Shown in pieces: positions 1 to 64,000 of a stretch of DNA of 64,000 bases. The DNA comes from an uncultured Lachnospiraceae bacterium (lineage in GTDB: Bacteria; Bacillota; Clostridia; Lachnospirales; Lachnospiraceae), in the NCBI GenBank assembly GCA_902798585.1, contig CADBXF010000016.1, positions 124,001 through 188,000 of the forward strand. The letters run 5' to 3'. Numbering within the stretch: position 1 is the first letter of the stretch; the number at the start of each line of letters is the position of its first letter. Position numbers and translations under genes: made by a program. Below the pieces are notes generated by a model. It was not told where the DNA came from. It saw only the letters and a program-made list of their open reading frames with translations, and ran no database searches.

Positions 1-134
1 CGCTCCGTGTGTTCAAGGCTGCGGCTGTGCAGAATCAGATTGCATCCCTGGCGCGCCATAAACTGCGCCGTGAGAAAACCGATGCCGCGTGCTGCGCCTG
101 TTATCAACGCCCATTTTCCTTTGACCGAATACAT
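1..134 (-). CDS. Short-chain dehydrogenase/reductase, N-terminal fragment (cut by window edge)
   Basis: This is the first 44-45 residues of an NAD(P)-dependent oxidoreductase; the rest lies outside the window. Reading from the ATG at 134, the protein begins MYSVKGKWALITGAARGIGF, which carries the TGxxxGxG dinucleotide-binding motif of the classical SDR Rossmann fold close to the N-terminus, as expected. A GGGAGG ribosome-binding site lies about 9 nt upstream of the ATG. The substrate cannot be told from this fragment. The gene is divergent from the sigma-factor gene that starts at 379. Confidence 0.8.
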   Translation of the reverse strand, partial: MYSVKGKWALITGAARGIGFLTAQFMARQGCNLILHSRSLEHTE

Positions 135-199
135 GCTTTGTCATCCTCCCTTTCTCTGTGTGAACCGCGGGGTCTGATAAAACAGTATACCGATTTTTC

Positions 200-228
200 T
201 TGATTTTCAATGTAATTAGGAATACACT
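200..228 (+). promoter_or_regulatory. Putative sigma-A promoter for the ECF sigma operon
   Basis: TTGATT (200-205) and TACACT (223-228) are separated by 17 bp and point toward the sigma-factor gene, leaving a leader of about 145 nt. Each hexamer matches the consensus at 4 of 6 positions, so this is a moderate prediction. Confidence 0.4.
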
Positions 229-378
229 TTATGTTGAATGTTGTTCTCCGGGGCGCCTCCCCGAAAAATATTCCATAAACCGAGCCGCCTCGTCCGTATC
301 TATGTTGAACCGGGCAAACGGGATGTCAGATTGCGGGCGACACTTCCGAAATGGCGCGGGCTCGAAGGAAGGAGTTTC

Positions 379-903
379 ATGGACAGCCTTGACGCGATTC
401 GGAATCGCCGACAGGACGGTTTGATACGCATATACGAAGAGTATCATGCGTATCTGTTTCAGGTCGTCCTTGCAATTGTCGGGCAACGGGAAGACGCCGA
501 GGATGTCACTGCAGATCTGTTTCTCCGACTGTGGGAATCCCCGCCGGCGTACCACCCGGGCAACGGCCATCGCGGTTACCTTGCAACAATCGCCCGAAAC
601 CGCGCCATCGACCGCGTTCGGGCCAACCGAAAGACCATCCCCATCGACACTGCGGAGGAGGCCGACCTCGGAGCCGTTCCCTCCTCGGAAAATGAGATCG
701 TGAACGAGATTGCCGTGGAGGAGGTTCTCGCACTCATGACGCCCGCAGAGCGGGAAATCGTCTCGATGAAGCATCTTCTCGGACTCACCTTCCGCGAGAT
801 TGCAGAGGCGACCGGAAAGCCGCAGGGAACCGTGGCCTGGATTTACCGTGAGACCGTCAAAAAAATCAGGAGGTGCGGATATGACACAAACGAACAATCC
901 TAA
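379..903 (+). CDS. ECF-type RNA polymerase sigma factor
   Basis: The 174-residue protein is the usual size for an extracytoplasmic-function sigma factor. Residues about 10-80 resemble region 2 (DAEDVTADLFLRLWE, then the GYLATIARNRAIDRVRA stretch). Residues about 115-170 form region 4, with a helix-turn-helix around GLTFREIAEATGKPQGTV. The ATG at 379 was chosen because a GGAAGGAG ribosome-binding site sits just before it and family homology begins there; the open frame extends further upstream without homology. The next gene overlaps it by 23 bp and encodes a membrane protein, the classic arrangement of a sigma factor with its membrane-bound regulator. The regulon is unknown. Confidence 0.88.
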   Translation: MDSLDAIRNRRQDGLIRIYEEYHAYLFQVVLAIVGQREDAEDVTADLFLRLWESPPAYHPGNGHRGYLATIARNRAIDRVRANRKTIPIDTAEEADLGAVPSSENEIVNEIAVEEVLALMTPAEREIVSMKHLLGLTFREIAEATGKPQGTVAWIYRETVKKIRRCGYDTNEQS

Positions 904-1651
904 CAATCGACCGGATTGGGAGCAGGCATTTGCCGAATACGCCCGCGAATCCGCGCCGGATCTTCTTCCCCGGATTCTCGCCGGAATCGATTCCTCCGGC
1001 GTGCCGTCCGCAGAGAGCAGCCCCGACACGCCGGTCCGGAATACTTCTTCCGGAAGAAGGCAGACACGGTTTACGCGGCGGGTTTTGTACTCTGCCGCCG
1101 GAATTGCAGCTGCGGTGCTTGTCGGTCTTCTGGTCCTCCGGCCGCTTCTGCTTGCAGACAGAAACTCCGCCTCGCTGAAGGATATTGCGGAACCGCAGAT
1201 ATCTGTCACATCCCCGTCGGATGGCTCGCATCCCGCCGCCGATCACCGTGACGGCGAGCATGCCTTACGGCCGGACAAAAAATCGCCGGACAACCAGGAT
1301 ATCGCGAATCTTTCGCCCGATTGGTTCTTCGCTTCGTGGTCGCGTGCGGAGGCGCCGAGTGTGGAGGCGCAGAGTGCGGAGGCGGAATCTCCCAAAACCG
1401 TTACTTTGAAAAATGTTCGTCTCGAAACACACGCAGCCAACACTGCGACTGACGCCGTCAGCGAGCCGGCAGAAGAACCAATCGATAACCTTTTCCTGCT
1501 GTATATCGACGATGTCATGCAGAAAAAAGTCCTTGTCCGCTCCGACAGTCTCTCTCCGGACAACGAATACAAACAGCTGACATTTCGTTTTGTCACAACG
1601 CTTTACATCGATAATGAATATTGGCTTGTTCTTGAGCCGGTGCTGAACTGA
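881..1651 (+). CDS. Membrane protein, probable anti-sigma factor of the adjacent ECF sigma
   Basis: This 256-residue protein starts at the ATG at 881, right after an AGGAGG site, inside the end of the sigma-factor gene, so the two are translationally coupled. It has a soluble N-terminus of about 65 residues, one transmembrane helix (around LYSAAGIAAAVLVGLLVL), and an extracytoplasmic part with Ala/Glu/Ser-rich linkers ending in a small globular region. That topology (cytoplasmic sigma-binding head, single span, outer sensor) fits an anti-sigma factor. No zinc-binding HxxxCxxC motif is visible, so the assignment rests on context and topology. Confidence 0.6.
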   Translation: MTQTNNPNNRPDWEQAFAEYARESAPDLLPRILAGIDSSGVPSAESSPDTPVRNTSSGRRQTRFTRRVLYSAAGIAAAVLVGLLVLRPLLLADRNSASLKDIAEPQISVTSPSDGSHPAADHRDGEHALRPDKKSPDNQDIANLSPDWFFASWSRAEAPSVEAQSAEAESPKTVTLKNVRLETHAANTATDAVSEPAEEPIDNLFLLYIDDVMQKKVLVRSDSLSPDNEYKQLTFRFVTTLYIDNEYWLVLEPVLN

Positions 1652-1676
1652 CAACCATACAAAACAATACAAAAAC

Positions 1677-1709
1677 GCCGCCGCGGTCATCCCGCAGCGG
1701 CATTATTTT
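1677..1709. terminator. Intrinsic terminator between convergent genes
   Basis: GCCGCCGCGG (1677-1686) pairs with CCGCAGCGGC (1692-1701) with one mismatch and a short loop, followed on the plus strand by a T-rich tail (ATTATTTT). A's precede it, so it may also act on the minus-strand gene that ends at 1747. Confidence 0.65.
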
Positions 1710-1746
1710 CGTTCGAATACTCTTGCGGTCCGAATCGCAACAGTCT

Positions 1747-2763
1747 TTACTGTGCCTTGTCATCCGCCTTCGAATCGTCGTCCTTCGCTTCGTCCTTCTT
1801 ATCCTCCGCCGGCTTCATACCGTTGACAACCTTGTCGATGACGGTATTGCACTTGTACTCCAGCGCAAGATAAGGCAGCCCGAATTGCTCCACGGCGTCA
1901 TCGTATGTCTTCTTCTCCGTCACATAGGTGTCATTGATATACTTGTCGAGAAGTTCTTTGCTGAAAGGAAGCTTCAATTGATCGAACGCCGCGAGCTTCA
2001 CGAGCTGCTCCGTAACAACCTCGTCCGCCGCCTCTGCGCAGGCCTGCTTAAACTTCTTCTTGCTGCCGAAGCCCTCGTAAACCGAATTAGCGGTCGTCAA
2101 CCCGGCCTTCTTGTATGCCTCGAAGATGTCCGTCTGCTCGTTGATGGTAATCTGGGTCCAGTTCTTTACATACTTCTTCGGAAGCGAGGAAATCTTCGCA
2201 CCCTCGCCCTCAAGGAGATACTTCAAGAACCGCGCCTTAGCTCCGGTCTCGCTGTTGTTGAACTTATTTTCCCACAGAAGGTTCTCGATATATGCGCGAT
2301 ATCCCTCCGCGGTATGTGCGCACTTGTCGCCGAGATTCTCGCCGAAATACTTCTCCACGAACTCGTCCGTAAGCATCGCCATATAAGCCTGCTGAAGTTT
2401 CTTGGTATCGTCCTCCTTCAACCGCTCCGCCTCCGGAAGCGCTGCGTTCATATAGGCCGCAATCGCCTCGGTCAACTCCGTCTCCGTAGGCTTGAAGGTT
2501 TCGTAGGTGACATCCCACTTGGAGATATCCGGAATCGATACTTCCTTCGCCAAATCGTAGTCCTCAACATAGCCTTCATCCGTCAGATATTTGCTGTAGT
2601 CGGTAATCTTCGATCGGATTACGCTCAGCACACCGAAGACAATCGCAAGAATTGCCACGGGAATCAAAATAATCAGCGCCAGATCAAATGCGGCCTTCGC
2701 CTTTGCTTTCTTTCTCGCCTTCGCACTGCGCTTCTTCGCTGCGAGTCTGCTCTCAATACTCAT
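1747..2763 (-). CDS. Membrane-anchored trigger-factor-like (chaperone/foldase-like) protein
   Basis: The 338-residue protein begins with a strongly basic cytoplasmic segment (about residues 5-25, Lys/Arg/Ala-rich), then one transmembrane helix (about 27-48). A long extracellular helical domain follows, and the end is a charged Asp/Lys/Ala tail. The helical domain resembles the C-terminal chaperone domain of trigger factor and SurA-like proteins found anchored in many clostridia; no FKBP or parvulin catalytic signature is visible. A GAGG ribosome-binding site precedes the ATG at 2763. It is probably an extracellular folding helper, but the assignment is by resemblance only. Confidence 0.5.
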   Translation of the reverse strand: MSIESRLAAKKRSAKARKKAKAKAAFDLALIILIPVAILAIVFGVLSVIRSKITDYSKYLTDEGYVEDYDLAKEVSIPDISKWDVTYETFKPTETELTEAIAAYMNAALPEAERLKEDDTKKLQQAYMAMLTDEFVEKYFGENLGDKCAHTAEGYRAYIENLLWENKFNNSETGAKARFLKYLLEGEGAKISSLPKKYVKNWTQITINEQTDIFEAYKKAGLTTANSVYEGFGSKKKFKQACAEAADEVVTEQLVKLAAFDQLKLPFSKELLDKYINDTYVTEKKTYDDAVEQFGLPYLALEYKCNTVIDKVVNGMKPAEDKKDEAKDDDSKADDKAQ

Positions 2764-2834
2764 GTAAACCTCCGGCCGCCCTCATTTTCCGGGTCGGCAA
2801 TGGTAATAATCTCCGCCGTATCACAGGCTTTCTA

Positions 2835-2863
2835 AGTGTACCACGAAACACGGAAAATGTAAA
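2835..2863 (-). promoter_or_regulatory. Putative sigma-A promoter
   Basis: On the minus strand, TTTACA (2863-2858) and TACACT (2840-2835) are separated by 17 bp, about 70 nt upstream of the trigger-factor-like gene starting at 2763. It is the only convincing promoter-like pair in the 2764-3010 gap. Confidence 0.5.
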
Positions 2864-3010
2864 GAGATTTGATGTAACACCTCCCTGCGGGAGCAGCAAG
2901 GGCGGAAGCCTCACTTTCCGTCTGTCTCCCCACACCCCGTGTGCGCAGCACAACGGGATTTTCACGAAAAACCAGTGTCAAACATACCGGTTTTGCAACG
3001 GGAGAGAAAC

Positions 3011-3913
3011 TCAACCGTCGCTTTCCGTATCAAATTCGGGGATGAAGCTTTCCGAGGCGGTGGCTCCGATTTGTATAAACGCATTTTCCACGCCGAGGTC
3101 CCGCGCAAACCCGACAACGCGATCGTACTCAAAGCGGGTCAGGCGGCGGTTCAACTCGGGGTACGGAAGTTTGCGCGAGGGCGGCGTGTACTGATTCATA
3201 ATGCTTTGATAGATGCGGCTGCCGTATGTCTCATAAAGATATCGTACGACCTCGCAAGCCTCATTCCGGTGGCCGGGCAGCACCAGGTGCCGCACTATCA
3301 CGCCGCGCGTCATGTAGCCGTCCCCGTCAAACTGCGGCTCACCGACAGCCTCAACCATCTGCGCAATCGCCCGCTTTGCAACCTCGGGATAGTCGGCGGC
3401 GTGCGAGAATTTTCCGGCGAGCGCGGAATCGAGATATTTCAAATCGGGAAGATAGATATCTATGTCCTCCTGCAGAAGCGCAAGTGTCGCCTCGCTCTCA
3501 TAGCCGCCGGAGTTCCATACAATCGGCAGGCGAAGCCCCCGCTTCTTTGCAATCGCAATCGTCTCGTGCACAAGCGGCGCCCACTGTCCGGCCGTCACCA
3601 GATTGATATTGGCCGCCCCCTCGTTCTGCAGCCGGAGGAACTCCTCCGAAAGCTCTTCCGGCGTGTAGGAGCGCCCGACATCACCGCCGCTGATTGTCCG
3701 GTTCTGGCAGAAAATGCAGTGCAGTGCGCACCCCGCGAAAAACACGGCTCCGGAGCCGCGTTCTCCGCTCAGGCAGGGCTCCTCCCACATATGGAGAGCC
3801 GCCCTCGCGACGCGCATCGTATCGCCGCAGCCGCATACGCCGCGCCGGTCCGTCCGGTCGACGCTGCATGCGCGCGGACAAAGATTGCACTTGTGCAGAG
3901 AAAGCGTCTCCAT
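3011..3913 (-). CDS. Radical SAM protein of the PflX / pyruvate-formate-lyase-activase-like family
   Basis: This 300-residue protein has an N-terminal Cys-rich stretch (CNLCPRACSVDR...GVCGCG) followed by the radical SAM cluster motif CALHCIFC (CxxxCxxC). That layout is typical of the COG1313 (PflX) family, relatives of glycyl-radical-enzyme activases. It should bind one [4Fe-4S] cluster and S-adenosylmethionine; its substrate is unknown in the family. The ATG at 3913 was chosen over a GTG 21 bp upstream because an AGGAGA site lies 5 nt before it. It lies 47 nt downstream of the LD-carboxypeptidase gene and is probably co-transcribed with it. Confidence 0.82.
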   Translation of the reverse strand: METLSLHKCNLCPRACSVDRTDRRGVCGCGDTMRVARAALHMWEEPCLSGERGSGAVFFAGCALHCIFCQNRTISGGDVGRSYTPEELSEEFLRLQNEGAANINLVTAGQWAPLVHETIAIAKKRGLRLPIVWNSGGYESEATLALLQEDIDIYLPDLKYLDSALAGKFSHAADYPEVAKRAIAQMVEAVGEPQFDGDGYMTRGVIVRHLVLPGHRNEACEVVRYLYETYGSRIYQSIMNQYTPPSRKLPYPELNRRLTRFEYDRVVGFARDLGVENAFIQIGATASESFIPEFDTESDG

Positions 3914-3960
3914 GGGTTCTCCTCTCTTCCTCACTGCAGAGCCACGGGACTCCGGGCGGG

Positions 3961-5004
3961 TTATATTCGCATCGTAATCGTCAGTCCCTCCGCAGCCGTC
4001 ACGCTTGCATGGCTTCCCAGAAGAAGCGGCATCTGCGGCGCGAGGTGTCCGATATCGGCATCCATGACAATCGGAACACCGAAATCCCCGATTACATCAA
4101 TCACGGCGCGGTATTGATCAAGCCCCATCATCTCCTGCCCGTAGCACAGCGGGCGACCGATCAGAAAGCCCTTGACATTGCGGAACCACCCGGCGTTGCG
4201 CAGCTGCCAGAGGGCGCGACGGATTCCGAACACCGTGAGGTCGCACGACTCGATAAACCACACGATTCCCTCGTCGGAATACCGCTCCGCATATCCGACG
4301 GGATCCGCATACGGAGTTCCGCACAGAACCTGAAGGCAATCCAGGCATCCGCCGACCAGCCTTCCCTCAAAGCAGAGAGTCCCTTCCGTCTGTTCTACGC
4401 TTGTAGAACTATTGATATATTTGCGTATCCCCGCTGTCTGCACGCAGTTGTACGGGGCGAGCGGATGCTCGACATCCTTCTTACCGTCGGTGATGCCTTC
4501 CCATGCCCCATAGCTCCGAACCGTATCGATTTTGCCCTGCATAAGCGCAATCGCATCGGCGATGCAGGGATGCCAGGGCTCCATTCCGAACGCAGCCGCG
4601 GACGGACCGTAGATTCCGCAGCCGTCACATTTTGTGACATACGGGAAGAGAAAATTCGTGATGTCGGAATAGCCGATCAGGAGTTTCTTCCGGCCTGCGC
4701 GAATGCGCTCCCAATCCATTTTCGCGATGGTCTCGCACATCAATTCTCCGCCGCCGCAGGCCATCAAAGCGTCGATGTCCCCGCGAAGAAACATCTCCGT
4801 AAGCTCCGCGGCGCACTCCTCCGGCGGCGCCGATATGCCGATGCCGTCACCGCGATAGCAGTTCGGGCCGAGCACGGTGCGAAAGCCCATTTTCCGAAAC
4901 TTTTCAAGTGCATTGTCGAAAGCCGTCCGATACGGCTCAATATTACATCCGAACGAAGGTGCGACGAAGCCGATGGTCCCGCCGTCCTGCAGAAAGATCC
5001 CCAT
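3961..5004 (-). CDS. LD-carboxypeptidase (peptidase family S66)
   Basis: The 347-residue protein matches the S66 family (LdcA/MccF), serine peptidases that trim the D-alanine from cytoplasmic muropeptide tetrapeptides or detoxify microcin-C-like compounds. The nucleophile motif GYSDITN is present, and a Glu (IVWFIESCD) and a His (DADIGH) are in the order expected for the Ser-Glu-His triad. The start at 5004 gives MGIFLQDGG with an AGGAGA-like site upstream; the longer upstream reading has no homology. Both muropeptide recycling and MccF-like immunity are possible, since the two cannot be separated without structure-based comparison. Confidence 0.85.
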   Translation of the reverse strand: MGIFLQDGGTIGFVAPSFGCNIEPYRTAFDNALEKFRKMGFRTVLGPNCYRGDGIGISAPPEECAAELTEMFLRGDIDALMACGGGELMCETIAKMDWERIRAGRKKLLIGYSDITNFLFPYVTKCDGCGIYGPSAAAFGMEPWHPCIADAIALMQGKIDTVRSYGAWEGITDGKKDVEHPLAPYNCVQTAGIRKYINSSTSVEQTEGTLCFEGRLVGGCLDCLQVLCGTPYADPVGYAERYSDEGIVWFIESCDLTVFGIRRALWQLRNAGWFRNVKGFLIGRPLCYGQEMMGLDQYRAVIDVIGDFGVPIVMDADIGHLAPQMPLLLGSHASVTAAEGLTITMRI

Positions 5005-5093
5005 TTTTCCTGTCTCCTGTCTATGTAAAATAACGGACAGCGTGTCGCGCCGCCCGCACAAAAGTATAGCATATACGCCCCCGAAACGCAACA

Positions 5094-5120
5094 AACGCGG
5101 CTCCCTACGGAAACCGCGTT
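5094..5120 (-). terminator. Hairpin downstream of ddh, possible terminator
   Basis: AACGCGG and CCGCGTT form a 7-bp stem (5094-5100 with 5114-5120) between ddh and the LD-carboxypeptidase gene. No clean U-run follows on the minus strand, so termination is only likely. Confidence 0.4.
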
Positions 5121-5191
5121 CATGCTCCAAAGTGTCTCTTTCCTTTCGGCAGAACCTCTGCCGCGGGGTGTTTTTACAAATCCGGCCGCAC

Positions 5192-6175
5192 TTACAAAAG
5201 ATGTGCGCGCATCTCCTCGCCGCTCAGCGGGCTCAGGTACGCCGGTGCAATGTCAAATACGGTCTTGCAGCCGCTCACGCCTTCCGCGGAAAGCTTCGCA
5301 ACGGCGCGTGCGTAGGCCGCTATCACGCTCGAGGTGAACTCCGGGTTGGAGTCAAGCTTCAGGCTGTACTCAATCACATGCTTGTTCTCGCCGTTCCAGC
5401 CTGTCGTTCCCGTGCGGATGACAAATCCGCCGTGCGGGATGCCTGCATGGTCGCGCGCAAGCTCCTCCTCGCTGATGAAATGAACCGTGGTATCGTAATC
5501 CGCAAAATAGTTCGGCATCGTCTTGATTGCATTCTCGACAGCCGCTGCATCCGCGCCCTCCTCAAGGACGACAAAGCACTCTCTCGTGTGCTTCTGTCTC
5601 GTCGTCAGCTCAGGGTTGCTTCCGGAGCGAACCGCCTCGAGAGCTGCCTCTACGGGAATCGTGTACTGCTTGCCGTTCTTTACGCCGGGAATGCGGCGAA
5701 TCGCGTCGGAGTGTCCCTGCGAAACGCCCTTGCCCCAGAAGGTATAATCCTTTCCCTCAGGCAGGATGCAATTTGCATAAAGGCGGTTTAAGGAGAACAT
5801 GCCCGGATCCCATCCGCAGGAGATAAGCGCCACCTTGCCGGCTGCCTTCGCAGCTGCGTCGACATTCGCAAAATGCTCCGGAATGCGGGCGTGGGTATCG
5901 AAGCTGTCCACAACATTGAAAAGCTTCGCGTACTCGGGCGTCTGCTTCGGAAGATCCGTCGCGCTGCCTCCGCATATAATCATGACATCAATTTTATCTT
6001 TCCAGTCGGCAACATCCGCAACATTTGCTACCGTCGCGCCGGGTGTCAACACCTTCACCGTCTGCGGATCGCGTCTGGTAAATACCGCCGCAAGCTCCAT
6101 GTCGGGATTCTGCTTGATTGCACACTCTACTCCACGGCCCAGATTGCCGTATCCGATGATTCCGATTCTGATCAT
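5192..6175 (-). CDS. ddh: meso-Diaminopimelate dehydrogenase
   Basis: This 327-residue NADPH-dependent enzyme converts L-tetrahydrodipicolinate to meso-diaminopimelate in one step, supplying lysine and peptidoglycan. Length and sequence fit the family closely. The N-terminal Rossmann motif is MIRIGIIGYGNLGRGVE, and the Ddh-typical segments FTRRDP, SCGWDPGMFSLNR and WGKGVSQGHSDAIRRI are present. The ATG at 6175 is preceded by GGAGG at 7 nt spacing; upstream in-frame sequence lacks homology. It implies DAP-type peptidoglycan, consistent with the neighbouring LD-carboxypeptidase. Confidence 0.95.
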   Translation of the reverse strand: MIRIGIIGYGNLGRGVECAIKQNPDMELAAVFTRRDPQTVKVLTPGATVANVADVADWKDKIDVMIICGGSATDLPKQTPEYAKLFNVVDSFDTHARIPEHFANVDAAAKAAGKVALISCGWDPGMFSLNRLYANCILPEGKDYTFWGKGVSQGHSDAIRRIPGVKNGKQYTIPVEAALEAVRSGSNPELTTRQKHTRECFVVLEEGADAAAVENAIKTMPNYFADYDTTVHFISEEELARDHAGIPHGGFVIRTGTTGWNGENKHVIEYSLKLDSNPEFTSSVIAAYARAVAKLSAEGVSGCKTVFDIAPAYLSPLSGEEMRAHLL

Positions 6176-6260
6176 TGTACTGCCTCCGAATGAAAAATTG
6201 CAGGCTCGATATCCGCCGTAGGCGTCATCCGTAAATACACCGACCCCGCTCACAGCACAT

Positions 6261-6289
6261 AGAATACCACCGTTTTTCGCATTTGTAAA
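6261..6289 (-). promoter_or_regulatory. Putative ddh promoter
   Basis: On the minus strand TTTACA (6289-6284) and TATTCT (6266-6261) are 17 bp apart, each 5 of 6 to consensus, about 85 nt upstream of the ddh start. Confidence 0.6.
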
Positions 6290-6303
6290 TACAAAATCAA
6301 TAC

Positions 6304-6313
6304 TTGTATACAA
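6304..6313. promoter_or_regulatory. Perfect palindrome TTGTATACAA upstream of the ddh promoter
   Basis: A 10-bp perfect palindrome lies about 15 bp upstream of the putative -35 of ddh. Such TNGTATACNA sites resemble operators of GntR-family regulators, but no regulator gene is nearby and short AT-rich palindromes arise by chance. Confidence 0.25.
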
Positions 6314-6355
6314 AAATACATTTATGTCTCCGCGTACGCCCTTCCGGCTTTCGAA

Positions 6356-7627
6356 TCACTCGCCGTCAGCCTTCGGAACCATCTCGTAACCGGACCGCAC
6401 CGTCCATGTGTCGTCAGCCTGACTGCGGGAGATCTCGACCATCCGCACCAGATATCCGTTCGCATACTCGAAAAATGTATTGTACTCGTGCAATTCATCG
6501 CCGCGGATTGTCATAACGACCGTATTCAGACGGGAGCCGCTGTAATTCATATCCAAACGGCAGTACGGCGTTGTCATGAAAACATTGTCGGTATAGCGAT
6601 AGGTCAGAACCGTCTCCGGGCGGTCGTCCTCGCCGAAAACCAGAACCCGGTTGCTTCCGTGAAGGATAAACTCATACTCCTTCACGCGCGTTCCGTCCTT
6701 GGCCGTTCCTATTCTACAGCTGTCGTAAGGAATCGCGCCGTCGTAATCTCTCGTAAATTCCTGAAGATACACAAGGTTACCGTCGGCATCATAGCCGCAG
6801 GCCGCCATATTTTCCTCCTCACCGTTCGGATTGATAATCAGCTCCGCGCGGGCAATCGGCGCATAGGTAATCGTCGTGTACAAACGGTCGTCTCTTCCCT
6901 GCTCAAATCGGAATTTTTTCCTGTACGCGTCAATATCCGCCTCGCCGTCCTCGATTTTTGCACGCACCAGTTTTTCGTTGTAAACATCCGCATGAGCGTT
7001 CCAGTAATCCTCGAGAATCGCTTCCGAAAGCGTCTGCCAATCCACGGCCGTCAGCTCTTTCACGCCGACACGCACGCACCCCGCCGGAATCTCATCCGTG
7101 ACTGCTTCTCTCCGAAGATATCCCTGTTTTCCGTTCCGGTACTCCACCACATACCAGTCGTCATCCGAGAACACGCCGTTGCCGTCATTGATCGCGATAA
7201 ATTCTCCCACGGAGATGTCGTCAAGCACACGGGAGCTCTCCATCGGCTCGGTGTAAATGGAGGCATCGCGAATCACATACATGATTCCCTCCAACCGGTA
7301 TGTCTCCCCTTCACCGGGCCCGCTCGTGGGCTCGGCTGTAGGCTCGGGCGTCGGAGAAGGCTCTTCCGTCGGCGTCGGTTCCGGCGTCGGTGTTGCCATC
7401 TCCGAAGGCACAGCGGTAGGCTCCTTCGTCGGTGTCGCCTCCCCGGTCGGTGTTACGGCCTCCGTCGGTGTCGCCGTGTCCGTCGGAACCGGGTTTGTCG
7501 GGGACGGGCTCTTCCCCGCGGAGGAATTCTTTCCCGCATCATTGCCCGATCCTCCGCATGCAGCGAACAATGTCATCATACCCACACAAATCATCAGGAG
7601 AATCCCTCTCCGCACTCTTTTCTTCAT
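6356..7627 (-). CDS. Lipoprotein with Thr-Pro linker and SH3-like domain
   Basis: The 423-residue product has a basic start, a hydrophobic signal segment and a lipobox (LFAAC), so it is probably diacylated at Cys 24 and held at the outer face of the membrane. Residues about 40-105 form a low-complexity linker of TPTP/EPTP repeats. The following stretch (SIYTEPMESSRVLDDISVGE to GKQGYLRREAV) looks like a bacterial SH3 domain, and the rest is a beta-rich domain of unknown function. Its ATG is 18 nt after the reverse-transcriptase stop codon and an AAGGAG site overlaps that gap, so the two genes are probably co-transcribed. No enzymatic motif is seen. Confidence 0.7.
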   Translation of the reverse strand: MKKRVRRGILLMICVGMMTLFAACGGSGNDAGKNSSAGKSPSPTNPVPTDTATPTEAVTPTGEATPTKEPTAVPSEMATPTPEPTPTEEPSPTPEPTAEPTSGPGEGETYRLEGIMYVIRDASIYTEPMESSRVLDDISVGEFIAINDGNGVFSDDDWYVVEYRNGKQGYLRREAVTDEIPAGCVRVGVKELTAVDWQTLSEAILEDYWNAHADVYNEKLVRAKIEDGEADIDAYRKKFRFEQGRDDRLYTTITYAPIARAELIINPNGEEENMAACGYDADGNLVYLQEFTRDYDGAIPYDSCRIGTAKDGTRVKEYEFILHGSNRVLVFGEDDRPETVLTYRYTDNVFMTTPYCRLDMNYSGSRLNTVVMTIRGDELHEYNTFFEYANGYLVRMVEISRSQADDTWTVRSGYEMVPKADGE

Positions 7628-7645
7628 TCCTTTTCTCTGTCTCCT

Positions 7646-8863
7646 TCATCCTACTGTCGGCTCTTCCTCCTCGCGCCCGAGCCAGTACTCGTGCACAAGG
7701 CTTCGAAAGCCGTATTGCTTGATTGTTTCATAGCGAAGCCGGTAGTTCGCCTTGGAATGCCTCCCTGTCGCGATGTACCGGATGCATTCCACCATGTAGC
7801 GGTCCAAAACCGCGAGGCTGTCCGCGGTGGTAATTACCGGGAAAAACCACCTCGCCCAGGTCAGCTCATTCTCCGCGTGATTGTCGTAAAATTTCGCGTT
7901 AAAATGCCGGATGTACGCCCGGATTGCCCGCTCGTCGGTCGCGTGGCTGCGGCTCTTCCAACGATAAAGCTTTCGCGCCCTCCGGCGCATCTTGCCCTTC
8001 AGCTTCCGCACGGAGGCCTCGCTCACATCGAGCACGCCGTCCCGGAAGGTAATCCCCAAAAATGTCCACGGCTCATGCGCCGCAGTCTGCGACACCTTCT
8101 TCGGATTGACCGCAAGCCCCCTGTCGGCGAGCGTCCCCGTGATTTCCGCCCGGTACCGCGCGAGCTCTTCCTCGCTGTCCGCGAACACGATGATATCGTC
8201 GGAGTAGCGCGCATACAGCGCTCCGGCCTCATACATTCTTCGGTCCAGGTCGCTCAGATAGAGGTTCGCCAGGAAGGACGACAGCGGGATTCCGGCCATG
8301 ATGCCCTTCGTCTCCTCGACAAGCGCGCCGTCGCACCACACGCGGGGATTGCGCAGAATCTGCTCTATCAGTCGGCACAAAAGCGGCTCCTCCGAAAGCA
8401 CTTCCCGCACCATCGGAACCATCAAGTCGACATTGACGGAATTGAAATAGTCGTGGATATCCAGTTTGTAAGCGCATTTTGCGGCAAGCCCCGGCCGCCT
8501 TGTCAGATATGCGACCGCCTTCCGCACCCCGCTGTTCACGCGGAACGAAAAAAGATTCGGTGCAAACACGGTGTCGTACCGGTGCAGGTGCCTTGCAATC
8601 GCTTTGAGGATGTGATTTTCCGCGTCGCCGAAGGTGTAGACAACCCGCTTCTTCTCGCTCCCCATCTTGTTGATGATACGCCTCTGCGCGCACGGAAAAT
8701 CGCCGCCCGAAAGCCATCCCGCAAGCGGCTCCCGATACGCTCCGGAATCAATCAGCCGCCGCAGCTTCGCAAGCTCCCGCTTCGTGATATACTCCCGCCC
8801 GGCGCAGTCCTCATAGTATTCCTCCCACGCCCCGGGTTCCGTTAACCGTTCCAGATATTCCAC
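7646..8863 (-). CDS. Orphan reverse transcriptase (retron/group-II-like fold, clade unassigned)
   Basis: This 405-residue protein has the RT finger and palm motifs in order: KKRVVYTFGDAENHILKAI (about 71-89), AYKLDIHDYFNSVNVD with a catalytic Asp (about 131-146), GIMAGIPLSSFLANLYL (187-203), the active-site box YARYSDDIIVFA (YSDD at 220-223) and FLGITF (268-273). A thumb-like C-terminal region of about 130 residues follows. It lacks a maturase/endonuclease domain and the VTG motif of classical retron RTs. A GTG start at 8863 was chosen because GGGAGG lies 8 nt upstream. A promoter and a structured leader of about 300 nt precede it. It could belong to a retron-like, defence-associated or other unknown RT group. 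Confidence 0.85.
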   Translation of the reverse strand: MEYLERLTEPGAWEEYYEDCAGREYITKRELAKLRRLIDSGAYREPLAGWLSGGDFPCAQRRIINKMGSEKKRVVYTFGDAENHILKAIARHLHRYDTVFAPNLFSFRVNSGVRKAVAYLTRRPGLAAKCAYKLDIHDYFNSVNVDLMVPMVREVLSEEPLLCRLIEQILRNPRVWCDGALVEETKGIMAGIPLSSFLANLYLSDLDRRMYEAGALYARYSDDIIVFADSEEELARYRAEITGTLADRGLAVNPKKVSQTAAHEPWTFLGITFRDGVLDVSEASVRKLKGKMRRRARKLYRWKSRSHATDERAIRAYIRHFNAKFYDNHAENELTWARWFFPVITTADSLAVLDRYMVECIRYIATGRHSKANYRLRYETIKQYGFRSLVHEYWLGREEEEPTVG

Positions 8864-8871
8864 GCAAAATC

Positions 8872-9170
8872 CTCCCGGAAAATCGAAGTGTGAGAGGCCC
8901 GCATCGAACGCGGACATCCCACACCGACGGTCCAATCAATCGGGCTCACCGGGGAAGCGACCGCTTCCCGATGAGCGTCCCGTAATTAAGAGAAGAAATC
9001 TTTAAAGTTCGGAAATTTTCCGAACTTACCAGGCGATACACGGCCGACTACCTGCAAAGTACCACAAGGACCGTGCTGCGCCCGCTGCAGGTGCATGGTT
9101 GCATTCTTCCCGAATTACCTTAAAATGCAAGCTTCTCGCGAATCCGGTTGACCTGCGCTTCTCCGATTCC
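8872..9170 (-). ncRNA. Structured leader RNA upstream of the reverse transcriptase
   Basis: About 300 nt separate the predicted start of transcription (near 9170) from the RT start codon, with no open frame but dense pairing. Visible stems are: TTGCATT/AATGCAA (9124-9130 with 9099-9105); GCAGGT/ACCTGC (9151-9156 with 9087-9092); GGGCG and CACGG with CCGTG and CGCCT (9079-9083 and 9071-9075 with 9039-9043 and 9031-9035); and a perfect 11-bp hairpin at 9005-9027. There is also a long hairpin at 8941-8982 whose core is GGGAAGCG/CGCTTCCC, and a two-part hairpin at 8888-8924. GAGAAG (9158-9163) can pair with CTTCTC (8990-8995), closing the 5' part. It is likely the RT's cognate RNA or template, or a cis-regulatory leader. 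Confidence 0.6.
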
Positions 9171-9176
9171 TGTTTC

Positions 9177-9205
9177 ATTATATCGCGGGTAAAAACCATT
9201 TGCAA
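9177..9205 (-). promoter_or_regulatory. Promoter of the reverse-transcriptase leader
   Basis: On the minus strand TTGCAA (9205-9200) and a perfect TATAAT (9182-9177) are separated by exactly 17 bp, directly after the copA stop codon. Transcription would start near 9170 and give the RT gene an independent transcript with a leader of about 307 nt. Confidence 0.7.
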
Positions 9206-9212
9206 CGGAATT

Positions 9213-11810
9213 TTACGCCGGAAACGCCTCGTATCCCTGCGCCGTGACTGCCGTCACAAGCGACTCCGCAGACACCGACGGTTCGGCGGTAACCACCGCT
9301 GTTTTGTCCGCCGCGCTGACGGCTGCGCCGATTACGCCGGGCACTTCCTCAAGACTTTTCTTTACGCGCGCCTCGCAATGTGCGCACATCATTCCCTCTA
9401 CGCGAAGAGTAATTGTATTCATGCTTTCCTCCTTCGGGGACGCTTCCCCGGATTCTTTTTTCTGTTCCTGCACTGCCGGGGAAATTTCCCCCGGTTCGTC
9501 TGTCTGCGCCTGCATCGACGGGGAGATTCCCTCCGGTTCGTCTGTCTGCACCTGTACCGTCGGGTACTTCCAGCGGTTTAAGCGGAGCGCGTTCATCACG
9601 ACGCAGAAGCTTGAGAGGCTCATCGCGGCCGCGCCGAACATCGGATTGAGTTCCCAGCCGGTCAGATGCACGAACGCGCCTGCCGCGAGCGGGATTCCGA
9701 TGAGATTGTAGACAAAAGCCCATGCCAGATTCTGCCGTATAATGCGAAGCGTACTCCGGCTCACGGAAACCGCCGCGCAGACATCGAGAAGTCTGCGGTT
9801 CATCACGACAACCTCCGCCGCCTCGACGGCAATCTCCGTGCCTGTCCCGATTGCGATACCGATGTCCGCTGCCGTCAACGCCGGCGCGTCGTTGATGCCG
9901 TCGCCGACCATCGCCGTGAGCGCACCGCTCTGCTGCAGCCCGCGGATTACCTGTTGCTTGCCGTCCGGAAGAACCTCCGCACTCACCTCGCGGATTCCGA
10001 CGCGGTCCGCAATCACCGCGGCTGTCTCCTTCCGGTCTCCGGTAATCATCACCGGGCGGACATCCATTTTCCGAAGCATGGCGACCGCTTCCGCACTGTC
10101 CTCGCGCACCGTGTCCGCCACCGCAATCATGCCGAGATACCGCCCGTCATACGCAAAATGAAGCGGCGTCTTCCCCTCCTTCGCCAGCCTTGAAGCCATG
10201 TCGGCCGCCGCATCCGGAACCGGCACGCCGAGCATTCCCGCTTTGCCGCCGAGAAGCTCCTTCCCCTGCCATAAGCAGGATACGCCGCTGCCCGAGAGGA
10301 CACGAAACTGTGTGATTCCGTCCGTGTTGACCTCGCCTGCCGCAGCGAGAATCGCCTTCGCAAGCGGATGCTCGCTGTAGCACTCCGCAAGCGCGGCATA
10401 CCGGAGCAGCTCCTCCCGGCTTACGCCCTCTGCGGGCACCTGATCCGTCACGGCGGGAACGCCCTCCGTGATGGTTCCGGTCTTGTCAAATGCGATGACG
10501 CCGACGCGTCCGCAATGCTCCAACGCCGACGCTGTCTTAAAGAGAATACCGTGGCGGGCTGCCACGCCGTTTCCCACCATAATCGCTACGGGAGTCGCCA
10601 GTCCGAGGGCGCACGGGCAGCTGATTACCAGCACGGAAACCCCGCGCGCAAGCGCATATCCGAAGGTCTGTCCGACCGCCATCCAGACTGCAATCGTAAT
10701 TACCGCAATCGCAATCACAATCGGCACGAAGACGCCTGCTATCCGGTCCGCGAGGTTGGCAATCGGCGCCTTGGTCGCGGTCGCGTCGCTCACCATTCGG
10801 ATGATTTTCGAAAGCGTGTTGTCCTCACCGACCGCGGTCGCGCGGCAAATGAGCCGCCCGGAACGATTTCCTGTCGCCGTCGCCACCGTGTCACCGGGTT
10901 TCTTGTCGACGGGAATGCTCTCGCCGGTCAGCGCCGATTCGTCAACCGCGCTCTCGCCCTCCGTCACGATTCCGTCAGCAGGGATTGTCTCACCGGGAAG
11001 CACACAGAAAATGTCCCCGACGACAACCTCCGCCACCGGCACCGTCACTGTCGCACCGTCCCGCAGAAGCCGCGCCGTCTTGGGGGCAAGGCTGTAAAGT
11101 CCGCGGAGAGCGTCCGTCGTCCGCCCCTTGGAGTACGCCTCGAGCGTCTTTCCGACCGTAATCAGAAGAAGAATCATCGCCGCGGAGTCAAAATACAAAT
11201 CCCCGAGTATCGTATGCACCTCCTGCGCTCTGCCGTCCGATACCGCAGCAAAAATCCGCACAAGTCCCGCCGCGCTGTACGCGAAGGATGCCGCGGAGCC
11301 TATGGCAACCAGCGTATCCATGTTGGGTGCAGCGTGAAGCAGCCCCCTTGTTCCGTTTCGGAAGAAGCGGTTGTGTATAAGCATCACAAACGCCGCAAGA
11401 ACCATCTGCACGGAAGCATTGACAGCCGGCTTTTCAAGCGCTCCGGGAAGAGGAAGTCCGAACATGTGATATCCCATCGAGAGATACATCAAAAGCACGA
11501 CCGGAACAAGCGAAACCAGAATGCTTCTCCGAAGCTTCACAAACTCCCGCTGCCCCGGCAAATCCGCCTCGGCGGTGTCTTCCGGGCGACTTGCCGCACC
11601 CGGCTTCTCCGCCTTCTCAATCCCGTATCCGGCTTTTTCCACCGCGGCGATAATGCTTTCCTCCGAGGCATCCCCCTCAAAGCTCAATTGTCCGGTCAGC
11701 AGGTTGACCGCGCAATCCGACACCCCGGGAACTCCGGCCACCGCCCGCTCCACGCGCGCGCTGCAGGCGGCACAGCTCATCCCGGTCACCTTATATTTCC
11801 TCACTCTCAT
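9213..11810 (-). CDS. copA: Copper-transporting P-type ATPase with N- and C-terminal metal-binding domains
   Basis: The 865-residue protein is a P1B-type ATPase exporting Cu(I). Visible parts are an N-terminal HMA domain with GMSCAAC (about 10-16), the TGES actuator loop, the intramembrane CPC site (SCPCALGLATP), the phosphorylation motif DKTGT and the hinge GDGINDAPAL. After the last membrane span comes a linker with three near-repeats (QTDEPEGISP-type), then a second HMA domain with GMMCAHC, an unusual C-terminal position resembling a fused CopZ chaperone. Its ATG overlaps the stop codon of the GNAT gene (ATGA), so translation is coupled; a GTG two codons later has better Shine-Dalgarno spacing and could also be used. 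Confidence 0.93.
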   Translation of the reverse strand: MRVRKYKVTGMSCAACSARVERAVAGVPGVSDCAVNLLTGQLSFEGDASEESIIAAVEKAGYGIEKAEKPGAASRPEDTAEADLPGQREFVKLRRSILVSLVPVVLLMYLSMGYHMFGLPLPGALEKPAVNASVQMVLAAFVMLIHNRFFRNGTRGLLHAAPNMDTLVAIGSAASFAYSAAGLVRIFAAVSDGRAQEVHTILGDLYFDSAAMILLLITVGKTLEAYSKGRTTDALRGLYSLAPKTARLLRDGATVTVPVAEVVVGDIFCVLPGETIPADGIVTEGESAVDESALTGESIPVDKKPGDTVATATGNRSGRLICRATAVGEDNTLSKIIRMVSDATATKAPIANLADRIAGVFVPIVIAIAVITIAVWMAVGQTFGYALARGVSVLVISCPCALGLATPVAIMVGNGVAARHGILFKTASALEHCGRVGVIAFDKTGTITEGVPAVTDQVPAEGVSREELLRYAALAECYSEHPLAKAILAAAGEVNTDGITQFRVLSGSGVSCLWQGKELLGGKAGMLGVPVPDAAADMASRLAKEGKTPLHFAYDGRYLGMIAVADTVREDSAEAVAMLRKMDVRPVMITGDRKETAAVIADRVGIREVSAEVLPDGKQQVIRGLQQSGALTAMVGDGINDAPALTAADIGIAIGTGTEIAVEAAEVVVMNRRLLDVCAAVSVSRSTLRIIRQNLAWAFVYNLIGIPLAAGAFVHLTGWELNPMFGAAAMSLSSFCVVMNALRLNRWKYPTVQVQTDEPEGISPSMQAQTDEPGEISPAVQEQKKESGEASPKEESMNTITLRVEGMMCAHCEARVKKSLEEVPGVIGAAVSAADKTAVVTAEPSVSAESLVTAVTAQGYEAFPA

Positions 11811-12781
11811 TCCTCCGTCCCGCGGCCGTAATAATGCATCTCAAGAAGTTCGTAAGCTACCGAATAGCCGAGCTTGCGGTACAGTGCAATCGCCGGCAGA
11901 TTGTCCCCGTACACGGTGAGTCTTGCGCAGCGCGCCTCCGCGTCATACAGCTTGCCGAACACATAGCGCAGGAGCCGCGTTGTAATTCCCCTGCGGCGAT
12001 ATAACGGATCGCAGAAAATATTTTCCGTCGCGAACACGCCTTCCGCGAAAGGCCATGTCGATACCGCGGCAACCAGCCGGTCGTCGGCGATTGCCACCCA
12101 GACATGCGCATCCGGGTTTCGCAGGCGGAACCGCATCTCATTTTCGCTGTCCGGCTCGCCGAAGCTTCTCGCGTTGACCTTAAAATACTGCTCCCACTCG
12201 TCCCCGCTCTCGAAAAACTCGCGGATTGTCACCTCGTCGGCCGAGGCCTCCGTGAACTCGTCGCCGCGCCATTTTACGGGCTCATACGCCGGACCGCGGT
12301 CCTCGTCGCCGACCGGCTCCGCAGGCTCCTCGAGCCACTCGTCCGTCTCGTCAATCGTCCGCGCCATCACGGTCATCACATTGCCGACGCGAAATCCCTC
12401 GTCGAAGAGAAGCTCCGTATACGCCGTATCCTCCGCTTTCACCCACAGCCGCATAACGGTCCTGCGGTCGTCGCGGCGAAGCCGGTCAAACCGGTATTGC
12501 AGCTCCTCCAAAAGCAAGACGGACGCCTCCGCCTCGGTCTCGCTCCCCGGGATTGCGGCAAATTCGGCGCGCATATAACGCACCGCGCGCTCACCCGTCT
12601 GCGCCCGGTAAGGGGTGGTGTCCGCAAGAAAACCAACGCCGGCAAATGCGCCGTCGCAAAGCGCGACGCACGCCGACTCCTTTACCACATCCGCGTGGGA
12701 AGCCAGTTGCCTTGCCATCTCGGCATTCAGCTTCTCCACATCACTCTGATAGCGTTCCCGATAGTTGACAATCGTTACCAT
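11807..12781 (-). CDS. GNAT-family N-acetyltransferase, probably two tandem GNAT domains
   Basis: This 324-residue protein has a clear C-terminal GNAT fold (IFCDPLYRRRGITTRLLRYV, the acetyl-CoA-binding RRGI/T loop, then ARLTVYGDNLPAIALYRKLGY). A degenerate N-terminal half of similar length suggests a double-GNAT protein. The acceptor substrate is unknown. The ATG at 12781 follows an AAGGAG site by 5 nt; the longer upstream reading is Arg-rich and overlaps the previous gene. It lies between the TM1266-like gene (26 nt upstream) and copA (4-nt overlap). Confidence 0.8.
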   Translation of the reverse strand: MVTIVNYRERYQSDVEKLNAEMARQLASHADVVKESACVALCDGAFAGVGFLADTTPYRAQTGERAVRYMRAEFAAIPGSETEAEASVLLLEELQYRFDRLRRDDRRTVMRLWVKAEDTAYTELLFDEGFRVGNVMTVMARTIDETDEWLEEPAEPVGDEDRGPAYEPVKWRGDEFTEASADEVTIREFFESGDEWEQYFKVNARSFGEPDSENEMRFRLRNPDAHVWVAIADDRLVAAVSTWPFAEGVFATENIFCDPLYRRRGITTRLLRYVFGKLYDAEARCARLTVYGDNLPAIALYRKLGYSVAYELLEMHYYGRGTEE

Positions 12782-12807
12782 AGCGACTCCTTCCCGCACT
12801 TCACCGG

Positions 12808-13059
12808 TCAGTGCACCACCTGCGAGTACGCGGTCTTGCTCGTCACCCCGGGAAGTTTGCCGATCTTGCCGGAGAGCGCTGAAATCACATCTTGCGGAGC
12901 ATCCACCGCCACGCAGATGATGCTCACGCCGCACTGCCGATACGGAATTCCCATTCTTCCGATGATATAGTTTCCGTACTCATGCAGGATTCCGTTCAGC
13001 CGCTCCGCCGAATCCGTGTCCTCCACGATGATGCTGACCACCGCAACCCGCTGTTCCAT
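12808..13059 (-). CDS. TM1266-type putative iron-only hydrogenase system regulator
   Basis: The 83-residue protein matches the small ACT-like TM1266 family: it starts MEQRVAVVSIIVED and contains ILHEYGNYIIGRMGIPYR, GVSIICVAVDAP and DVISALSGKIGKLPGV. Members are usually encoded near [FeFe]-hydrogenase maturation genes and are named as putative regulators of that system; the molecular function is not established. No hydrogenase gene is visible here. The start at 13059 follows a GGAGG site, 43 nt after rarA. It lies in the same gene string as rarA, the GNAT gene and copA. Confidence 0.85.
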   Translation of the reverse strand: MEQRVAVVSIIVEDTDSAERLNGILHEYGNYIIGRMGIPYRQCGVSIICVAVDAPQDVISALSGKIGKLPGVTSKTAYSQVVH

Positions 13060-13102
13060 GTATTTCCTCCGTATATCTTCTCCTCCGCCGCAGCGGAAAA
13101 TG

Positions 13103-14455
13103 TCATTCGTCCTGCGTCCACTCGTCCCTGTGCGCCGCCTTCCAGGCCTTAATCTCCGCGAGCCGGTCCGCAACGGCCGCCTCGGCGCCCGACTGCTTCG
13201 GACGGTAGTACTCACGCCCTGCAAGCGACTCCGGCAGGCACGGCATCGGTGTGAGAGCGCCTTCGTAATTGTGCGCGTAGCGATACCCCTTGCCGTATTC
13301 AAGCTCCGACATCAGCTTCGTCGGCGCGTTCCGAATCCACATCGGCACCGGCTCCGCGCGCATCGTGCGAAGGTCCTCCGAGACCTCCATACAGGCGACT
13401 TCCAGCGCATTTGACTTCGGCGCCATCGCAAGGTAAGCCGCAGCGTGCGCGATATGAACATTGCACTCCGGCACACCGAGGTAGTGGCATGCCTGGTAAA
13501 CATTGACGGCCACCGCAAGCGCATTGGAATCCGCAATACCGACATCTTCGCTCGCAAAACGAACCATGCGTCTTGCGATATACAGCGGATCGTCCCCGCT
13601 CTCAAGCATGCGAAGCGCCCAATACACGGCAGCGTCGGGATCGGAATTGCGCATCGACTTGTGGAGCGCGGAAATCAGATTGTAATGCTCCTCGCCGCTC
13701 TTGTCGTAGAGAAGCGATTTGCGGCTGATACACTGTGCAACCTGCTCATCCGTAACCGTGATGCCGTCCGCGCTGATGGTTCCGTTCAGAACCGCCATCT
13801 CAAGCGTGTTGAGCGCCGTTCGCGCGTCCCCGTTGGAAAATTCGGCGATGGCGCGAATCTGCTCCTCGCTCATCTTGACATGGTTCTCCCCGAAGCCCTC
13901 CTTCGCATTCAGGGCATGCGTCAGAAGAGCGACGATATTATCCTCGGTGAGCGGCTTAAGCACAAACACTTTGCACCGTGAGAGCAAAGCGCCGTTGACC
14001 TCAAAGGAAGGATTTTCCGTGGTAGCCCCGATCAGCACGATGCTGCCCTTCTCCACATACGGCAAAAATGCATCCTGCTGCGCTTTGTTGAAACGATGAA
14101 TCTCGTCCACGAACAAAACCGTGCGGATTCCGCGCAGCGCGGCGTCCTCCGCCTGCTTCATCACTTCCTTGATCTCTTTGATTCCGCTTGTGACGGCGCT
14201 GAAATTGATGAATTCCGATTTCGTCTGTCCCGCGATGATGCTCGCAAGCGTCGTTTTGCCGACGCCGGGCGGGCCCCAGAAAATCATCGAGGAAATCCGG
14301 TCATTTTCAATCAATGTGCGAAGCATGCACCCCGGGCCCAGCAAATGCTCCTGCCCGACGAACTCCGAGAGCGTCTTCGGGCGCACCCGTCCGGCGAGCG
14401 GCATCGCGGCCTCCGCCGGCTTCTCCATCATGTCAAACATTGAGAGCTGTTGCAT
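13103..14455 (-). CDS. rarA: Replication-associated recombination protein A (AAA+ ATPase)
   Basis: The 450-residue AAA+ ATPase belongs to the RarA/MgsA (Mgs1/WRNIP1) family, which acts at stalled replication forks and resembles clamp-loader subunits. It has the N-terminal family block LAGRVRPKTLSEFVGQEHLL, Walker A GPPGVGKTTL, Walker B VLFVDEIHRF, the sensor-like ATTENPSF segment and the C-terminal tetramerization region. Length fits the family. Either the ATG at 14455 or the GTG immediately upstream (14458, one base after the previous gene's stop) could be the start; an AAAGGA site serves both. Confidence 0.93.
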   Translation of the reverse strand: MQQLSMFDMMEKPAEAAMPLAGRVRPKTLSEFVGQEHLLGPGCMLRTLIENDRISSMIFWGPPGVGKTTLASIIAGQTKSEFINFSAVTSGIKEIKEVMKQAEDAALRGIRTVLFVDEIHRFNKAQQDAFLPYVEKGSIVLIGATTENPSFEVNGALLSRCKVFVLKPLTEDNIVALLTHALNAKEGFGENHVKMSEEQIRAIAEFSNGDARTALNTLEMAVLNGTISADGITVTDEQVAQCISRKSLLYDKSGEEHYNLISALHKSMRNSDPDAAVYWALRMLESGDDPLYIARRMVRFASEDVGIADSNALAVAVNVYQACHYLGVPECNVHIAHAAAYLAMAPKSNALEVACMEVSEDLRTMRAEPVPMWIRNAPTKLMSELEYGKGYRYAHNYEGALTPMPCLPESLAGREYYRPKQSGAEAAVADRLAEIKAWKAAHRDEWTQDE

Positions 14456-14458
14456 CAC

Positions 14459-15487
14459 TCAACCGTCCTTTCCGTCTGTCCCGGGCTTGCCGGCCTTTCC
14501 GGTCCTGCCGGACCTGTCATCCGCACCGGCCCGGTCAGTCCTGCCGGGTATGCCGTGAGCGCCGGCCTTTCCGGGCGCATCGGTTTTCCCTGCGTCTCCG
14601 GATTTTTGCGCCGCACCGCTCCCGGCTTTCTTTCTGCCGGCGGCACTTCCCTTCGCGGTCTCCTGTTTCGGGTAGACCAGCTGCAGGCGATGCTTTCTTC
14701 TGTAGATATTATAGCGGCGCAGTGCAAACAATATCGCCCATACGGCAAACAGCCCGAGGAGCACGCCGCAGATTACATACAGCGCGCGGCGGCTGACTCC
14801 GAGCTTTTCGTAAATCGGCGCCTTGTCGTCCTCCGAAGGATCTTTCGGCGTCAGCGACTCCGGCGCGAAAATAACAACCGAATCGATTGCGATATCACCG
14901 GCTCCTGCCTGCTTCGTCGCAGTGATTTTCACATAGCGCGGCTTCATCGATGCCGGGAGATTGGTGTATTTGTCAGCCCCCGTAAACTCCTTGTTTTTCA
15001 GCTCGACCTCGTACCATTTTACGGCGTCCGCCGAGAGCGCAACGGCAATCTGGTCCGAGTTTGCGCCGGTCGTAAACACATGCAAAAACACTCCCGCGGA
15101 ATCGCGGATGAAGGCGTTGAAATCCAGCACCACCGACCCGCCGGCGCCGAGCAGCAGCGCTCCCGTCCCGGTCTCCGGATCATAATCCGGCCACCCGAGC
15201 ACCTGCTCCATCTCGGCCTTCGTGACCTCGCTGTTTCTCCCGCTTCCCGGAATGAACTGCAGAACGCCGGTCGCGCTCGCCGTCCCCGACAGAAGAATCT
15301 CATTGCCGAAGGCATCCTTGTGCACCTTTTCGTGGTTCTGCTCGCCGTTGTAGTACACCGGTCCGTACACTACCGGTGTCGGCGTTGCCGTCGGCTCCGG
15401 CGTCGGAGTCGTCTTGCCCGCATAGCACAGGTTTCCGAACATTAGAATCGCCGCAAGGCATATCAATGGTAACCGTATCCTTCGCAC
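14459..15487 (-). CDS. Secreted, membrane-anchored protein with discoidin-like domain and low-complexity tail
   Basis: The 342-residue product has a signal sequence (LPLICLAAILMFGNLCYA), a short TPTPEPTATPTP linker and an extracellular beta-rich domain of about 170 residues resembling F5/8-type (discoidin) folds. A transmembrane helix near residue 250 (YVICGVLLGLFAVWAILFAL) is followed by a basic cytoplasmic tail that ends in Gly/Lys/Asp/Ala collagen-like sequence. The GTG at 15487 is used, with AAGGAG 10 nt upstream. Its stop abuts the rarA start. Function is unknown; carbohydrate or surface binding is a guess from the domain type. Confidence 0.6.
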   Translation of the reverse strand: MRRIRLPLICLAAILMFGNLCYAGKTTPTPEPTATPTPVVYGPVYYNGEQNHEKVHKDAFGNEILLSGTASATGVLQFIPGSGRNSEVTKAEMEQVLGWPDYDPETGTGALLLGAGGSVVLDFNAFIRDSAGVFLHVFTTGANSDQIAVALSADAVKWYEVELKNKEFTGADKYTNLPASMKPRYVKITATKQAGAGDIAIDSVVIFAPESLTPKDPSEDDKAPIYEKLGVSRRALYVICGVLLGLFAVWAILFALRRYNIYRRKHRLQLVYPKQETAKGSAAGRKKAGSGAAQKSGDAGKTDAPGKAGAHGIPGRTDRAGADDRSGRTGKAGKPGTDGKDG

Positions 15488-15518
15488 GAATCCGTCTCTC
15501 CTTTCCCCTTCCGGGGTT

Positions 15519-17354
15519 TTATTTCGCCTCCGCCCAGCGCATCTCGAATGTCTCCGGATCGATGACGAACCGGATATTTTCCGTCAGCGCGCGGAAAATG
15601 TAATACTTCTCATACTCAAAAGCGTACATCGCGAGCTCGCCCAACAGCCGCCCGTTCTGGTGGTTGTGAAGCCCCTGGTCCATGATGCGGTAACCGATGA
15701 TGTTGCCGTTCTCCTCAAGGCTTGTATACAGAAGCATGTGAATCTCGCCGTCCACCATCACGCTCTTATTGAGCGTCTTGCCCATGGCGCGCATCATGTC
15801 GGACATGACAACGACATCCCCGAAATAGGTATGCGCTTTCTCCGCCTCCTTCGCCGCCGCAGCCTTTCGAAGCGCATCACGCTCCGCGTAGCTCCGTCCG
15901 TCCTTCTTGGTCTCGGGCTTAATCAGCGTGCGCTCCGCCTCCTCGCGAAGCTCAAACTCGGTCTTCTTCCGCTCGGGGACAAACTCCTCCATGAACTGCG
16001 TAAGCGTCATCTTCTCCTGCGGACCCGCCGTGTCGCGGTATTTGGTATCCACGGAAAATACGCGGTAATCGCTCGTATCAACCTTGTATCGCTCCTGTGC
16101 GGGCGCATACAGCGTCTCCCGCGGCGCTTCTCCGCCGACTTTCTCAATCTTCTCGGGCACCGAGGATGAAATCCTTCGAAGTATCTCCTCCCTGTGGGCT
16201 TCGTCGCCGCCCTCGGACTCCGTTTCCGCGGACTTCCGAAGCGGACGGTTCGAAGTATGTCCGTAATAGATCTCCGAATCCTCGTCGCGCTTTGCCTGCG
16301 CCGCTTCCTTTTCCTTGCGAATCTTCGCAAAATAAGCTGCCGCTGCCGCACCTGCCGACACCGGTTTCTCGGCATTCGCCGTTTCCGGCTCGGCCGTACC
16401 TGCCGTCGCTGCCGTCTCCGCAGAATCCGGCTCTGTCTGCGCACTCCCGCCGACTGCTTCAGCCGCAGCCTGCACACTCTCGCAGGAAACCGTTTCGGTA
16501 TCCGTCTTCACCTCCGCCTGCTCCGCGGTCACGGGGATGACAGGCCCGATATCCGCAGCCGCCAAAGCCGAAACGGCGTCGGCTGCCTCCGCAGCAACCG
16601 CTGCAGCCGAAACCGCATCAACCGCACTCTCAACAACCTCTGCAGCCGAAGCCGCACCGGTCGCCTCGCCGGAAACCGTATCCGCCGCCGCAGCCGTCGC
16701 TCCGGTCGCAGCCGGTTTCTGATCTTCCTCCGGGAATATACCGTTGCCCGCGGGATCAATCACCGTGCCGACTGCAATCTTAAGACCGCGAACAATCGTC
16801 GAAAGCTCCATGCAGGGACGGTCCGCCGCGCCGCCGCACTGTTCCGGCAGACAGGGGACATGAATGAACCCGCATGTCACATTCGGAAAATCCGTCTCCC
16901 GCGCGCGCAGCATCTGGTACATGAGGCAATTGCAGACAAAGGTGCCTGCGGAGTGCGAAACCTCCGCAGCGATTCCCGCCGACTGCAGATTTTTCACGAT
17001 CTCCTCCGTTGGAAGCGTCGAGCGGTACGACGGCGCGCCGCTCATGTCGACGGAGCGGTACAGCCACAGGTTGTGGTCGTTGTCCTCCGACTCTGAGTGC
17101 GCATAATTGCCCGCCGTGGTCTCTACACGAATCGCCGCAGAGCCCGCATTCTGCCCGACGCAAATCACGGCGTCCGGCGAAACCCTGCGGATCTCCTCAA
17201 ACAATTCCTTGTCGCTTCTGGTGTAGGACACCGGAAGGATTGCCGTCACAATCTCATTGCCGCCGATCGATTTCGGCAGCGTTAAAACCGCCTGTTCGGA
17301 AGCGTTGAGCGCCTCTCCGCCGAACGGTTCAAACCCCGTTACCAACAATTTCAT
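15519..17354 (-). CDS. pcp: Pyroglutamyl-peptidase I fused to a long Ala/Glu-rich and unknown C-terminal region
   Basis: Residues 1 to about 210 form a pyroglutamyl-peptidase I (C15 family), which removes N-terminal pyroglutamate. The start MKLLVTGFEPFGG is diagnostic, and the catalytic Cys (GTFVCNCLMY), His (GFIHVPCLPEQ) and GQNAGS-type Glu region are visible. The family normally ends near 215 residues, but this frame continues uninterrupted to 611: an Ala-rich linker (about 210-340), a charged helical stretch, then a globular-looking end (about 500-611). No homology was recognised for the end. The fusion is unusual. The gene lies 24 nt downstream of the GH39 gene. Confidence 0.85.
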   Translation of the reverse strand: MKLLVTGFEPFGGEALNASEQAVLTLPKSIGGNEIVTAILPVSYTRSDKELFEEIRRVSPDAVICVGQNAGSAAIRVETTAGNYAHSESEDNDHNLWLYRSVDMSGAPSYRSTLPTEEIVKNLQSAGIAAEVSHSAGTFVCNCLMYQMLRARETDFPNVTCGFIHVPCLPEQCGGAADRPCMELSTIVRGLKIAVGTVIDPAGNGIFPEEDQKPAATGATAAAADTVSGEATGAASAAEVVESAVDAVSAAAVAAEAADAVSALAAADIGPVIPVTAEQAEVKTDTETVSCESVQAAAEAVGGSAQTEPDSAETAATAGTAEPETANAEKPVSAGAAAAAYFAKIRKEKEAAQAKRDEDSEIYYGHTSNRPLRKSAETESEGGDEAHREEILRRISSSVPEKIEKVGGEAPRETLYAPAQERYKVDTSDYRVFSVDTKYRDTAGPQEKMTLTQFMEEFVPERKKTEFELREEAERTLIKPETKKDGRSYAERDALRKAAAAKEAEKAHTYFGDVVVMSDMMRAMGKTLNKSVMVDGEIHMLLYTSLEENGNIIGYRIMDQGLHNHQNGRLLGELAMYAFEYEKYYIFRALTENIRFVIDPETFEMRWAEAK

Positions 17355-17378
17355 ATTTCCCCACTCCTTCTCGCAATA

Positions 17379-18881
17379 TCAAAATCTGCGGTCGAAATCA
17401 AACCCTCTGTCTCCCTCGAACTCGCGCTCCGTGATGTCGACATATACTACGCCCTGCGCGCGAACCGGCACCGACAATGCAATAGTTCCGCGTGCTCTCT
17501 TCGCAATCCCGCTCTGTGCAAACGGATAGGCAAAGCGGCGAATCAACTCCACCTGTGCATTGGAAGGATTCTTCGGCTCTCCCAGGTCATGCCATGCCTT
17601 TCTCGGGTTGCAAGTCACCGGGTCCACGATCTCGCGAAGCACGGTGTACTCCTTCGCCTCAGCCGCGAGCTTCACGGCAATCTCCGTATCCTCGTCCGTC
17701 ATGTTCCAGAATACGCCGCGGTATCCGCCGCCCGGCTTCTTCACGATGACGGCGTTCTTTCCCTTGTAAACACAGGTCTCCGTCGCCTCCTGCAGGCGCT
17801 TAAAGAAAGCGAATGTCCAGAAGGTAGGCTTCGGAATGCAGCCGTGCGCTACCAGACCGAAACCGCCGTGGAACAGCGAGAACGGCACGCCGGCCTCCTC
17901 AAACACATCGCCGAAAGTCCAGTAGGAATAGCTGTACGAGGTCTCGCCGAGGCGCTCCAGCTGGTATGCGAGGTAAGCAGCATTTTCATTCGTATCATGC
18001 AGGGGGTTCGTCGGCGTATACGAGGTATTGAACTCCGTGAGATGCATCTCCATCCCCTTGAATTCCCTGTACGAATCGATGATGTCGCGGCTCGTCTGCA
18101 GGTTTGCAAAACCGAGCTCCGGATCGGACAGCTTCTGGTAGGTGTAATGGCCCGAATACTCCGGCATCTCCGTCGTATAATGGTGTCTTGTCGCAAAATC
18201 GGGCTTGATCTTCTCCTTCCTGCAGAAGTCGAAAAATGCCTTCATCCACTCGGCATCGCGCACGCCGCAGATTGCGGGTCCGCCGATGCGGAAGCGCTTG
18301 TCCAGAGCCTTGATTGCTAGAAATGTCTCCTTGAACAGGCGGAAGTACTCCTCCATGTTCGCATCCTTCCAAAAGCCCGGAAGGTTCGGCTCATTCCACA
18401 CCTCAATCGGCCAGCTGTACACGCGCTCTCCGTACCGCTTCACAAGGTGCGACAGAGTCGTTGTGACAAGCGTCGTCCAGTCCGCGTACTCGGTCGGAGG
18501 CGTCGTGTTGCCCTTCCAGTAAAAGATGGTATTGTCGCCCGAAGCCATCGCCTTAGGCATAAAACCGAGCTCCAGAAAGGGCTCGATACCCCGCGCAAGA
18601 TAGGCGTCCATCACACGGTCAAGATATGTAAAGTTGTACTCCACCGTCTCCTTGCCGGTTTTCCAGTCCCTGCGCTTCTGGTAAATGGCCATATCGTCCG
18701 TAAAAAGTCCGTGTCCGCGAATATGTTTGAATCCGATGATGTCCTGCACAAAGGACAGCTCCTTCAGGTATTCCTCCGTAAGCGCCAACCCCATGCGGCC
18801 CGTGCCGACACAGAAATCGACATTATTGTGAAACGCAACATTTTCCGCGCCGTTTATTGTAATTTTCGTAACTTTTCCCAT
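17379..18881 (-). CDS. Glycoside hydrolase family 39, probable beta-xylosidase
   Basis: This 500-residue enzyme shows the GH39 (beta/alpha)8 barrel hallmarks: the acid/base Glu in IEVWNEPNLPGFW and the nucleophile Glu in HLTEFNTSY, with GFKHIRGHGLF near the N-terminus. It has no signal peptide, so it would act inside the cell, releasing xylose from xylo-oligosaccharides after uptake. The ATG at 18881 follows GGGAGG by 8 nt. It heads a long minus-strand gene string. With GH43 (54 kb) and GH115 (34 kb) it points to glucuronoxylan use. Confidence 0.92.
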   Translation of the reverse strand: MGKVTKITINGAENVAFHNNVDFCVGTGRMGLALTEEYLKELSFVQDIIGFKHIRGHGLFTDDMAIYQKRRDWKTGKETVEYNFTYLDRVMDAYLARGIEPFLELGFMPKAMASGDNTIFYWKGNTTPPTEYADWTTLVTTTLSHLVKRYGERVYSWPIEVWNEPNLPGFWKDANMEEYFRLFKETFLAIKALDKRFRIGGPAICGVRDAEWMKAFFDFCRKEKIKPDFATRHHYTTEMPEYSGHYTYQKLSDPELGFANLQTSRDIIDSYREFKGMEMHLTEFNTSYTPTNPLHDTNENAAYLAYQLERLGETSYSYSYWTFGDVFEEAGVPFSLFHGGFGLVAHGCIPKPTFWTFAFFKRLQEATETCVYKGKNAVIVKKPGGGYRGVFWNMTDEDTEIAVKLAAEAKEYTVLREIVDPVTCNPRKAWHDLGEPKNPSNAQVELIRRFAYPFAQSGIAKRARGTIALSVPVRAQGVVYVDITEREFEGDRGFDFDRRF

Positions 18882-18911
18882 CCTGTTTTCCTCCCGGGAT
18901 AATATAGCTCT

Positions 18912-18940
18912 ATTATACCCGAATTCGCTCCTCCGCACAA
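18912..18940 (-). promoter_or_regulatory. Putative promoter of the GH39-led gene string
   Basis: A perfect TATAAT (18917-18912, minus strand) lies 17 bp from a weak -35, TTGTGC (18940-18935), about 30 nt upstream of the GH39 ATG. Confidence 0.5.
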
Positions 18941-18941
18941 G

Positions 18942-18965
18942 AAAAAACCCTGTCCGAAGACAGGG
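18942..18965 (-). terminator. Intrinsic terminator of the RsiV-like lipoprotein gene
   Basis: On the minus strand CCCTGTC-TTCG-GACAGGG is followed by TTTTTT, a perfect 7-bp stem with a stable TTCG tetraloop, directly after the gene that stops at 18973. Confidence 0.85.
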
Positions 18966-18972
18966 CTTTTTA

Positions 18973-20385
18973 TCATTCGTTTCGCTTCTCAATGTAGTAC
19001 GGTATCGTCACATCAACAACCAGTCCGAGGTCGTCCGCATTGTCGAACTCCACGGCAACCACCTTGTCGTAATCGTTGTAAATCATGGGGTCGACAAAGC
19101 TGTATCTCGTCGGCCGCAGTCCGTAGGCGTTGTCGATATAAATTGTTGTTCCGTAGTCGCGGAAAATGATGCTCTCAAGCTGCACCTCCCCGCCTTCCGT
19201 GAACGGCCAGAACATCAGGTAATAGCGACGCCCGGTCGTCTTATCGCGGAACTCCAAAAATGCATTTTCCTCGTATTCCGCGGCTTCCTCGGCATCGGCG
19301 CCCTCATACTCGACGCCGGACTTCTTCAGAATCTCCGCAGCTTCCGACCATGTCATTGTCTTGATTCCCTTTGCTAACACCGGAATCGTCGCATTGTAAA
19401 GGTCGGTGTGGTACGCTGCACAGTCCGGAATCCTGCGCTGAATCGAGCCGTCGTAACCGCCGATCCACTCCGGCGCAAACAGCTCGGGATAATCCTCAAC
19501 ATTGATTTGAACCTTGATTTCGCCTGCGGCTATCGCCGCAATCTCGCCCTCATCAAACCAGATTTCCAGACCCTTGTCCGTTGCTACCCAGGAAATCGTC
19601 TCCCCGCGGAACAAACCGGCAATCCGGTCCTTCCAGTTTTCATCAAGCATCGCGTCGGTATAATTCTTGCTTTCCTCAATCTTCCGGATTACAAGGTCGC
19701 GCAGGGCGTCATAATCCCTCACCATCTGCCAGAGGATAAGCGATTTTCCGGTCTTCGTGCTGAAATTCCAGCCTCTTCGCCTGTAATTCGGATGGGCTCC
19801 GCCGAGATAAGAATAACTCACGCGGCTGAAGCTGAACACCAGCGAATCCGCTCTTCCGATTTTGGCCTCTCCGATGCTGAACCACCGGGAGACATCCTCT
19901 CCGCTTTCAATTGCCGCGGAGGCCGTCGTATCGATGAACGATGTGTACTCGCCGGCAGCGATATAAGCCTCTCCGTCAATCGCTTCCGCAAGTCCGCCGT
20001 AGCCCGGTTCCACGATATAAATAAACTGCTGATGCGCCCCTGCATTCGGGTCGTCCTCATCCATCTCCGTGCGGTACCAGGAAACGTTACCGATGACATA
20101 CGCAGGTCCTGTCTCTGCGGCAACGACCGGAAGCGAAGGTCCCTCCGTCGGTGTCGGTGTCGGCGTCGCCGTCGGCTCCTCGGTAGGGGTAGGCGTAGCC
20201 TCCTCAGTAGGCGTGGGGGCATCCGGTTCGCCCGTAGGCGTCACCTTTTCGGTCGGCTTTCCGGTAACCTCCTCCGTAGGCTTCCTGTCCCTTTCGATAT
20301 CTCTGGTTGTCGGCTTATCGTCGCAACCTGCAAGCAATGTTACAACCATGGCAAATACCATGACAATCGTCAAAACGCGCTTCAT
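18973..20385 (-). CDS. Lipoprotein with Thr-Pro linker and RsiV/DUF3298-like domain
   Basis: The 470-residue product has a signal sequence and lipobox (VTLLAGC) and a Thr-Pro/Glu linker (about residues 28-90). A two-part domain follows that resembles DUF4163/DUF3298, the extracytoplasmic region of RsiV: the SYLGGAHPNY motif followed by a GKSLIL segment, then a LEIWFDEGEIAAIAAG segment. In RsiV this fold binds lysozyme, but many lipoproteins carry it with unknown roles. The C-terminal third is not recognised. It is monocistronic, ending at a strong terminator. Confidence 0.65.
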   Translation of the reverse strand: MKRVLTIVMVFAMVVTLLAGCDDKPTTRDIERDRKPTEEVTGKPTEKVTPTGEPDAPTPTEEATPTPTEEPTATPTPTPTEGPSLPVVAAETGPAYVIGNVSWYRTEMDEDDPNAGAHQQFIYIVEPGYGGLAEAIDGEAYIAAGEYTSFIDTTASAAIESGEDVSRWFSIGEAKIGRADSLVFSFSRVSYSYLGGAHPNYRRRGWNFSTKTGKSLILWQMVRDYDALRDLVIRKIEESKNYTDAMLDENWKDRIAGLFRGETISWVATDKGLEIWFDEGEIAAIAAGEIKVQINVEDYPELFAPEWIGGYDGSIQRRIPDCAAYHTDLYNATIPVLAKGIKTMTWSEAAEILKKSGVEYEGADAEEAAEYEENAFLEFRDKTTGRRYYLMFWPFTEGGEVQLESIIFRDYGTTIYIDNAYGLRPTRYSFVDPMIYNDYDKVVAVEFDNADDLGLVVDVTIPYYIEKRNE

Positions 20386-20464
20386 ATCTCATCCTCTTTT
20401 TCCGTTTTTTCGGGGTTCCGCCCGTCCATTATACTCCCGCACCGGGGATTGCGCAAGCCGGTCT

Positions 20465-21880
20465 CTATCGAATCGTCTCGAGGCGAATCGTGTTGGTGTT
20501 GCCGGACTGACCGCTCGTCTGGCCGCCCGTAAGCACTACATTGTCGCCCTTTTGCAGTCCGAAGACATCCTTTGCGTGCCGCAGCGCATGGTAAAACATG
20601 ACATCCACGGAGTTGAACTCCTCGCTCAGAACCGGCGTCACGCCCCAGCTTAAGTTGAGCTTTCGCCACGCCTTCTCCGATGTCGTCATTCCGATGATAT
20701 CGACCGGACACCGGAAACGGCTCACCATACGGACCGTATTTCCGGAGAGGGAGCTTATCACGATTCCCTTTGCTTTCGTGTCAATCGCCATGGCGCATGT
20801 CGCATGCGAAACCGCGTCGATGTTGCTCTTCAAAACATATTCCATGTTCGCAAAGCGCTTCGCGTAATCGATGTTTTTCTCGGTGTACTCCGCAATCTCC
20901 GCCATGTTTTTCACCGCGTCGACGGGGTACCGACCTGCCGCCGACTCGCCCGAGAGCATCACGGCCGAGGAACCGTCGTACACGGCGTTGGCGACATCGG
21001 AAATCTCCGCTCTCGTCGGGCGCGGATTGTGAATCATCGACTCCAGCATTTCCGTCGCCGTAATGACGCGCTTGCCGAGCATCCGGCATTTTTTAATCAG
21101 ATATTTCTGAATCGCCGGCACTTCCACAAACGGAATTTCCACGCCGAGGTCTCCTCGTGCAACCATGATTCCGTCCGCAATCTCGCAGATTTCATCGATG
21201 TGATCGACGCCGGAACGGTTCTCGATCTTCGCGATAATATCGATGTTCCCGCCGCCGTTCTCGTTCAGGAACTGCCGCATGGCCCCGATATCCTCCTTCG
21301 TGGAGACGAAGGACGCCGCAACGAAGTCGACATCATTTTCAATGCCGAAGAGAAGGTCCTCGCGATCCTGCTTGCTGAGGAATTCGCCCTTCAAAACATG
21401 CCCCGGAAAATTCATGCTCTTCCGGTCGGAAATCTCGCCTCCGGAAATCACACGACATACGGCGTCGTCGCCCGAAAGCTCCTCCACCTCAAACACAAGA
21501 AGCCCGTTGTTCACCAGAATGCGGTCGCCGACGGAAAGCTCGTGAATGAGGTCTTTGTAAGTGACCGAGACCTTCGTCTCGTCGCCCTCAACCTCCGCCA
21601 CGGTAAATGTGAACTTCGCTCCCTCAACGAGCGTTGCCTTCTTGTTCTTAAATGTCTTAATACGGTACTCCGGCCCCTTGGTGTCGAGCATGATGGCGAG
21701 CGGATAGTTCAGCTTCTCCCGCACGCTCTTGATCAATTCAATTTTCCGACGGTGCTCCTCATGCGTTCCGTGCGAAAAATTAAGCCTCGCCACGTTCATC
21801 CCCGCCTTACACATCTCGGTGAGCGTGGTCTCATTCTCACTGGCCGGACCGATGGTACAAATAATCTTCGTCTTTCTCAT
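20465..21880 (-). CDS. pyk: Pyruvate kinase
   Basis: This 471-residue enzyme makes pyruvate and ATP from phosphoenolpyruvate and ADP, the last step of glycolysis. It begins MRKTKIICTIGPAS, contains the active-site signature IMVARGDLGVEIPF and the MLESM/PTRAE region, and ends in the normal alpha/beta C domain. The extra PEP-utiliser domain found in some Firmicutes is absent. The ATG at 21880 is preceded by only a weak AGGCAG site. An island of palindromic repeats lies upstream, toward tuf. Confidence 0.96.
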   Translation of the reverse strand: MRKTKIICTIGPASENETTLTEMCKAGMNVARLNFSHGTHEEHRRKIELIKSVREKLNYPLAIMLDTKGPEYRIKTFKNKKATLVEGAKFTFTVAEVEGDETKVSVTYKDLIHELSVGDRILVNNGLLVFEVEELSGDDAVCRVISGGEISDRKSMNFPGHVLKGEFLSKQDREDLLFGIENDVDFVAASFVSTKEDIGAMRQFLNENGGGNIDIIAKIENRSGVDHIDEICEIADGIMVARGDLGVEIPFVEVPAIQKYLIKKCRMLGKRVITATEMLESMIHNPRPTRAEISDVANAVYDGSSAVMLSGESAAGRYPVDAVKNMAEIAEYTEKNIDYAKRFANMEYVLKSNIDAVSHATCAMAIDTKAKGIVISSLSGNTVRMVSRFRCPVDIIGMTTSEKAWRKLNLSWGVTPVLSEEFNSVDVMFYHALRHAKDVFGLQKGDNVVLTGGQTSGQSGNTNTIRLETIR

Positions 21881-21945
21881 AATGTCTGCCTGCTTTCTCT
21901 TTACAAAAATGCGCAAACCCTTTTCCCACTGTAACACTATCTGTT

Positions 21946-21974
21946 ATTGTACCACTTTTCATTTGCCTGTGCAA
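21946..21974 (-). promoter_or_regulatory. Putative pyk promoter
   Basis: TTGCAC (21974-21969) and TACAAT (21951-21946) on the minus strand are 17 bp apart, leaving a pyk leader of about 60 nt. Confidence 0.55.
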
Positions 21975-22010
21975 TGCCGCACTGTAAAGCGCAAAAAACA
22001 CCGCCCGCAA

Positions 22011-22450
22011 GCTTGCTTGCAAGCAGCTGCATTTTCCCTCCCGATGAACGCGCACCTCGAAAACGCTGTCGCGTTTTCTCGGTCGCGGCATTCGTTGAAT
22101 GCCGCGACATTAGCGCATAAAAGTACAGCCGCTTGCAAGCATGGCTTGCAGCGGCTGCATTTTCCCTAAGCATGGCTTGCAGCGGCTGCATTTTCCCTCC
22201 CGATGAACGCGCACCTCGAAAATGCTGGCGCATTTTCTCGGTCGCGGCATTCGTTGAATGCCGCGACTTTAGCGCATAAAAGTACAGCTGCTTGCAAGCA
22301 AGCTTGCAGCGGCTGCATTTTACTATGATGAACGCGCACCTCGAAAATGCTGACGCATTTTCTCGGTCGCGGCATTCGTTGAATGCCGCGACATTAGCGC
22401 ATAAAAGTACAGCCGCTTGCAAGCATGGCTTGCAGCGGCTGCATTTTATG
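22011..22450. repeat. Island of palindromic intergenic repeats between tuf and pyk
   Basis: The 605-bp gap between tuf and pyk holds three copies of a unit of about 120-125 bp, starting at 22043, 22202 and 22327, plus partial tail copies at about 22011-22041 and 22168-22200. Each unit has three inverted repeats: GAAAATGC/GCATTTTC, GTCGCGGCATTC/GAATGCCGCGAC with a GTT loop, and CAGCCGCTTGCAAGC/GCTTGCAGCGGCTG. Copies differ by a few bases, some compensating within stems. There is no convincing gene inside. Candidate identities are a REP/BIME-like family or a small non-autonomous element. Confidence 0.85.
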
Positions 22451-22485
22451 CGCTATGCGCATTCATCTCATTTTTACGCGGATGT

Positions 22486-23673
22486 TTACTCGATGATCGA
22501 AGCAACACGGCCCGAACCAACGGTACGGCCACCCTCACGGATAGCGAAGGTAAGACCCTGCTCCATAGCGATCGGGTGAATGAGCTCGATGGTCATCTCT
22601 ACGTTATCACCAGGCATGCACATCTCGGTACCAGCCGGGAGCTCGCAAACACCGGTAACGTCCGTTGTACGGAAGTAGAACTGAGGACGATAGTTGTTGA
22701 AGAAAGGCGTATGACGGCCACCCTCGTCCTTAGTAAGAACGTACACCTGAGCGGTGAACTTCTTGTGGCACTTTACACTGCCGGGCTTAGCCAAAACCTG
22801 GCCACGCTCGATCTCGGTTCTCTGAACACCACGAAGGAGAGCACCGATGTTATCACCGGCCTGAGCCTCATCAAGAAGCTTACGGAACATCTCGATACCG
22901 GTAACAACCGTCTTACGGGTCTCTTCCTTGATACCGATGATCTCAACTTCCTCGTTAAGGTGAAGGGTACCACGCTCTACACGGCCGGTAGCAACCGTAC
23001 CACGACCGGTAATGGTGAATACGTCCTCAACAGGCATAAGGAAAGGCTTGTCGGTCTCACGCTGAGGATCCGGAATGTAGGAATCAACCGTATCCATGAG
23101 CTCCATGATCTTGTCGCCCCACTCGCTGCTCGGATCTTCGAGAGCCTTGAGAGCGGAACCCTTAACGATCGGGCAACCCGTGAAATCGTACTCTTCAAGC
23201 TGCTCGGTGATCTCCATCTCAACGAGCTCAAGGAGCTCAGGATCATCAACCATATCGCACTTGTTCATGAATACTACGATGTAAGGAACGCCTACCTGAC
23301 GGGAGAGAAGGATGTGCTCCTTCGTCTGAGCCATAACACCGTCGGTTGCAGCAACTACGAGGATAGCGCCGTCCATCTGAGCAGCACCGGTAATCATGTT
23401 CTTAACGTAGTCAGCATGGCCGGGGCAGTCAACGTGAGCGTAGTGACGCTTCTCGGTCTGATACTCAACATGTGCGGTGGAAATGGTTATACCACGAGCT
23501 CTCTCCTCGGGAGCCTTGTCGATGTTCTCGAAGTCAACCTTCGCATTACCCGGAACGCGCTCTGCCAAAACCTTGGTGATAGCAGCGGTAAGGGTGGTCT
23601 TACCATGGTCAACGTGACCGATGGTACCGATATTGCAATGTGCCTTGGTTCTTTCAAACTTAGCTTTTGCCAT
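22486..23673 (-). CDS. tuf: Translation elongation factor Tu
   Basis: The 395-residue GTPase delivers aminoacyl-tRNA to the ribosome. The sequence is typical throughout: [10 protein letters not shown] (P-loop), the RGITI effector region, [12 protein letters not shown] and the C-terminal beta domains. An AGGAGG site precedes the ATG at 23673. It is the last gene of the str operon order rpsL-rpsG-fusA-tuf but also has a good promoter of its own in the fusA-tuf gap. Base composition is markedly less GC-rich at third positions than neighbouring genes, as expected for a highly expressed gene. Confidence 0.98.
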
Positions 23674-23755
23674 CTTGAAAATCCTCCTAAGAAAAATTGT
23701 CTTGTTTTTGTTGTTCTCATAGGCTCACGGCGGAGCCGGAGCCCGACATACGCCC

Positions 23756-23784
23756 ATTATATTTCAAAACAGGCATAATTTCAA
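23756..23784 (-). promoter_or_regulatory. Internal promoter for tuf
   Basis: On the minus strand TTGAAA (23784-23779) and perfect TATAAT (23761-23756) are separated by 17 bp in the 134-bp fusA-tuf gap, giving a leader of about 75 nt with a GGCTC/GAGCC hairpin. Confidence 0.7.
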
Positions 23785-23807
23785 GCACTTTTTACAAATG
23801 TCCCGGA

Positions 23808-25937
<2,130 letters not shown>

Positions 25938-25978
25938 GGATTTGTCCTCCTAAAAATTCTAAGCGACGGCGGGCCGAA

Positions 25979-26449
25979 TTACCAACGGTAATGGGAGAAC
26001 GCCTTGTTCGCCTCTGCCATCTTGTGCATATCTTCTTTTCTCTTAACTGCGTTTCCGGTGTTGTTGGACGCGTCAAGAATCTCGTTCGCAAGACGATCGA
26101 TCATGGTCTTCTCACTTCTCTTGCGCGAGAACATTGTCAGCCAGCGAAGAGCAAGAGCCTGTCTTCTCTCCGGTCTGACCTCAACCGGCACCTGGTAGGT
26201 AGCACCGCCGATACGGCGAGCCTTAACCTCGAGCATGGGCATAAGGTTGTTCATGGCAGCCTCGAAGACTTCCATCGCTTCCTTGCCGCTCTTGGCATTT
26301 ACCTGCTCAAATGCGCCGTAAACGATCTTCTGTGCGGTTCCCTTCTTGCCGTCAAGCATGACATTGTTGATCAGCTTGGTAACGATCTTGCTGTTGTAGA
26401 TCGGATCCGCCAGAACGTCTCTTTTTTGAATATGTCCTTTACGTGGCAC
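25979..26449 (-). CDS. rpsG: 30S ribosomal protein S7
   Basis: The 156-residue protein is the standard S7 length, with [18 protein letters not shown] at the start and [16 protein letters not shown] in the middle. S7 nucleates the 30S head on 16S rRNA. A GTG at 26449 is the start, preceded by GGAGGG; the open frame extends 11 codons upstream without homology. It lies 41 nt upstream of fusA, but the gap to rpsL is 220 bp, unusually long. Confidence 0.97.
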
Positions 26450-26669
26450 GTTACTTCCCTCCTTAATTATTCCCGAAAACAAACGCTTTCGGTAGGATTA
26501 ATTCTACGGTACTCACATTACTGTGTTCATGCACTCGGTCATGTATTTTCACTCGCATCTGCAACCACAAAACTCTGCGACAGGAACGCTTTCGCGTCCT
26601 TACGGAAAATTCAGCCTAGCATTTTAGTAATGAAATTGTCCTTTGAAACGATTTCGAATAGCTTCGAAA
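26450..26669 (-). other. Long rpsL-rpsG intercistronic region
   Basis: The 220-bp gap has no gene. On the minus strand it contains a short hairpin with a GAAA tetraloop (GGACGC/GCGTTCC, plus-strand 26583-26599) and several AT-rich stretches; no strong promoter pair was found. In E. coli the rpsL-rpsG gap carries the S7 translational operator, so a regulatory role is possible. Confidence 0.4.
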
Positions 26670-27092
26670 TTACTTCTTTGCGTCCTTCGGACGCTTTGCG
26701 CCGTACTTGGAGCGAGCCTGGCGTCTCTTAGCAACACCGGCCGTATCCAGCGTACCGCGGATGATATGATAACGGGTACCGGGAAGGTCCTTTACACGAC
26801 CGCCGCGGATCAGCACAACGCTGTGCTCCTGAAGGTTATGTCCCTCACCGGGAATGTAGCTCGTAACCTCCATACCGTTACTGAGACGAACTCTGGCAAT
26901 CTTACGAAGAGCCGAGTTCGGCTTCTTAGGGGTTGTGGTACGAACCGCCGTGCACACACCTCTCTTCTGCGGCGAAGAAGCATTCGTCGCCTTCTTCTTC
27001 AGAGCGTTGAAGCCCTTCTGCAGAGCGGGTGCCGTGGACTTGCTTGCGCTTACTTCACGACCCTTGCGTACTAACTGGTTAAATGTAGGCAT
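26670..27092 (-). CDS. rpsL: 30S ribosomal protein S12
   Basis: The 140-residue protein has the invariant S12 sequence: [12 protein letters not shown] at the start, the [13 protein letters not shown] loop (containing the Lys linked to streptomycin resistance), and [25 protein letters not shown]. It acts in the decoding centre. It is the first gene of the str operon and is preceded by an AGGAGGTAATAGG-type site and a consensus promoter. Confidence 0.98.
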
Positions 27093-27185
27093 CCTATTAC
27101 CTCCTGTTCAGATTCTTTGGTTTGTTCTTCCGAACTTGTGGTTGCATGTGCAGGAAATCTGCATAAAGAAAAACCTGCTGTTTTC

Positions 27186-27207
27186 GGGCACACAAACAAA
27201 GGTGCCC
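27186..27207 (-). promoter_or_regulatory. Leader hairpin in the rpsL 5' UTR
   Basis: GGGCAC/GTGCCC (6 bp, 10-nt loop) begins about 9-10 nt after the predicted transcription start of the str operon. It could stabilise the mRNA or serve in regulation. Confidence 0.4.
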
Positions 27208-27222
27208 AAAAACGCAAGTTAG

Positions 27223-27251
27223 ATTATAGTAAACCTCTTGTCGAATGTCAA
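27223..27251 (-). promoter_or_regulatory. Consensus promoter of the str operon
   Basis: On the minus strand TTGACA (27251-27246) and TATAAT (27228-27223) are perfect and exactly 17 bp apart. Transcription should start near 27216, giving rpsL a leader of about 124 nt. Confidence 0.88.
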
Positions 27252-27290
27252 GCGTATTTTTCGGAAAATGCACGGTTTCCGCCGGATTCG

Positions 27291-27327
27291 ACAAACGAGA
27301 CGCCTCCGCGGGGGAGGCGTCGTTTGT
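27291..27327 (-). terminator. Large hairpin after the Cys-tail membrane-protein gene
   Basis: ACAAAC and GACGCCTCC (27291-27296, 27299-27307) pair with GGAGGCGTC and GTTTGT (27313-27327), a 15-bp interrupted stem directly after the stop codon at 27328. There is no clear U-run on the minus strand, so it may be a terminator or an mRNA-stabilising structure. Confidence 0.55.
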
Positions 27328-28641
27328 TTATTTGCAGTTTCGCCGGATGGCTTCGAGCGTCAGACCGGTGTGATAGAAGTCCTTCACTGTGCAGCCGGCT
27401 CTTCCGCCGCCGGCGCATGCACAGGCACACGCACATGCGCAGGAGTGTGCGCAGGCGCAGGCGCAGGAACTGTGGGCGCAGCCGCCGCCTGAGCGGTGGG
27501 AATTGCCGGAGGAGCGCTTCGGCGCAGGTATGGTTACCACATTGACGCGGACATAGGTATTGGGGGACGAGGAATACCGGTAGAGACCGTTTGTTCTCTT
27601 CGCGCGCACTGCCGTCTCCTCCGCCGGGATGTCCGACTCCTCAATTCTCTCTTCCTTCTTTATAAAGCTGGCGCCGCAGTATTCACAGTTGTCCCGGCCC
27701 TCCGGACGGGGCGCGCCGCACCCCGGACACGACGGATGGTACTCGATTCGCGTGCGGAGAATTTTCTTGGTCTCGCCAGCGCCGAAGCCGGAGCTCTGTG
27801 TATACTTGTTTGCGGCGGATACAACCCCGCCGATGATGATAAAAATGAAGCCGAAGAACAGGATTATTGCGATAAAGGCTCCGAATCCGTCATCCCCGGA
27901 GCGCTCGCCGTACCCGAGGTCGTAACTGTAGGAGTCAACCCCGGTATCGCTTCCGCTGTCGTCGTAGTTGGAGGCGTCGGACCCGCCGAACTCCTTCGTC
28001 GAATCAAAGGCGAATGCGTCGTTTCGGTACGAAACCTGAACCTTAAAGCGCTCGCCCTTTTCCAGCGGCTTCGTCCAAACGCAGTAGCCGTCCTCAATCT
28101 CGCAGGCGGGGCTCCATGCCTCCGCCTTGTCGCAGTTCCAGCGAACGGTCAGATTTCCGATGCGGATATCGTCAAACCAGCCGGGCGTAAAATAGTACAC
28201 CGTCTCGCCCTCGGTGAGGCCGTTCATGTCGTACATGTAATCCTGAACCAGCGAAAAATCGATGTTCACAACCTCTCCCTTATAATAATCGCGGTCGAGG
28301 TCGATGCGAAGCCAGGTGCCTCCGCTCATCATATCGGAGATGTTCGCGACCGCGTCGCCGGAGGCGGTGACCGAAAGGTAATGGCGGTTGGGAATGCCGA
28401 TTTTCACCCACGAGAGCGGCCCCTCCGAATCGGAATCGAGCACTTCCCACGCGATGTGGTACTGCATCGTCAGCGTTCCGTCCTCGTTGACATCCACCGT
28501 GATTTCATACTCGCGGATGTAATCCAGATCGCCCGACGCGCCGGCCCGTTTCGCCGAGGCAAAGGTGAATGCAGCAATGCAGAGCAGGGCGACGCAAAGT
28601 GCAGCGAGACGGTATTTTCCGAAAAAGCGTTTCCTATTCAT
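27328..28641 (-). CDS. Membrane protein with DUF2207-like ectodomain, zinc ribbon and Cys/Ala-repeat tail
   Basis: The 437-residue product has a signal sequence, an extracellular beta-rich domain (about 40-230) resembling DUF2207, and a transmembrane helix (FGAFIAIILFFGFIFIIIGG). A cytoplasmic zinc ribbon follows (CPGCGAPRPEGRDNCEYCG). The last 60 residues contain ten cysteines, mostly in an alternating Cys-Ala pattern with AHSC blocks, bounded by GGGC and GGGRAGC. Its ATG overlaps the stop of the upstream radical SAM gene (ATGAATAG), so translation is coupled. The tail could be a substrate of that enzyme or a metal-binding element. Function is not established. Confidence 0.7.
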   Translation of the reverse strand: MNRKRFFGKYRLAALCVALLCIAAFTFASAKRAGASGDLDYIREYEITVDVNEDGTLTMQYHIAWEVLDSDSEGPLSWVKIGIPNRHYLSVTASGDAVANISDMMSGGTWLRIDLDRDYYKGEVVNIDFSLVQDYMYDMNGLTEGETVYYFTPGWFDDIRIGNLTVRWNCDKAEAWSPACEIEDGYCVWTKPLEKGERFKVQVSYRNDAFAFDSTKEFGGSDASNYDDSGSDTGVDSYSYDLGYGERSGDDGFGAFIAIILFFGFIFIIIGGVVSAANKYTQSSGFGAGETKKILRTRIEYHPSCPGCGAPRPEGRDNCEYCGASFIKKEERIEESDIPAEETAVRAKRTNGLYRYSSSPNTYVRVNVVTIPAPKRSSGNSHRSGGGCAHSSCACACAHSCACACACACAGGGRAGCTVKDFYHTGLTLEAIRRNCK

Positions 28642-30019
28642 TTCCGTTTTCCCCCTTCTTCGTCCGCAGCGGGCAGGTGCCCGTCATCTCCGCCGAAAAA
28701 TCGCGCCTCTTCCGGCATGCTTCGCTGTTCCAGATGGATTCCCACGAGTCGCTGAGAATGTTTCCGAGTACTGCGTCCGAGAGCCAGCTCTGGCACGGAA
28801 CCGCATTGCCGCCCGGCGTGATTGCCATATTGCTTAAGCATGCGCCGCAGGTCGGCGTCGTGAGACCGAGTTCGCTGCAGTATTCATCCTCAACCCAGCC
28901 GGGCGAGGTGAAACTGATTTCCATCGCATTTTCCGCGCAAAATGCAGCCGCATCGCGGAGCACTTTCTTAATCTCCTCCGTGGTCAGCTGAAGATTTTCC
29001 GACTCCTCTTTTCGCGCGTTGCCCGTGGTAATCAGACCCGAACAGGTCACGAAGGTGACGCCGAGCTCATGCAGATACGAAAGCGTCGAAACAAAGTCGC
29101 GGTTCAGGGTGCAGAGCGGCGTGTTGACGCTCACGCTCAGCCCCGCAGCCAGCGCGTTGCGGATTCCCGCAGCCGTATCGTCGAAGCGCTTCGCGCCGAC
29201 AAGCCGGTTGTGAATCTCTGCGTCGCTCGAATAAAAGGTGATCTGCACACTGTCGAGCTCCGCCTTGCGAAGGCTCGCGCAATACTCGGGCGTGAGTTTG
29301 ATTCCGTTGGTGTTCAGGCGGGTGATAAACCATCTCGCATATCCGATCAGCTCCGCAAGGTCGTCGCGCATCGTCGGCTCGCCGCCGGTAAATGTCACCT
29401 GCGGGATACCGATTTCCCTGCAGCGGTCGAGAATCTTCTTCCACTCCTCCGTGCCGAGCTCCGCCTCCGAGGACTGCTCCTGGCCTGCGGCGTAGCAATG
29501 GACACACTGCTGGTTGCAGTGCCATTTTCCGTCTCTTGTCATCGCGCTCACCATCAGGTCCATGCGATGCGGCGCGCGCATAAACGGCGCATAGTCCCCG
29601 AGGCTCATCCATGCAATCTCCTCGGTGACCTCCTCCCCGCAGGCAATCTGCCGAAAGGTGTTCATAATCCGAAACGCATCCTTGCGGAAGCGCTTCTTCC
29701 GGACGAAGGGATAGATTTTGCTCATGGTGCGGGCAGTGCCGTCGAGAATCTTCGCAACATCCTCCTCCGTGACCTCGCGGCCGCTGTACACATTGATCTG
29801 CTCAATCAGCTCCGTAAGCAAAATGCTCCAGCCGACATTGAGCGGAACGATATGCTGTCCGTTGAGGATGACTACGCTCGCGCCGATCTCCCCGTCCGAA
29901 ATCTCCGGCGGGACCAGATGAATCCGCACGACGCCCGGCCCCTCGGGATTGAGTGTCGTGTGGTGAACCTCCGTAAAATGCTGCTCCGCGTACCTGCGCA
30001 CGCGCTTTGACTGTTTCAT
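28634..30019 (-). CDS. Radical SAM/SPASM-type protein, possible peptide-modifying enzyme
   Basis: The 461-residue protein has a radical SAM core with the cluster motif CNQQCVHC at 168-175, VTFTGGEPTMRDDL (GGE motif) and RLNTNGIKL. It ends in a Cys-containing SPASM-like region (CGACLSNMAITPGGNAVPCQ then CRKRRDF...GTCPLR). The N-terminal 160 residues include a small segment (VVILNGQHIVPLNVG, then GREVTEEDVAKIL) that could be a PqqD-like peptide-recognition element; this is inference. GGGAGG precedes the ATG at 30019. It overlaps by 8 bp the gene for the Cys/Ala-tailed membrane protein, its probable partner. Confidence 0.85.
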   Translation of the reverse strand: MKQSKRVRRYAEQHFTEVHHTTLNPEGPGVVRIHLVPPEISDGEIGASVVILNGQHIVPLNVGWSILLTELIEQINVYSGREVTEEDVAKILDGTARTMSKIYPFVRKKRFRKDAFRIMNTFRQIACGEEVTEEIAWMSLGDYAPFMRAPHRMDLMVSAMTRDGKWHCNQQCVHCYAAGQEQSSEAELGTEEWKKILDRCREIGIPQVTFTGGEPTMRDDLAELIGYARWFITRLNTNGIKLTPEYCASLRKAELDSVQITFYSSDAEIHNRLVGAKRFDDTAAGIRNALAAGLSVSVNTPLCTLNRDFVSTLSYLHELGVTFVTCSGLITTGNARKEESENLQLTTEEIKKVLRDAAAFCAENAMEISFTSPGWVEDEYCSELGLTTPTCGACLSNMAITPGGNAVPCQSWLSDAVLGNILSDSWESIWNSEACRKRRDFSAEMTGTCPLRTKKGENGNE

Positions 30020-30101
30020 GCTCTTCCTCCCGAATAACGCTGTTTCGCTGTTCCTCCGCTGCGGAAAGCCTTCCGGCAACTGCCGCCGGCAGGATTGTCT
30101 C

Positions 30102-31070
30102 TCATGATTCCGCCGCCGAAAGCCATTCGCCGATCAACCCCGAAAGGCCTTCGTAGGTGGCGATTTCATTGGCCGCGCGCCGCAGACCCGCCGAGCCGCG
30201 CCGCCCCGAAAAATACCACGCCACATGGCTTCGCATCTCCTTCATCGCGATGCTCTCGCCCTTGAATTCGCACGCCATGCGCGCATGCCGAAGCACGGTT
30301 TCGCACAGCTCCCGGTCCGTCGGTTTGGGCAGAACCGTCCCGTCCGCAAGGTACGCTTTGCACTGCGCGAAAATCCACGGATTCCCACGCGCCGCGCGCG
30401 CAATCATCACGCCGTCGCAACCGGTCTCGAGCAGCATTTTCCGCGCGTCCTCCGCGCTCGCCACATCGCCGCTTCCGACCACCGGTACGGAAACCGCCTC
30501 CTTCACGCGCCGGATGCAGCCCCAGTCCGATTTGCCGGCGTAATACTCTTCGCGAAGCCGGCCGTGCACGGCAATCATCGCCGCTCCGCCGTCCTCCGCG
30601 GCCTTCGCAACCTCGACGGCCTGCTCGCGCCCGAAGCCCTTGCGGATTTTCACCGTGACGGGCTTTCGCTGCGACTTAACCATCGCGGACACGATTTTGT
30701 AAACCAGCGCGGGATCCTTCATCAGCGCCGAGCCCTCGCCGTTGTTTACCACCTTCGGCACCGGACAACCCATGTTGACATCGACGAAGGCGAACGGTTT
30801 ATCCTCCAAGACCTTCGCCTGCTCCGAGAGAATCGCCGGGTCGGCTCCGAAGAGCTGCAGCCCGATCGGCGCCTCGCCGGGGTCGGTCGCGATCAATTCC
30901 GCGGTGTTCGGATTCCGGTACATCACGCCCTTGGCGCTGACCATCTCCGTATATAAAAGTCCCGCCCCCTGCTCTTTGCAAAGGAGGCGGAACGGCATGT
31001 CCGTCACGCCTGCCATCGGTCCGAGTAAGAGCGGTACTTTCACCTCCGTCTCTCCGATAAAAAAGCCCAC
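30102..31070 (-). CDS. dusB: tRNA-dihydrouridine synthase (DusB-like)
   Basis: This 322-residue FMN enzyme reduces uridines in the tRNA D-loop. The N-terminal barrel start (VPLLLGPMAGVTDMPFR), LQLFGADP and the active-site Cys motif VNMGCPVPKVVNNGEGSAL are all present. A GTG at 31070 is used, with AAAGGA 6-7 nt upstream; the gene follows coaX by 24 nt. In many Firmicutes a dus gene lies next to a pantothenate kinase gene, as here. Confidence 0.93.
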   Translation of the reverse strand: MGFFIGETEVKVPLLLGPMAGVTDMPFRLLCKEQGAGLLYTEMVSAKGVMYRNPNTAELIATDPGEAPIGLQLFGADPAILSEQAKVLEDKPFAFVDVNMGCPVPKVVNNGEGSALMKDPALVYKIVSAMVKSQRKPVTVKIRKGFGREQAVEVAKAAEDGGAAMIAVHGRLREEYYAGKSDWGCIRRVKEAVSVPVVGSGDVASAEDARKMLLETGCDGVMIARAARGNPWIFAQCKAYLADGTVLPKPTDRELCETVLRHARMACEFKGESIAMKEMRSHVAWYFSGRRGSAGLRRAANEIATYEGLSGLIGEWLSAAES

Positions 31071-31094
31071 GAAGCTATCCTTTCCGAGCGTGCG

Positions 31095-31904
31095 CTACCG
31101 GCGCCGCTTCTGTTTCTCATAGATAATCTGCAGACCGCGAAGCGTCAGATCCGCGTCGTAGACGTCAATGCTGTCGGTCTCCGCGGAGATAATGCGCCCG
31201 AGTCCGCCGGTCGCAATCACCTTCATCTGCGCAAGCCCCGCAGCCTCCTTCACCTTGCGAATCATATACTCCGTCTGCCCGATGCAGCCGTAAATCAGTC
31301 CTGCCTGCATGCTGGTTACGGTGTCCGTCGCGAGGATGGTCGAGGGCATCTCAATACCGATCTCCGGCAGCTTGGCGGCCTCGTTCCACAAGGCGTTCGC
31401 GCAGATGCGAATGCCGGGGCTCGTGATGCCGCAGGAAAGCGTTCCGTCCGCAAGCACGAGATCGTAGGTCGTCGCGGTTCCGAAGTCAATCACCATAATC
31501 GGCGTCTTCTCCGGACGGCCGTAAAGCTCATACCCGGCGACCGCATCCACCACACGGTCCGCGCCCATCTCGAGCGGGTTGGCCATGTTGATGCGGATTC
31601 CGGTCTTCATGCCGGCGCCGACCGTGATCGGCGTATGGTGAAGATACTTGATCACGCCGGAGTTCAGAGAGTGCATGATTCCGGGCACAACGGACGCCAC
31701 GATGACGCCGCAGAGCTGCTCCGGCATCACATCGCGCTCCGCCAGAAGATTTTTAATCCAGATGCCGAACTCGTCCGAAGTCCGGGGAAGCTTTGTCGTC
31801 ATGCGGAAGGTTCCGATAATCTCGCTCCCGCGGAAAATGCCGAATGTCAGATTGGTGTTTCCGACATCGATTGCCAGCAGATAATTGTTCGCTGTCTCTT
31901 TCAT
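31095..31904 (-). CDS. coaX: Type III pantothenate kinase
   Basis: The 269-residue ASKHA-fold kinase phosphorylates pantothenate, the first step of coenzyme A synthesis. The phosphate-binding [10 protein letters not shown], the MGADRVVDA motif and the [10 protein letters not shown] block identify the CoaX family. The start at 31904 follows GGAGGAATGAG, which also contains the stop codon of the upstream gene one base earlier, so the two are translated together. Confidence 0.95.
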
Positions 31905-31905
31905 C

Positions 31906-32262
31906 TCATTCCTCCGTCTCCCCGTCATCCTCGTCGCCCTCAAGCCCGAGGAAAAATACTTTTACATACATCTCAAGCGCTTCCAGAAGGTCGCGCTTCT
32001 CCTCGCGCAGCCGCTTTACCTCGAGACCGCTTCCGATGTCGTCGTACATCATGTCGCCCTCACGCGCTGTCGTGTGCAGCTCAAGCTCGCCGTTCTCGTC
32101 GAACTCGAGCGTCAAAACGCCGCCGACCTTCTCCGTGAACAGCACGCACATGATTTTGAGTTCCTTCTGAACCTCCGAAGGAAGCCCTTTGAAATCGTCG
32201 TTCAGATAATATTTCTTCTCGTAGGCATTGCTGCCGCACAAGACAATCCTGTCCTGGTACAT
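31906..32262 (-). CDS. Conserved clostridial protein of unknown function
   Basis: The 118-residue acidic, cytoplasmic protein starts [20 protein letters not shown], has a core around [20 protein letters not shown], and ends in a Glu/Asp-rich tail. It resembles a small family (perhaps DUF6145) seen in Lachnospiraceae, without known function. GGAGG precedes the ATG. It heads the operon with coaX, dusB and the radical SAM pair. Confidence 0.65.
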
Positions 32263-32281
32263 TTTCCGTCCTCCGCGCTAT

Positions 32282-32303
32282 CCATTCTACCGCAGTAGAA
32301 TGG
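32282..32303. terminator. Perfect 9-bp hairpin between argF and the downstream operon
   Basis: CCATTCTAC-CGCA-GTAGAATGG is followed on the plus strand by TTGTTTTTT and preceded on the minus strand by an A-run. As a terminator it would act on plus-strand transcripts; on the minus strand it would be a leader hairpin of the operon starting at 32262. Confidence 0.5.
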
Positions 32304-32343
32304 TTGTTTTTTCAGCTGTTTGCACTCTGTGAACCGCTGCCGC

Positions 32344-33357
32344 TTAGGCACGGTTGCCCGGCCACGGCTCCTCGGAGAGCGTCGCGTACATCACGGCCTT
32401 GATTGTGTGCATGCGGTTCTCCGCCTCGTCGAACACCTTGCTGTACGGAGACTCGAACACCTCGTCCGTAACTTCCATCTCGTTGATTCCGAAGCGCTCG
32501 CTGATGGCGCGCCCGATCTCCGTGTTGAGGTCGTGGAAACTCGGCAGGCAGTGAAGGAAAATCGCGCCGTCCGCCGCACGCTTCATGCAGTCCATCGTCA
32601 CGCGGTAAGGAAGGAGGTCGTTAATGCGCTCCTCCCAGATTTCGTCGGGCTCGCCCATCGACACCCAGACATCGGTCGAGATGACATCCGCGCCGGTCGT
32701 TCCGCTGACAACATCCTCCGTGAAGGTGAGCGTCGCGCCGGATTCTGCGGCGTATCCGCGGCAAATCTCGATAAGCTCCGCGTTCGGCCAGTACTTCTTC
32801 GGCGCACAGCATGTAAAATGAAGTCCCATCTTCGAGCAGGCAATCATCAGCGAGTTGCCGGTGTTGTAACGCGCGTCGCCCATGTAGGTGAGGCGGATTC
32901 CCGCAAGATGTCCGAAGTAATCGCGGATTGTGAGAAGGTCCGCGAGCATCTGTGTCGGATGGTATTCGTTGGTCAGACCGTTCCACACCGGAACGCCCGA
33001 ATAGCGGGCGAGATCCTCCACTATCTCCTGCCCGAAGCCGCGGTACTCGATGCCGTCGAACATGCGGCCGAGAACACGGGCGGTATCAGCGATGCTCTCC
33101 TTCTTGCCAATCTGCGAAGCCTTCGGATCGAGATAGGTCGCGCCCATGCCGAGATCGTAGGCCGCCACCTCGAACGAGCAGCGTGTTCTCGTGCTTGTCT
33201 TCTCAAAGATAAGCGCGATGTTCTTGCCCTCGCATCCGCTCACACGCACGCGCTTTCTCTTGCAATCGCGAAGCCAGTCCGCGATGTCGAGAAACTCCGC
33301 GATCTGATCCGGCGTAAAATCCTTCAGTGTCAAAAACGACTGTCCCTTGATATTCAT
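32344..33357 (-). CDS. argF: Ornithine carbamoyltransferase
   Basis: The 337-residue enzyme condenses ornithine and carbamoyl phosphate to citrulline. The carbamoyl-phosphate site (STRTRCSFE), [16 protein letters not shown] and the ornithine-binding HCLPSFHD are all present. GGAGG lies 9 nt before the ATG. Whether it serves synthesis or the arginine deiminase pathway cannot be decided here because no other arg or arc gene is adjacent. Confidence 0.96.
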
Positions 33358-33489
33358 AGCAATTCACCTCCGACTCTGTTTCTTTCCGCAGATGCCTGCG
33401 GTTATTTTCCGTTTTTTATAATTTGAAAAACCGTTCCTCCCGCAGAGCTCCCACGAAAGGTTCCGAAGCCTGCGCCCCGAAAAACCGCA

Positions 33490-36168
33490 TCACGCCCGAT
33501 AGGTCTCGCGCGGTCCGAGGTAAGGCATTCTCTCCGTGTCCGAAACGCGGCGCAACACGAATTTCTGCATCACCATCCACGGGTCGACGGCCTTCACCGC
33601 AAGCTCGTTTAAGCCTCGTCGCAGGCGAACGGTCCGCTTCGCGGTTCGCGCGTTGTTCAGCACATCTTCGCACCATGCGCGATTAAAGCAGTCCCCGCCG
33701 CGGTAGCCCTCCGGAATCGTGTTCCAGACATCCCAGGCCGAGCCGTTTACGGCGAAGCCGCACCGGACATTTTCCCCGATGGTATACGGGTTGCCCGGGG
33801 AGAGAATCATCGAAAGCATATAGTCCTCTTCCTCCGGAACAAAGACGCGGAACCGAAGTGTCGGCGCCTCGCCGTCCAAAGCATACGACGCGGTGAACGG
33901 GAAACATTTTACGGCATCGCCCGCGCGTCCGGCCGCTTTCAAAATCATATACCGCGCGTCTCCTGCAGCCGTAAACTCCGCATGCGAAGCATCGATGCTC
34001 AGGCGGCGGTTGTCATCCGCAATCCAGGTTCCCGCGGGAACCGTCTCCCCGGTCTTCGCAAACCACGCAGGCTCCTTCGGCGCCTCGCGGTCCTCCGCTG
34101 TCAAAGTGATGTCGCAAAGCTGCAGGCGGTTCTCCGCGTCTGCCGCAAACTGCCGGAAGCTTCCCGTGCCCGGGACATACCGGCCGTCGGCGACCTCCGC
34201 AAGGCGATGCACCTCCGGCGCCTGCGAGCCCTCGTCGTTCCAGTTTACAAAAGTCAGATGCTTGCTGCTCATCATGCCGGACCATTTTCCGTGCGCCACC
34301 GCGTGGTACCGCAGCTGCAGGAACTCGTCCTCCGCGATGCGCTTTTCCGTGAAATCCGCCCACCGGTCGGCCGCAGCGTCGCCGCCTGCCAAAAGCGCCT
34401 CGTTGATTGCAGCGCCGATCTGCATCTGCAGCACATTCATCGACGCCGTCGCCGGAAAATAAACCAGCTCGAAGAAGGCGTCCCTGTATTTCTCATCTGC
34501 CGCGTAAAGAAGTCGCTCCGCCGTGTCGCGAACCTCGGCGGCGTGCGCGAGCATCCATGCGGCTTCCTTTTCCTCGCGGATTGCATACACGGAAGGATTT
34601 AACGCCTCGGGACGACGGATGCCGTTGATTGCGGTGTATGCGGAGAGCACCATCTGCGTGTCCGCAAGATCTCTCTCCCGCGTCTCCGCCGCAAACGCCC
34701 CGCCAAACTGCTGCTCCGTCCACGCCGCAAGATACCGTCCGGTCTCGTTCGGGTGGTTCACGCCGTACCGGTCGTAATCGTACGCAAGGTCCATAAAATA
34801 GGAAAGCGGCAGCTCCTGCGGCTTCAAATCGCCGACATTGACGACCCACAGATCCCGGATGCCGCACTCATATGCCTGCGTCATCTGCTCCCAGATCTTC
34901 GGGAGCGGCGTCGAGTTCACCCACTCATACGAAATCGGGCCGCCGTGGTAATCAAAATGGTAATACATGCCGAACCCGCCGCGGTGCGCCTTCATCGCCT
35001 CCGTCGGGAGTGTTCGCATGTTGCCGTAGTTGTCTTCGCACAGAAGGAGAATGACATCCTCAAGCTCCTCCCATCCGAGCATTCCGGGTTCGGTCGCGGA
35101 ACCGTAGTAGTACGCTTCCACTTCCTTATACAATGCAAGCATCTGCGGAACCTTCGAAAGATCGGGGTTCACATGCTTTGCAATCAGTTTTCGCTGTTCG
35201 ACAATGATATCCTTGAGGAGGTTGATATTTTCCGTCAGCGTCGCATCCGGTCCGAGCATCGAGGAGTCCCGCTCCCCGCGCATTCCGATGGTGATGATCG
35301 ACGCGAGATGACCGCTCCGCTTAAGGCCGTCCTCCCAGTACCGCAGAAGTCCTTCGCGGTTGGTGTAGTAGTTCCACGCGCTTCCGTACGGCGTGTCGTC
35401 GCCCTTCACAAGATCCCACTCCTCGCTCGCGCGCAGGCAGGGCTCGTGATGCGAGGTTCCCATGACCACGCCGAGCTCATCGGCGAGCTCCGCGCTCGCA
35501 AGCCCCGGTCCGTCCAGCGGAAACGACGAGGACCACATCGCCGGCCACAGATAGTTTCCGTTCAGGCGCAGCAGCAGGAGAAACACCTGCTCATACATCT
35601 TCGCGGTAAAGCCGCCGTAATGCTTCGTCGTCCAGGTTCCGAACGACGGCCATTCGTCGTTAATGAAAAATCCGCGGTATTTTACCGAGGGCTCCCTCGA
35701 AATTCCGAACACCGCTGCCGGAACAGACACCTCTTCGCGGTGCACCGGCGGCACATCCGCCCACCAGATCCACGGCGAGACGCCGATTTCCCGGCTGATG
35801 CGGAACATTCCGTAGATTGTGCCGAGCTTGTCGCTTCCGCAGACAACAAGCGTGTCATCTCCTTCGTCCGGCCAGTTCTCTCTTCGGAAAATGCGGTACA
35901 CTTCGCGCTTTCCCGAAATCTCCGAACACTCCCCAAGCTCGTCCGCCAAGCGCGACGCTCCGAGCGTCATAACCGCAATCCTTCGGCGTCCGCCTCCGTT
36001 GCTTCCGATTTCCGCCGGCGTTCCGCAGGCCGGGGTCTTCCCCGTCACCGCGGCGATATCCCGTGCAAACACCTTCGCAACGCGCTTTACGCCCGCGAGT
36101 GCGCATTCCTCATAGACAATGTCTGCGGAAATGCCGTCACCGACGAGCAACCAGTCTGTTTCACCCAT
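33490..36168 (-). CDS. Glycoside hydrolase family 115, xylan alpha-glucuronidase-like
   Basis: This 892-residue enzyme matches GH115, which removes (4-O-methyl)glucuronic acid side chains from xylan. Family-typical stretches include YRGFFINDEWPSFGTWTTKH, RLNGNYLWPAMW, GTSHHEPCLRASEEW, the LLCEDNYGNMR block and GMYYHFDYHGGPISYEW. No signal peptide is seen, so it probably acts intracellularly on imported oligosaccharides. It lies 67 nt downstream of truA. With GH39 and GH43 elsewhere in the window it supports glucuronoxylan degradation. Confidence 0.93.
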   Translation of the reverse strand: MGETDWLLVGDGISADIVYEECALAGVKRVAKVFARDIAAVTGKTPACGTPAEIGSNGGGRRRIAVMTLGASRLADELGECSEISGKREVYRIFRRENWPDEGDDTLVVCGSDKLGTIYGMFRISREIGVSPWIWWADVPPVHREEVSVPAAVFGISREPSVKYRGFFINDEWPSFGTWTTKHYGGFTAKMYEQVFLLLLRLNGNYLWPAMWSSSFPLDGPGLASAELADELGVVMGTSHHEPCLRASEEWDLVKGDDTPYGSAWNYYTNREGLLRYWEDGLKRSGHLASIITIGMRGERDSSMLGPDATLTENINLLKDIIVEQRKLIAKHVNPDLSKVPQMLALYKEVEAYYYGSATEPGMLGWEELEDVILLLCEDNYGNMRTLPTEAMKAHRGGFGMYYHFDYHGGPISYEWVNSTPLPKIWEQMTQAYECGIRDLWVVNVGDLKPQELPLSYFMDLAYDYDRYGVNHPNETGRYLAAWTEQQFGGAFAAETRERDLADTQMVLSAYTAINGIRRPEALNPSVYAIREEKEAAWMLAHAAEVRDTAERLLYAADEKYRDAFFELVYFPATASMNVLQMQIGAAINEALLAGGDAAADRWADFTEKRIAEDEFLQLRYHAVAHGKWSGMMSSKHLTFVNWNDEGSQAPEVHRLAEVADGRYVPGTGSFRQFAADAENRLQLCDITLTAEDREAPKEPAWFAKTGETVPAGTWIADDNRRLSIDASHAEFTAAGDARYMILKAAGRAGDAVKCFPFTASYALDGEAPTLRFRVFVPEEEDYMLSMILSPGNPYTIGENVRCGFAVNGSAWDVWNTIPEGYRGGDCFNRAWCEDVLNNARTAKRTVRLRRGLNELAVKAVDPWMVMQKFVLRRVSDTERMPYLGPRETYRA

Positions 36169-36235
36169 AGTCCGTACCCCTTGCGTATATACTTTCGAAG
36201 CGCCGATTGCGCCCCGTCAACCGGGTTCGTCCCGG

Positions 36236-37003
36236 TCAATATTCAACCTTCCAAAGCGTCAGCCCGTGCGCCGGCGCAGTGGGCCCCGCAGCCTCGCGGT
36301 CCCGCGCTTCGAGAATCCGAAGCATATCCTCCGGTTTGCGCTTTCCCTCGCCGACCTCAAGCAGAGTTCCGACCAGAATGCGCACCATGTTTTGCAAAAA
36401 ACCGTTGCCGGTGAAGGAGAGCAGCAGCCCCTCGTACTCCGCCTCGCCGAGCGTCTCCGTCACCTCGTCGATTGTTATCGACTGAATCGTCCGCACGCAG
36501 GATTTCTTAAAATGCCGGTTTCCGCAGAAGCTCGTAAAATCGTGCTCCCCGCAGAGCAGCTCCGCCGCCTTTCGCATCGCCCCGACATCGAGCGTCTCCG
36601 GAAGATACAGAAGCTCCCTCCGCGAGAATACCGGCCGGAGATACCCCGTGCAAATCCGGTAGCGGTAGGTCTTCGATTTTGCGTTGAGCCGTGCATGAAA
36701 GCGGGCGTCCGCAATCGCGGCGTCGGTCACGGCGATGTCCTTCGGAAGATAACGGTTCATGAGCTCGAGAATCTTCCCCGGACCGTACGGCGTGCTGACC
36801 GTAAAATTGGCGACCTGTCCGACGGCGTGAACCCCGGCGTCCGTGCGTCCGGAACCGTTCACTTCAATCGGCTGTTCGAACAACTTGGAGAGCATCTCCT
36901 CAAGCCGCCCCTGAATCGTATTTTCGGTATTTCCCTGCTTCTGCCAGCCGTCGTACCGGCTGCCGTCATACTGCAGGGTAACCCGTATATTTTTACTGCT
37001 CAT
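36236..37003 (-). CDS. truA: tRNA pseudouridine synthase A
   Basis: This 255-residue enzyme isomerises uridines 38-40 of the tRNA anticodon stem-loop. The catalytic motif GRTDAGVHA is intact and the N-terminus has the typical YDGSRYDGWQKQGN block. Length fits the family. It lies 45 nt downstream of the repeat-containing membrane-protein gene. Confidence 0.96.
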   Translation of the reverse strand: MSSKNIRVTLQYDGSRYDGWQKQGNTENTIQGRLEEMLSKLFEQPIEVNGSGRTDAGVHAVGQVANFTVSTPYGPGKILELMNRYLPKDIAVTDAAIADARFHARLNAKSKTYRYRICTGYLRPVFSRRELLYLPETLDVGAMRKAAELLCGEHDFTSFCGNRHFKKSCVRTIQSITIDEVTETLGEAEYEGLLLSFTGNGFLQNMVRILVGTLLEVGEGKRKPEDMLRILEARDREAAGPTAPAHGLTLWKVEY

Positions 37004-37048
37004 AATTCACTCTCTGTGCAAAAATCCGGAAAATCACGCGGGCGGATA

Positions 37049-38263
37049 TCACTCCGCATTTCCGCCGTTTCCGCCGTCCTGGCCGCCGCCCTGGTTCGGG
37101 TCCTCACTGCTTTGACCGCCCTGGTTGCCCTGACCCTGATTGGGATCTTCGCCGCCCTGGCTGCCCTGACCCTGATTGGGGTCTTCGCCGCCCTGGCTGC
37201 CCTGGCCCTGATTGGGGTCTTCGCCGCCCTGGTTACCCTGGCCCTGATTGGGATCTTCGCCGCCCTGGCTGCCCTGACCCTGATTCGGGTCTTCGCCGCC
37301 CTGGTTGCCCTGGCCCTGGTTCGGGTCCTCGCCGCCCTGGCCGCCCTGGCCCTGGTTCGGGTCCTCGCCGCCCTGGCCGCCCTGACCCTGATTCGGGTCT
37401 TCGCCGCCCTGGTTACCCTGGCCCTGATTGGGATCTTCGCCGCCCTGGCCGCCGTTCGGATCCGGCGTCGGAGATGCACCGTCCGGAATCTTCGTCAGCT
37501 CCGGAGTAACCGTGTCCGTCGGAACCGGAATATCCGTGGGCGTCAAATCGGGATCCACCGTCGGCGTCGGCGTGTCAGTCGGCGTTACGGTCGTCACCTG
37601 CATCGGCGTCGGCGTCGCCGTCGCGCGTCCCTGCTCGGAATCCGGCTGCTTGTAGCCCGGAGTCGGCGTCAGTCCGACCGTAGGCGTTGCCGTCGCTTCC
37701 GGCGAGGGCGTCAGCGTCTCCGTCGGTGTCGCTATGGGTGCGTAGAACATGGTCGGCGAGGCAGCCGGCGTCGGTGTCGTTGCCGCCTTTTCGCCGCCCT
37801 CCGGAATCATCACAATCATAATCAAAAATACCGTGAGCACCAGCGCGAGACCCGCGATTATCGCGACCGTCCGGCTTCGGAAAATCCACGGCGAATTGTC
37901 GTCTTCATCGCGCAAAATGCGGCTTGCCCACGCGCTGATTCGCTCCTTCCAGACCGCTGCCGCGCTCTTTGCGCCGGAAGGTTTCCGCCTTGCGGTACCG
38001 GTCTTTCGGGCAACGCGGCCGGGAATCGGCCTCGTCTCGCTCAGCTCATCGATTGCATCCGAATCGCCTTCCCCGGAGTCCTCTCCGTATGTCTCCTCAT
38101 AATTCTCATCGTAACCGTCATCTTCGATGTCGTCCTCTTCCGACATCCCGGAGGCATCCTCCGACTCTTCGGCCAGCTCCTTCCGGCGCTGCTCCGTGTC
38201 ATCGTATTCGTGCTCTGCTATCTCCTCCGGATTCTCATCCAAAATGTCATCGATTGATGCCAT
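37049..38263 (-). CDS. Membrane protein with acidic cytoplasmic domain and Thr-Pro plus 12-residue repeat tail
   Basis: The 404-residue product starts at the ATG at 38263 (AGGAGG upstream). It has a very acidic cytoplasmic segment (about 1-75) and a basic stretch, then one transmembrane helix (TVAIIAGLALVLTVFLIMIV). The external region consists of a TPTP-type linker of about 120 residues followed by nine copies, plus a degenerate tenth, of a 12-residue repeat GGEDPNQGQG(N/S/G)Q. No enzymatic domain is seen. It is likely a wall-spanning or surface stalk protein. The repeat tract is a candidate for length variation. Confidence 0.6.
   Translation of the reverse strand: MASIDDILDENPEEIAEHEYDDTEQRRKELAEESEDASGMSEEDDIEDDGYDENYEETYGEDSGEGDSDAIDELSETRPIPGRVARKTGTARRKPSGAKSAAAVWKERISAWASRILRDEDDNSPWIFRSRTVAIIAGLALVLTVFLIMIVMIPEGGEKAATTPTPAASPTMFYAPIATPTETLTPSPEATATPTVGLTPTPGYKQPDSEQGRATATPTPMQVTTVTPTDTPTPTVDPDLTPTDIPVPTDTVTPELTKIPDGASPTPDPNGGQGGEDPNQGQGNQGGEDPNQGQGGQGGEDPNQGQGGQGGEDPNQGQGNQGGEDPNQGQGSQGGEDPNQGQGNQGGEDPNQGQGSQGGEDPNQGQGSQGGEDPNQGQGNQGGQSSEDPNQGGGQDGGNGGNAE
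37105..37450. repeat. 36-bp minisatellite within a coding sequence
   Basis: Nine near-identical 36-bp units, plus a degenerate one, encode GGEDPNQGQGxQ repeats. Units differ mainly at the codon for residue 11 (Asn, Ser or Gly) and at synonymous positions, suggesting duplication followed by drift. Unit length is a multiple of three, so copy changes keep the frame. Confidence 0.9.
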
Positions 38264-38445
38264 GTTTTCCTCCTGTATCGCACCGTACCCCGCCTTCCGC
38301 GGCGAAAGGGAACACTTTTGCATAATATCACAGATTAAGAGTATACCACATTTTCCGCATCAACACAAGAAAAACAAATCCCCGGCGACGATGCGCCGCA
38401 CGCTCCGGACCGCCCTGTTTTTCTGTGTAAAAAATATGAATTTAC

Positions 38446-38474
38446 TTGCTACTTCGCCCGCGTGACGATATAAT
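38446..38474 (+). promoter_or_regulatory. Promoter of the VTC/DUF4956/CotH cluster
   Basis: TTGCTA (38446-38451) and perfect TATAAT (38469-38474) are 17 bp apart, about 29 nt upstream of the VTC gene, in the 239-bp gap between divergent genes. Confidence 0.7.
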
Positions 38475-38502
38475 TACGGAAGTTAAGAAAGGAGTCGTCC
38501 GT

Positions 38503-39228
38503 ATGCGCTATCAGAACCCCTACGCGGACCGGAGCAAGCGGCATGAGATTAAGACCGTTCTCACCTATCCGCAATATATGGAACTCCGCACAAGAGTCGC
38601 GGGAATTCTGACGCCGGACCCGAACATGCCGGGGCCGGAGGGTTATCGGATTCAGAGTGTCTACTTCGATACGCTGAAGCACGACTCTTATTACGAGAAG
38701 GACAGCGGCGTGCAGCACCGCAACAAGTACCGCATCCGCGCCTATAACGGCGACGATTCCTATCTCGTTCTGGAGAACAAGGAAAAGATTGACGACCGCA
38801 TCTGCAAATCTTCCGCGGTCATCACGAGAGCCGATTACGACGCTGTCCTCGCCGGGGATTACACGGCGCTCGACCGCTACGACAATCCGCTCTGCCGCGA
38901 AGTTTCCGCGCTACACCGGACGGACGGTCTGCGGCCGGAGGTGATTATCGAGTATCAGCGCGAGGCGTACATCCACCCGCTCTCGATGGTTCGCGTAACC
39001 TTTGACAGCCTCGTGAGCGCCGGCGCCAACACTCTCGACATGTTCGACGAAGCGCTTGTCACGCGCCCGCTGTTCCCGCAGCGCGAGGTGATTCTCGAAG
39101 TCAAATACGGGGATTTCTATCCGATGTACCTTCGACAGCTTCTTCAGAACAACGGCATCAGGCTGGCGGTTTCGAAGTTTGTTCTCGGCTGCGATTTCCT
39201 TCGGGACAATTACATTGTGCTGCAATAA
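38503..39228 (+). CDS. VTC-domain protein (polyphosphate polymerase-like)
   Basis: The 241-residue protein resembles the VTC catalytic domain, a tunnel-fold enzyme that makes polyphosphate from ATP in yeast. Visible features are the N-terminal RHEIKTVLTYPQY, YRIQSVYFDT, KYRIRAY, LVLENKEKI (basic tunnel residues) and the acidic ILEVKYGDF. The ATG at 38503 follows AAAGGAG. Bacterial members usually sit, as here, next to DUF4956 and CotH genes; the product and substrate there are not established. Confidence 0.87.
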   Translation: MRYQNPYADRSKRHEIKTVLTYPQYMELRTRVAGILTPDPNMPGPEGYRIQSVYFDTLKHDSYYEKDSGVQHRNKYRIRAYNGDDSYLVLENKEKIDDRICKSSAVITRADYDAVLAGDYTALDRYDNPLCREVSALHRTDGLRPEVIIEYQREAYIHPLSMVRVTFDSLVSAGANTLDMFDEALVTRPLFPQREVILEVKYGDFYPMYLRQLLQNNGIRLAVSKFVLGCDFLRDNYIVLQ

Positions 39229-39271
39229 ACATAGTTTTCTTCTTTGAATTATCGAAAAGGAGCCGTTCCTC

Positions 39272-39934
39272 ATGACTGAATACATTGATGAAATCAAGAA
39301 ACTGATGGGCCAGGCCGATTCCCTGAGCACAATCACCGCCGCGCAGATTATCGCGTGTCTCACCTTCACGCTTCTGTGTGCCGCAATCATCTACTGCACC
39401 TACCGCTTCTTCTACCGCGGCGCGTGCTACAGCGAGAATTTTGCGATTCTCCTTGTGATGGTTGCCGTCATCACGGCGATGATTATCCTGACCATATCCT
39501 CAAGCCTTTCGCTCTCACTCGGAACCATCGGCGCATTGAGCATCATTCGTTTCCGTTCCGCAATCAAGGATCCGCTCGATGTCGGTTTCCTCTTCTGGTC
39601 CGTCGTCGTCGGTCTGACAACCGGCGCGGGCATGGTTCCCTTTGCGGTCATCGGCTCCCTGTTCATCGCCTTCCTCTACATCGCGATGACGCTGCTTCGC
39701 ACCTCCCGCGGCTCCTATCTTCTGGTAGTTCGCTACACGGACAAGGCGGCGGATGAGGTTTCCAAAATTATTGACGAACTCGGCGGTCGTCTTAAGAACA
39801 AGACGGTCTATAAGGAAGAAACCGAGCTCACCGTACAGATTCGCTTCCGCGGCGCCGATACGCCGTTCATGGATGAACTGCGCGGAATCGACGGCGTCTC
39901 GAACACCGTCCTTGTTGAATTTACTGGAGAATAA
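39272..39934 (+). CDS. DUF4956 membrane protein
   Basis: The 220-residue protein has about four transmembrane helices (roughly residues 22-48, 55-85, 105-125 and 128-145) with the conserved SLGTIGALSIIRFRSAIKDP motif between them. A soluble C-terminal ACT-like region of about 75 residues follows. DUF4956 proteins commonly accompany VTC-like polymerases and CotH proteins; the role is unknown, possibly membrane anchoring or transport for the complex. AAAGGAG precedes the ATG. Confidence 0.85.
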   Translation: MTEYIDEIKKLMGQADSLSTITAAQIIACLTFTLLCAAIIYCTYRFFYRGACYSENFAILLVMVAVITAMIILTISSSLSLSLGTIGALSIIRFRSAIKDPLDVGFLFWSVVVGLTTGAGMVPFAVIGSLFIAFLYIAMTLLRTSRGSYLLVVRYTDKAADEVSKIIDELGGRLKNKTVYKEETELTVQIRFRGADTPFMDELRGIDGVSNTVLVEFTGE

Positions 39935-39954
39935 CTCGGAGGAACGCACGCAAA

Positions 39955-42447
39955 ATGAAACGCAAGTCTGACAAAAAAACCGCGATTATTGCACTCGCAT
40001 CCATTGCCGCAATCGGAATTCTGATTGCGGTTATTTCTGTACTCTCGAAGAGCAAAAAGCCCGGCGGTGACACCGCTGGAACACCGACGCCGACTTCGGG
40101 CGCCGCTGAGACCCCGACGCCCACGGAAAGCGTTCCGAACGGCGATCCGACGCCGACGCCGATACACCACGACTACTCCGGCGAGACGATTGAGTTTACG
40201 AACGACATGCCCGACATCGTCTTCTCGCATGCGGGCAACTTCTATAAGACGAACCTCGAGGTTCGCCTGTACTCCCGCTTCAAGGGTGATTTGTATTACA
40301 CTCTGGACGGAACCCATCCGACGAAGGAATCGACGAAGTACGACCCCTCGCAGGGCATTTTGCTTGCGGCCAACAAGGGCAACATTCCGAAGTTCTGGTC
40401 GCTCCGCGTGGCGGCATTTTACGAGGACGGAACGAAGTCCGCGGAGTTTGTTCACACCTACATCCTCGGTTCGCATGTCGACTCCCGCTACCAGACCATG
40501 GTCTTCGCAATCAACGGCGACCCGGCGGAGCTGACCGACGAGCCAGACGGCATTCTCTACGGCGAGAACTATGAAAACCGCGGCCGCGAGAGCGAGCGCG
40601 CCGTCTACCTTGAGGTGATTGAGCCCAACGGAACGCTTGTGACGGAGCAGAACTGCGGCGTCCGCGTCTACGGTGCATATTCGCGCCGCAACTCGCAGAA
40701 GTCGATGAAATTTTACGCGCGCAAGCTCTACAGTCCCGAGAGCGGAACCTTCTACCTGAACTGTCTCGACCTGACGACCGCCGACGGCTCGGCGACGCAG
40801 GTTGTCCGGTATGACAAATTCGTGCTTCGCGCGAGCGGCAACGACTACCGCTTTGCATTCGTCCGCGACGAGCTCAACCAGATGCTCGCGGAGGATGCGG
40901 GCTTCGTCGAGCACGAAAATGTGTGTCCCGCAGTCTGCTACATCAACGGCGAGTACTTCGGTTTCTTCTGGGTACACTCGTCCTACTGCGACACATATCT
41001 TAAGAACAAATACGGTGACACCCCCGCGAAGCAGGCTGCCAAAGCCGCGGGCGCGGAGGAATACACCGAGGGCGAGTTCGTTGTTCTCGAGGGCGGCGAT
41101 GCCTTCAAGAAGACCGAGGAGGGCGACGACTTCAACAACACCTGGGCGACTGCCTATGACGCGGACTACTACCGATTTGCCTATGGCAATCTCACCGACG
41201 ACAAGCTTTACCGCGAACTGCAGGGCTGGATGGATGTCGAGGATTACCTCTCCTACATGGCGTACAACATTTATCTCTGCAACAAAGACTGGCCGCACAA
41301 CAACTACAAATGCTTCCGCTATGTTCCGGCGGAGGGTGAATCGCTCGGCACCGGCGCCTACGACGGCCGCTGGCGCTATCTGCTCCACGACATCGACTAC
41401 ACCTATGGGCTTTACGACCAGCAGGAGGTTCTGGCAACCTACGATACGCTCCGCGCCGTTCTGACGGAAGGCAGCGACCGTTATGCGCCGCTTCTCGCCG
41501 CGCTCCTCGCCCGCCCGGATTGTCTGGAGTATTTCGTGAAGGCTTCGCTCGATTTTGCGAACGGCGCCCTCTCCTTCGCAAGCGTCAGCGAGACACTTGC
41601 GAAGATTTCGGAGAATCGCGCCTCGGAGATGACATACTACTACAACTTCATCGCATCGCTCGGCGCTGAGGACGCCGCATGGGTCAACGAGAGTCAGCTG
41701 CAGGGACAGCTCCAGACCATCCTTGATTTTGCGCAGGCCCGTCCCACACGCGCGATGTCGCACTTAAAGAGCCGCTTCCTGCTCGGCTCCTCCTACACGC
41801 TCGACATCCCCGCCTCGAACGAGGCTTTGATTCGGATTAACTCGTACACGCTTCCCGCCGGCAAACGGTTCTCGGGAATGTACTTCACCGACTTTGCGAC
41901 CGAGGTGAGCGCAACCGTTCGCGACGGCTTCCTCTTCGACTACTGGGAGGTCAACGGACAGAAGCGCACCCAGCAGAAGCTTACGCTCACGGAGCGCGAC
42001 ATCAGCAACGGTCAGATTTCCGTTGTGCTTCACGTGAAGGAAAATCCTGCTTCCGGCGTTGTTATCGAGACCATCCGCGCCCGCGGCGAGGATTATCTGG
42101 TGCTTCGGAATTTCGGTCAGGCTGACACCGATGTTTCCGGTTACCGTCTCACGGACGGCGGCGAATCCGCCGACGGCACGCCGAAGGTGTTCTCGCTTCC
42201 CGCGGGCTCTGTCATCCCTGCGGGCGGCACGCTTCGCATCGACTGTGTGAAGACGAACGAGGACGGCACCCCCGGTGACGACGAGGGAGGCAAACTCTGC
42301 CCGTTCCGCCTTTCGAAGGGCGACACGCTGACGCTTTCCGACGCGTCGGGCCGCAAGCTCCAGACCGTCGCAATTCCGAATCTTCACAGCGGCTTCGTAT
42401 ACCGCCGCAACGCATTTACCGGCGAATTCCGCGAGGAACGCGAATAA
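39955..42447 (+). CDS. CotH-family protein with chitobiase-like and lamin-tail-like domains
   Basis: The 830-residue product has an N-terminal membrane anchor (IIALASIAAIGILIAVISVL), a short TPTP linker and a chitobiase/HEX C-terminal-like beta domain (YYTLDGTHPT). The CotH kinase-like domain follows (FVLRASGNDYRFAFVRDEL, NKDWPHNNYKCFRY, HDIDYTYGLYD), and a lamin-tail-like beta domain ends the protein. CotH proteins are atypical protein kinases in spore coats, but related domains occur widely outside sporulation. It lies 20 nt downstream of the DUF4956 gene and is likely the extracellular partner of this cluster. Confidence 0.85.
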   Translation: MKRKSDKKTAIIALASIAAIGILIAVISVLSKSKKPGGDTAGTPTPTSGAAETPTPTESVPNGDPTPTPIHHDYSGETIEFTNDMPDIVFSHAGNFYKTNLEVRLYSRFKGDLYYTLDGTHPTKESTKYDPSQGILLAANKGNIPKFWSLRVAAFYEDGTKSAEFVHTYILGSHVDSRYQTMVFAINGDPAELTDEPDGILYGENYENRGRESERAVYLEVIEPNGTLVTEQNCGVRVYGAYSRRNSQKSMKFYARKLYSPESGTFYLNCLDLTTADGSATQVVRYDKFVLRASGNDYRFAFVRDELNQMLAEDAGFVEHENVCPAVCYINGEYFGFFWVHSSYCDTYLKNKYGDTPAKQAAKAAGAEEYTEGEFVVLEGGDAFKKTEEGDDFNNTWATAYDADYYRFAYGNLTDDKLYRELQGWMDVEDYLSYMAYNIYLCNKDWPHNNYKCFRYVPAEGESLGTGAYDGRWRYLLHDIDYTYGLYDQQEVLATYDTLRAVLTEGSDRYAPLLAALLARPDCLEYFVKASLDFANGALSFASVSETLAKISENRASEMTYYYNFIASLGAEDAAWVNESQLQGQLQTILDFAQARPTRAMSHLKSRFLLGSSYTLDIPASNEALIRINSYTLPAGKRFSGMYFTDFATEVSATVRDGFLFDYWEVNGQKRTQQKLTLTERDISNGQISVVLHVKENPASGVVIETIRARGEDYLVLRNFGQADTDVSGYRLTDGGESADGTPKVFSLPAGSVIPAGGTLRIDCVKTNEDGTPGDDEGGKLCPFRLSKGDTLTLSDASGRKLQTVAIPNLHSGFVYRRNAFTGEFREERE

Positions 42448-42453
42448 TTCGTC

Positions 42454-42483
42454 TTGACTTTGACCGGCAAGTCGTCGTACAAT
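42454..42483 (+). promoter_or_regulatory. Putative promoter of the first MATE gene
   Basis: TTGACT (42454-42459) and TACAAT (42478-42483) are 18 bp apart, just after the CotH stop codon and about 95 nt upstream of the MATE start. Confidence 0.55.
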
Positions 42484-42495
42484 GAAAACCGCTTT

Positions 42496-42528
42496 TTGAG
42501 GAAGCTACGGGTAACCGCGCTTCCTCAA
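42496..42528 (+). promoter_or_regulatory. Leader hairpin upstream of the first MATE gene
   Basis: TTGAGGAAGC (42496-42505) pairs perfectly with GCTTCCTCAA (42519-42528) around a 13-nt loop. It could end transcription from the CotH gene or regulate the MATE gene; only a weak T-run follows. Confidence 0.5.
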
Positions 42529-42577
42529 TGCTTTGTCTGAGCGACGATAATTCATTGATATAGAAGGAGTTCAATTC

Positions 42578-44047
42578 ATGGAATCTTTCGAGAATCAAAC
42601 CGTAACGGCATCGGAAGCCGCAGAGTCCGACGCGTCGCCGACCGCCATCCGTCATGCGGAAAATAAGATGGGCACGATGCCCATCCCGCGTCTTCTCGTC
42701 AGCATGTCGCTCCCGATGGTGGTGTCCATGCTCGTACAGGCGCTCTACAACGTCGTGGACAGCATCTTCGTATCCAAATACGATCAGGCTGCCATGACCG
42801 CGGTGACGCTTGCATTTCCCGCGCAGACGCTCCTGATTGCTTCGGCCGTCGGCACGGGCGTCGGTATCAACGCGCTTCTCTCCTACAGCCTCGGCAAAAA
42901 GGACCGGACGGGCGTAAACAACGCCGCGTCCCACGGCATTTTCCTCTATGCGATTTACGCCGTTGTCTTCTGCATCCTCGGCTTTACGCTCGCGGGTCCG
43001 TTCATCCGCTCGCAGTTCACGAAGCGGGATTTTGCGGAAAATTACGACCTCACGATGAAGACCATCCGCTACGGAAAAGACTACCTCTCCATCGTCATGG
43101 GCTGCTCCGCGGGTATGTTCTTCCAGGTTCTGCTCGAGCGGCTTCTGCAGTCGACCGGCAAGACCATCTACTCGATGATCACACAGGGAACCGGCGCCAT
43201 CATCAATATTTTCCTTGACTATGCGCTTGTGTTCGGCCACTTCGGACTTCCCCGCATGGGCGTCAAGGGTGCCGCAGTCGCAACCGTCATCGGACAGTGC
43301 GTCGCCGCCCTTATCGGCCTGTATTTCAACCTTCGCAAAAACAAAGAGGTCAGCCTCTCGATGCGCGGCTTCCGCCTTCATGCAGCGACGCTTCGCAACA
43401 TTTACAAGGTGGCCTTCCCGAGCATTCTCATGCAGGCGATTGCGTCGGTAATCACCTTCATCCTGAACAAGCTCCTGATCGGCTTTACCACCGACGCCGT
43501 CACGGTGTTCGGAATCTATTTCAAGATTCAGAGTTTCATCTTCATGCCGGTGTTCGGTTTCAACAGCGGCATGGTTCCGATTCTCGCATACAATTACGGC
43601 GCGCGCAGGAAAAAGCGTATGCTTGAGACGCTTCGCCTGAGCTACTTTATCGCCGCCGGCATCATGCTTGTCGGAACGATTCTCTTCTGGACGATTCCTG
43701 AGCAGCTCCTGGCGCTCTTCAGCGAGGACGCCGAATCCCTGGAGACGCTCGTGACCTACGGCAAACCGGCGTTCCACTACATCAGTCTGCACTTTATCGC
43801 GGCGTCCTTCTCAATCATCACAATCTCCGTCTTCCAGGCGCTCGGAAACGGCCTGTACGCAACGATTGTGTCCGTCTGCCGTCAGGTTGTCATTCTCCTG
43901 CCGGTCGCATGGTTCATGGCCAAGGTCGTAAAACGCCTCGAGTTTGTGTGGCTCTCCTACCCGATCGCCGAGGCTGCCTCCGCCCTGATGTGCGCATTTT
44001 TCCTCATCCGGATCTACCGGAAGCAGATTTCTTCGCTTCCGGACTGA
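42578..44047 (+). CDS. MATE-family efflux transporter
   Basis: The 489-residue protein has about 12 hydrophobic helices in two similar halves, with the family start IPRLLVSMSLPMVVSMLVQALYN cut here to its core PMVVSMLVQALYNVVDSIFV. It should export drugs or metabolites using a Na+ or H+ gradient. AAGGAG precedes the ATG. A MerR-family regulator follows downstream, but with its own promoter, so regulation of the pump by it is only suggested by proximity. Confidence 0.92.
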   Translation: MESFENQTVTASEAAESDASPTAIRHAENKMGTMPIPRLLVSMSLPMVVSMLVQALYNVVDSIFVSKYDQAAMTAVTLAFPAQTLLIASAVGTGVGINALLSYSLGKKDRTGVNNAASHGIFLYAIYAVVFCILGFTLAGPFIRSQFTKRDFAENYDLTMKTIRYGKDYLSIVMGCSAGMFFQVLLERLLQSTGKTIYSMITQGTGAIINIFLDYALVFGHFGLPRMGVKGAAVATVIGQCVAALIGLYFNLRKNKEVSLSMRGFRLHAATLRNIYKVAFPSILMQAIASVITFILNKLLIGFTTDAVTVFGIYFKIQSFIFMPVFGFNSGMVPILAYNYGARRKKRMLETLRLSYFIAAGIMLVGTILFWTIPEQLLALFSEDAESLETLVTYGKPAFHYISLHFIAASFSIITISVFQALGNGLYATIVSVCRQVVILLPVAWFMAKVVKRLEFVWLSYPIAEAASALMCAFFLIRIYRKQISSLPD

Positions 44048-44131
44048 CGGTTTTTTGCGGCGCTCCCGCCGGGAATTCCCGCGCAGGTTTCGAAAAATGC
44101 AAAACTTTTTCGCTTTTTTCCGAAAAGCATC

Positions 44132-44162
44132 TTGACCTTACAGTGAACTGCAATGATATAAA
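44132..44162 (+). promoter_or_regulatory. MerR-type promoter with 19-bp spacer and embedded operator
   Basis: TTGACC (44132-44137) and TATAAA (44157-44162) are separated by 19 bp. The spacer contains the imperfect palindrome TTACAGTGAACTGCAA (44138-44153), whose core is CAGT-GA-ACTG. The overlong spacer with a central dyad is the hallmark of promoters activated by MerR-family proteins, and the gene it drives encodes one, so autoregulation is likely. Confidence 0.75.
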
Positions 44163-44185
44163 GTGCTCGAAAGGAGGTAACAGGT

Positions 44186-45007
44186 ATGACAATCAAGGCA
44201 TTTGCCGCGCTCTGTGACTGCAATCCTCAGACGCTCCGGTACTATGACAGCGTAGGCCTCTTAAAGCCGGCAGAGGTCGACTCCTGGACAGGATATCGGT
44301 ACTACAACGAAGATCAGGCTGTAATCTTTGTGAAAATCCGCAATCTTCAGAAGGCCGGATTTTCCATCGATGAAATCAAAGAGCTGTTGAACAGGGATGA
44401 CCTCGCAATCGCACAGGCATTTGACGATAAGATCGCCGCTGCCGAAGCCCACCTGCGGGAAATCAAAACCATCCGCGCGTCGTACCTGACCGATATGAGC
44501 ACAATCAAAGAAAAAATCAACGAAACCAGAAACCGGATTATTGCCGACATCAAATCGTATAACCCCGAGGAGGAATTCGGAATGGAGCGCACCGACTACG
44601 AGGCGATGCTTACGGAAATCGAGAAGTGCATGCAGGAAGCCGCGGAATATTCCGAACAGATTCCCTCCTTCGGCAACGCCTTCGGAAATATCCTCGAGTA
44701 CGCTTCCGAGGCTGCCCCGGAGACGCCCGACTTTCGCACCGACCCGGCGTTTACGGTGGTTTTCGAAAAGCACGGCTGGAGCCGTGTGAAGGATTTCCTT
44801 CCGGAGTTCGCTTCGCAGGAGAGCGGCGAGTACGGCCTTGATTTCCATGTGACCGAGGACAAATATGCGCACGCCATCGCGTTCTCCAACACGATTCTCT
44901 CGCTTCTTCTCGCCGCCAACGAGGGCAAGAACCGCACCTTCCGCTGCAACATCGCGCTGACGGCGGACGGCGCAAACCATTTCCGGCTGCTCAAGAAGAT
45001 GTTTTAA
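44186..45007 (+). CDS. MerR-family transcriptional regulator with effector-binding-like domain
   Basis: The 273-residue protein has the MerR winged helix at the N-terminus (CDCNPQTLRYYDSVGLLKPA, then GYRYYNEDQ) and a long dimerisation helix (about 75-115). A C-terminal domain of about 130 residues, somewhat like a GyrI/effector-binding domain, follows. No Cys cluster for metals is seen, so it probably senses an organic compound. AAAGGAGG precedes the ATG. It is monocistronic, ending at a terminator, just after a MATE pump gene. Confidence 0.9.
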   Translation: MTIKAFAALCDCNPQTLRYYDSVGLLKPAEVDSWTGYRYYNEDQAVIFVKIRNLQKAGFSIDEIKELLNRDDLAIAQAFDDKIAAAEAHLREIKTIRASYLTDMSTIKEKINETRNRIIADIKSYNPEEEFGMERTDYEAMLTEIEKCMQEAAEYSEQIPSFGNAFGNILEYASEAAPETPDFRTDPAFTVVFEKHGWSRVKDFLPEFASQESGEYGLDFHVTEDKYAHAIAFSNTILSLLLAANEGKNRTFRCNIALTADGANHFRLLKKMF

Positions 45008-45052
45008 GGCCGGAACGGATTTGCTTTGAAACAATCCCGACATATACAAAAG

Positions 45053-45082
45053 GGGGCTGTCGATTGACAGCCCCTTCGTTTT
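45053..45082 (+). terminator. Intrinsic terminator of the MerR gene
   Basis: GGGGCTGTC-GATT-GACAGCCCC (45053-45074) followed by TTCGTTTTTT. The convergent radical SAM gene ends at 45084. Confidence 0.85.
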
Positions 45083-45083
45083 T

Positions 45084-46124
45084 TCACTTGATTGCCGACC
45101 CCTCCGCGGCGTTCATTGCGCGGGCGCAGCGGGGCGCTTCATAGAGCTTCCCGTGCACAAAGTAGTTGTAGGAGCGGCATCCGCCTGCACAGAAGGCCCC
45201 GAGCTCACAGGCAGCGCAGGCGCCGGTCAGCATGCCCGCATCGAACTTCCGATTGTATGCGAAAGCGTCCGGGTCCTCCCAGATTTCGCGCAGCGTCCGC
45301 TCGCGAAGATTTCCCTCCGTAAAATGCGGATCATACATCGACTCGCACCCGCGCACATTGCCGACGCTGTCGATTCCGACCGCCGTGATTCCGGCGCGGC
45401 ATCCCGCAAAATACGCTTTTCCGCTCATGTTTCCGCGGATGCTTCCCTCACCGGGCGAAAAATAACCGATGTTGTCCGCAATCCCCAGCAGAAACGGCGC
45501 CTGCCGCATGCGGCTCTCGACAAAGCCGATTACCTCCCGCGGGTCAAACGCAATGTCGATTCCGCCGTTCGCGGCGTTGCCCATCGGCGAACAGGCCTGC
45601 AGCTGCCACGCAAAGATTCCGCTGTCAAGAAGCGTCTCGTACAAAGCCGGGAGCGTTTTGACATTTTCCGCATTCAAAGTACTGATGACCGACACGGGAA
45701 TACCGCTCTTTGAAAGCTTCGCAATCGCCGCGACAGCGCGGTCATAGCTGCCCTCCTGGCGGTATTTGTCATGCACCTCACGCGGGCCGTCCAGGGAGAC
45801 CGAGACCGACTCGATATTGAGTTTTTTAAGCTCCTGCACCAGCGCATCCTCAAACAGAAAACCGTTCGTTATAATGTTGACGCGGATTCCGTTTCCGGCG
45901 AGCCGCCCGACAATCTCCTTCCAGTCCTTTCGCATGAAAACTTCGCCGCCGATCATCGAGACGCGCTCACAGCCGAGCTCCGCCAGCTGGTCCGCGACCG
46001 AGAAGCACTCCGCCGCAGTGAGCTCCGCATCCCGCGCCCTGCCGCCTGCCGAACCGCAGTAGCGGCACGAAAAACAACATGCGAGCGTAATCTCCCATAC
46101 GCAGTGCTTTAACCGGAAGCTCAT
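45084..46124 (-). CDS. Radical SAM/SPASM-type peptide-modifying enzyme candidate
   Basis: The 346-residue protein starts MSFRLKHCVWEITLACCFSC, with the cluster motif C16-x3-C20-x2-C23. It has a GGE motif (SMIGGEVFMRKDW) and a C-terminal Cys-rich SPASM-like region (GNVRGCESM, then CAACELGAFCAGGC). Such proteins typically modify small peptides or proteins or mature enzymes. Its ATG overlaps the stop codon of the small upstream gene (ATGA), a tight translational coupling typical of a maturase with its substrate. The longer open frame upstream overlaps that gene and was not used. Confidence 0.85.
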   Translation of the reverse strand: MSFRLKHCVWEITLACCFSCRYCGSAGGRARDAELTAAECFSVADQLAELGCERVSMIGGEVFMRKDWKEIVGRLAGNGIRVNIITNGFLFEDALVQELKKLNIESVSVSLDGPREVHDKYRQEGSYDRAVAAIAKLSKSGIPVSVISTLNAENVKTLPALYETLLDSGIFAWQLQACSPMGNAANGGIDIAFDPREVIGFVESRMRQAPFLLGIADNIGYFSPGEGSIRGNMSGKAYFAGCRAGITAVGIDSVGNVRGCESMYDPHFTEGNLRERTLREIWEDPDAFAYNRKFDAGMLTGACAACELGAFCAGGCRSYNYFVHGKLYEAPRCARAMNAAEGSAIK

Positions 46125-46459
46125 ATTGTCACCGCTCCCCCGCGATTCACGGGAGTCCCGCAGTTCGGGCAGAAGCGATAGGTCGGCGCGAGCTTTTCCC
46201 CGCAGTTGTGGCAATAATTCTGCACTGCCAGCGTCGGCGTCGGAGTCTCCGGCTCCGCGTTTCTCCGATTCCGCATGTCCGCCGGTCCTGCATACACAAA
46301 CATCATCGACGGCCGGTTCACCGCCTCCCCGTCTCTTTTCGCCGCAAAATAAGCGGGCCCGGCATAGACGCATTTCATGCCGCGCTCGGGCATTCCGTCG
46401 CCCTCCGGCGCCTCATTTTCCGGGTATTTCCGGTTTTTGCAATCCTCAAAATCCTCCAT
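46121..46459 (-). CDS. Small protein with repeated VYAGPA motifs and a zinc ribbon; possible radical SAM substrate
   Basis: This 112-residue product starts at the ATG at 46459 with a GGAAGG site. It is hydrophilic, without signal or membrane segment. Two similar motifs stand out: MKCVYAGPAYF (28-38) and MMFVYAGPADM (52-62), separated by a charged spacer. A Pro/Thr linker and a CHNC...CPNC zinc ribbon (83-100) follow. Its stop overlaps the start of the radical SAM/SPASM gene. Repeated short motifs in a small protein directly coupled to such an enzyme suggest a modified (RiPP-like) substrate; this is inference, and the function is unknown. Confidence 0.65.
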   Translation of the reverse strand: MEDFEDCKNRKYPENEAPEGDGMPERGMKCVYAGPAYFAAKRDGEAVNRPSMMFVYAGPADMRNRRNAEPETPTPTLAVQNYCHNCGEKLAPTYRFCPNCGTPVNRGGAVTI

Positions 46460-46541
46460 GATTTTTCCTTCCTTCCGCACACATTTTCCGCGAAAAACCA
46501 ACTGCCTTTCCCGCAGCTTCGCGGCCCCGCGGGACACCTTT

Positions 46542-46570
46542 ATCATACCACACATTTTCCGTGCGGACAA
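46542..46570 (-). promoter_or_regulatory. Putative promoter of the VYAGP/radical SAM pair
   Basis: TTGTCC (46570-46565) and TATGAT (46547-46542), minus strand, 17 bp apart, about 85 nt upstream of the small gene. Confidence 0.55.
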
Positions 46571-46649
46571 TGGCTCCGCACATCGCGGCGGCAAACTCCC
46601 GCCGGAATTTATTTTCATGCTCTGCAGGGGGCTTCGCCGCTGTTTTTTA

Positions 46650-46678
46650 TTGACAGCGATTTTCGGATAAAGTATAAT
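46650..46678 (+). promoter_or_regulatory. Consensus promoter of the FucI/AraA-like gene
   Basis: TTGACA (46650-46655) and TATAAT (46673-46678) are both perfect and 17 bp apart. A small GGCG/CGCC hairpin (46688-46700) lies at the start of the leader. Confidence 0.88.
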
Positions 46679-46727
46679 GGTCGTAATGGCGGTTAACGCC
46701 AAATAAGAGAAAGGTTTGGTACTTAGA

Positions 46728-48203
46728 ATGAACAATATTCCTGTAGTAAAACTCGGTATTGTTGCCGTAAGCCGTGACTGCTTCCCGATCGTTCTTTCCG
46801 AGAAGAGACGCGCTGCTATCAAGGCTGCTTACAAGGGTGACCTCTATGAGTGTCCCGTAACTGTGGAGAATGAGCTCGATATGCTCAAGGCTGTTGACGA
46901 TGTTAAGAAGGCAGAGTGCAATGCGCTCGTTGTTTTCCTCGGCAACTTCGGTCCTGAGACTCCCGAGACTTTGATTGCCAAGAACTTCGACGGCCCTGTA
47001 ATGTTTGTTGCAGCTGCCGAGGGCGACGGCGATATGATTAACGGCCGCGGCGATGCTTACTGCGGTATGCTGAACTGCTCCTACAACCTCGGAATGCGCC
47101 ACCTCAAGGGCTATATTCCGGAGTATCCGGTAGGAACCGCTGATGACATTGCGAAGATGATCGCTGACTTCGTTCCGATCGCTCGCGCTATCATCGGTGT
47201 TAAGAATCTCAAGATTATTACCTTCGGACCTCGTCCGCAGGACTTCTTCGCCTGCAACGCTCCGATCAAGGGGCTCTACGAGCTCGGCATTGAGGTTGAG
47301 GAGAACTCCGAGCTTGACCTCTTCGTAGCTTACAAGGCACATGAGAACGATCCCCGTATCCCGGCTGTCTGCGAGGACATGGCTAAGGAAATGGGCGAAG
47401 GCAAGTACTATCCTGAGATGAGCGCACGCATGGCACAGTTCGAGCTTACGCTCCTTGACTGGGCTGAGCAGCACAAGGGCGCACGCAAGTATGTGGCATT
47501 TGCCGACAAGTGCTGGCCTGCTTTCCCGGAGACCTTCGGTTTCGAGCCTTGCTATGTAAACAGCCGTCTCGCAAGCCGCGGTATCCCGGTATCCTGCGAG
47601 GTTGATATCTACGGCGCACTCTCCGAGTACATCGGCGCTTGCGTAACCGGCGATGCAATCACACTCCTTGACATCAACAACTCCGTTCCTCAGTACATCT
47701 ACGACGAGGACATCAAGGGCAAGTATGATTACAAGCTTACCGATACATTCATGGGCTTCCACTGCGGTAACACCCCGTCCTGCAAGATGTGCAGCGACCG
47801 TGCAATCAAGTATCAGCTCATCCAGCACCGTCTCCTTGAGCCGGCCGGCAGCGATCCTGATTTCACGAGAGGCACCCTTGAGGGCGACATCGCTGCAAGC
47901 GACATCACCTTCTATCGTCTGCAGTGCAACAGCGACGGAGAGCTTGTTTCCTATATCGCTGAGGGCGAGATCCTCGATGTACCTACCCGTTCCTTCGGCG
48001 GTATCGCAATCTTCGCCATCAAGGAGATGGGACGCTTCTATCGTCACGTGCTCATCCAGAAGAGATATCCTCACCACGGTGCGGTAGCATTCGGTCACTG
48101 CGGCAAGGCTCTGTTCGAGGTATTCAAGTTCCTCGGCATCAAGGACATTGCTTACAACCAGCCGAAGTCGCTTCCTTACCCGACCGAGAATCCCTGGGCT
48201 TAA
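46728..48203 (+). CDS. L-fucose/L-arabinose isomerase-superfamily protein
   Basis: The 491-residue protein belongs to the FucI/AraA superfamily (COG2407-like), sugar isomerases that interconvert aldoses and ketoses with a divalent metal. Segments supporting this are KLGIVAVSRDCFP, LVVFLGNFGPETPE, FVAAAEGDGD and a C-terminal HCGNTPSCKM and HGAVAFGHCG. The exact sugar is not clear; fucose isomerases are longer (about 590). The ATG at 46728 is preferred over an upstream TTG. Codons are unusually biased toward GCT, GAC and AAG compared with neighbours, and with the perfect promoter this suggests very high expression. Confidence 0.75.
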   Translation: MNNIPVVKLGIVAVSRDCFPIVLSEKRRAAIKAAYKGDLYECPVTVENELDMLKAVDDVKKAECNALVVFLGNFGPETPETLIAKNFDGPVMFVAAAEGDGDMINGRGDAYCGMLNCSYNLGMRHLKGYIPEYPVGTADDIAKMIADFVPIARAIIGVKNLKIITFGPRPQDFFACNAPIKGLYELGIEVEENSELDLFVAYKAHENDPRIPAVCEDMAKEMGEGKYYPEMSARMAQFELTLLDWAEQHKGARKYVAFADKCWPAFPETFGFEPCYVNSRLASRGIPVSCEVDIYGALSEYIGACVTGDAITLLDINNSVPQYIYDEDIKGKYDYKLTDTFMGFHCGNTPSCKMCSDRAIKYQLIQHRLLEPAGSDPDFTRGTLEGDIAASDITFYRLQCNSDGELVSYIAEGEILDVPTRSFGGIAIFAIKEMGRFYRHVLIQKRYPHHGAVAFGHCGKALFEVFKFLGIKDIAYNQPKSLPYPTENPWA

Positions 48204-48236
48204 GGATTGCACCGTATTTAACGGTTGACTTCAAAA

Positions 48237-48265
48237 GGCGGAACCGATTCGGTTCCGCCTTTTTT
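48237..48265 (+). terminator. Intrinsic terminator of the isomerase-like gene
   Basis: GGCGGAACCG-ATT-CGGTTCCGCC (48237-48259) followed by TTTTTT; A's precede it, so it may work in both directions for the convergent nudC gene. Confidence 0.88.
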
Positions 48266-48316
48266 GCTCTTTTTTCCGTATTGTTTGTTGTTTTCCGCCG
48301 GGTTCCGTCGCAGGTG

Positions 48317-49204
48317 TCACTGCTGTCCTTCCTTGAACATCCGCATCATCTCGTTCGTAAGGCTCAGATTGTTCGGCTGCAAAATGATGTCCTCGCGGCG
48401 CACCCACTCTGCGTACTTCAGTTCATTTTCGTCCATATGAATCTCGCCGTCGCCGTCCGCGTCGCAATAGAAACCGACAAGCACATCCTGAGCCATGCCC
48501 CAGGGCTGTGACTTGTAGTAGCGGATGTTGCGAACGCGCACGCCCGTTTCCTCCATCACCTCGCGGGCGACCGTCTCCTCGAGCGTCTCGCCGATCTCCG
48601 TAAAGCCGGCGACAAGCGCATTATGTCCGAAGCCGCGGCGATATTTTGTAAGCAAAATGCTGTCGCCCTTCGTCACGCCGACAATCACCGCGGGATTGAT
48701 GCGCGGATAAATTGTATTGCCGCATGCAGGGCAGACAAGAGCCCGCTCGGTCGCGCTGTGGGCAAGCGCCCCGCCGCAGCGCCCGCAGAAGCGGTTGTCC
48801 CGGTACCAGCGCCACAAATGAAACGCGGTAAATGCCGCATAAACTTCCTTGCCGATGCACAGATCGCGAAGCTCCCGCAGCGTCCGAAACGCATAACCGT
48901 CCTTTTGCAGTCCCGCTGCAACCGATGCGGAATCGCTCTCCCCGCAACCGTCAGCCGGTACGGAACCATTCCCGCAGACATCCTCCGCCGCCAGAAAGTA
49001 CCGCCGCTCATCGAGCGAAAACAGGTATACGGCGCTGTCAATCAGCTCAGCCGCTGCCGCTCCCTCCGGAAAATGAACCTCGCCGCCGTCGGTGTTTACA
49101 AGCAGCTTTCCGTCTCCGTCCGTAATCACCAGCGCGTCAGACGGCGCCATTTTACATGCCTCAAAGCGGTTGACAAGTCTGCTCGGAAAAATATCCTGTA
49201 TCAT
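48317..49204 (-). CDS. nudC: NAD(H) pyrophosphatase / NAD-cap hydrolase (NudC-like Nudix enzyme)
   Basis: The 295-residue enzyme hydrolyses NADH or removes NAD caps from RNA. It has an N-terminal domain, a four-Cys zinc ribbon (CGRCGGAL, CPACGN) and the Nudix box (GETLEETVAREVMEETGV). The NudC-specific SQPW motif follows, continuing as SQPWGMAQD rather than the usual SQPWPFPxS. A weak GGAT site precedes the ATG. It lies 42 nt downstream of the citrate-synthase-like gene on the same strand. Confidence 0.9.
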   Translation of the reverse strand: MIQDIFPSRLVNRFEACKMAPSDALVITDGDGKLLVNTDGGEVHFPEGAAAAELIDSAVYLFSLDERRYFLAAEDVCGNGSVPADGCGESDSASVAAGLQKDGYAFRTLRELRDLCIGKEVYAAFTAFHLWRWYRDNRFCGRCGGALAHSATERALVCPACGNTIYPRINPAVIVGVTKGDSILLTKYRRGFGHNALVAGFTEIGETLEETVAREVMEETGVRVRNIRYYKSQPWGMAQDVLVGFYCDADGDGEIHMDENELKYAEWVRREDIILQPNNLSLTNEMMRMFKEGQQ

Positions 49205-49246
49205 ACCAATCCTCGATTAATTCCTGAAATACGGCTTTCACCGTCG

Positions 49247-50680
49247 TCACTGCGGAAGACCGCCGAACATATTGACCGCCGCGACAAGCTCATCGTCGGT
49301 GAGAACCGTCACGCGGCCGCCCTCGTACTCCGCATCCACCCAGTCTTTGATGGCGTGAACAAGGGGATCGTTTTTGCCGATTTTCTTATCGCCCGTGAGA
49401 TGGTAATACGAGTCAATCCAGTGCGCGATGCCGGCAAGTCCCGAAGTGTTCGAGACCGCGCAGACAACCGGGCGGTTTAAGAATTTTTCGGTATCGAAAA
49501 TATTGTAAATTTCCTCGTTTTTAAGAAGGCCGTCCGCATGAATTCCGGCGCGCGTCACATTGAAATTGCGGCCGACGAAAGGCGTGCGGTCCGGAATGTG
49601 ATAGCCGAGTTCCTTCTCGTAGTACTCGGCAAGCTCGGTGATTACGGTCGTCTCCATGCCGTTTAAGTCGCCCTTGAGCTGCGCATATTCAAACACCATC
49701 GCCTCAAGAGGCGTGTTGCCCGTGCGCTCGCCGATGCCGAACAGCGAAGTATTGACGCCGGAGCAGCCGTACAGCCATGCCGTTGTGGAGTTCGAAACCG
49801 CCTTGTAGAAGTCGTTGTGGCCGTGCCACTCGAGAAGCTCGTGCGGAACGCCGGCGTGGGTGTGCAGCGCGTAGATGATGCCCTGCACCGAGCGGGGAAT
49901 AACCGCACCCGGGAAGTTGACGCCGTACCCCATCGTGTCGCAGGCGCGAATCTTGATCGGAATTTTGTATTGCTCCATGAGCTTCATCAGTTCCACGCAG
50001 AACGGCACCACATAGCCGTAAATGTCGGCGCGGGTGATGTCCTCAAGGTGGCAGCGCGGCGAGATGCCTGCCTCCAGGCAGTCGCGGACAACGCTTAAAT
50101 AGTGGTCCATCGCCTGACGGCGCGTCATTCGGAGTTTCAGGAAAATGTGATAGTCCGAGCAGCTTACGAGAATACCGGTCTCCTTGAGCCCGATCTCCTT
50201 CACAAGCTTGAAATCCTCCTTGCTTGCGCGAATCCAGCTTGTAATCTCCGGAAACTGATAGCCGCGCTCCATACAGCGGTATACGGCGTCGCGATCCTTC
50301 TTGCTGTAGAGAAAGAACTCGCAGGCGCGAATCATGCCGTTCGGGCCGCCGAGACGGTGCAGGTAATCGTAGATTGTCACAATCTGCTCAGTCGTATAAG
50401 GCGCGCGGGACTGCTGCCCGTCGCGGAATGTCGTGTCGGTTATCCAAATCTGCTTCGGCATATTGTGCGGAACGATGCGGTCGTTAAACGGAATCTTCGG
50501 AATCTCCTTATACGGGAACATGTTCCGGAAGACATTCGGCTTCTTCACATCGTCCAGAATATACATATGCTCTTCAATCTGCAGAAGGTTGTTCTTCTCG
50601 TTCATCGTCACGGGACGGTTGGTAAAGCAATCCTCCCCCATCTCCCCGAGGATTGTCATTTCGTCTTTCATCTCGGCCAT
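49247..50680 (-). CDS. HMGL-family acyltransferase, probably Re-citrate synthase or isopropylmalate-synthase-like
   Basis: The 477-residue protein has the DRE-TIM barrel signature TTFRDGQQSRAPYTTEQI, the CHLEDITRADIYG region and the metal-binding HGHNDFYKA. It differs from ordinary LeuA in an N-terminal extension of about 70 residues and in lacking the C-terminal allosteric domain. The overall pattern fits the Re-citrate synthases of clostridia, which make citrate from oxaloacetate and acetyl-CoA. Homocitrate or isopropylmalate synthase activity is also possible. GGAGG precedes the ATG at 50680, and a promoter with perfect -35 lies upstream. Confidence 0.7.
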   Translation of the reverse strand: MAEMKDEMTILGEMGEDCFTNRPVTMNEKNNLLQIEEHMYILDDVKKPNVFRNMFPYKEIPKIPFNDRIVPHNMPKQIWITDTTFRDGQQSRAPYTTEQIVTIYDYLHRLGGPNGMIRACEFFLYSKKDRDAVYRCMERGYQFPEITSWIRASKEDFKLVKEIGLKETGILVSCSDYHIFLKLRMTRRQAMDHYLSVVRDCLEAGISPRCHLEDITRADIYGYVVPFCVELMKLMEQYKIPIKIRACDTMGYGVNFPGAVIPRSVQGIIYALHTHAGVPHELLEWHGHNDFYKAVSNSTTAWLYGCSGVNTSLFGIGERTGNTPLEAMVFEYAQLKGDLNGMETTVITELAEYYEKELGYHIPDRTPFVGRNFNVTRAGIHADGLLKNEEIYNIFDTEKFLNRPVVCAVSNTSGLAGIAHWIDSYYHLTGDKKIGKNDPLVHAIKDWVDAEYEGGRVTVLTDDELVAAVNMFGGLPQ

Positions 50681-50712
50681 ACACAGTGCCTCCTTTTAAG
50701 CGCATTTGCATA

Positions 50713-50741
50713 AGTGTATACAATTATACCGGATATGTCAA
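50713..50741 (-). promoter_or_regulatory. Promoter of the citrate-synthase-like gene
   Basis: On the minus strand TTGACA (50741-50736) and TACACT (50718-50713) are 17 bp apart. A second TATAAT lies only 7 bp after the -35 and was judged coincidental. Confidence 0.65.
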
Positions 50742-50930
50742 GACGGAAATTTACATTTTCCGCAAAATTACTTTCCATAAAAAGCGGTCGGGAATCAAAT
50801 TTTCCGGCTCTTCAAAAAACTTCCCGGTTCCTTTCGCTTCCCCTTCTCCATCCCCCGCGTATGTATGCTATAATAAGATGTTGAGGAATGCGACCGTAGC
50901 TCCGCATTCCGTTTGTTTCGGAGGTCCGAC

Positions 50931-51812
50931 ATGTTTGAAAGCAAAAGAGGAAGCGTAAAAAGCGGTATTACGAACTTCAGCATATGTATCGTCGCTTCCC
51001 TGATTTACTGTCTCGGCGTAAACTTCTTCATTTTACCCGGCGGGTTGTATTCCGGCGGGTTTACCGGTATTGCGCAGCTTCTCTCGCTTCTGGCGGAGGG
51101 GACGCGCCTCGAGCCCTACAACATCCGGGGTATTTTGTATTTCATTCTGAACATTCCGCTCGTCATCATCGGCTGGCGCGCACTCGGCAGCAAACCGATG
51201 TTTAAAGCCGGCTTCACCATCATTTTGGAGAGCGCCCTCATGTCTCTTCTTCCGATCCCGAAGGAGCCGATTATCACGGACGCACTCACAAACACCATTG
51301 TCGGCGGCTTCTTTGAAGGCATCGGCAGCGGGCTTCTCTATGTCGGCTTCGGCTCAAGCGGCGGAACCGACATCATCGGCATCGTCATGAGCCTTAAGTA
51401 CCGCTCCCTGAGCGTCGGCAAAGTTTCTCTCGCCGTCAATATCGTTGTATACGCGGTCTGCGCGATTGTCTTCAACCCGACCGTCGCCGTATACTCCGTC
51501 ATCGCGGCTTTTTGCAGTTCCCTGATTATCGACCGGATTCACCTGCAAAACCGCGCCGTAACCGTCGATATTTTCACCAACAGAGACCGCGAGATCGGCG
51601 ATTGGATTCGCGACAATCTCGACCGCAGCGCCACCGTCTTCACCGGGACGGGCGCATATTCCGGCGCCGAGCGGAAGCTGCTCATAAGCGTCATGTCGGA
51701 GTACGAATACCACCGCTTAAAGCATGCGCTTCCCGAGCTCGACCCCACGGCCTTTGCCAATGTCTATCCTTCCACCGCCGTGCTCGGAGAATTCGAGAAA
51801 CGACTGTCATAG
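50931..51812 (+). CDS. YitT-family membrane protein
   Basis: The 293-residue protein has about five transmembrane helices (including GVNFFILPGGLYSGGFTGIA) and a cytoplasmic C-terminal DUF2179 domain (VTVDIFTNRDREIGDWI, VFTGTGAYSGAERKLL). YitT proteins are widespread in Firmicutes and lack an established function. The ATG at 50931 follows GGAGG by 6 nt. A leader hairpin (GGAATGCG/CGCATTCC, 50885-50910) and a TATAAT-like -10 lie upstream. Confidence 0.9.
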   Translation: MFESKRGSVKSGITNFSICIVASLIYCLGVNFFILPGGLYSGGFTGIAQLLSLLAEGTRLEPYNIRGILYFILNIPLVIIGWRALGSKPMFKAGFTIILESALMSLLPIPKEPIITDALTNTIVGGFFEGIGSGLLYVGFGSSGGTDIIGIVMSLKYRSLSVGKVSLAVNIVVYAVCAIVFNPTVAVYSVIAAFCSSLIIDRIHLQNRAVTVDIFTNRDREIGDWIRDNLDRSATVFTGTGAYSGAERKLLISVMSEYEYHRLKHALPELDPTAFANVYPSTAVLGEFEKRLS

Positions 51813-51844
51813 CGGCGGAAGCTTCTCTTCAAGGCCAATCAAAT

Positions 51845-51884
51845 ACAGCGGTTTCCGCAACTCTGCGGTCACCGCTGTTTTTTA
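51845..51884 (+). terminator. Intrinsic terminator of yitT
   Basis: ACAGCGGT (51845-51852) pairs with ACCGCTGT (51871-51878), with an inner CCGCA/TGCGG stem, followed by a T-run. Confidence 0.88.
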
Positions 51885-51926
51885 TTCCCGCTCAAACGAC
51901 GCAGGCAGTATTTTCCATGTGATAAA

Positions 51927-52322
51927 TCAATGGCACCGGCTCGCGTAACCGCGGAGCAGATACTGCAGAAGGAAGAGCTTCTGCCGCTCCTCGGCGCTCG
52001 TACTCTCGCGCTTTCGGATTGCCTCAAGCTTGCGGATGCAGGCGTATCGGTCGTAATCGCCGAGCTCCTCCATGCCCTCCGGCACCGGCTCCATCGATAC
52101 AAAAGCAAGCAACCGCAGAAGAACTTTTTCATTTACCGCCGGATTCGCAGACTCGTCCGCGGCGACACCGGTATCCCCGGCGGCGCCCTCTTCCCCCAGA
52201 AGGCACACCGTGTCCAATATTATTTTCTTTATCTCTGCGGTGGTATAATCCTCGCCCATCGCACAGACGAGCGTCGCATCATCCTCGCCGATATTTTCAA
52301 GATACAATTCCATCGCGTCCAT
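51927..52322 (-). CDS. Small acidic protein of unknown function
   Basis: The 131-residue, mostly helical acidic protein begins MDAMELYLENIGEDD and ends in a basic, Leu-rich stretch. No signal, membrane segment or known motif was recognised. The ATG at 52322 has an AAAGGA site; an in-frame ATG 7 codons upstream lacks one. It is 26 nt downstream of the Gln-rich membrane-protein gene and is likely co-transcribed with it. Confidence 0.5.
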   Translation of the reverse strand: MDAMELYLENIGEDDATLVCAMGEDYTTAEIKKIILDTVCLLGEEGAAGDTGVAADESANPAVNEKVLLRLLAFVSMEPVPEGMEELGDYDRYACIRKLEAIRKRESTSAEERQKLFLLQYLLRGYASRCH

Positions 52323-52348
52323 GGTTTCACCGTCCTTTGCCAAATTGT

Positions 52349-52927
52349 TTAACGCCGCAAAGGATGTCCCGGACCGGTCTGCCGGTTCAAAATCTCCTGC
52401 GCCATCTGCTGATTGAGAAGTTCCTGCCCCAACCGCTGCTGGTCGGCTATCTCCATCGCCATTCTCTGCTGTTCCAGCATCTGCTGCTGTATCACAAGCT
52501 GTTGCTGCTCCAGAAACTGACGCTCCTGCAGCTGCCGCTGCATGATTTGCTGCTGTCTGCGCTGATCCGCCAGCTGTTCCTCATAGACATCCGCAAAATA
52601 GGGGTTGTACTGCACGGACATATCGTCGATATGGTCCATCTCCGGATTCGGCTCAACGGACGCGCCCGGAATGTTCTGCTGCATATTCGGCATCGCACCG
52701 GGCATCATGGTTCCCGGCATGCCCTGCTGCGGAACCACAATCACCTCCGGCTTAAATGCGCCGCGGTAACATTTGCGGATTCCCTTGAGGGAGAGCAGCA
52801 GGAAGAAGACGGAAACAAACATTCCGATGTAATCGCGATCGTGCCAATAATCCTTGCTGACGGACAACACCCCGATCATAAAAAGGACCAATAAAAAGAA
52901 GAAAAAGGCATAAATGACCCGCTTCAT
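52349..52927 (-). CDS. Membrane protein with Gln-rich coiled-coil tail
   Basis: The 192-residue protein has two N-terminal hydrophobic helices (IYAFFFFLLVLFMIGVLSV and IGMFVSVFFLLLSL). A Met/Pro/Gly linker follows, then a long Gln-rich helical tail (RRQQQIMQRQLQERQFLEQQ-type repeats, about 120-180), predicted as coiled coil. GGAGG precedes the ATG at 52927. Function is unknown; multimer formation through the tail is likely. Confidence 0.6.
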   Translation of the reverse strand: MKRVIYAFFFFLLVLFMIGVLSVSKDYWHDRDYIGMFVSVFFLLLSLKGIRKCYRGAFKPEVIVVPQQGMPGTMMPGAMPNMQQNIPGASVEPNPEMDHIDDMSVQYNPYFADVYEEQLADQRRQQQIMQRQLQERQFLEQQQLVIQQQMLEQQRMAMEIADQQRLGQELLNQQMAQEILNRQTGPGHPLRR

Positions 52928-52954
52928 ACTTCCTCCGAGCACACCTAAGAAAAC

Positions 52955-52975
52955 GGGGCTGCCTGCGGCAGCCCC
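52955..52975 (-). terminator. Intrinsic terminator after the GlsB-like gene
   Basis: GGGGCTGCC/GGCAGCCCC, 9 bp with a 3-nt loop, followed on the minus strand by GTTTTCTT. Confidence 0.7.
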
Positions 52976-53013
52976 ATACTTTTCCGAACATTGAGTACGC
53001 AAACAACCGATGA

Positions 53014-53256
53014 TTATTTCTTCATCAGGAATCTTCCGATTGCAATCAGGATGCAGGTACCGAGAACACCGCCGATGATGTTGCCGATGATACCGTGGAA
53101 GCTGATTCCGATGATGCTGAACAACCAGCTACCGAGAGCTCCGCCGACGATACCGAGAATGATATTGACAATCAAACCCTGGTTCTTCGAGCCCATGAAC
53201 TGACCTGCCAACCAACCGCAGAGACCACCGATCGCCAAAGAAATAAGAATATGCAT
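53014..53256 (-). CDS. GlsB/YeaQ/YmgE-family small membrane protein
   Basis: The 80-residue protein has three hydrophobic stretches with many Gly residues (IGGLCGWLAGQFMGSKNQGL, IVGGALGSWLFSIIGI, IIGGVLGTCILIAIGRFL), the pattern of the transglycosylase-associated/GlsB stress-protein family. GGAGG precedes the ATG. The biochemical role is unknown; homologs are induced by general stress. Confidence 0.9.
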   Translation of the reverse strand: MHILISLAIGGLCGWLAGQFMGSKNQGLIVNIILGIVGGALGSWLFSIIGISFHGIIGNIIGGVLGTCILIAIGRFLMKK

Positions 53257-53474
53257 AGAGCACCTCCGTATGGTTTATAAATGGTTTTTGCTGCTCCGAC
53301 CGTCGCGCGCCGGTCGCTGTCTTCCGGGGCTTTTCCCCTTGAACTGAGGATATCTTACCACATATTTTTCGAAAATACAATACCTCCGGACGCAAAAAGG
53401 TAAATTTAATTTAACATCAATGTTTTATTAATGAACCGTTAATCTCCCGGCAAACCCCGCCGAAAGCGCTGCAT

Positions 53475-53978
53475 CTACAGCCGGAACCGCAACTCCCACG
53501 CAACGCAGAATACCGCGAGCGCCGCCGTAAACACCGCGGCGACCATCCGGGCTCTGCTTCGGAACAGTTTTCCCACGGGAGGTCGCACCAGCCGCAAAAA
53601 CAATGTGGCCAGAAGGCCGAACATCGCGCTGCTCACGCCCGAGATGCGCCCCTGAAACTGCAGCGGCCAGTTCTCGTATGTCCAAAGCGATTCGTGCAGA
53701 AAATACTCTATCGCGTAGGAGCTCGCAAGCTCAATGGCCGTGGCAATCAACGCACTTCCGAAGAAGAGGAGGAAAATGTTCTTTCGCTCCCGAAAGATGC
53801 CCAAAAGCAGCAGTATCCCGAAACCGTAAATCGGGCACATCGGGAGATGAAGAACGCCCCGGTCCTGATAATGATGAAACATTACATACACGCAGCCAAT
53901 CTCGTAGAGCCATCCAAGGAAAGCCGCAAGCATAAACAAAAGGAGGTATTCGGTTATGGCGGAAAATGCCTTCTTCAC
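53475..53978 (-). CDS. CmpB-like putative ABC-transporter-permease family membrane protein
   Basis: The 167-residue protein has four to five transmembrane helices and the family pattern FLGWLYEIGCVYVMF, RGVLHLPMCPIYGFG, matching PF06541-type proteins (annotated putative ABC transporter permease, true function unknown). A GTG at 53978 is used, after a strong AAAGGAGG site at a rather long spacing. No ATPase partner is adjacent. Confidence 0.8.
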   Translation of the reverse strand: MKKAFSAITEYLLLFMLAAFLGWLYEIGCVYVMFHHYQDRGVLHLPMCPIYGFGILLLLGIFRERKNIFLLFFGSALIATAIELASSYAIEYFLHESLWTYENWPLQFQGRISGVSSAMFGLLATLFLRLVRPPVGKLFRSRARMVAAVFTAALAVFCVAWELRFRL

Positions 53979-54084
53979 AGCGCCGAATCCTCCTTTTCTT
54001 TTCTCCTATCCTGCCTGCTGTACGCTGCACGGTTTCCGCGCGAATGCATCCTGCAGGCGTCATTTTTCGCAGATATCCTGCGCA

Positions 54085-55422
54085 TCACATCTTTCGGAAT
54101 GTAAACTCCTTAAGCGTGAACAACTCTCTTCCCGCGAACATCTCCGGGAACCACCCTCCTGCTGTGCTCTCCGCGACGAAGAACACAGCGTGACGCCCGG
54201 TCACCGCCTGCACATTCGCCTCGTACACTCCGTCCGCAAGGCCGATATCGACGACGCCGATCTCGGGGCCGTCCGGCGCATCGATACGGACATGGACCTT
54301 TGCAAAAATCCCGCGCCCGCCCGTGCGAAGCAGCAGCTGCATCGTCCTGCTCGAAAAATCTTCGCCGAAGTCAAAATACTTATAGCCGAGGACACACCCG
54401 TGCGTGATGTTGACTACGCTGCGGGTGAAAGGGTCATTTTCCGTGACAAAGCAGCCGCCCGTAAGGTAGCACGCGAGCTCCGCCGGCGTGATATCGAAGG
54501 GATTGAGCGACTCCTGGAAACCGAGGGAGGTCATCTCCACCTCGGGGATGGTGCCGTCCGGCAAAATCTCAATTTTCTCCACACATCCGCGCCGCGACAT
54601 AATCGTATTATTGGTCATGCGGTGATAGAAAATATACCATTGATCTTTGATCTTACAAATCGAACCGTGGTTGTTGCCGGCCGGATAGTTGATGCCGTTG
54701 TCGACAATCGTTCCGCGAATCGTATACGGTCCGAGAGGCTTGTCGGAGGTCGCGTACATCAGCCGGCTGCCGCGCCGCGGCGAATAAAGCAGATAGTAGG
54801 TGTCGCCGATTTTGCGGGGCGAGCACGCCTCGTAAAAATCCTCCGGCTTCTGCCCCGGAGGCAGGATATCCTCGACAAAGGTATCATCCTTCGTGTCGAC
54901 CATCGTGTCCGCGTCAAGCTCCACGCCGAACGACCGCTCAAAGCCGCAGTACACATACACGCGGCCGTCGTCGTCAACCAGCACGCCCGGGTCCACAAAC
55001 CACCCGTCGCCGTAGCCCACCTCATGCGGTGTCTTCGGCTCGCCGTGGCGGTATTGATCAATCAGCACAAACGGTCCCTCCGGGCGGTCGCTCACCGCAA
55101 CGCATCCGTGCGCGCCCATAATGTATGCGTAAAGATAGTATTTTCCGTCTTTCTCCACCACATCCGGCGCAAACAGATAACCGTCCGTCCACGCTGCGGT
55201 GTCGCTTTCGTGGTCGGTGTCATCCGCCGTGTGGAAAATATGCCCGTGGCATGTCCAGCGGTTCAAATCATCGACGGACGCGGACCAGCACAAAAGCTTA
55301 TGGTCGCAAAATGCATCCGAAGCCGCCTGATCATGGCTTCCGTACACATACACGCGATTGCCGAACACTCGCGGCTCTCCGTCCGGGATATACTCCCACA
55401 ACGGTAAATAAGGATTGGGCAT
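54085..55422 (-). CDS. Glycoside hydrolase family 43 with C-terminal CBM6-like domain
   Basis: The 445-residue protein has the five-bladed propeller of GH43: the catalytic base Asp near the start (LWEYIPDGEPRVF, VYVYGSHD), the pKa-modulating Asp in FAPDVVEKDGKYYLY, and the acid Glu in FYEACSPRK. The last 130 residues look like a CBM6-type beta sandwich. It lacks a signal peptide and probably cleaves xylose or arabinose residues from imported xylo-oligosaccharides. The ATG at 55422 follows GGAGG. Confidence 0.9.
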   Translation of the reverse strand: MPNPYLPLWEYIPDGEPRVFGNRVYVYGSHDQAASDAFCDHKLLCWSASVDDLNRWTCHGHIFHTADDTDHESDTAAWTDGYLFAPDVVEKDGKYYLYAYIMGAHGCVAVSDRPEGPFVLIDQYRHGEPKTPHEVGYGDGWFVDPGVLVDDDGRVYVYCGFERSFGVELDADTMVDTKDDTFVEDILPPGQKPEDFYEACSPRKIGDTYYLLYSPRRGSRLMYATSDKPLGPYTIRGTIVDNGINYPAGNNHGSICKIKDQWYIFYHRMTNNTIMSRRGCVEKIEILPDGTIPEVEMTSLGFQESLNPFDITPAELACYLTGGCFVTENDPFTRSVVNITHGCVLGYKYFDFGEDFSSRTMQLLLRTGGRGIFAKVHVRIDAPDGPEIGVVDIGLADGVYEANVQAVTGRHAVFFVAESTAGGWFPEMFAGRELFTLKEFTFRKM

Positions 55423-55484
55423 AGAAACCTCCTGCTGCAATTACCGATAATCTCCGACGACGAGCCCGCCGGACGGACGCAAAA

Positions 55485-55844
55485 TCACTCCTCCCCGGAT
55501 TCCTCTTTCGAAGAAGCGGATTTGTACGGTTCTGTATAACGAATCCGGGGCTCCTTTGCGTGCGGCGCCAAGTCGTTTATGCGGCGCATATGACTGATGT
55601 CCTCGCAAAGAGTCACAAACATCGTAAGGAGAAACGCCGCGAGAACGATTCCGAGTTCTTCGATTGCAAAAAGAACAAGGCAGTGAAAAAAGCCGTAAAC
55701 CTCCTCCCGGAGCTCCGTCAGTTCCGTCACACTATCTCGGTATATCAGCGACGGACATATCCAGAGAATTGCCACATAGGCCATCAACACAAAGGCCAGA
55801 ATCTTAATCAGCTTGCGAGCGGTGTCATGAGAAACCTCAAACAT
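55485..55844 (-). CDS. Small membrane protein of unknown function
   Basis: The 119-residue protein has two hydrophobic helices (ILAFVLMAYVAILWICPSLI and LGIVLAAFLLTMFVTLC) and a charged C-terminus. No family was recognised. The start at 55844 has a GGGGG stretch upstream; an ATG 5 codons earlier lacks a site. It lies 29 nt downstream of alr. Confidence 0.5.
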   Translation of the reverse strand: MFEVSHDTARKLIKILAFVLMAYVAILWICPSLIYRDSVTELTELREEVYGFFHCLVLFAIEELGIVLAAFLLTMFVTLCEDISHMRRINDLAPHAKEPRIRYTEPYKSASSKEESGEE

Positions 55845-55873
55845 TTTACATACCCCCATAAATAATAATCGGT

Positions 55874-57034
55874 TTACATCCGCAACAACAGTTCTTCTTC
55901 CACGACCGCTCCGCCGCGGATATAGCGGCGCGGTACGCGCTTGCTGACTGCGCAGGTGAGTTCGTAGGGAATCGTGCCTGCGAGCCGTGCCATCGTCTCG
56001 ATGGGATTGTGCGGTCCGAAGATTTCAATCTCGGAACCGATTCCGACACCCGGCTTATCGGTCAAATCAATCATGCACATGTCCATGCAGATTTTGCCGC
56101 GCTGCGGCGCAGGACCGTCCGCCGTCATCAGACTGCAGCGATTGGAAAGGCAACGGAAAAAACCGTCCGCATAGCCGTACGGAAGCACGCCGATTCGCTC
56201 TGTCTTGTCGGTCTTGTAGATTCCTCCGTAGCTGACGGCCGTACCGGCAGGGTAAATTTTGATTGTGGAGACATTGGTCTTAAGAGCCATAACCGGCTTA
56301 AGTCCGAGCTCCGCCGCAAAATCCCCGTAGCCGTACAAAAGGAGTCCCGGCCTTACCATGTCAAGATAACTTTCCGGATAGCGCGCCACCGCCCCGGTAT
56401 TGGCGCAGTGGCGAAGTTTAAACTTCCGCCCCGATTGTTCCTCCACCCCGCGGATGACATCCGTAAAGAGCTTCAGCTGGTGCTCCGTATAGGCCCGCGC
56501 ATCCTCGCCCGGCTCGTCGGAAACCGCAAAATGCGTAAAGATTCCCTCGGCGTCGAGTCCCGGCATGGAAACCGCTTCGCATATGCCTTCTACTCCTGTA
56601 GAAAACATATCTCCGTCGCACAGATATCCAAGCCTCGACATGCCGGTATCCACTTTGATATGGATTCGCAATGTCCCCCCGAGACGCGTCGCCTCCTCCG
56701 AGTACTCCACCGCCTTGGCTTTGCATGTCACAGCCTGGGTGATGTCATACTGCAGAAGCCTCTCGACCTGCTCCTTCGGCGTATGTCCGAGAATCAAAAC
56801 GGGCATCGTGATACCGTTTACGCGAAGCTCCATCGCCTCATCGATGCTGCTGACCGCGAGATAATCCGCCCCTTCCTGCTGGAGGGTTCTGGCCACCACA
56901 ACCGCACCGTGCCCGTACGCATCCGCCTTGACGACCCCCAGAAAGCGCACACGCTTTCTGCCTGACAGAATCTTCCATATCTCTGCCTCGCTGTTATGGC
57001 TTTCTTGCATTCCCGCATTGGAATGCCGTGCCAT
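55874..57034 (-). CDS. alr: Alanine racemase
   Basis: The PLP enzyme interconverts L- and D-alanine for peptidoglycan. The PLP-binding Lys is in VVKADAYGHGAV, the catalytic Tyr region in AVSYGGIYKTDKT...LPYGYADGFF, and MVRPGLLLYG and MDMCMIDLT are typical. The N-terminus is odd: the usual first strand (wxEIDLxAxxHN) is not visible before the region matching HNSEAEIWKIL. The predicted promoter would start transcription almost at the ATG at 57034, while 57010 is another possible ATG. Start and N-terminus are therefore uncertain; function is not in doubt. Confidence 0.88.
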   Translation of the reverse strand: MARHSNAGMQESHNSEAEIWKILSGRKRVRFLGVVKADAYGHGAVVVARTLQQEGADYLAVSSIDEAMELRVNGITMPVLILGHTPKEQVERLLQYDITQAVTCKAKAVEYSEEATRLGGTLRIHIKVDTGMSRLGYLCDGDMFSTGVEGICEAVSMPGLDAEGIFTHFAVSDEPGEDARAYTEHQLKLFTDVIRGVEEQSGRKFKLRHCANTGAVARYPESYLDMVRPGLLLYGYGDFAAELGLKPVMALKTNVSTIKIYPAGTAVSYGGIYKTDKTERIGVLPYGYADGFFRCLSNRCSLMTADGPAPQRGKICMDMCMIDLTDKPGVGIGSEIEIFGPHNPIETMARLAGTIPYELTCAVSKRVPRRYIRGGAVVEEELLLRM

Positions 57035-57041
57035 TTGACAT

Positions 57042-57070
57042 ATTGTACCACACAGCGCGTCGTTCTGCAA
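57042..57070 (-). promoter_or_regulatory. Putative alr promoter
   Basis: TTGCAG (57070-57065) and TACAAT (57047-57042), minus strand, 17 bp apart. A GCATTCC/GGAATGC hairpin lies directly after the expected start. A divergent promoter, TTGACA (57088-57093) and TTTACT (57111-57116), could serve the MATE gene. Confidence 0.5.
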
Positions 57071-57137
57071 CGGTTCGCGATTTTGCATTGACAAATAATG
57101 TCTTTCATTGTTTACTAAAAAAAAGAGGAAAACTCGT

Positions 57138-58517
57138 ATGAAACGCGACCACAGAGGAACAATCATATTCGAGCGGGAACCGGTGCCCGTCGCCATCGCG
57201 CAGCTCGCGCTTCCGACTATCGTCGGACAGATTATTCTGGTGATTTACAATATGGCGGACACATTTTTCATGGGTCTGACCGGAAGCGACGCCAAAATCG
57301 CATCCGTCACGGTTTGCCTGCCCGCGTTTATGTTTCTTTCTGCGATCGCCAACCTGTTCGGAGTGGGCGGCGCCGGAGAGGCAGCCCGCTGTTTGGGAAG
57401 CGATGACAGAAAGGGCGCAGGGGAAGCCTGCGCTTTTTCCTTTTGGAACTGCGCTTTTCTAACCCTGATCTATATCGTTTCCGCAATTCTGCTCCGCCAT
57501 CCGTTCCTGTCCGCGCTCGGCGGCGCCGACCCTGAGGTTCACCATTACGCAACGGGATATCTTCTCATCACCGTGGGGCTCGGCGGACTCGGAACCGCGA
57601 TGAACATGGTTACCGCACACCTCTTCCGAAGCGAGGGGCGAAGCCTTGATGCAAGCATCGGCATTGTGAGCGGAAGCCTTCTCAATATCGCTCTCGACCC
57701 GGTCTTTATGTTTGTGCTTCTTCCCAAGGGACAGGAGGTGCTCGGCGCTGCCATCGCCACCGCTGTCTCCAACTGGATTGCCCTGTTTATCATGATAGCT
57801 CTGCAGGTACGCCGCCGGAGCAATTCAGTGCTCTCCTTTCGTCTTCCGCACAATCCCGACCGCACAATGATACGACGAATCTTCGGAACCGGTCTTCCGG
57901 CCTGCATCATGACGCTGTTTGAAAACATTTCCTACGCCTGCCTCGACCGCCTGATGATGGCCAACGGCACCGCCGCCCAGGCAGGTCTCGGCATCGCCAA
58001 AAAGATCAACATGCTCGCTCACGCCACCGTGCGCGGCCTGACCCAGGGCGTTCTTCCGCTGATTGCCTTCAACTATTCTTCCAAAAACTACCGCAGAATG
58101 AAGCAGGTCATCCGCGACACCGTTCTGGTCTCCCTGGCAATCGGCCTCAGCTGTATGGCCGCCTGCCTTCTCGCCGCCCGACCTCTGGTCGGTTTCTTCG
58201 TCAAGCCCGGCGACTCCCTGAATCTCGGAATGCGCTTCCTTCGCATCCTCTGCATCGGGGCCCCCTTCTCGGCCGTCGCCTACACTTTCATCTCCTTCTT
58301 CCAGGCGGTCGGCCGCTGGCAGAGCGCCTTCGTCCTGGCCGTGCTTCGCAAGGGCTTTTTGGACATCCCTCTCATGTTTCTCTTCTGCCTTATCAACCCG
58401 TTGACAGGCATCGCCGCCGCCACGCCGACAGCCGACATTGTCTGCTGCCTGACCGCCTTCTTCCTCTATCAACTGTACCATTACAGAAACCTGCGGGAAG
58501 TTGAGAAAAAGGCGTAG
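57138..58517 (+). CDS. MATE-family efflux transporter (second copy)
   Basis: The 459-residue protein has about 12 hydrophobic helices with the MATE pattern (PTIVGQIILVIYNMADTFFM; later TRGLTQGVLPLIAFNYSSKN-like PLIAFNYSSKNYRRM). It is only distantly similar to the MATE protein at 42.6 kb, so they are not a recent duplication. The ATG at 57138 has a GAGGAAA site. It is transcribed divergently from alr. Substrate is unknown. Confidence 0.92.
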   Translation: MKRDHRGTIIFEREPVPVAIAQLALPTIVGQIILVIYNMADTFFMGLTGSDAKIASVTVCLPAFMFLSAIANLFGVGGAGEAARCLGSDDRKGAGEACAFSFWNCAFLTLIYIVSAILLRHPFLSALGGADPEVHHYATGYLLITVGLGGLGTAMNMVTAHLFRSEGRSLDASIGIVSGSLLNIALDPVFMFVLLPKGQEVLGAAIATAVSNWIALFIMIALQVRRRSNSVLSFRLPHNPDRTMIRRIFGTGLPACIMTLFENISYACLDRLMMANGTAAQAGLGIAKKINMLAHATVRGLTQGVLPLIAFNYSSKNYRRMKQVIRDTVLVSLAIGLSCMAACLLAARPLVGFFVKPGDSLNLGMRFLRILCIGAPFSAVAYTFISFFQAVGRWQSAFVLAVLRKGFLDIPLMFLFCLINPLTGIAAATPTADIVCCLTAFFLYQLYHYRNLREVEKKA

Positions 58518-58559
58518 GCCGGCGGGGCTGGCGGGAATAGTTTGCGGGCTGAAGGAATG

Positions 58560-58883
58560 TTCTACCGCCCGGCGCCGCTTTTGGGTCCTTTGGGCTGTAA
58601 TTTTACCCGTCTATGCTTTACGAGAGCGATTTCAGAAGCTTGTTTTTTGAATCTCTACGGACCGAAAGTCAAAAACGAGTCGCCGGTCCGTAAACATACC
58701 TATATCATGTAGCGGCATGAAGCTTCTTTTTTGCACAATTACACGACTTGGAAATTGTTGACGTTCTTTTTCATTGACTTAAACTATTAGTCAGACTAAA
58801 GCATCTTCGAAGCTATTTGAAAACAAGGTACAAAGAATAGTTCTACCGCCCGGGAGACCTAAATTGTCTCCCGGGCGGTAGAA
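58560..58883. repeat. 324-bp non-coding element with 13-bp terminal inverted repeats
   Basis: TTCTACCGCCCGG at 58560-58572 is matched by its reverse complement CCGGGCGGTAGAA at 58871-58883. The right end is itself a perfect 18-bp hairpin (58841-58858 with 58866-58883, 7-nt loop) containing another copy of the motif. Inside are a TACGGACCG/CGGTCCGTA stem (58656-58692) and a TTAGTC/GACTAA stem (58787-58799). The interior is AT-richer than its surroundings and has no gene. No target-site duplication is evident. It may be a MITE-like or terminator-derived element. Confidence 0.55.
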
Positions 58884-59135
58884 TCTCTCAAAGCAAGTAG
58901 TGCAGACCGGTAAAACAGCTCGAACCAGGACAAACTCGCCCCAATTTTTAACGAATTTTCCCGAAAGCAGCCAAAACTCGCCCCAGCCTTTACAAACTTA
59001 TCCCCGATCCACCCCCGGCTGACCCGAATTCACCTAAAACTGCCCGGAATTTCTCCAGACTTTGCTTCAAAAGCAGCTTTCCGGGAGTTTATCGTTTTTC
59101 AAAATTTCAGGTGAAATTATCGGCGTTGTTTTCAA
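58884..59135. other. Non-coding stretch with short repeats and a hairpin
   Basis: No gene is seen. AACTCGCCCCA occurs twice, about 60 bp apart. CCCGGAA (59043-59049) pairs with TTCCGGG (59079-59085) and is followed by a short T-rich tail, so it could be a terminator. Confidence 0.4.
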
Positions 59136-59199
59136 AATGTTTACAATTTATTTGTTTTCTCGACAAACTCTGCTAATATTTGTACGATATAATGCAGTC

Positions 59200-59303
59200 A
59201 GAAAGAGAGAGGGAGCAATCCTGATCGAAGAAACAGCCTATTCAAATTTTCATATAATATCAGCCCGGTAAGGCAACACTTACTCGGGCTTCTCCTCTTT
59301 TTA
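59200..59303 (+). ncRNA. Putative small RNA, copy 1
   Basis: TATAAT at 59188-59193 predicts a start near 59200. The transcript would end at the hairpin GCCCG-GTAAG/CTTAC-(T)-CGGGC (59262-59288) followed by TTCTCCTCTTTTT, an intrinsic-terminator shape. About 100 nt. No -35 match is present at the normal distance, but the upstream 50 bp are conserved between copies. Confidence 0.5.
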
Positions 59304-59443
59304 GGGGATCTTTTTTTGCGAAGCGAGCAGTGCGCTGCTCTTCCGAATTTTGCACCCCAAAATATGGTGAATGTTTCAAATTGTTTACAAAATGTTGTTT
59401 TTCCCGACAAACTCTGCTCATATTTGTGCGATATAATGCAATC

Positions 59444-59523
59444 AGAAAAGAACAAAGCCTATTCAAATTTTCATATAATATTGGCCCGGTAAGGCAACAC
59501 TTACTCGGGCTTCTCCTCTTTTT
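59444..59523 (+). ncRNA. Putative small RNA, copy 2
   Basis: TATAAT at 59432-59437 predicts a start near 59444 and an RNA of about 80 nt ending at the same hairpin and T-rich tail as copy 1. The hairpin is fully conserved between copies while the 5' part differs by an indel. Confidence 0.5.
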
Positions 59524-59537
59524 AGGGACAAAATTAT

Positions 59538-59564
59538 CGCCCGGGCCAAAGCCCGGGCGTTTTT
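59538..59564 (+). terminator. Strong intrinsic terminator after the tandem RNA-like copies
   Basis: CGCCCGGGC-CAAA-GCCCGGGCG (59538-59559) followed by TTTTT. No plus-strand protein gene lies within 1 kb upstream, which supports a non-coding transcript entering from the left. The next 170 bp before the gene ending at 59738 hold nothing recognisable. Confidence 0.85.
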
Positions 59565-59737
59565 CGTTCGCAAATTATATTCCCCCAACCGGCACTTCTC
59601 CGACCAGGCGCTTCTCACTTCTTCGCTGATCGGGTTTTTCTTGCTTCTTCCCCTGACAGGCTTTTCGCCTCACGGTCAACCGTCTTCTTGCTTTCCGGAT
59701 CTCATCGCCCTGCATTTCTTCTCCGATCCGGTCCTTC

Positions 59738-60970
59738 TCACTCCTCCCGGCGCTTGCGGCGCGGAGGAAGCTTGGTGTCGATTACCATTTGCACGCGGTT
59801 AAAATAGTTCAGCTTCGAACCCGAGGAGTCGGTCTCGATTACGGTCAACAGTGCGTCCGGAAATTCGCGGCGGATGTTTGGATAGACGCCGCGACCGGCG
59901 CATACATTCGGAAGGCAGCCGAACGGCGCATTGCACAAAATCTTGCGAACGCCGTGGCGAATGAGGTCCACGGCCTCCGCGCCCATAAGCCAGCCGTCGG
60001 CATTGATAAGATTGTGCGACACATACGGGCGGGAATGTTCGTCCATCACCTCGTAGCGCCCCGGGACATGAAAGCCGCACCGGTGCATCGCGACAAGCAT
60101 GTCGGTCTGAACATGCGTCATCAACTTCTTGACGGCCTCGAAGCCGACGCGCTCCGGGCCCCATTTTGCGGGCTTATGCGAGTCGATATAGTAGAGCATG
60201 TACCACGAGAGCCCGCCCACAATCGCCTCGCAGCCGTGCTCTTCGAGGTAGGAAACCAGATTCCAGTTTCCCAAAGCGCAGTATTTGGCGTAAAATTCTG
60301 CCACGATTCCGATCTTCTGGCGCTTCTCGCCGGTTCGCTCAATCGCGCGGAACGACTCCGCAATCCGCTTAAAATTTTTCCGCATGTGGCGAAGCGTCAG
60401 ATGCCGCCCGAGCCGGATGTCCTTCGCAAGCTCGCGATACCAGCGGCGTCGCAGCGCCTCCGTCTCGCCGGGGTGCGCCTCGTAAGGCCGCGTCTGGTTT
60501 GCAAGAAGCATCAGAATATCGCCGTAAAACATGCCGAACAGTCCGCGAATCGCAGTGTCCGTCGTGATTTTCAGGGAGATGTCATTGCACACATGGCGCA
60601 CATTAATGGTAACCATGTGCGTATCGGTAAATCCTGCCTGCTGAAGCGACTTTTCCATCATTCCGATGTAGCACGCCCCGCGGCATGCATCGCCCGCCGT
60701 CGGAATCAGCACCGAAGTTTTCTTCGGGTCGTACCGGCCGCTTTGGAGTGCACGCATAATCTGGCCCGCCATCAGCACATACGGATAGCAAATGTCATAA
60801 TTTGAATATTTAAGCCCCTCCTCGCGAACCGCGAACTCGTCGCTTTCCGTGAGCGGAACAATCGCTTTTCCCTTCGACCAGAACATGTATTTAAGAAGCG
60901 GAAAATGCTCGTCCAGCGTCGCCGGAAGAAGAATTGTATGTTCTTCCGTATTTTTCAAAATCTTATACAT
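59738..60970 (-). CDS. 2-Hydroxyacyl-CoA dehydratase-like protein (stand-alone, COG3581-type)
   Basis: The 410-residue protein resembles the subunit-like half of the large 2-hydroxyglutaryl-CoA dehydratase activator/dehydratase-related proteins. Segments include YPYVLMAGQIMRALQSGRYD, LIPTAGDACRGACY, IGIVAEFYAKYCALGNWNL and ILCNAPFGCLPNVCAGRG with conserved Cys residues, likely for an Fe-S cluster. The ATPase activator part is not encoded next to it. The start at 60970 has a weak AGGCAGG site. The reaction is unknown. Confidence 0.7.
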   Translation of the reverse strand: MYKILKNTEEHTILLPATLDEHFPLLKYMFWSKGKAIVPLTESDEFAVREEGLKYSNYDICYPYVLMAGQIMRALQSGRYDPKKTSVLIPTAGDACRGACYIGMMEKSLQQAGFTDTHMVTINVRHVCNDISLKITTDTAIRGLFGMFYGDILMLLANQTRPYEAHPGETEALRRRWYRELAKDIRLGRHLTLRHMRKNFKRIAESFRAIERTGEKRQKIGIVAEFYAKYCALGNWNLVSYLEEHGCEAIVGGLSWYMLYYIDSHKPAKWGPERVGFEAVKKLMTHVQTDMLVAMHRCGFHVPGRYEVMDEHSRPYVSHNLINADGWLMGAEAVDLIRHGVRKILCNAPFGCLPNVCAGRGVYPNIRREFPDALLTVIETDSSGSKLNYFNRVQMVIDTKLPPRRKRREE

Positions 60971-61075
60971 CCTGCCTGACCCCCGATACCTCCCGGGGCA
61001 GCAATCGCCCCGCAATCCTTTCCGTATATCTTACCCTGTGCGCACAAAAAAGTCAATGTCAGCGGTTCTTAGGTT

Positions 61076-61104
61076 TTGACTTTTGAGCCCTCCGGTAGTA
61101 TAAT
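61076..61104 (+). promoter_or_regulatory. Promoter of upp
   Basis: TTGACT (61076-61081) and perfect TATAAT (61099-61104), 17 bp apart, giving a leader of about 120 nt without an obvious riboswitch. Confidence 0.8.
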
Positions 61105-61233
61105 AATCGAGATGGAGAACCGGCGCGAAAGCTCCCGTAAACGGCGGAAAGACAGCCAAAATGACATGCAAAACGACGGGCGGATACAGCGGCCGGCAAC
61201 CCGAGGATTTACTTACACAGGAGGAACGGTACA

Positions 61234-61863
61234 ATGGGCAAAGTAGTCATTATGGATCATCCGCTTTTGCAGCACAAGATCGGCATTATGCGGAGAAAAG
61301 AAACATCGACGAAGGATTTTCGCGAACTGGTAAATGAGGTCGCGATGCTGATATATTACGAGGCAAGCCGGGATCTTCCGCTTGCGGACAAGGTGATTGA
61401 GACGCCTCTTTGCAAGACGACGGTCAAGGAGATTGCAGGCAAGAAGCTGTGCGTAGTTCCGATTTTGCGCGCCGGCATCGGTCTGTGCGACGGTATTCTT
61501 CGCATGAACCCGAGCGCGAAGGTCGGTCACATCGGCCTCTACCGCGACGAGGAGACGCTCGAGCCTCATGAGTACTTCTGCAAGATGCCGCACGACGCTT
61601 CGGAGCGCGACATTTTCGTAGTCGACCCGATGCTCGCCACCGGCGGTTCCGCGATTGCGGCCATCGATATGCTTAAGAGGCGCGGCATCAAGCGCATCCG
61701 CTTCCTTTGCCTGATTGCTGCTCCCGAGGGTCTTGCCGCTTTACAGAAGGCACATCCCGAAGTTGACATCTACATCGGCGCGATGGACGATTGCCTCAAC
61801 GAAAATGGCTACATTCTTCCGGGTCTGGGCGACGCCGGCGACCGCATTTTCGGCACGAAATAA
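61234..61863 (+). CDS. upp: Uracil phosphoribosyltransferase
   Basis: The 209-residue enzyme salvages uracil to UMP with PRPP. The PRPP-binding loop [30 protein letters not shown] and the C-terminal [16 protein letters not shown] are diagnostic. AGGAGG lies 9 nt before the ATG. It is monocistronic between a good promoter and a terminator. Confidence 0.97.
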
Positions 61864-61898
61864 CCCGCCCGCACAACCGATAATCCACAGCAAAACTG

Positions 61899-61928
61899 CC
61901 CCGTCTCCCTCGCGGAGGCGGGGTTTTT
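61899..61928 (+). terminator. Intrinsic terminator of upp
   Basis: CCCCGTCTCC-CTCGC-GGAGGCGGGG (61899-61923, one G-T pair) followed by TTTTT. Confidence 0.9.
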
Positions 61929-62101
61929 GTCTCTCTCGCGGGGGCGGGGGTCTGTTTCTTCGCGCCCCGTCGAACCGCTTCTCCGAAAAAACAGCCCACG
62001 CGGAAAATATATACCATTTTCCGGCAACTCCGCTTGGGTTATTATGGTCACATACGAATCCTGTGCAGGCTTGCGGCCTGTTCCGCAAAATGGAGGCGCC
62101 C

Positions 62102-63844
62102 ATGAAGACACTCTGGAAACTTACCAAAGAAGCTGCCCGCTACAAAGGGCTTTATCTGATTGCGATTTTCTCAACATTTGCGCTGACGGTCATCAACCTG
62201 ACGGCGCCGAAGATACTCTCGAAAATGACCGGCATCGTCAGCACGGGTGTGGATCAAGCGGCATTGACATCCATTCGGTATCTCGCTCTCGCGCTTCTTC
62301 TGCTCTATCTTCTGCGCGTGCTGTTCCGTTTTCTCGCCAACTACCTTGCGCACCGTGCGGCATGGTATCTTGTGGGAGACCTCCGAAGCCGGCTTTACGA
62401 CAAACTTCAAAGCCTCGACCTCGCTTTTTTCCACGACAAACAGACCGGCGATCTGATGAGCCGCGTCGTCAACGACACGCGGGATTTTGAGCTTCTCTAT
62501 GCGCATATGATTCCCGATCTCATCACCAATTTCGTGACCTTCGCGGGAGTGCTGATTATCCTTCTCACAATCAACTGGAAACTCGCGCTCATCACCTGTG
62601 CGCCGATTCCGTTGATTCTCGTCTCCGGCGTCATCTTCGCCAAGGTCGTCCGCCCCTTCTTCCGCGCCTCGCAGAAGACGATGGGCGAGTTGAATGCACA
62701 GCTGCAGGACAGCCTCTCGGGTCTTCACGAGATTCAGGCGTTCGGGCAGGAGGCGTACGAGGGCGAGCGCGTCCGTCAAAAAAGCTTCGAGCAGGTGAAG
62801 GCAATGCTCCGGGCGCTGCGCGCAAGCGCCATTTTCCATCCCTGCGTCGAGCTTCTGTCGGCGGCGGGAACGGTTCTTGTAGTCTTCTTCGGAGGTTATC
62901 TCGCCTATCGGAGCCAGCTCTCCGTGGCGGACATCGTCGCCTTTCTTCTGTACCTCGGCCTCTTCTATGCGCCGATTTCCGGGCTTGCAAACCTGCTGGA
63001 GAATCTTCAGCAGTCTCTGGCGGGCGCCGAGCGTGTGACGGTGATTTTGGAGACTCCCTCGGCCATCACCGATGCGGAGGACGCCGAACCGCTCACCGAT
63101 GTCAGGGGTGCCGTTGCATTTGACCATGTGAGCTTCGACTACGGCAACGATATCCCTGTCCTCAAGGACATTTCCTTCTCCTGCGAACCCGGCATGATGG
63201 TCGCGCTGGTCGGGCCGACGGGTGTCGGTAAGACGACAGCAACACAGCTGATTTCCCGATTCTACGATCCGGTTGAGGGGCGCATCCTGATTGACGGCCG
63301 CGACATCCGCAAGGCAACTCTGGCAAGCCTCCGCCACAACATCTCGCCCGTGCTGCAGGACACCTTCCTCTTCAACGGTTCGATTGCGGAAAATATCGGC
63401 TACGCCAAGCCCGGCGCCTCCCCGGAGGAAATCGAGGCTGCGGCCAAGGCCGCCTACATACACGACGATATTCTCGCGATGCCGGACGGCTATGAGACGC
63501 AGGTCGGCGAACGCGGTCTCCGCCTCTCCGGCGGCCAGAAGCAGCGTGTCGCAATCGCCCGTGCAATCCTTCGCAACTCGCCGATTATCATTCTCGACGA
63601 GGCAACCGCCTCCGTCGATGTACAGACCGAGCGCCACATTCAGGCAGCCATCAACCGGCTCGCCGGAGCGCGCACAATTATTGCGATTGCGCATCGCCTC
63701 TCCACGATTCAGAATGCCGACCTCATCCTCGTCATACGCGACGGCGAGATTGTCGAGCGCGGCAATCACGCGGAGCTTATGGCTCACAGGGGACACTACT
63801 ATAATCTCCAACAGGCGCAGGAAGTCGGCGTGATTGTGGAGTAA
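62102..63844 (+). CDS. ABC exporter, fused permease and ATPase
   Basis: The 580-residue half-transporter has a six-helix exporter membrane domain (about 1-310) and a nucleotide-binding domain with Walker A GPTGVGKTTA, signature LSGGQKQRVAIARA, Walker B IIILDEATASVD and the switch His in AIAHRLSTI. It would work as a dimer exporting lipids, peptides or drugs. The ATG at 62102 follows GGAGG by 5 nt; the frame is open upstream through upp but without homology. No partner half-transporter is adjacent, so a homodimer is likely. Confidence 0.93.
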   Translation: MKTLWKLTKEAARYKGLYLIAIFSTFALTVINLTAPKILSKMTGIVSTGVDQAALTSIRYLALALLLLYLLRVLFRFLANYLAHRAAWYLVGDLRSRLYDKLQSLDLAFFHDKQTGDLMSRVVNDTRDFELLYAHMIPDLITNFVTFAGVLIILLTINWKLALITCAPIPLILVSGVIFAKVVRPFFRASQKTMGELNAQLQDSLSGLHEIQAFGQEAYEGERVRQKSFEQVKAMLRALRASAIFHPCVELLSAAGTVLVVFFGGYLAYRSQLSVADIVAFLLYLGLFYAPISGLANLLENLQQSLAGAERVTVILETPSAITDAEDAEPLTDVRGAVAFDHVSFDYGNDIPVLKDISFSCEPGMMVALVGPTGVGKTTATQLISRFYDPVEGRILIDGRDIRKATLASLRHNISPVLQDTFLFNGSIAENIGYAKPGASPEEIEAAAKAAYIHDDILAMPDGYETQVGERGLRLSGGQKQRVAIARAILRNSPIIILDEATASVDVQTERHIQAAINRLAGARTIIAIAHRLSTIQNADLILVIRDGEIVERGNHAELMAHRGHYYNLQQAQEVGVIVE

Positions 63845-63867
63845 TCGCAAAGCGAAAGACGCACAAA

Positions 63868-63907
63868 CCCCCGGGGTTCGGGCAAGCCGGACTCCGGGGG
63901 TATTTTT
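63868..63907 (+). terminator. Intrinsic terminator of the ABC exporter
   Basis: CCCCCGG (63868-63874) pairs with CCGGGGG (63894-63900), with a partly paired interior, followed by TATTTTT. Confidence 0.85.
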
Positions 63908-63949
63908 CTTATACTGCGCTGCCATGCGGCGCCTCTCTGATTCAGCGGA

Positions 63950-64000
63950 TTACTCAGTTACATGTACCGAGTAATTGTAATACGGCTCGACGCCTCCGTT
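63950..64000 (-). CDS. C-terminal end of an unidentified gene (cut by window edge)
   Basis: Reading leftward from the window edge, one frame gives NGGVEPYYNYSVHVTE followed by TAA at 63952-63950. The convergent orientation toward the terminator at 63868-63907 and the plausible composition suggest a real gene end, but 16 residues allow no identification. Confidence 0.4.
   Translation of the reverse strand, partial: NGGVEPYYNYSVHVTE

Follow-up and report, generated by a model that had tools for sequence, protein, structure and literature searches.

The Class 2 reverse transcriptases (RTs) studied so far use part of an adjacent non-coding RNA (ncRNA) as template, according to the accessible text of PMC13174585, PMC12632851 and PMC12483538. 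In DRT10, which combines a UG17-type RT, an ncRNA and a SLATT protein, the template lies directly after hairpin SL5, and positions 110, 116, 117 and 119 of the 137-nt RNA are named (accessible text of PMC12632851). For UG26, no functional study was found in the open-access literature, a scope outside which most subscription papers fall, and no open-access paper was found on RF03026 or on COG2852 together with reverse transcriptase. The catalogued system UG26 with RTasCOG2852 has the same RT profile match as the locus described here. Most relatives of this locus carry an RTasCOG2852-type gene upstream of the RT, whereas the window has lost all of that gene except the last 10 codons. The window is the whole stretch of 64,000 nucleotides analysed, from contig CADBXF010000016.1 of an uncultured Lachnospiraceae bacterium.

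As far as the accessible text of PMC12632851 allows a comparison, DRT10 and the present family are alike in three respects. Most relatives have a three-part operon, the RNA is ~138 nt by fold compared to 137 nt in DRT10, and a single-stranded segment directly follows a hairpin near the RNA 3' end. The partner differs, being SLATT in DRT10 and a protein with a VSR-like fold in the relatives, with none in the window. The gene order is partner-RNA-RT here, whereas the DRT10 RNA is upstream of SLATT in the same text. Furthermore, an A-B-A' repeat was unsupported here and no defence context was found among 10 neighbour proteins. In comparison with DRT9, the RNA alignment contained no long unpaired U tract and the RNA has a covarying pseudoknot, a word that does not occur in the accessible DRT9 text (PMC12483538, PMC12489045).

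The reverse transcriptase belongs to family UG26

The first-pass annotation had described an RT of 405 residues with a YSDD active site on the minus strand, and this was confirmed (Table 1). The start codon is the GTG at 8861-8863 and YSDD corresponds to residues 220-223, of which Y220, D222 and D223 were invariant in 63 homologues. A 429-aa reading from the TTG at 8935 is mechanically possible; since GGAGG lies 5' of the GTG, GTG 8863 was taken as the probable start. In the Pfam search, RVT_1 was the sole significant domain.

Table 1. Features of the locus, listed in the direction of transcription (positions in the window)
Feature	Position	Strand	Basis
Promoter TTGCAA-17-TATAAT, inherited from the ancestral partner-RNA-RT operon	9177..9205	(-)	Motif scan and relatives
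Partner-gene remnant, VNRIREKLAF and stop	9120..9152	(-)	Translation; matches the partner's last codons in relatives
Whole conserved ncRNA (extended RT-5), ~138 nt	8982..9119	(-)	Ends set by fold; R1 model and energy fold
P1 closing stem, 5' strand	9104..9118 (core 9104-9111; extension 9113-9118)	(-)	Core, covariation; extension, energy fold only
Stretch matched by Rfam RF03026 (RT-5)	8994..9096	(-)	82.0 bits, gathering score 45.7, E 1.3e-14
P1b hairpin, 9100-9102 with 9093-9095	9093..9102	(-)	Covarying inverted repeat
Pseudoknot strand ACCUGC, pairs with 9050-9055	9087..9092	(-)	Covariation
P2, 5' strand, pairs with 9031-9035	9079..9083	(-)	97.9% of cells paired; 4/5 pairs with double changes
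P3, 5' strand, pairs with 9038-9045	9069..9076	(-)	96.6% paired; 7/8 pairs with double changes
J3/4, variable single-stranded bulge	9062..9068	(-)	Direct-repeat test negative
P4 hairpin, loop UUGCAGGU	9046..9061	(-)	4/4 modelled pairs with double changes
Pseudoknot strand GCAGGU in P4 loop	9050..9055	(-)	Covariation
P5 hairpin	9007..9025	(-)	7/7 modelled pairs with double changes
J5/1, UUUAAAGAU, leading template candidate (putative)	8998..9006	(-)	Location directly 3' of P5
P1 closing stem, 3' strand	8982..8997 (core 8990-8997; extension 8982-8987)	(-)	Core, covariation; extension, energy fold only
Hairpin between RNA and RT, one subclade	8941..8982	(-)	Fold and relatives
Second hairpin GUGUGGGA...UCUCACAC, 5' of the RT start	~8888..8925	(-)	Most members of one subclade
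GGAGG, ribosome-binding site of the UG26 RT	8871..8875	(-)	Read in the sequence
UG26-family RT, 405 aa, GTG start, YSDD	7646..8863	(-)	PADLOC profile, AlphaFold2 model, homologue comparison

The PADLOC profile RT_UG26 matched the window RT with 520.2 bits over profile positions 2-397 of 398 (residues 26-422 of the 429-aa reading). The next scores were 109.2 bits for the general RT model, 104 for UG27, 100.5 for UG17, the type found in DRT10, and 99.2 for UG4. When 116 genomes were searched with the UG17 and UG27 profiles, the best scores were 166.9 and 127 bits, and UG26 RTs themselves score ~100 bits or more with either profile. Based on these matches, the window RT is assigned to the catalogued family UG26 and is hence not unclassified.

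The AlphaFold2 model of the RT had a mean pLDDT of 92.0, and in a structure comparison it aligned with a group II RT over residues 2-397. A single RT domain without a fused effector, as in the definition of Class 2 UG/Abi RTs given in the accessible text of PMC12489045, was found together with a cis-encoded ncRNA. By profile ranks, which are not a tree of RT classes, Drt3a and Drt2 were closer to UG26 than AbiA or Drt3b were; the tree that was built, from an alignment (A4) of the window RT with 62 of 79 RTs, covers UG26 alone.

Two other origins of the RT were weighed against these scores. It could be left over from a group II intron or a free-standing RT of the G2L4 type, with the RNA beside it incidental. 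This is very unlikely: the profile TIGR04416 scored 105 of the 300 bits needed, no intron RNA reached its gathering score in the 64-kb window, and the RT co-occurs strictly with the RT-5 RNA described below. VTG is a motif of retron RTs, and no VTG string was read in the 405 residues, as claimed at the outset. A retron, with the P1 stem as its a1/a2 repeats, would account for an RT gene next to a structured RNA that is closed by a stem. It is nevertheless extremely unlikely, given that retron profiles remained far below cut-off (the St85 profile gave 55.5 of 235 bits), that the UG26 profile gave 520 bits and that RT-5 alone reached an Rfam gathering score in the window.

The leader contains an RT-5 RNA

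The leader from 8864 to 9170 folds better than chance (z = -4.99; none of 100 shuffles as good), in line with its earlier description as highly structured. The segment 8980-9121 alone gave z = -5.26, with 0 of 200 shuffles as good; the energy model used for these values cannot write pseudoknots and uses the P4 region differently from the covariation fold. The Rfam match to RT-5 was end to end (model positions 1-104 of 104) and above the gathering score, and RT-5 was the one Rfam family to reach that score in the whole window. A single RT-5 match was present in the whole genome. The covariance model built from alignment A2 (R1) scored the window RNA at 91.2 bits at 8986-9115. Many of the 78 hits of this model are its training sequences or near-copies of them; the loci outside that set include L067, L070, L078, L085 and L094, which scored 59 to 111 bits.

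The RNA is, on this match, the catalogued Rfam family RT-5 and not an undescribed one. The proposal of an undescribed RT/ncRNA system was accordingly withdrawn, as RF03026, the PADLOC family UG26 and the associated gene RTasCOG2852 are all catalogued. As for the ~300-nt leader (8872-9170) put forward as the RNA, its structured part stood but its whole length did not, the conserved RNA being confined to ~8982-9119.

Covariation defines a fuller fold

The fold was taken from the aligned leaders of relatives, in three alignments. A1 comprised 49 of 72 anchored sequences, hand-picked, with ends not chosen by pairing. A2 comprised 56 of 58 non-redundant RNAs (71 parsed) with ends set by the best P1 complementarity, which is a bias, and A3 was fitted to the model. 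L103 was left out of the RNA alignment because its upstream slice was truncated, and L070 and L107 for long insertions. For A1, 87.9% of cells pair and 36 of the 46 pairs change on both sides. The covariation score of A1 was 0.434 compared to 0.212 when shuffled, with none of 500 shuffles reaching 0.434 and a sliding maximum of 0.183; the controls keep either column make-up or relatedness, not both. The corresponding scores were 0.438 on A2 and 0.582 on A3.

In the resulting fold, P1 closes the RNA, P1b lies just inside it, P2, P3 and P4 are stacked, and P5 comes before the 3' strand of P1. In the P1 core, 9 of the 11 modelled pairs change on both sides in A1 and 10 of 11 in A3. The paired cells of P1 rose from 79% in A1 to 94.5% in A3, a difference due to the alignment register. 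Four of the five modelled pairs of P1b showed double changes, and the longest inverted repeat of the P1b region was 4.00 compared to 2.54 in shuffled sequences. The outermost P4 pair is a mismatch in the window RNA.

The pseudoknot joins the P4 loop (UUGCAGG) to the strand 3' of P1b (CCUGC). All of its cells (100%) were paired in A1, A2 and A3, and double changes were seen at five of its six pairs in A3 and four of six in A1. P1, the 5' hairpin and the pseudoknot covary across Bacillota and Bacteroidota. The Rfam RT-5 model, with 104 positions, lacks P1 and P1b and leaves the pseudoknot unmarked, whereas all three covary here. A divergent RNA from Bacilli (L085:3828-3965) has a compensatory change in the pseudoknot, ACUUGC/GCAAGU.

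The long-range closing stem proposed at first, 9158-9163 with 8990-8995, was wrong, as 8990-8995 sits in the 3' strand of P1 and pairs within 9104-9111.

RT and RNA occur together

An RT above 250 bits was found in 33 of 195 related genomes, the next score being 69 bits. RT-5 was also found in 33 of the 195 (32 over cut-off), and the two lists of genomes were identical. The RNA is therefore very likely to be the partner RNA of the RT, so that this part of the earlier suggestion, that the leader holds a partner RNA of the RT, was upheld; a role as template is putative. Within the genus, 18 of 22 genomes had both and the remaining four (G005, G011, G015 and G017) had neither. Among 295 genomes drawn evenly from the order, the RT was present in 15 and the RNA in 15, with 14 shared. 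The exceptions were a weak RNA match alone (28 bits, G383) and a 304-residue RT match alone (G237).

Related loci were taken as the best 80 of 148 related stretches. They came from named genomes of Lachnospiraceae and other Clostridia, of Bacilli, and of Bacteroidales and Prevotella, many of them of rumen or gut origin. R1 found the RNA in 77 of the 80, two of them cut by contig ends. The covariance-model search suggested earlier thus located the RNA upstream of related RTs, with boundaries and a closing stem that differ from those proposed. For the other three loci, L060 had 83 nt of upstream sequence alone, and no RT-5 RNA was found with R1, filters off, beside the RTs of L079 (2200-2730) and L101 (3550-4020), which also lack the partner. 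In L079, the RT lies directly 3' of another gene.

Two genomes showed additional matches. A second, sub-threshold RT-5 match (35 bits, G009:C13:3824-3930) was on a contig without an RT match, in a genome that also has the full system. In G110, an RT-5 RNA with an RT fragment 3' of it lies at a contig end (C93:4-432), and a UG26 RT with one in-frame stop was on C81; these are probably one split copy or two copies.

Hairpins between RNA and RT, and a possible reading as a cis-acting leader

The 42-nt hairpin at 8941-8982 that had been noted exists; among L032-L049, both it and the second hairpin (Table 1) were confined to L032-L041. The sequence of the 8941-8982-type hairpin differed in L032 and L034. 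The second, GGUGUGGGA...UUCUCACACUUCG, was strongly conserved just before the ribosome-binding site of the RT and was decayed or partial in L039 and L040. Both were missing from L042-L049, where the RT match begins 24 to 51 nt past the RNA.

These hairpins bear on whether the RNA is a partner or template at all, or a cis-acting leader, attenuator- or riboswitch-like, that regulates RT expression. The latter is unlikely, if still worth weighing. Two additional hairpins precede the RT start codon in one subclade, terminator-like hairpins were seen by eye between RNA and RT in L043, L052 and L058, and every RNA match that shared its contig with an RT lay 5' of that RT in the same orientation, all of which would suit a regulatory leader. 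However, the distance between RNA and RT varies from ~24 to >300 nt across loci. The pseudoknot, 100% paired in two phyla, and the closed ~130-nt fold also resemble the ribonucleoprotein (RNP) RNAs of DRT9 and DRT10, as far as described in the accessible text of PMC12632851.

The partner gene was lost from the window

In L032-L038 the gene order was an acetyltransferase or the contig end, CopA, a ~175-aa protein, the RNA and the RT, followed by lipoprotein-like and saccharopine-dehydrogenase-like proteins. The order in the window is acetyltransferase, CopA, RNA, RT, lipoprotein-like protein and dehydrogenase; the ~175-aa protein is missing. Across L032-L041 the lipoprotein-like protein was present in all ten loci and the saccharopine-dehydrogenase-like protein in nine, while CopA was absent from L039 and L041 and further off in L040. 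The lipoprotein-like protein of the window (6356-7627, minus strand), directly 3' of the RT and syntenic in relatives, has long PTP/EPT repeats and matched no Pfam family at E 1e-5.

The ~175-aa partner matched PADLOC RTasCOG2852 in nine of ten proteins tested, with 19 to 31 bits in six and 147 to 188 in three. With a partner profile, a match was found within 1.6 kb upstream of the RT in 70 of 81 sequences, which comprised the window and the 80 loci. Of the 11 misses, three (L060, L073 and L097) hold 100 nt or less of upstream sequence, leaving 70 of 77 testable related loci with a partner. The other eight misses were the window, L049, L053, L055, L079, L085, L092 and L101. On the UG26 RT tree, the absences amount to at least five changes over well-supported branches.

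Upstream of the window RT, the partner profile found no RTasCOG2852 gene, and the L034 partner had no match in the window genome in a search run without a positive control. Directly 5' of the RNA, however, the remnant was found; its VNRIREKLAF compares to VNRIRENLAF at the end of the L034 partner. The promoter reported earlier was present as described, at 9205-9177 on the minus strand, with 10 of 12 matches; two promoter-like sites occurred in 7500-9300 compared to a mean of 0.7 in shuffles. In all six relatives examined, TTGCA(A/T)-17-TATAAT lies 5' of the partner gene (TTGCAA in L032, L033 and L034; TTGCAT in L035, L036 and L038). In the window it is now ~57 nt before the RNA, so that it is most simply the old operon promoter, with the gene between deleted. 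The term 'orphan' applies in that the window has no partner, but this is a derived state, in which the partner was deleted to its last ten codons and the operon promoter was kept. The observation is from a single assembly, and a misassembly may lie behind the missing partner.

The partner has a VSR-like fold without conserved nuclease residues; the partner alignment (A5) comprised 59 of the 62 proteins. In a Foldseek search nothing matched the partner below E 0.001, Pfam gave no family above its cut-off for ten partner proteins, and a profile search of solved structures gave weak matches to unrelated proteins (best E 0.0028). An amphipathic-looking N-terminal helix and a Pro/Ala-rich linker precede the VSR-like domain (e.g. 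L034:3214-3741), which makes a membrane or oligomer contact possible.

Loss of the partner raises the question of whether the window locus is a decaying remnant, with RT and RNA drifting without function. Apart from the truncated partner, the window RT has W in place of Y394, a residue present in 58 of 63 homologues. Decay is nonetheless quite unlikely. The RT reading frame is intact and departs once at positions common to at least 59 of the other 62 homologues, which themselves depart 0 to 4 times; the RNA score with R1 is given above, the operon promoter is kept, and RT and RNA also persist without a partner in L049, L053, L055, L085 and L092.

Neighbourhood and mobility

A PADLOC search at E 1e-10 of 10 neighbour proteins from six loci matched none of them. 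In five Bacteroidota loci, the neighbours above cut-off were GlmS, NAD(P)H-hydrate repair, a T9SS sorting domain and Omp85; below cut-off were glycosyltransferase, LpxH, LutB, peptidase and transporter families, and one of the ten matched nothing.

UG26 RTs are reported in cold-seep viruses in the accessible text of PMC10504277. In a viral collection, nothing was found with the window RT as query, and an alignment query gave one 25%-identical stretch. The phage collection gave 15 records, the best among the listed matches being 26.7% identical over 63%. The plasmid collection gave 956 records, and the 10 matches listed were all 29.6% identical over 70%, nine being annotated ltrA. Since related UG26 RTs are at least 36% identical over nearly their whole length, a close copy should have headed these lists. 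Close UG26 copies thus appear to be absent from the viral, phage and plasmid collections, and more distant ones may occur. Taken together, the neighbourhood and mobile-element results neither show nor exclude phage defence.

Candidate template and proposed mechanism

J5/1 is the best template candidate because it comes directly after P5, as the DRT10 template comes after SL5; by this analogy it may be the copied segment. Its sequence in the window is ATCTTTAAA, and most rows of the alignment have UU(U/C)AA there, followed by variable bases.

Three segments were considered for the telomerase-like A-B-A' repeat, a direct repeat that would be expected if the template were reset as in DRT10. In the 5' segment, the window has AUGCA-ACC-AUGCA; the relatives show an inverted repeat instead (GCAAC/GUUGC, GCGGC/GCCGC, GCAGC/GCUGC). 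Inverted repeats there gave 4.00 compared to 2.54 shuffled and direct repeats 2.67 compared to 2.27, an excess that may come from palindromic GC. J3/4 was rejected as well, with direct repeats of 2.66 compared to 2.69 shuffled, P4 side included. For J5/1, the value for 47 distinct RNAs was at first 2.98 compared to 2.69 shuffled (6/300 as high) and 2.83 in chimeras (1/300). A stricter version of the test, anchored and run on 53 distinct RNAs, gave 3.13 compared to 2.995 (244/2000 as high), and within-lineage chimeras gave 3.20, 1627 of 2000 doing as well. Without flanks, J5/1 had fewer direct repeats than shuffled sequences (1.80 compared to 2.07). A telomerase-like repeat is therefore not supported by the tests on any of the three segments; as they were negative or inconclusive, single-pass or other modes of copying are equally possible. 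Individual RNAs had longer direct repeats around J5/1, 7 nt in L085 (GAUUCUC-AAAUC-GAUUCUC) and 6 nt in L055, which are suggestive only.

We lean, with moderate confidence, towards a reading in which the UG26 RT and the RT-5 RNA form a Class 2-type RNP that copies a short stretch of the RNA into DNA. The RNA would fold around the RT via the pseudoknot, and the RT would copy the single-stranded J5/1 and stop at P5. Priming might be by a hydroxyl residue near the RT C-terminus, for which Y378 or S388 is a guess (S388 is found in 56 of 63 homologues, and Y394, which is W in the window, in 58), and the DNA product would be bound or sensed by the VSR-fold partner. The two RTs with no RNA beside them (L079 and L101), the lack of defence matches among the 10 neighbour proteins and the missing direct repeat speak against this reading. 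In the window the partner is gone, with RT and RNA under apparent constraint. A bolder version is decidedly a long shot: UG26 and RT-5 would be a chromosomally settled, telomerase-like particle and not a mobile defence gene, with J5/1 copied over and over into short-repeat DNA that a catalytically dead VSR-fold protein reads, and the window species would have dropped the reader while keeping polymerase and template RNA working.

Discussion

As a member of a catalogued RT-RNA family, the locus itself is of modest novelty. It comes with an RNA model that goes beyond the one in Rfam and with a partner lost naturally, and its value is a testable, complete anatomy. Joining the RT, the VSR-fold partner and the RT-5 RNA in its extended fold as one operon gives a defined construct in which the RNA ends are specified and a template segment and priming residues are proposed. 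Each of the Class 2 RTs studied so far (DRT2, DRT3a, DRT9 and DRT10) uses a small RNA to make DNA by an unusual route, and UG26 is of the same kind. The deletion in the window, together with seven other partnerless loci, five of which have the RNA, shows which parts of the system evolution can dispense with.
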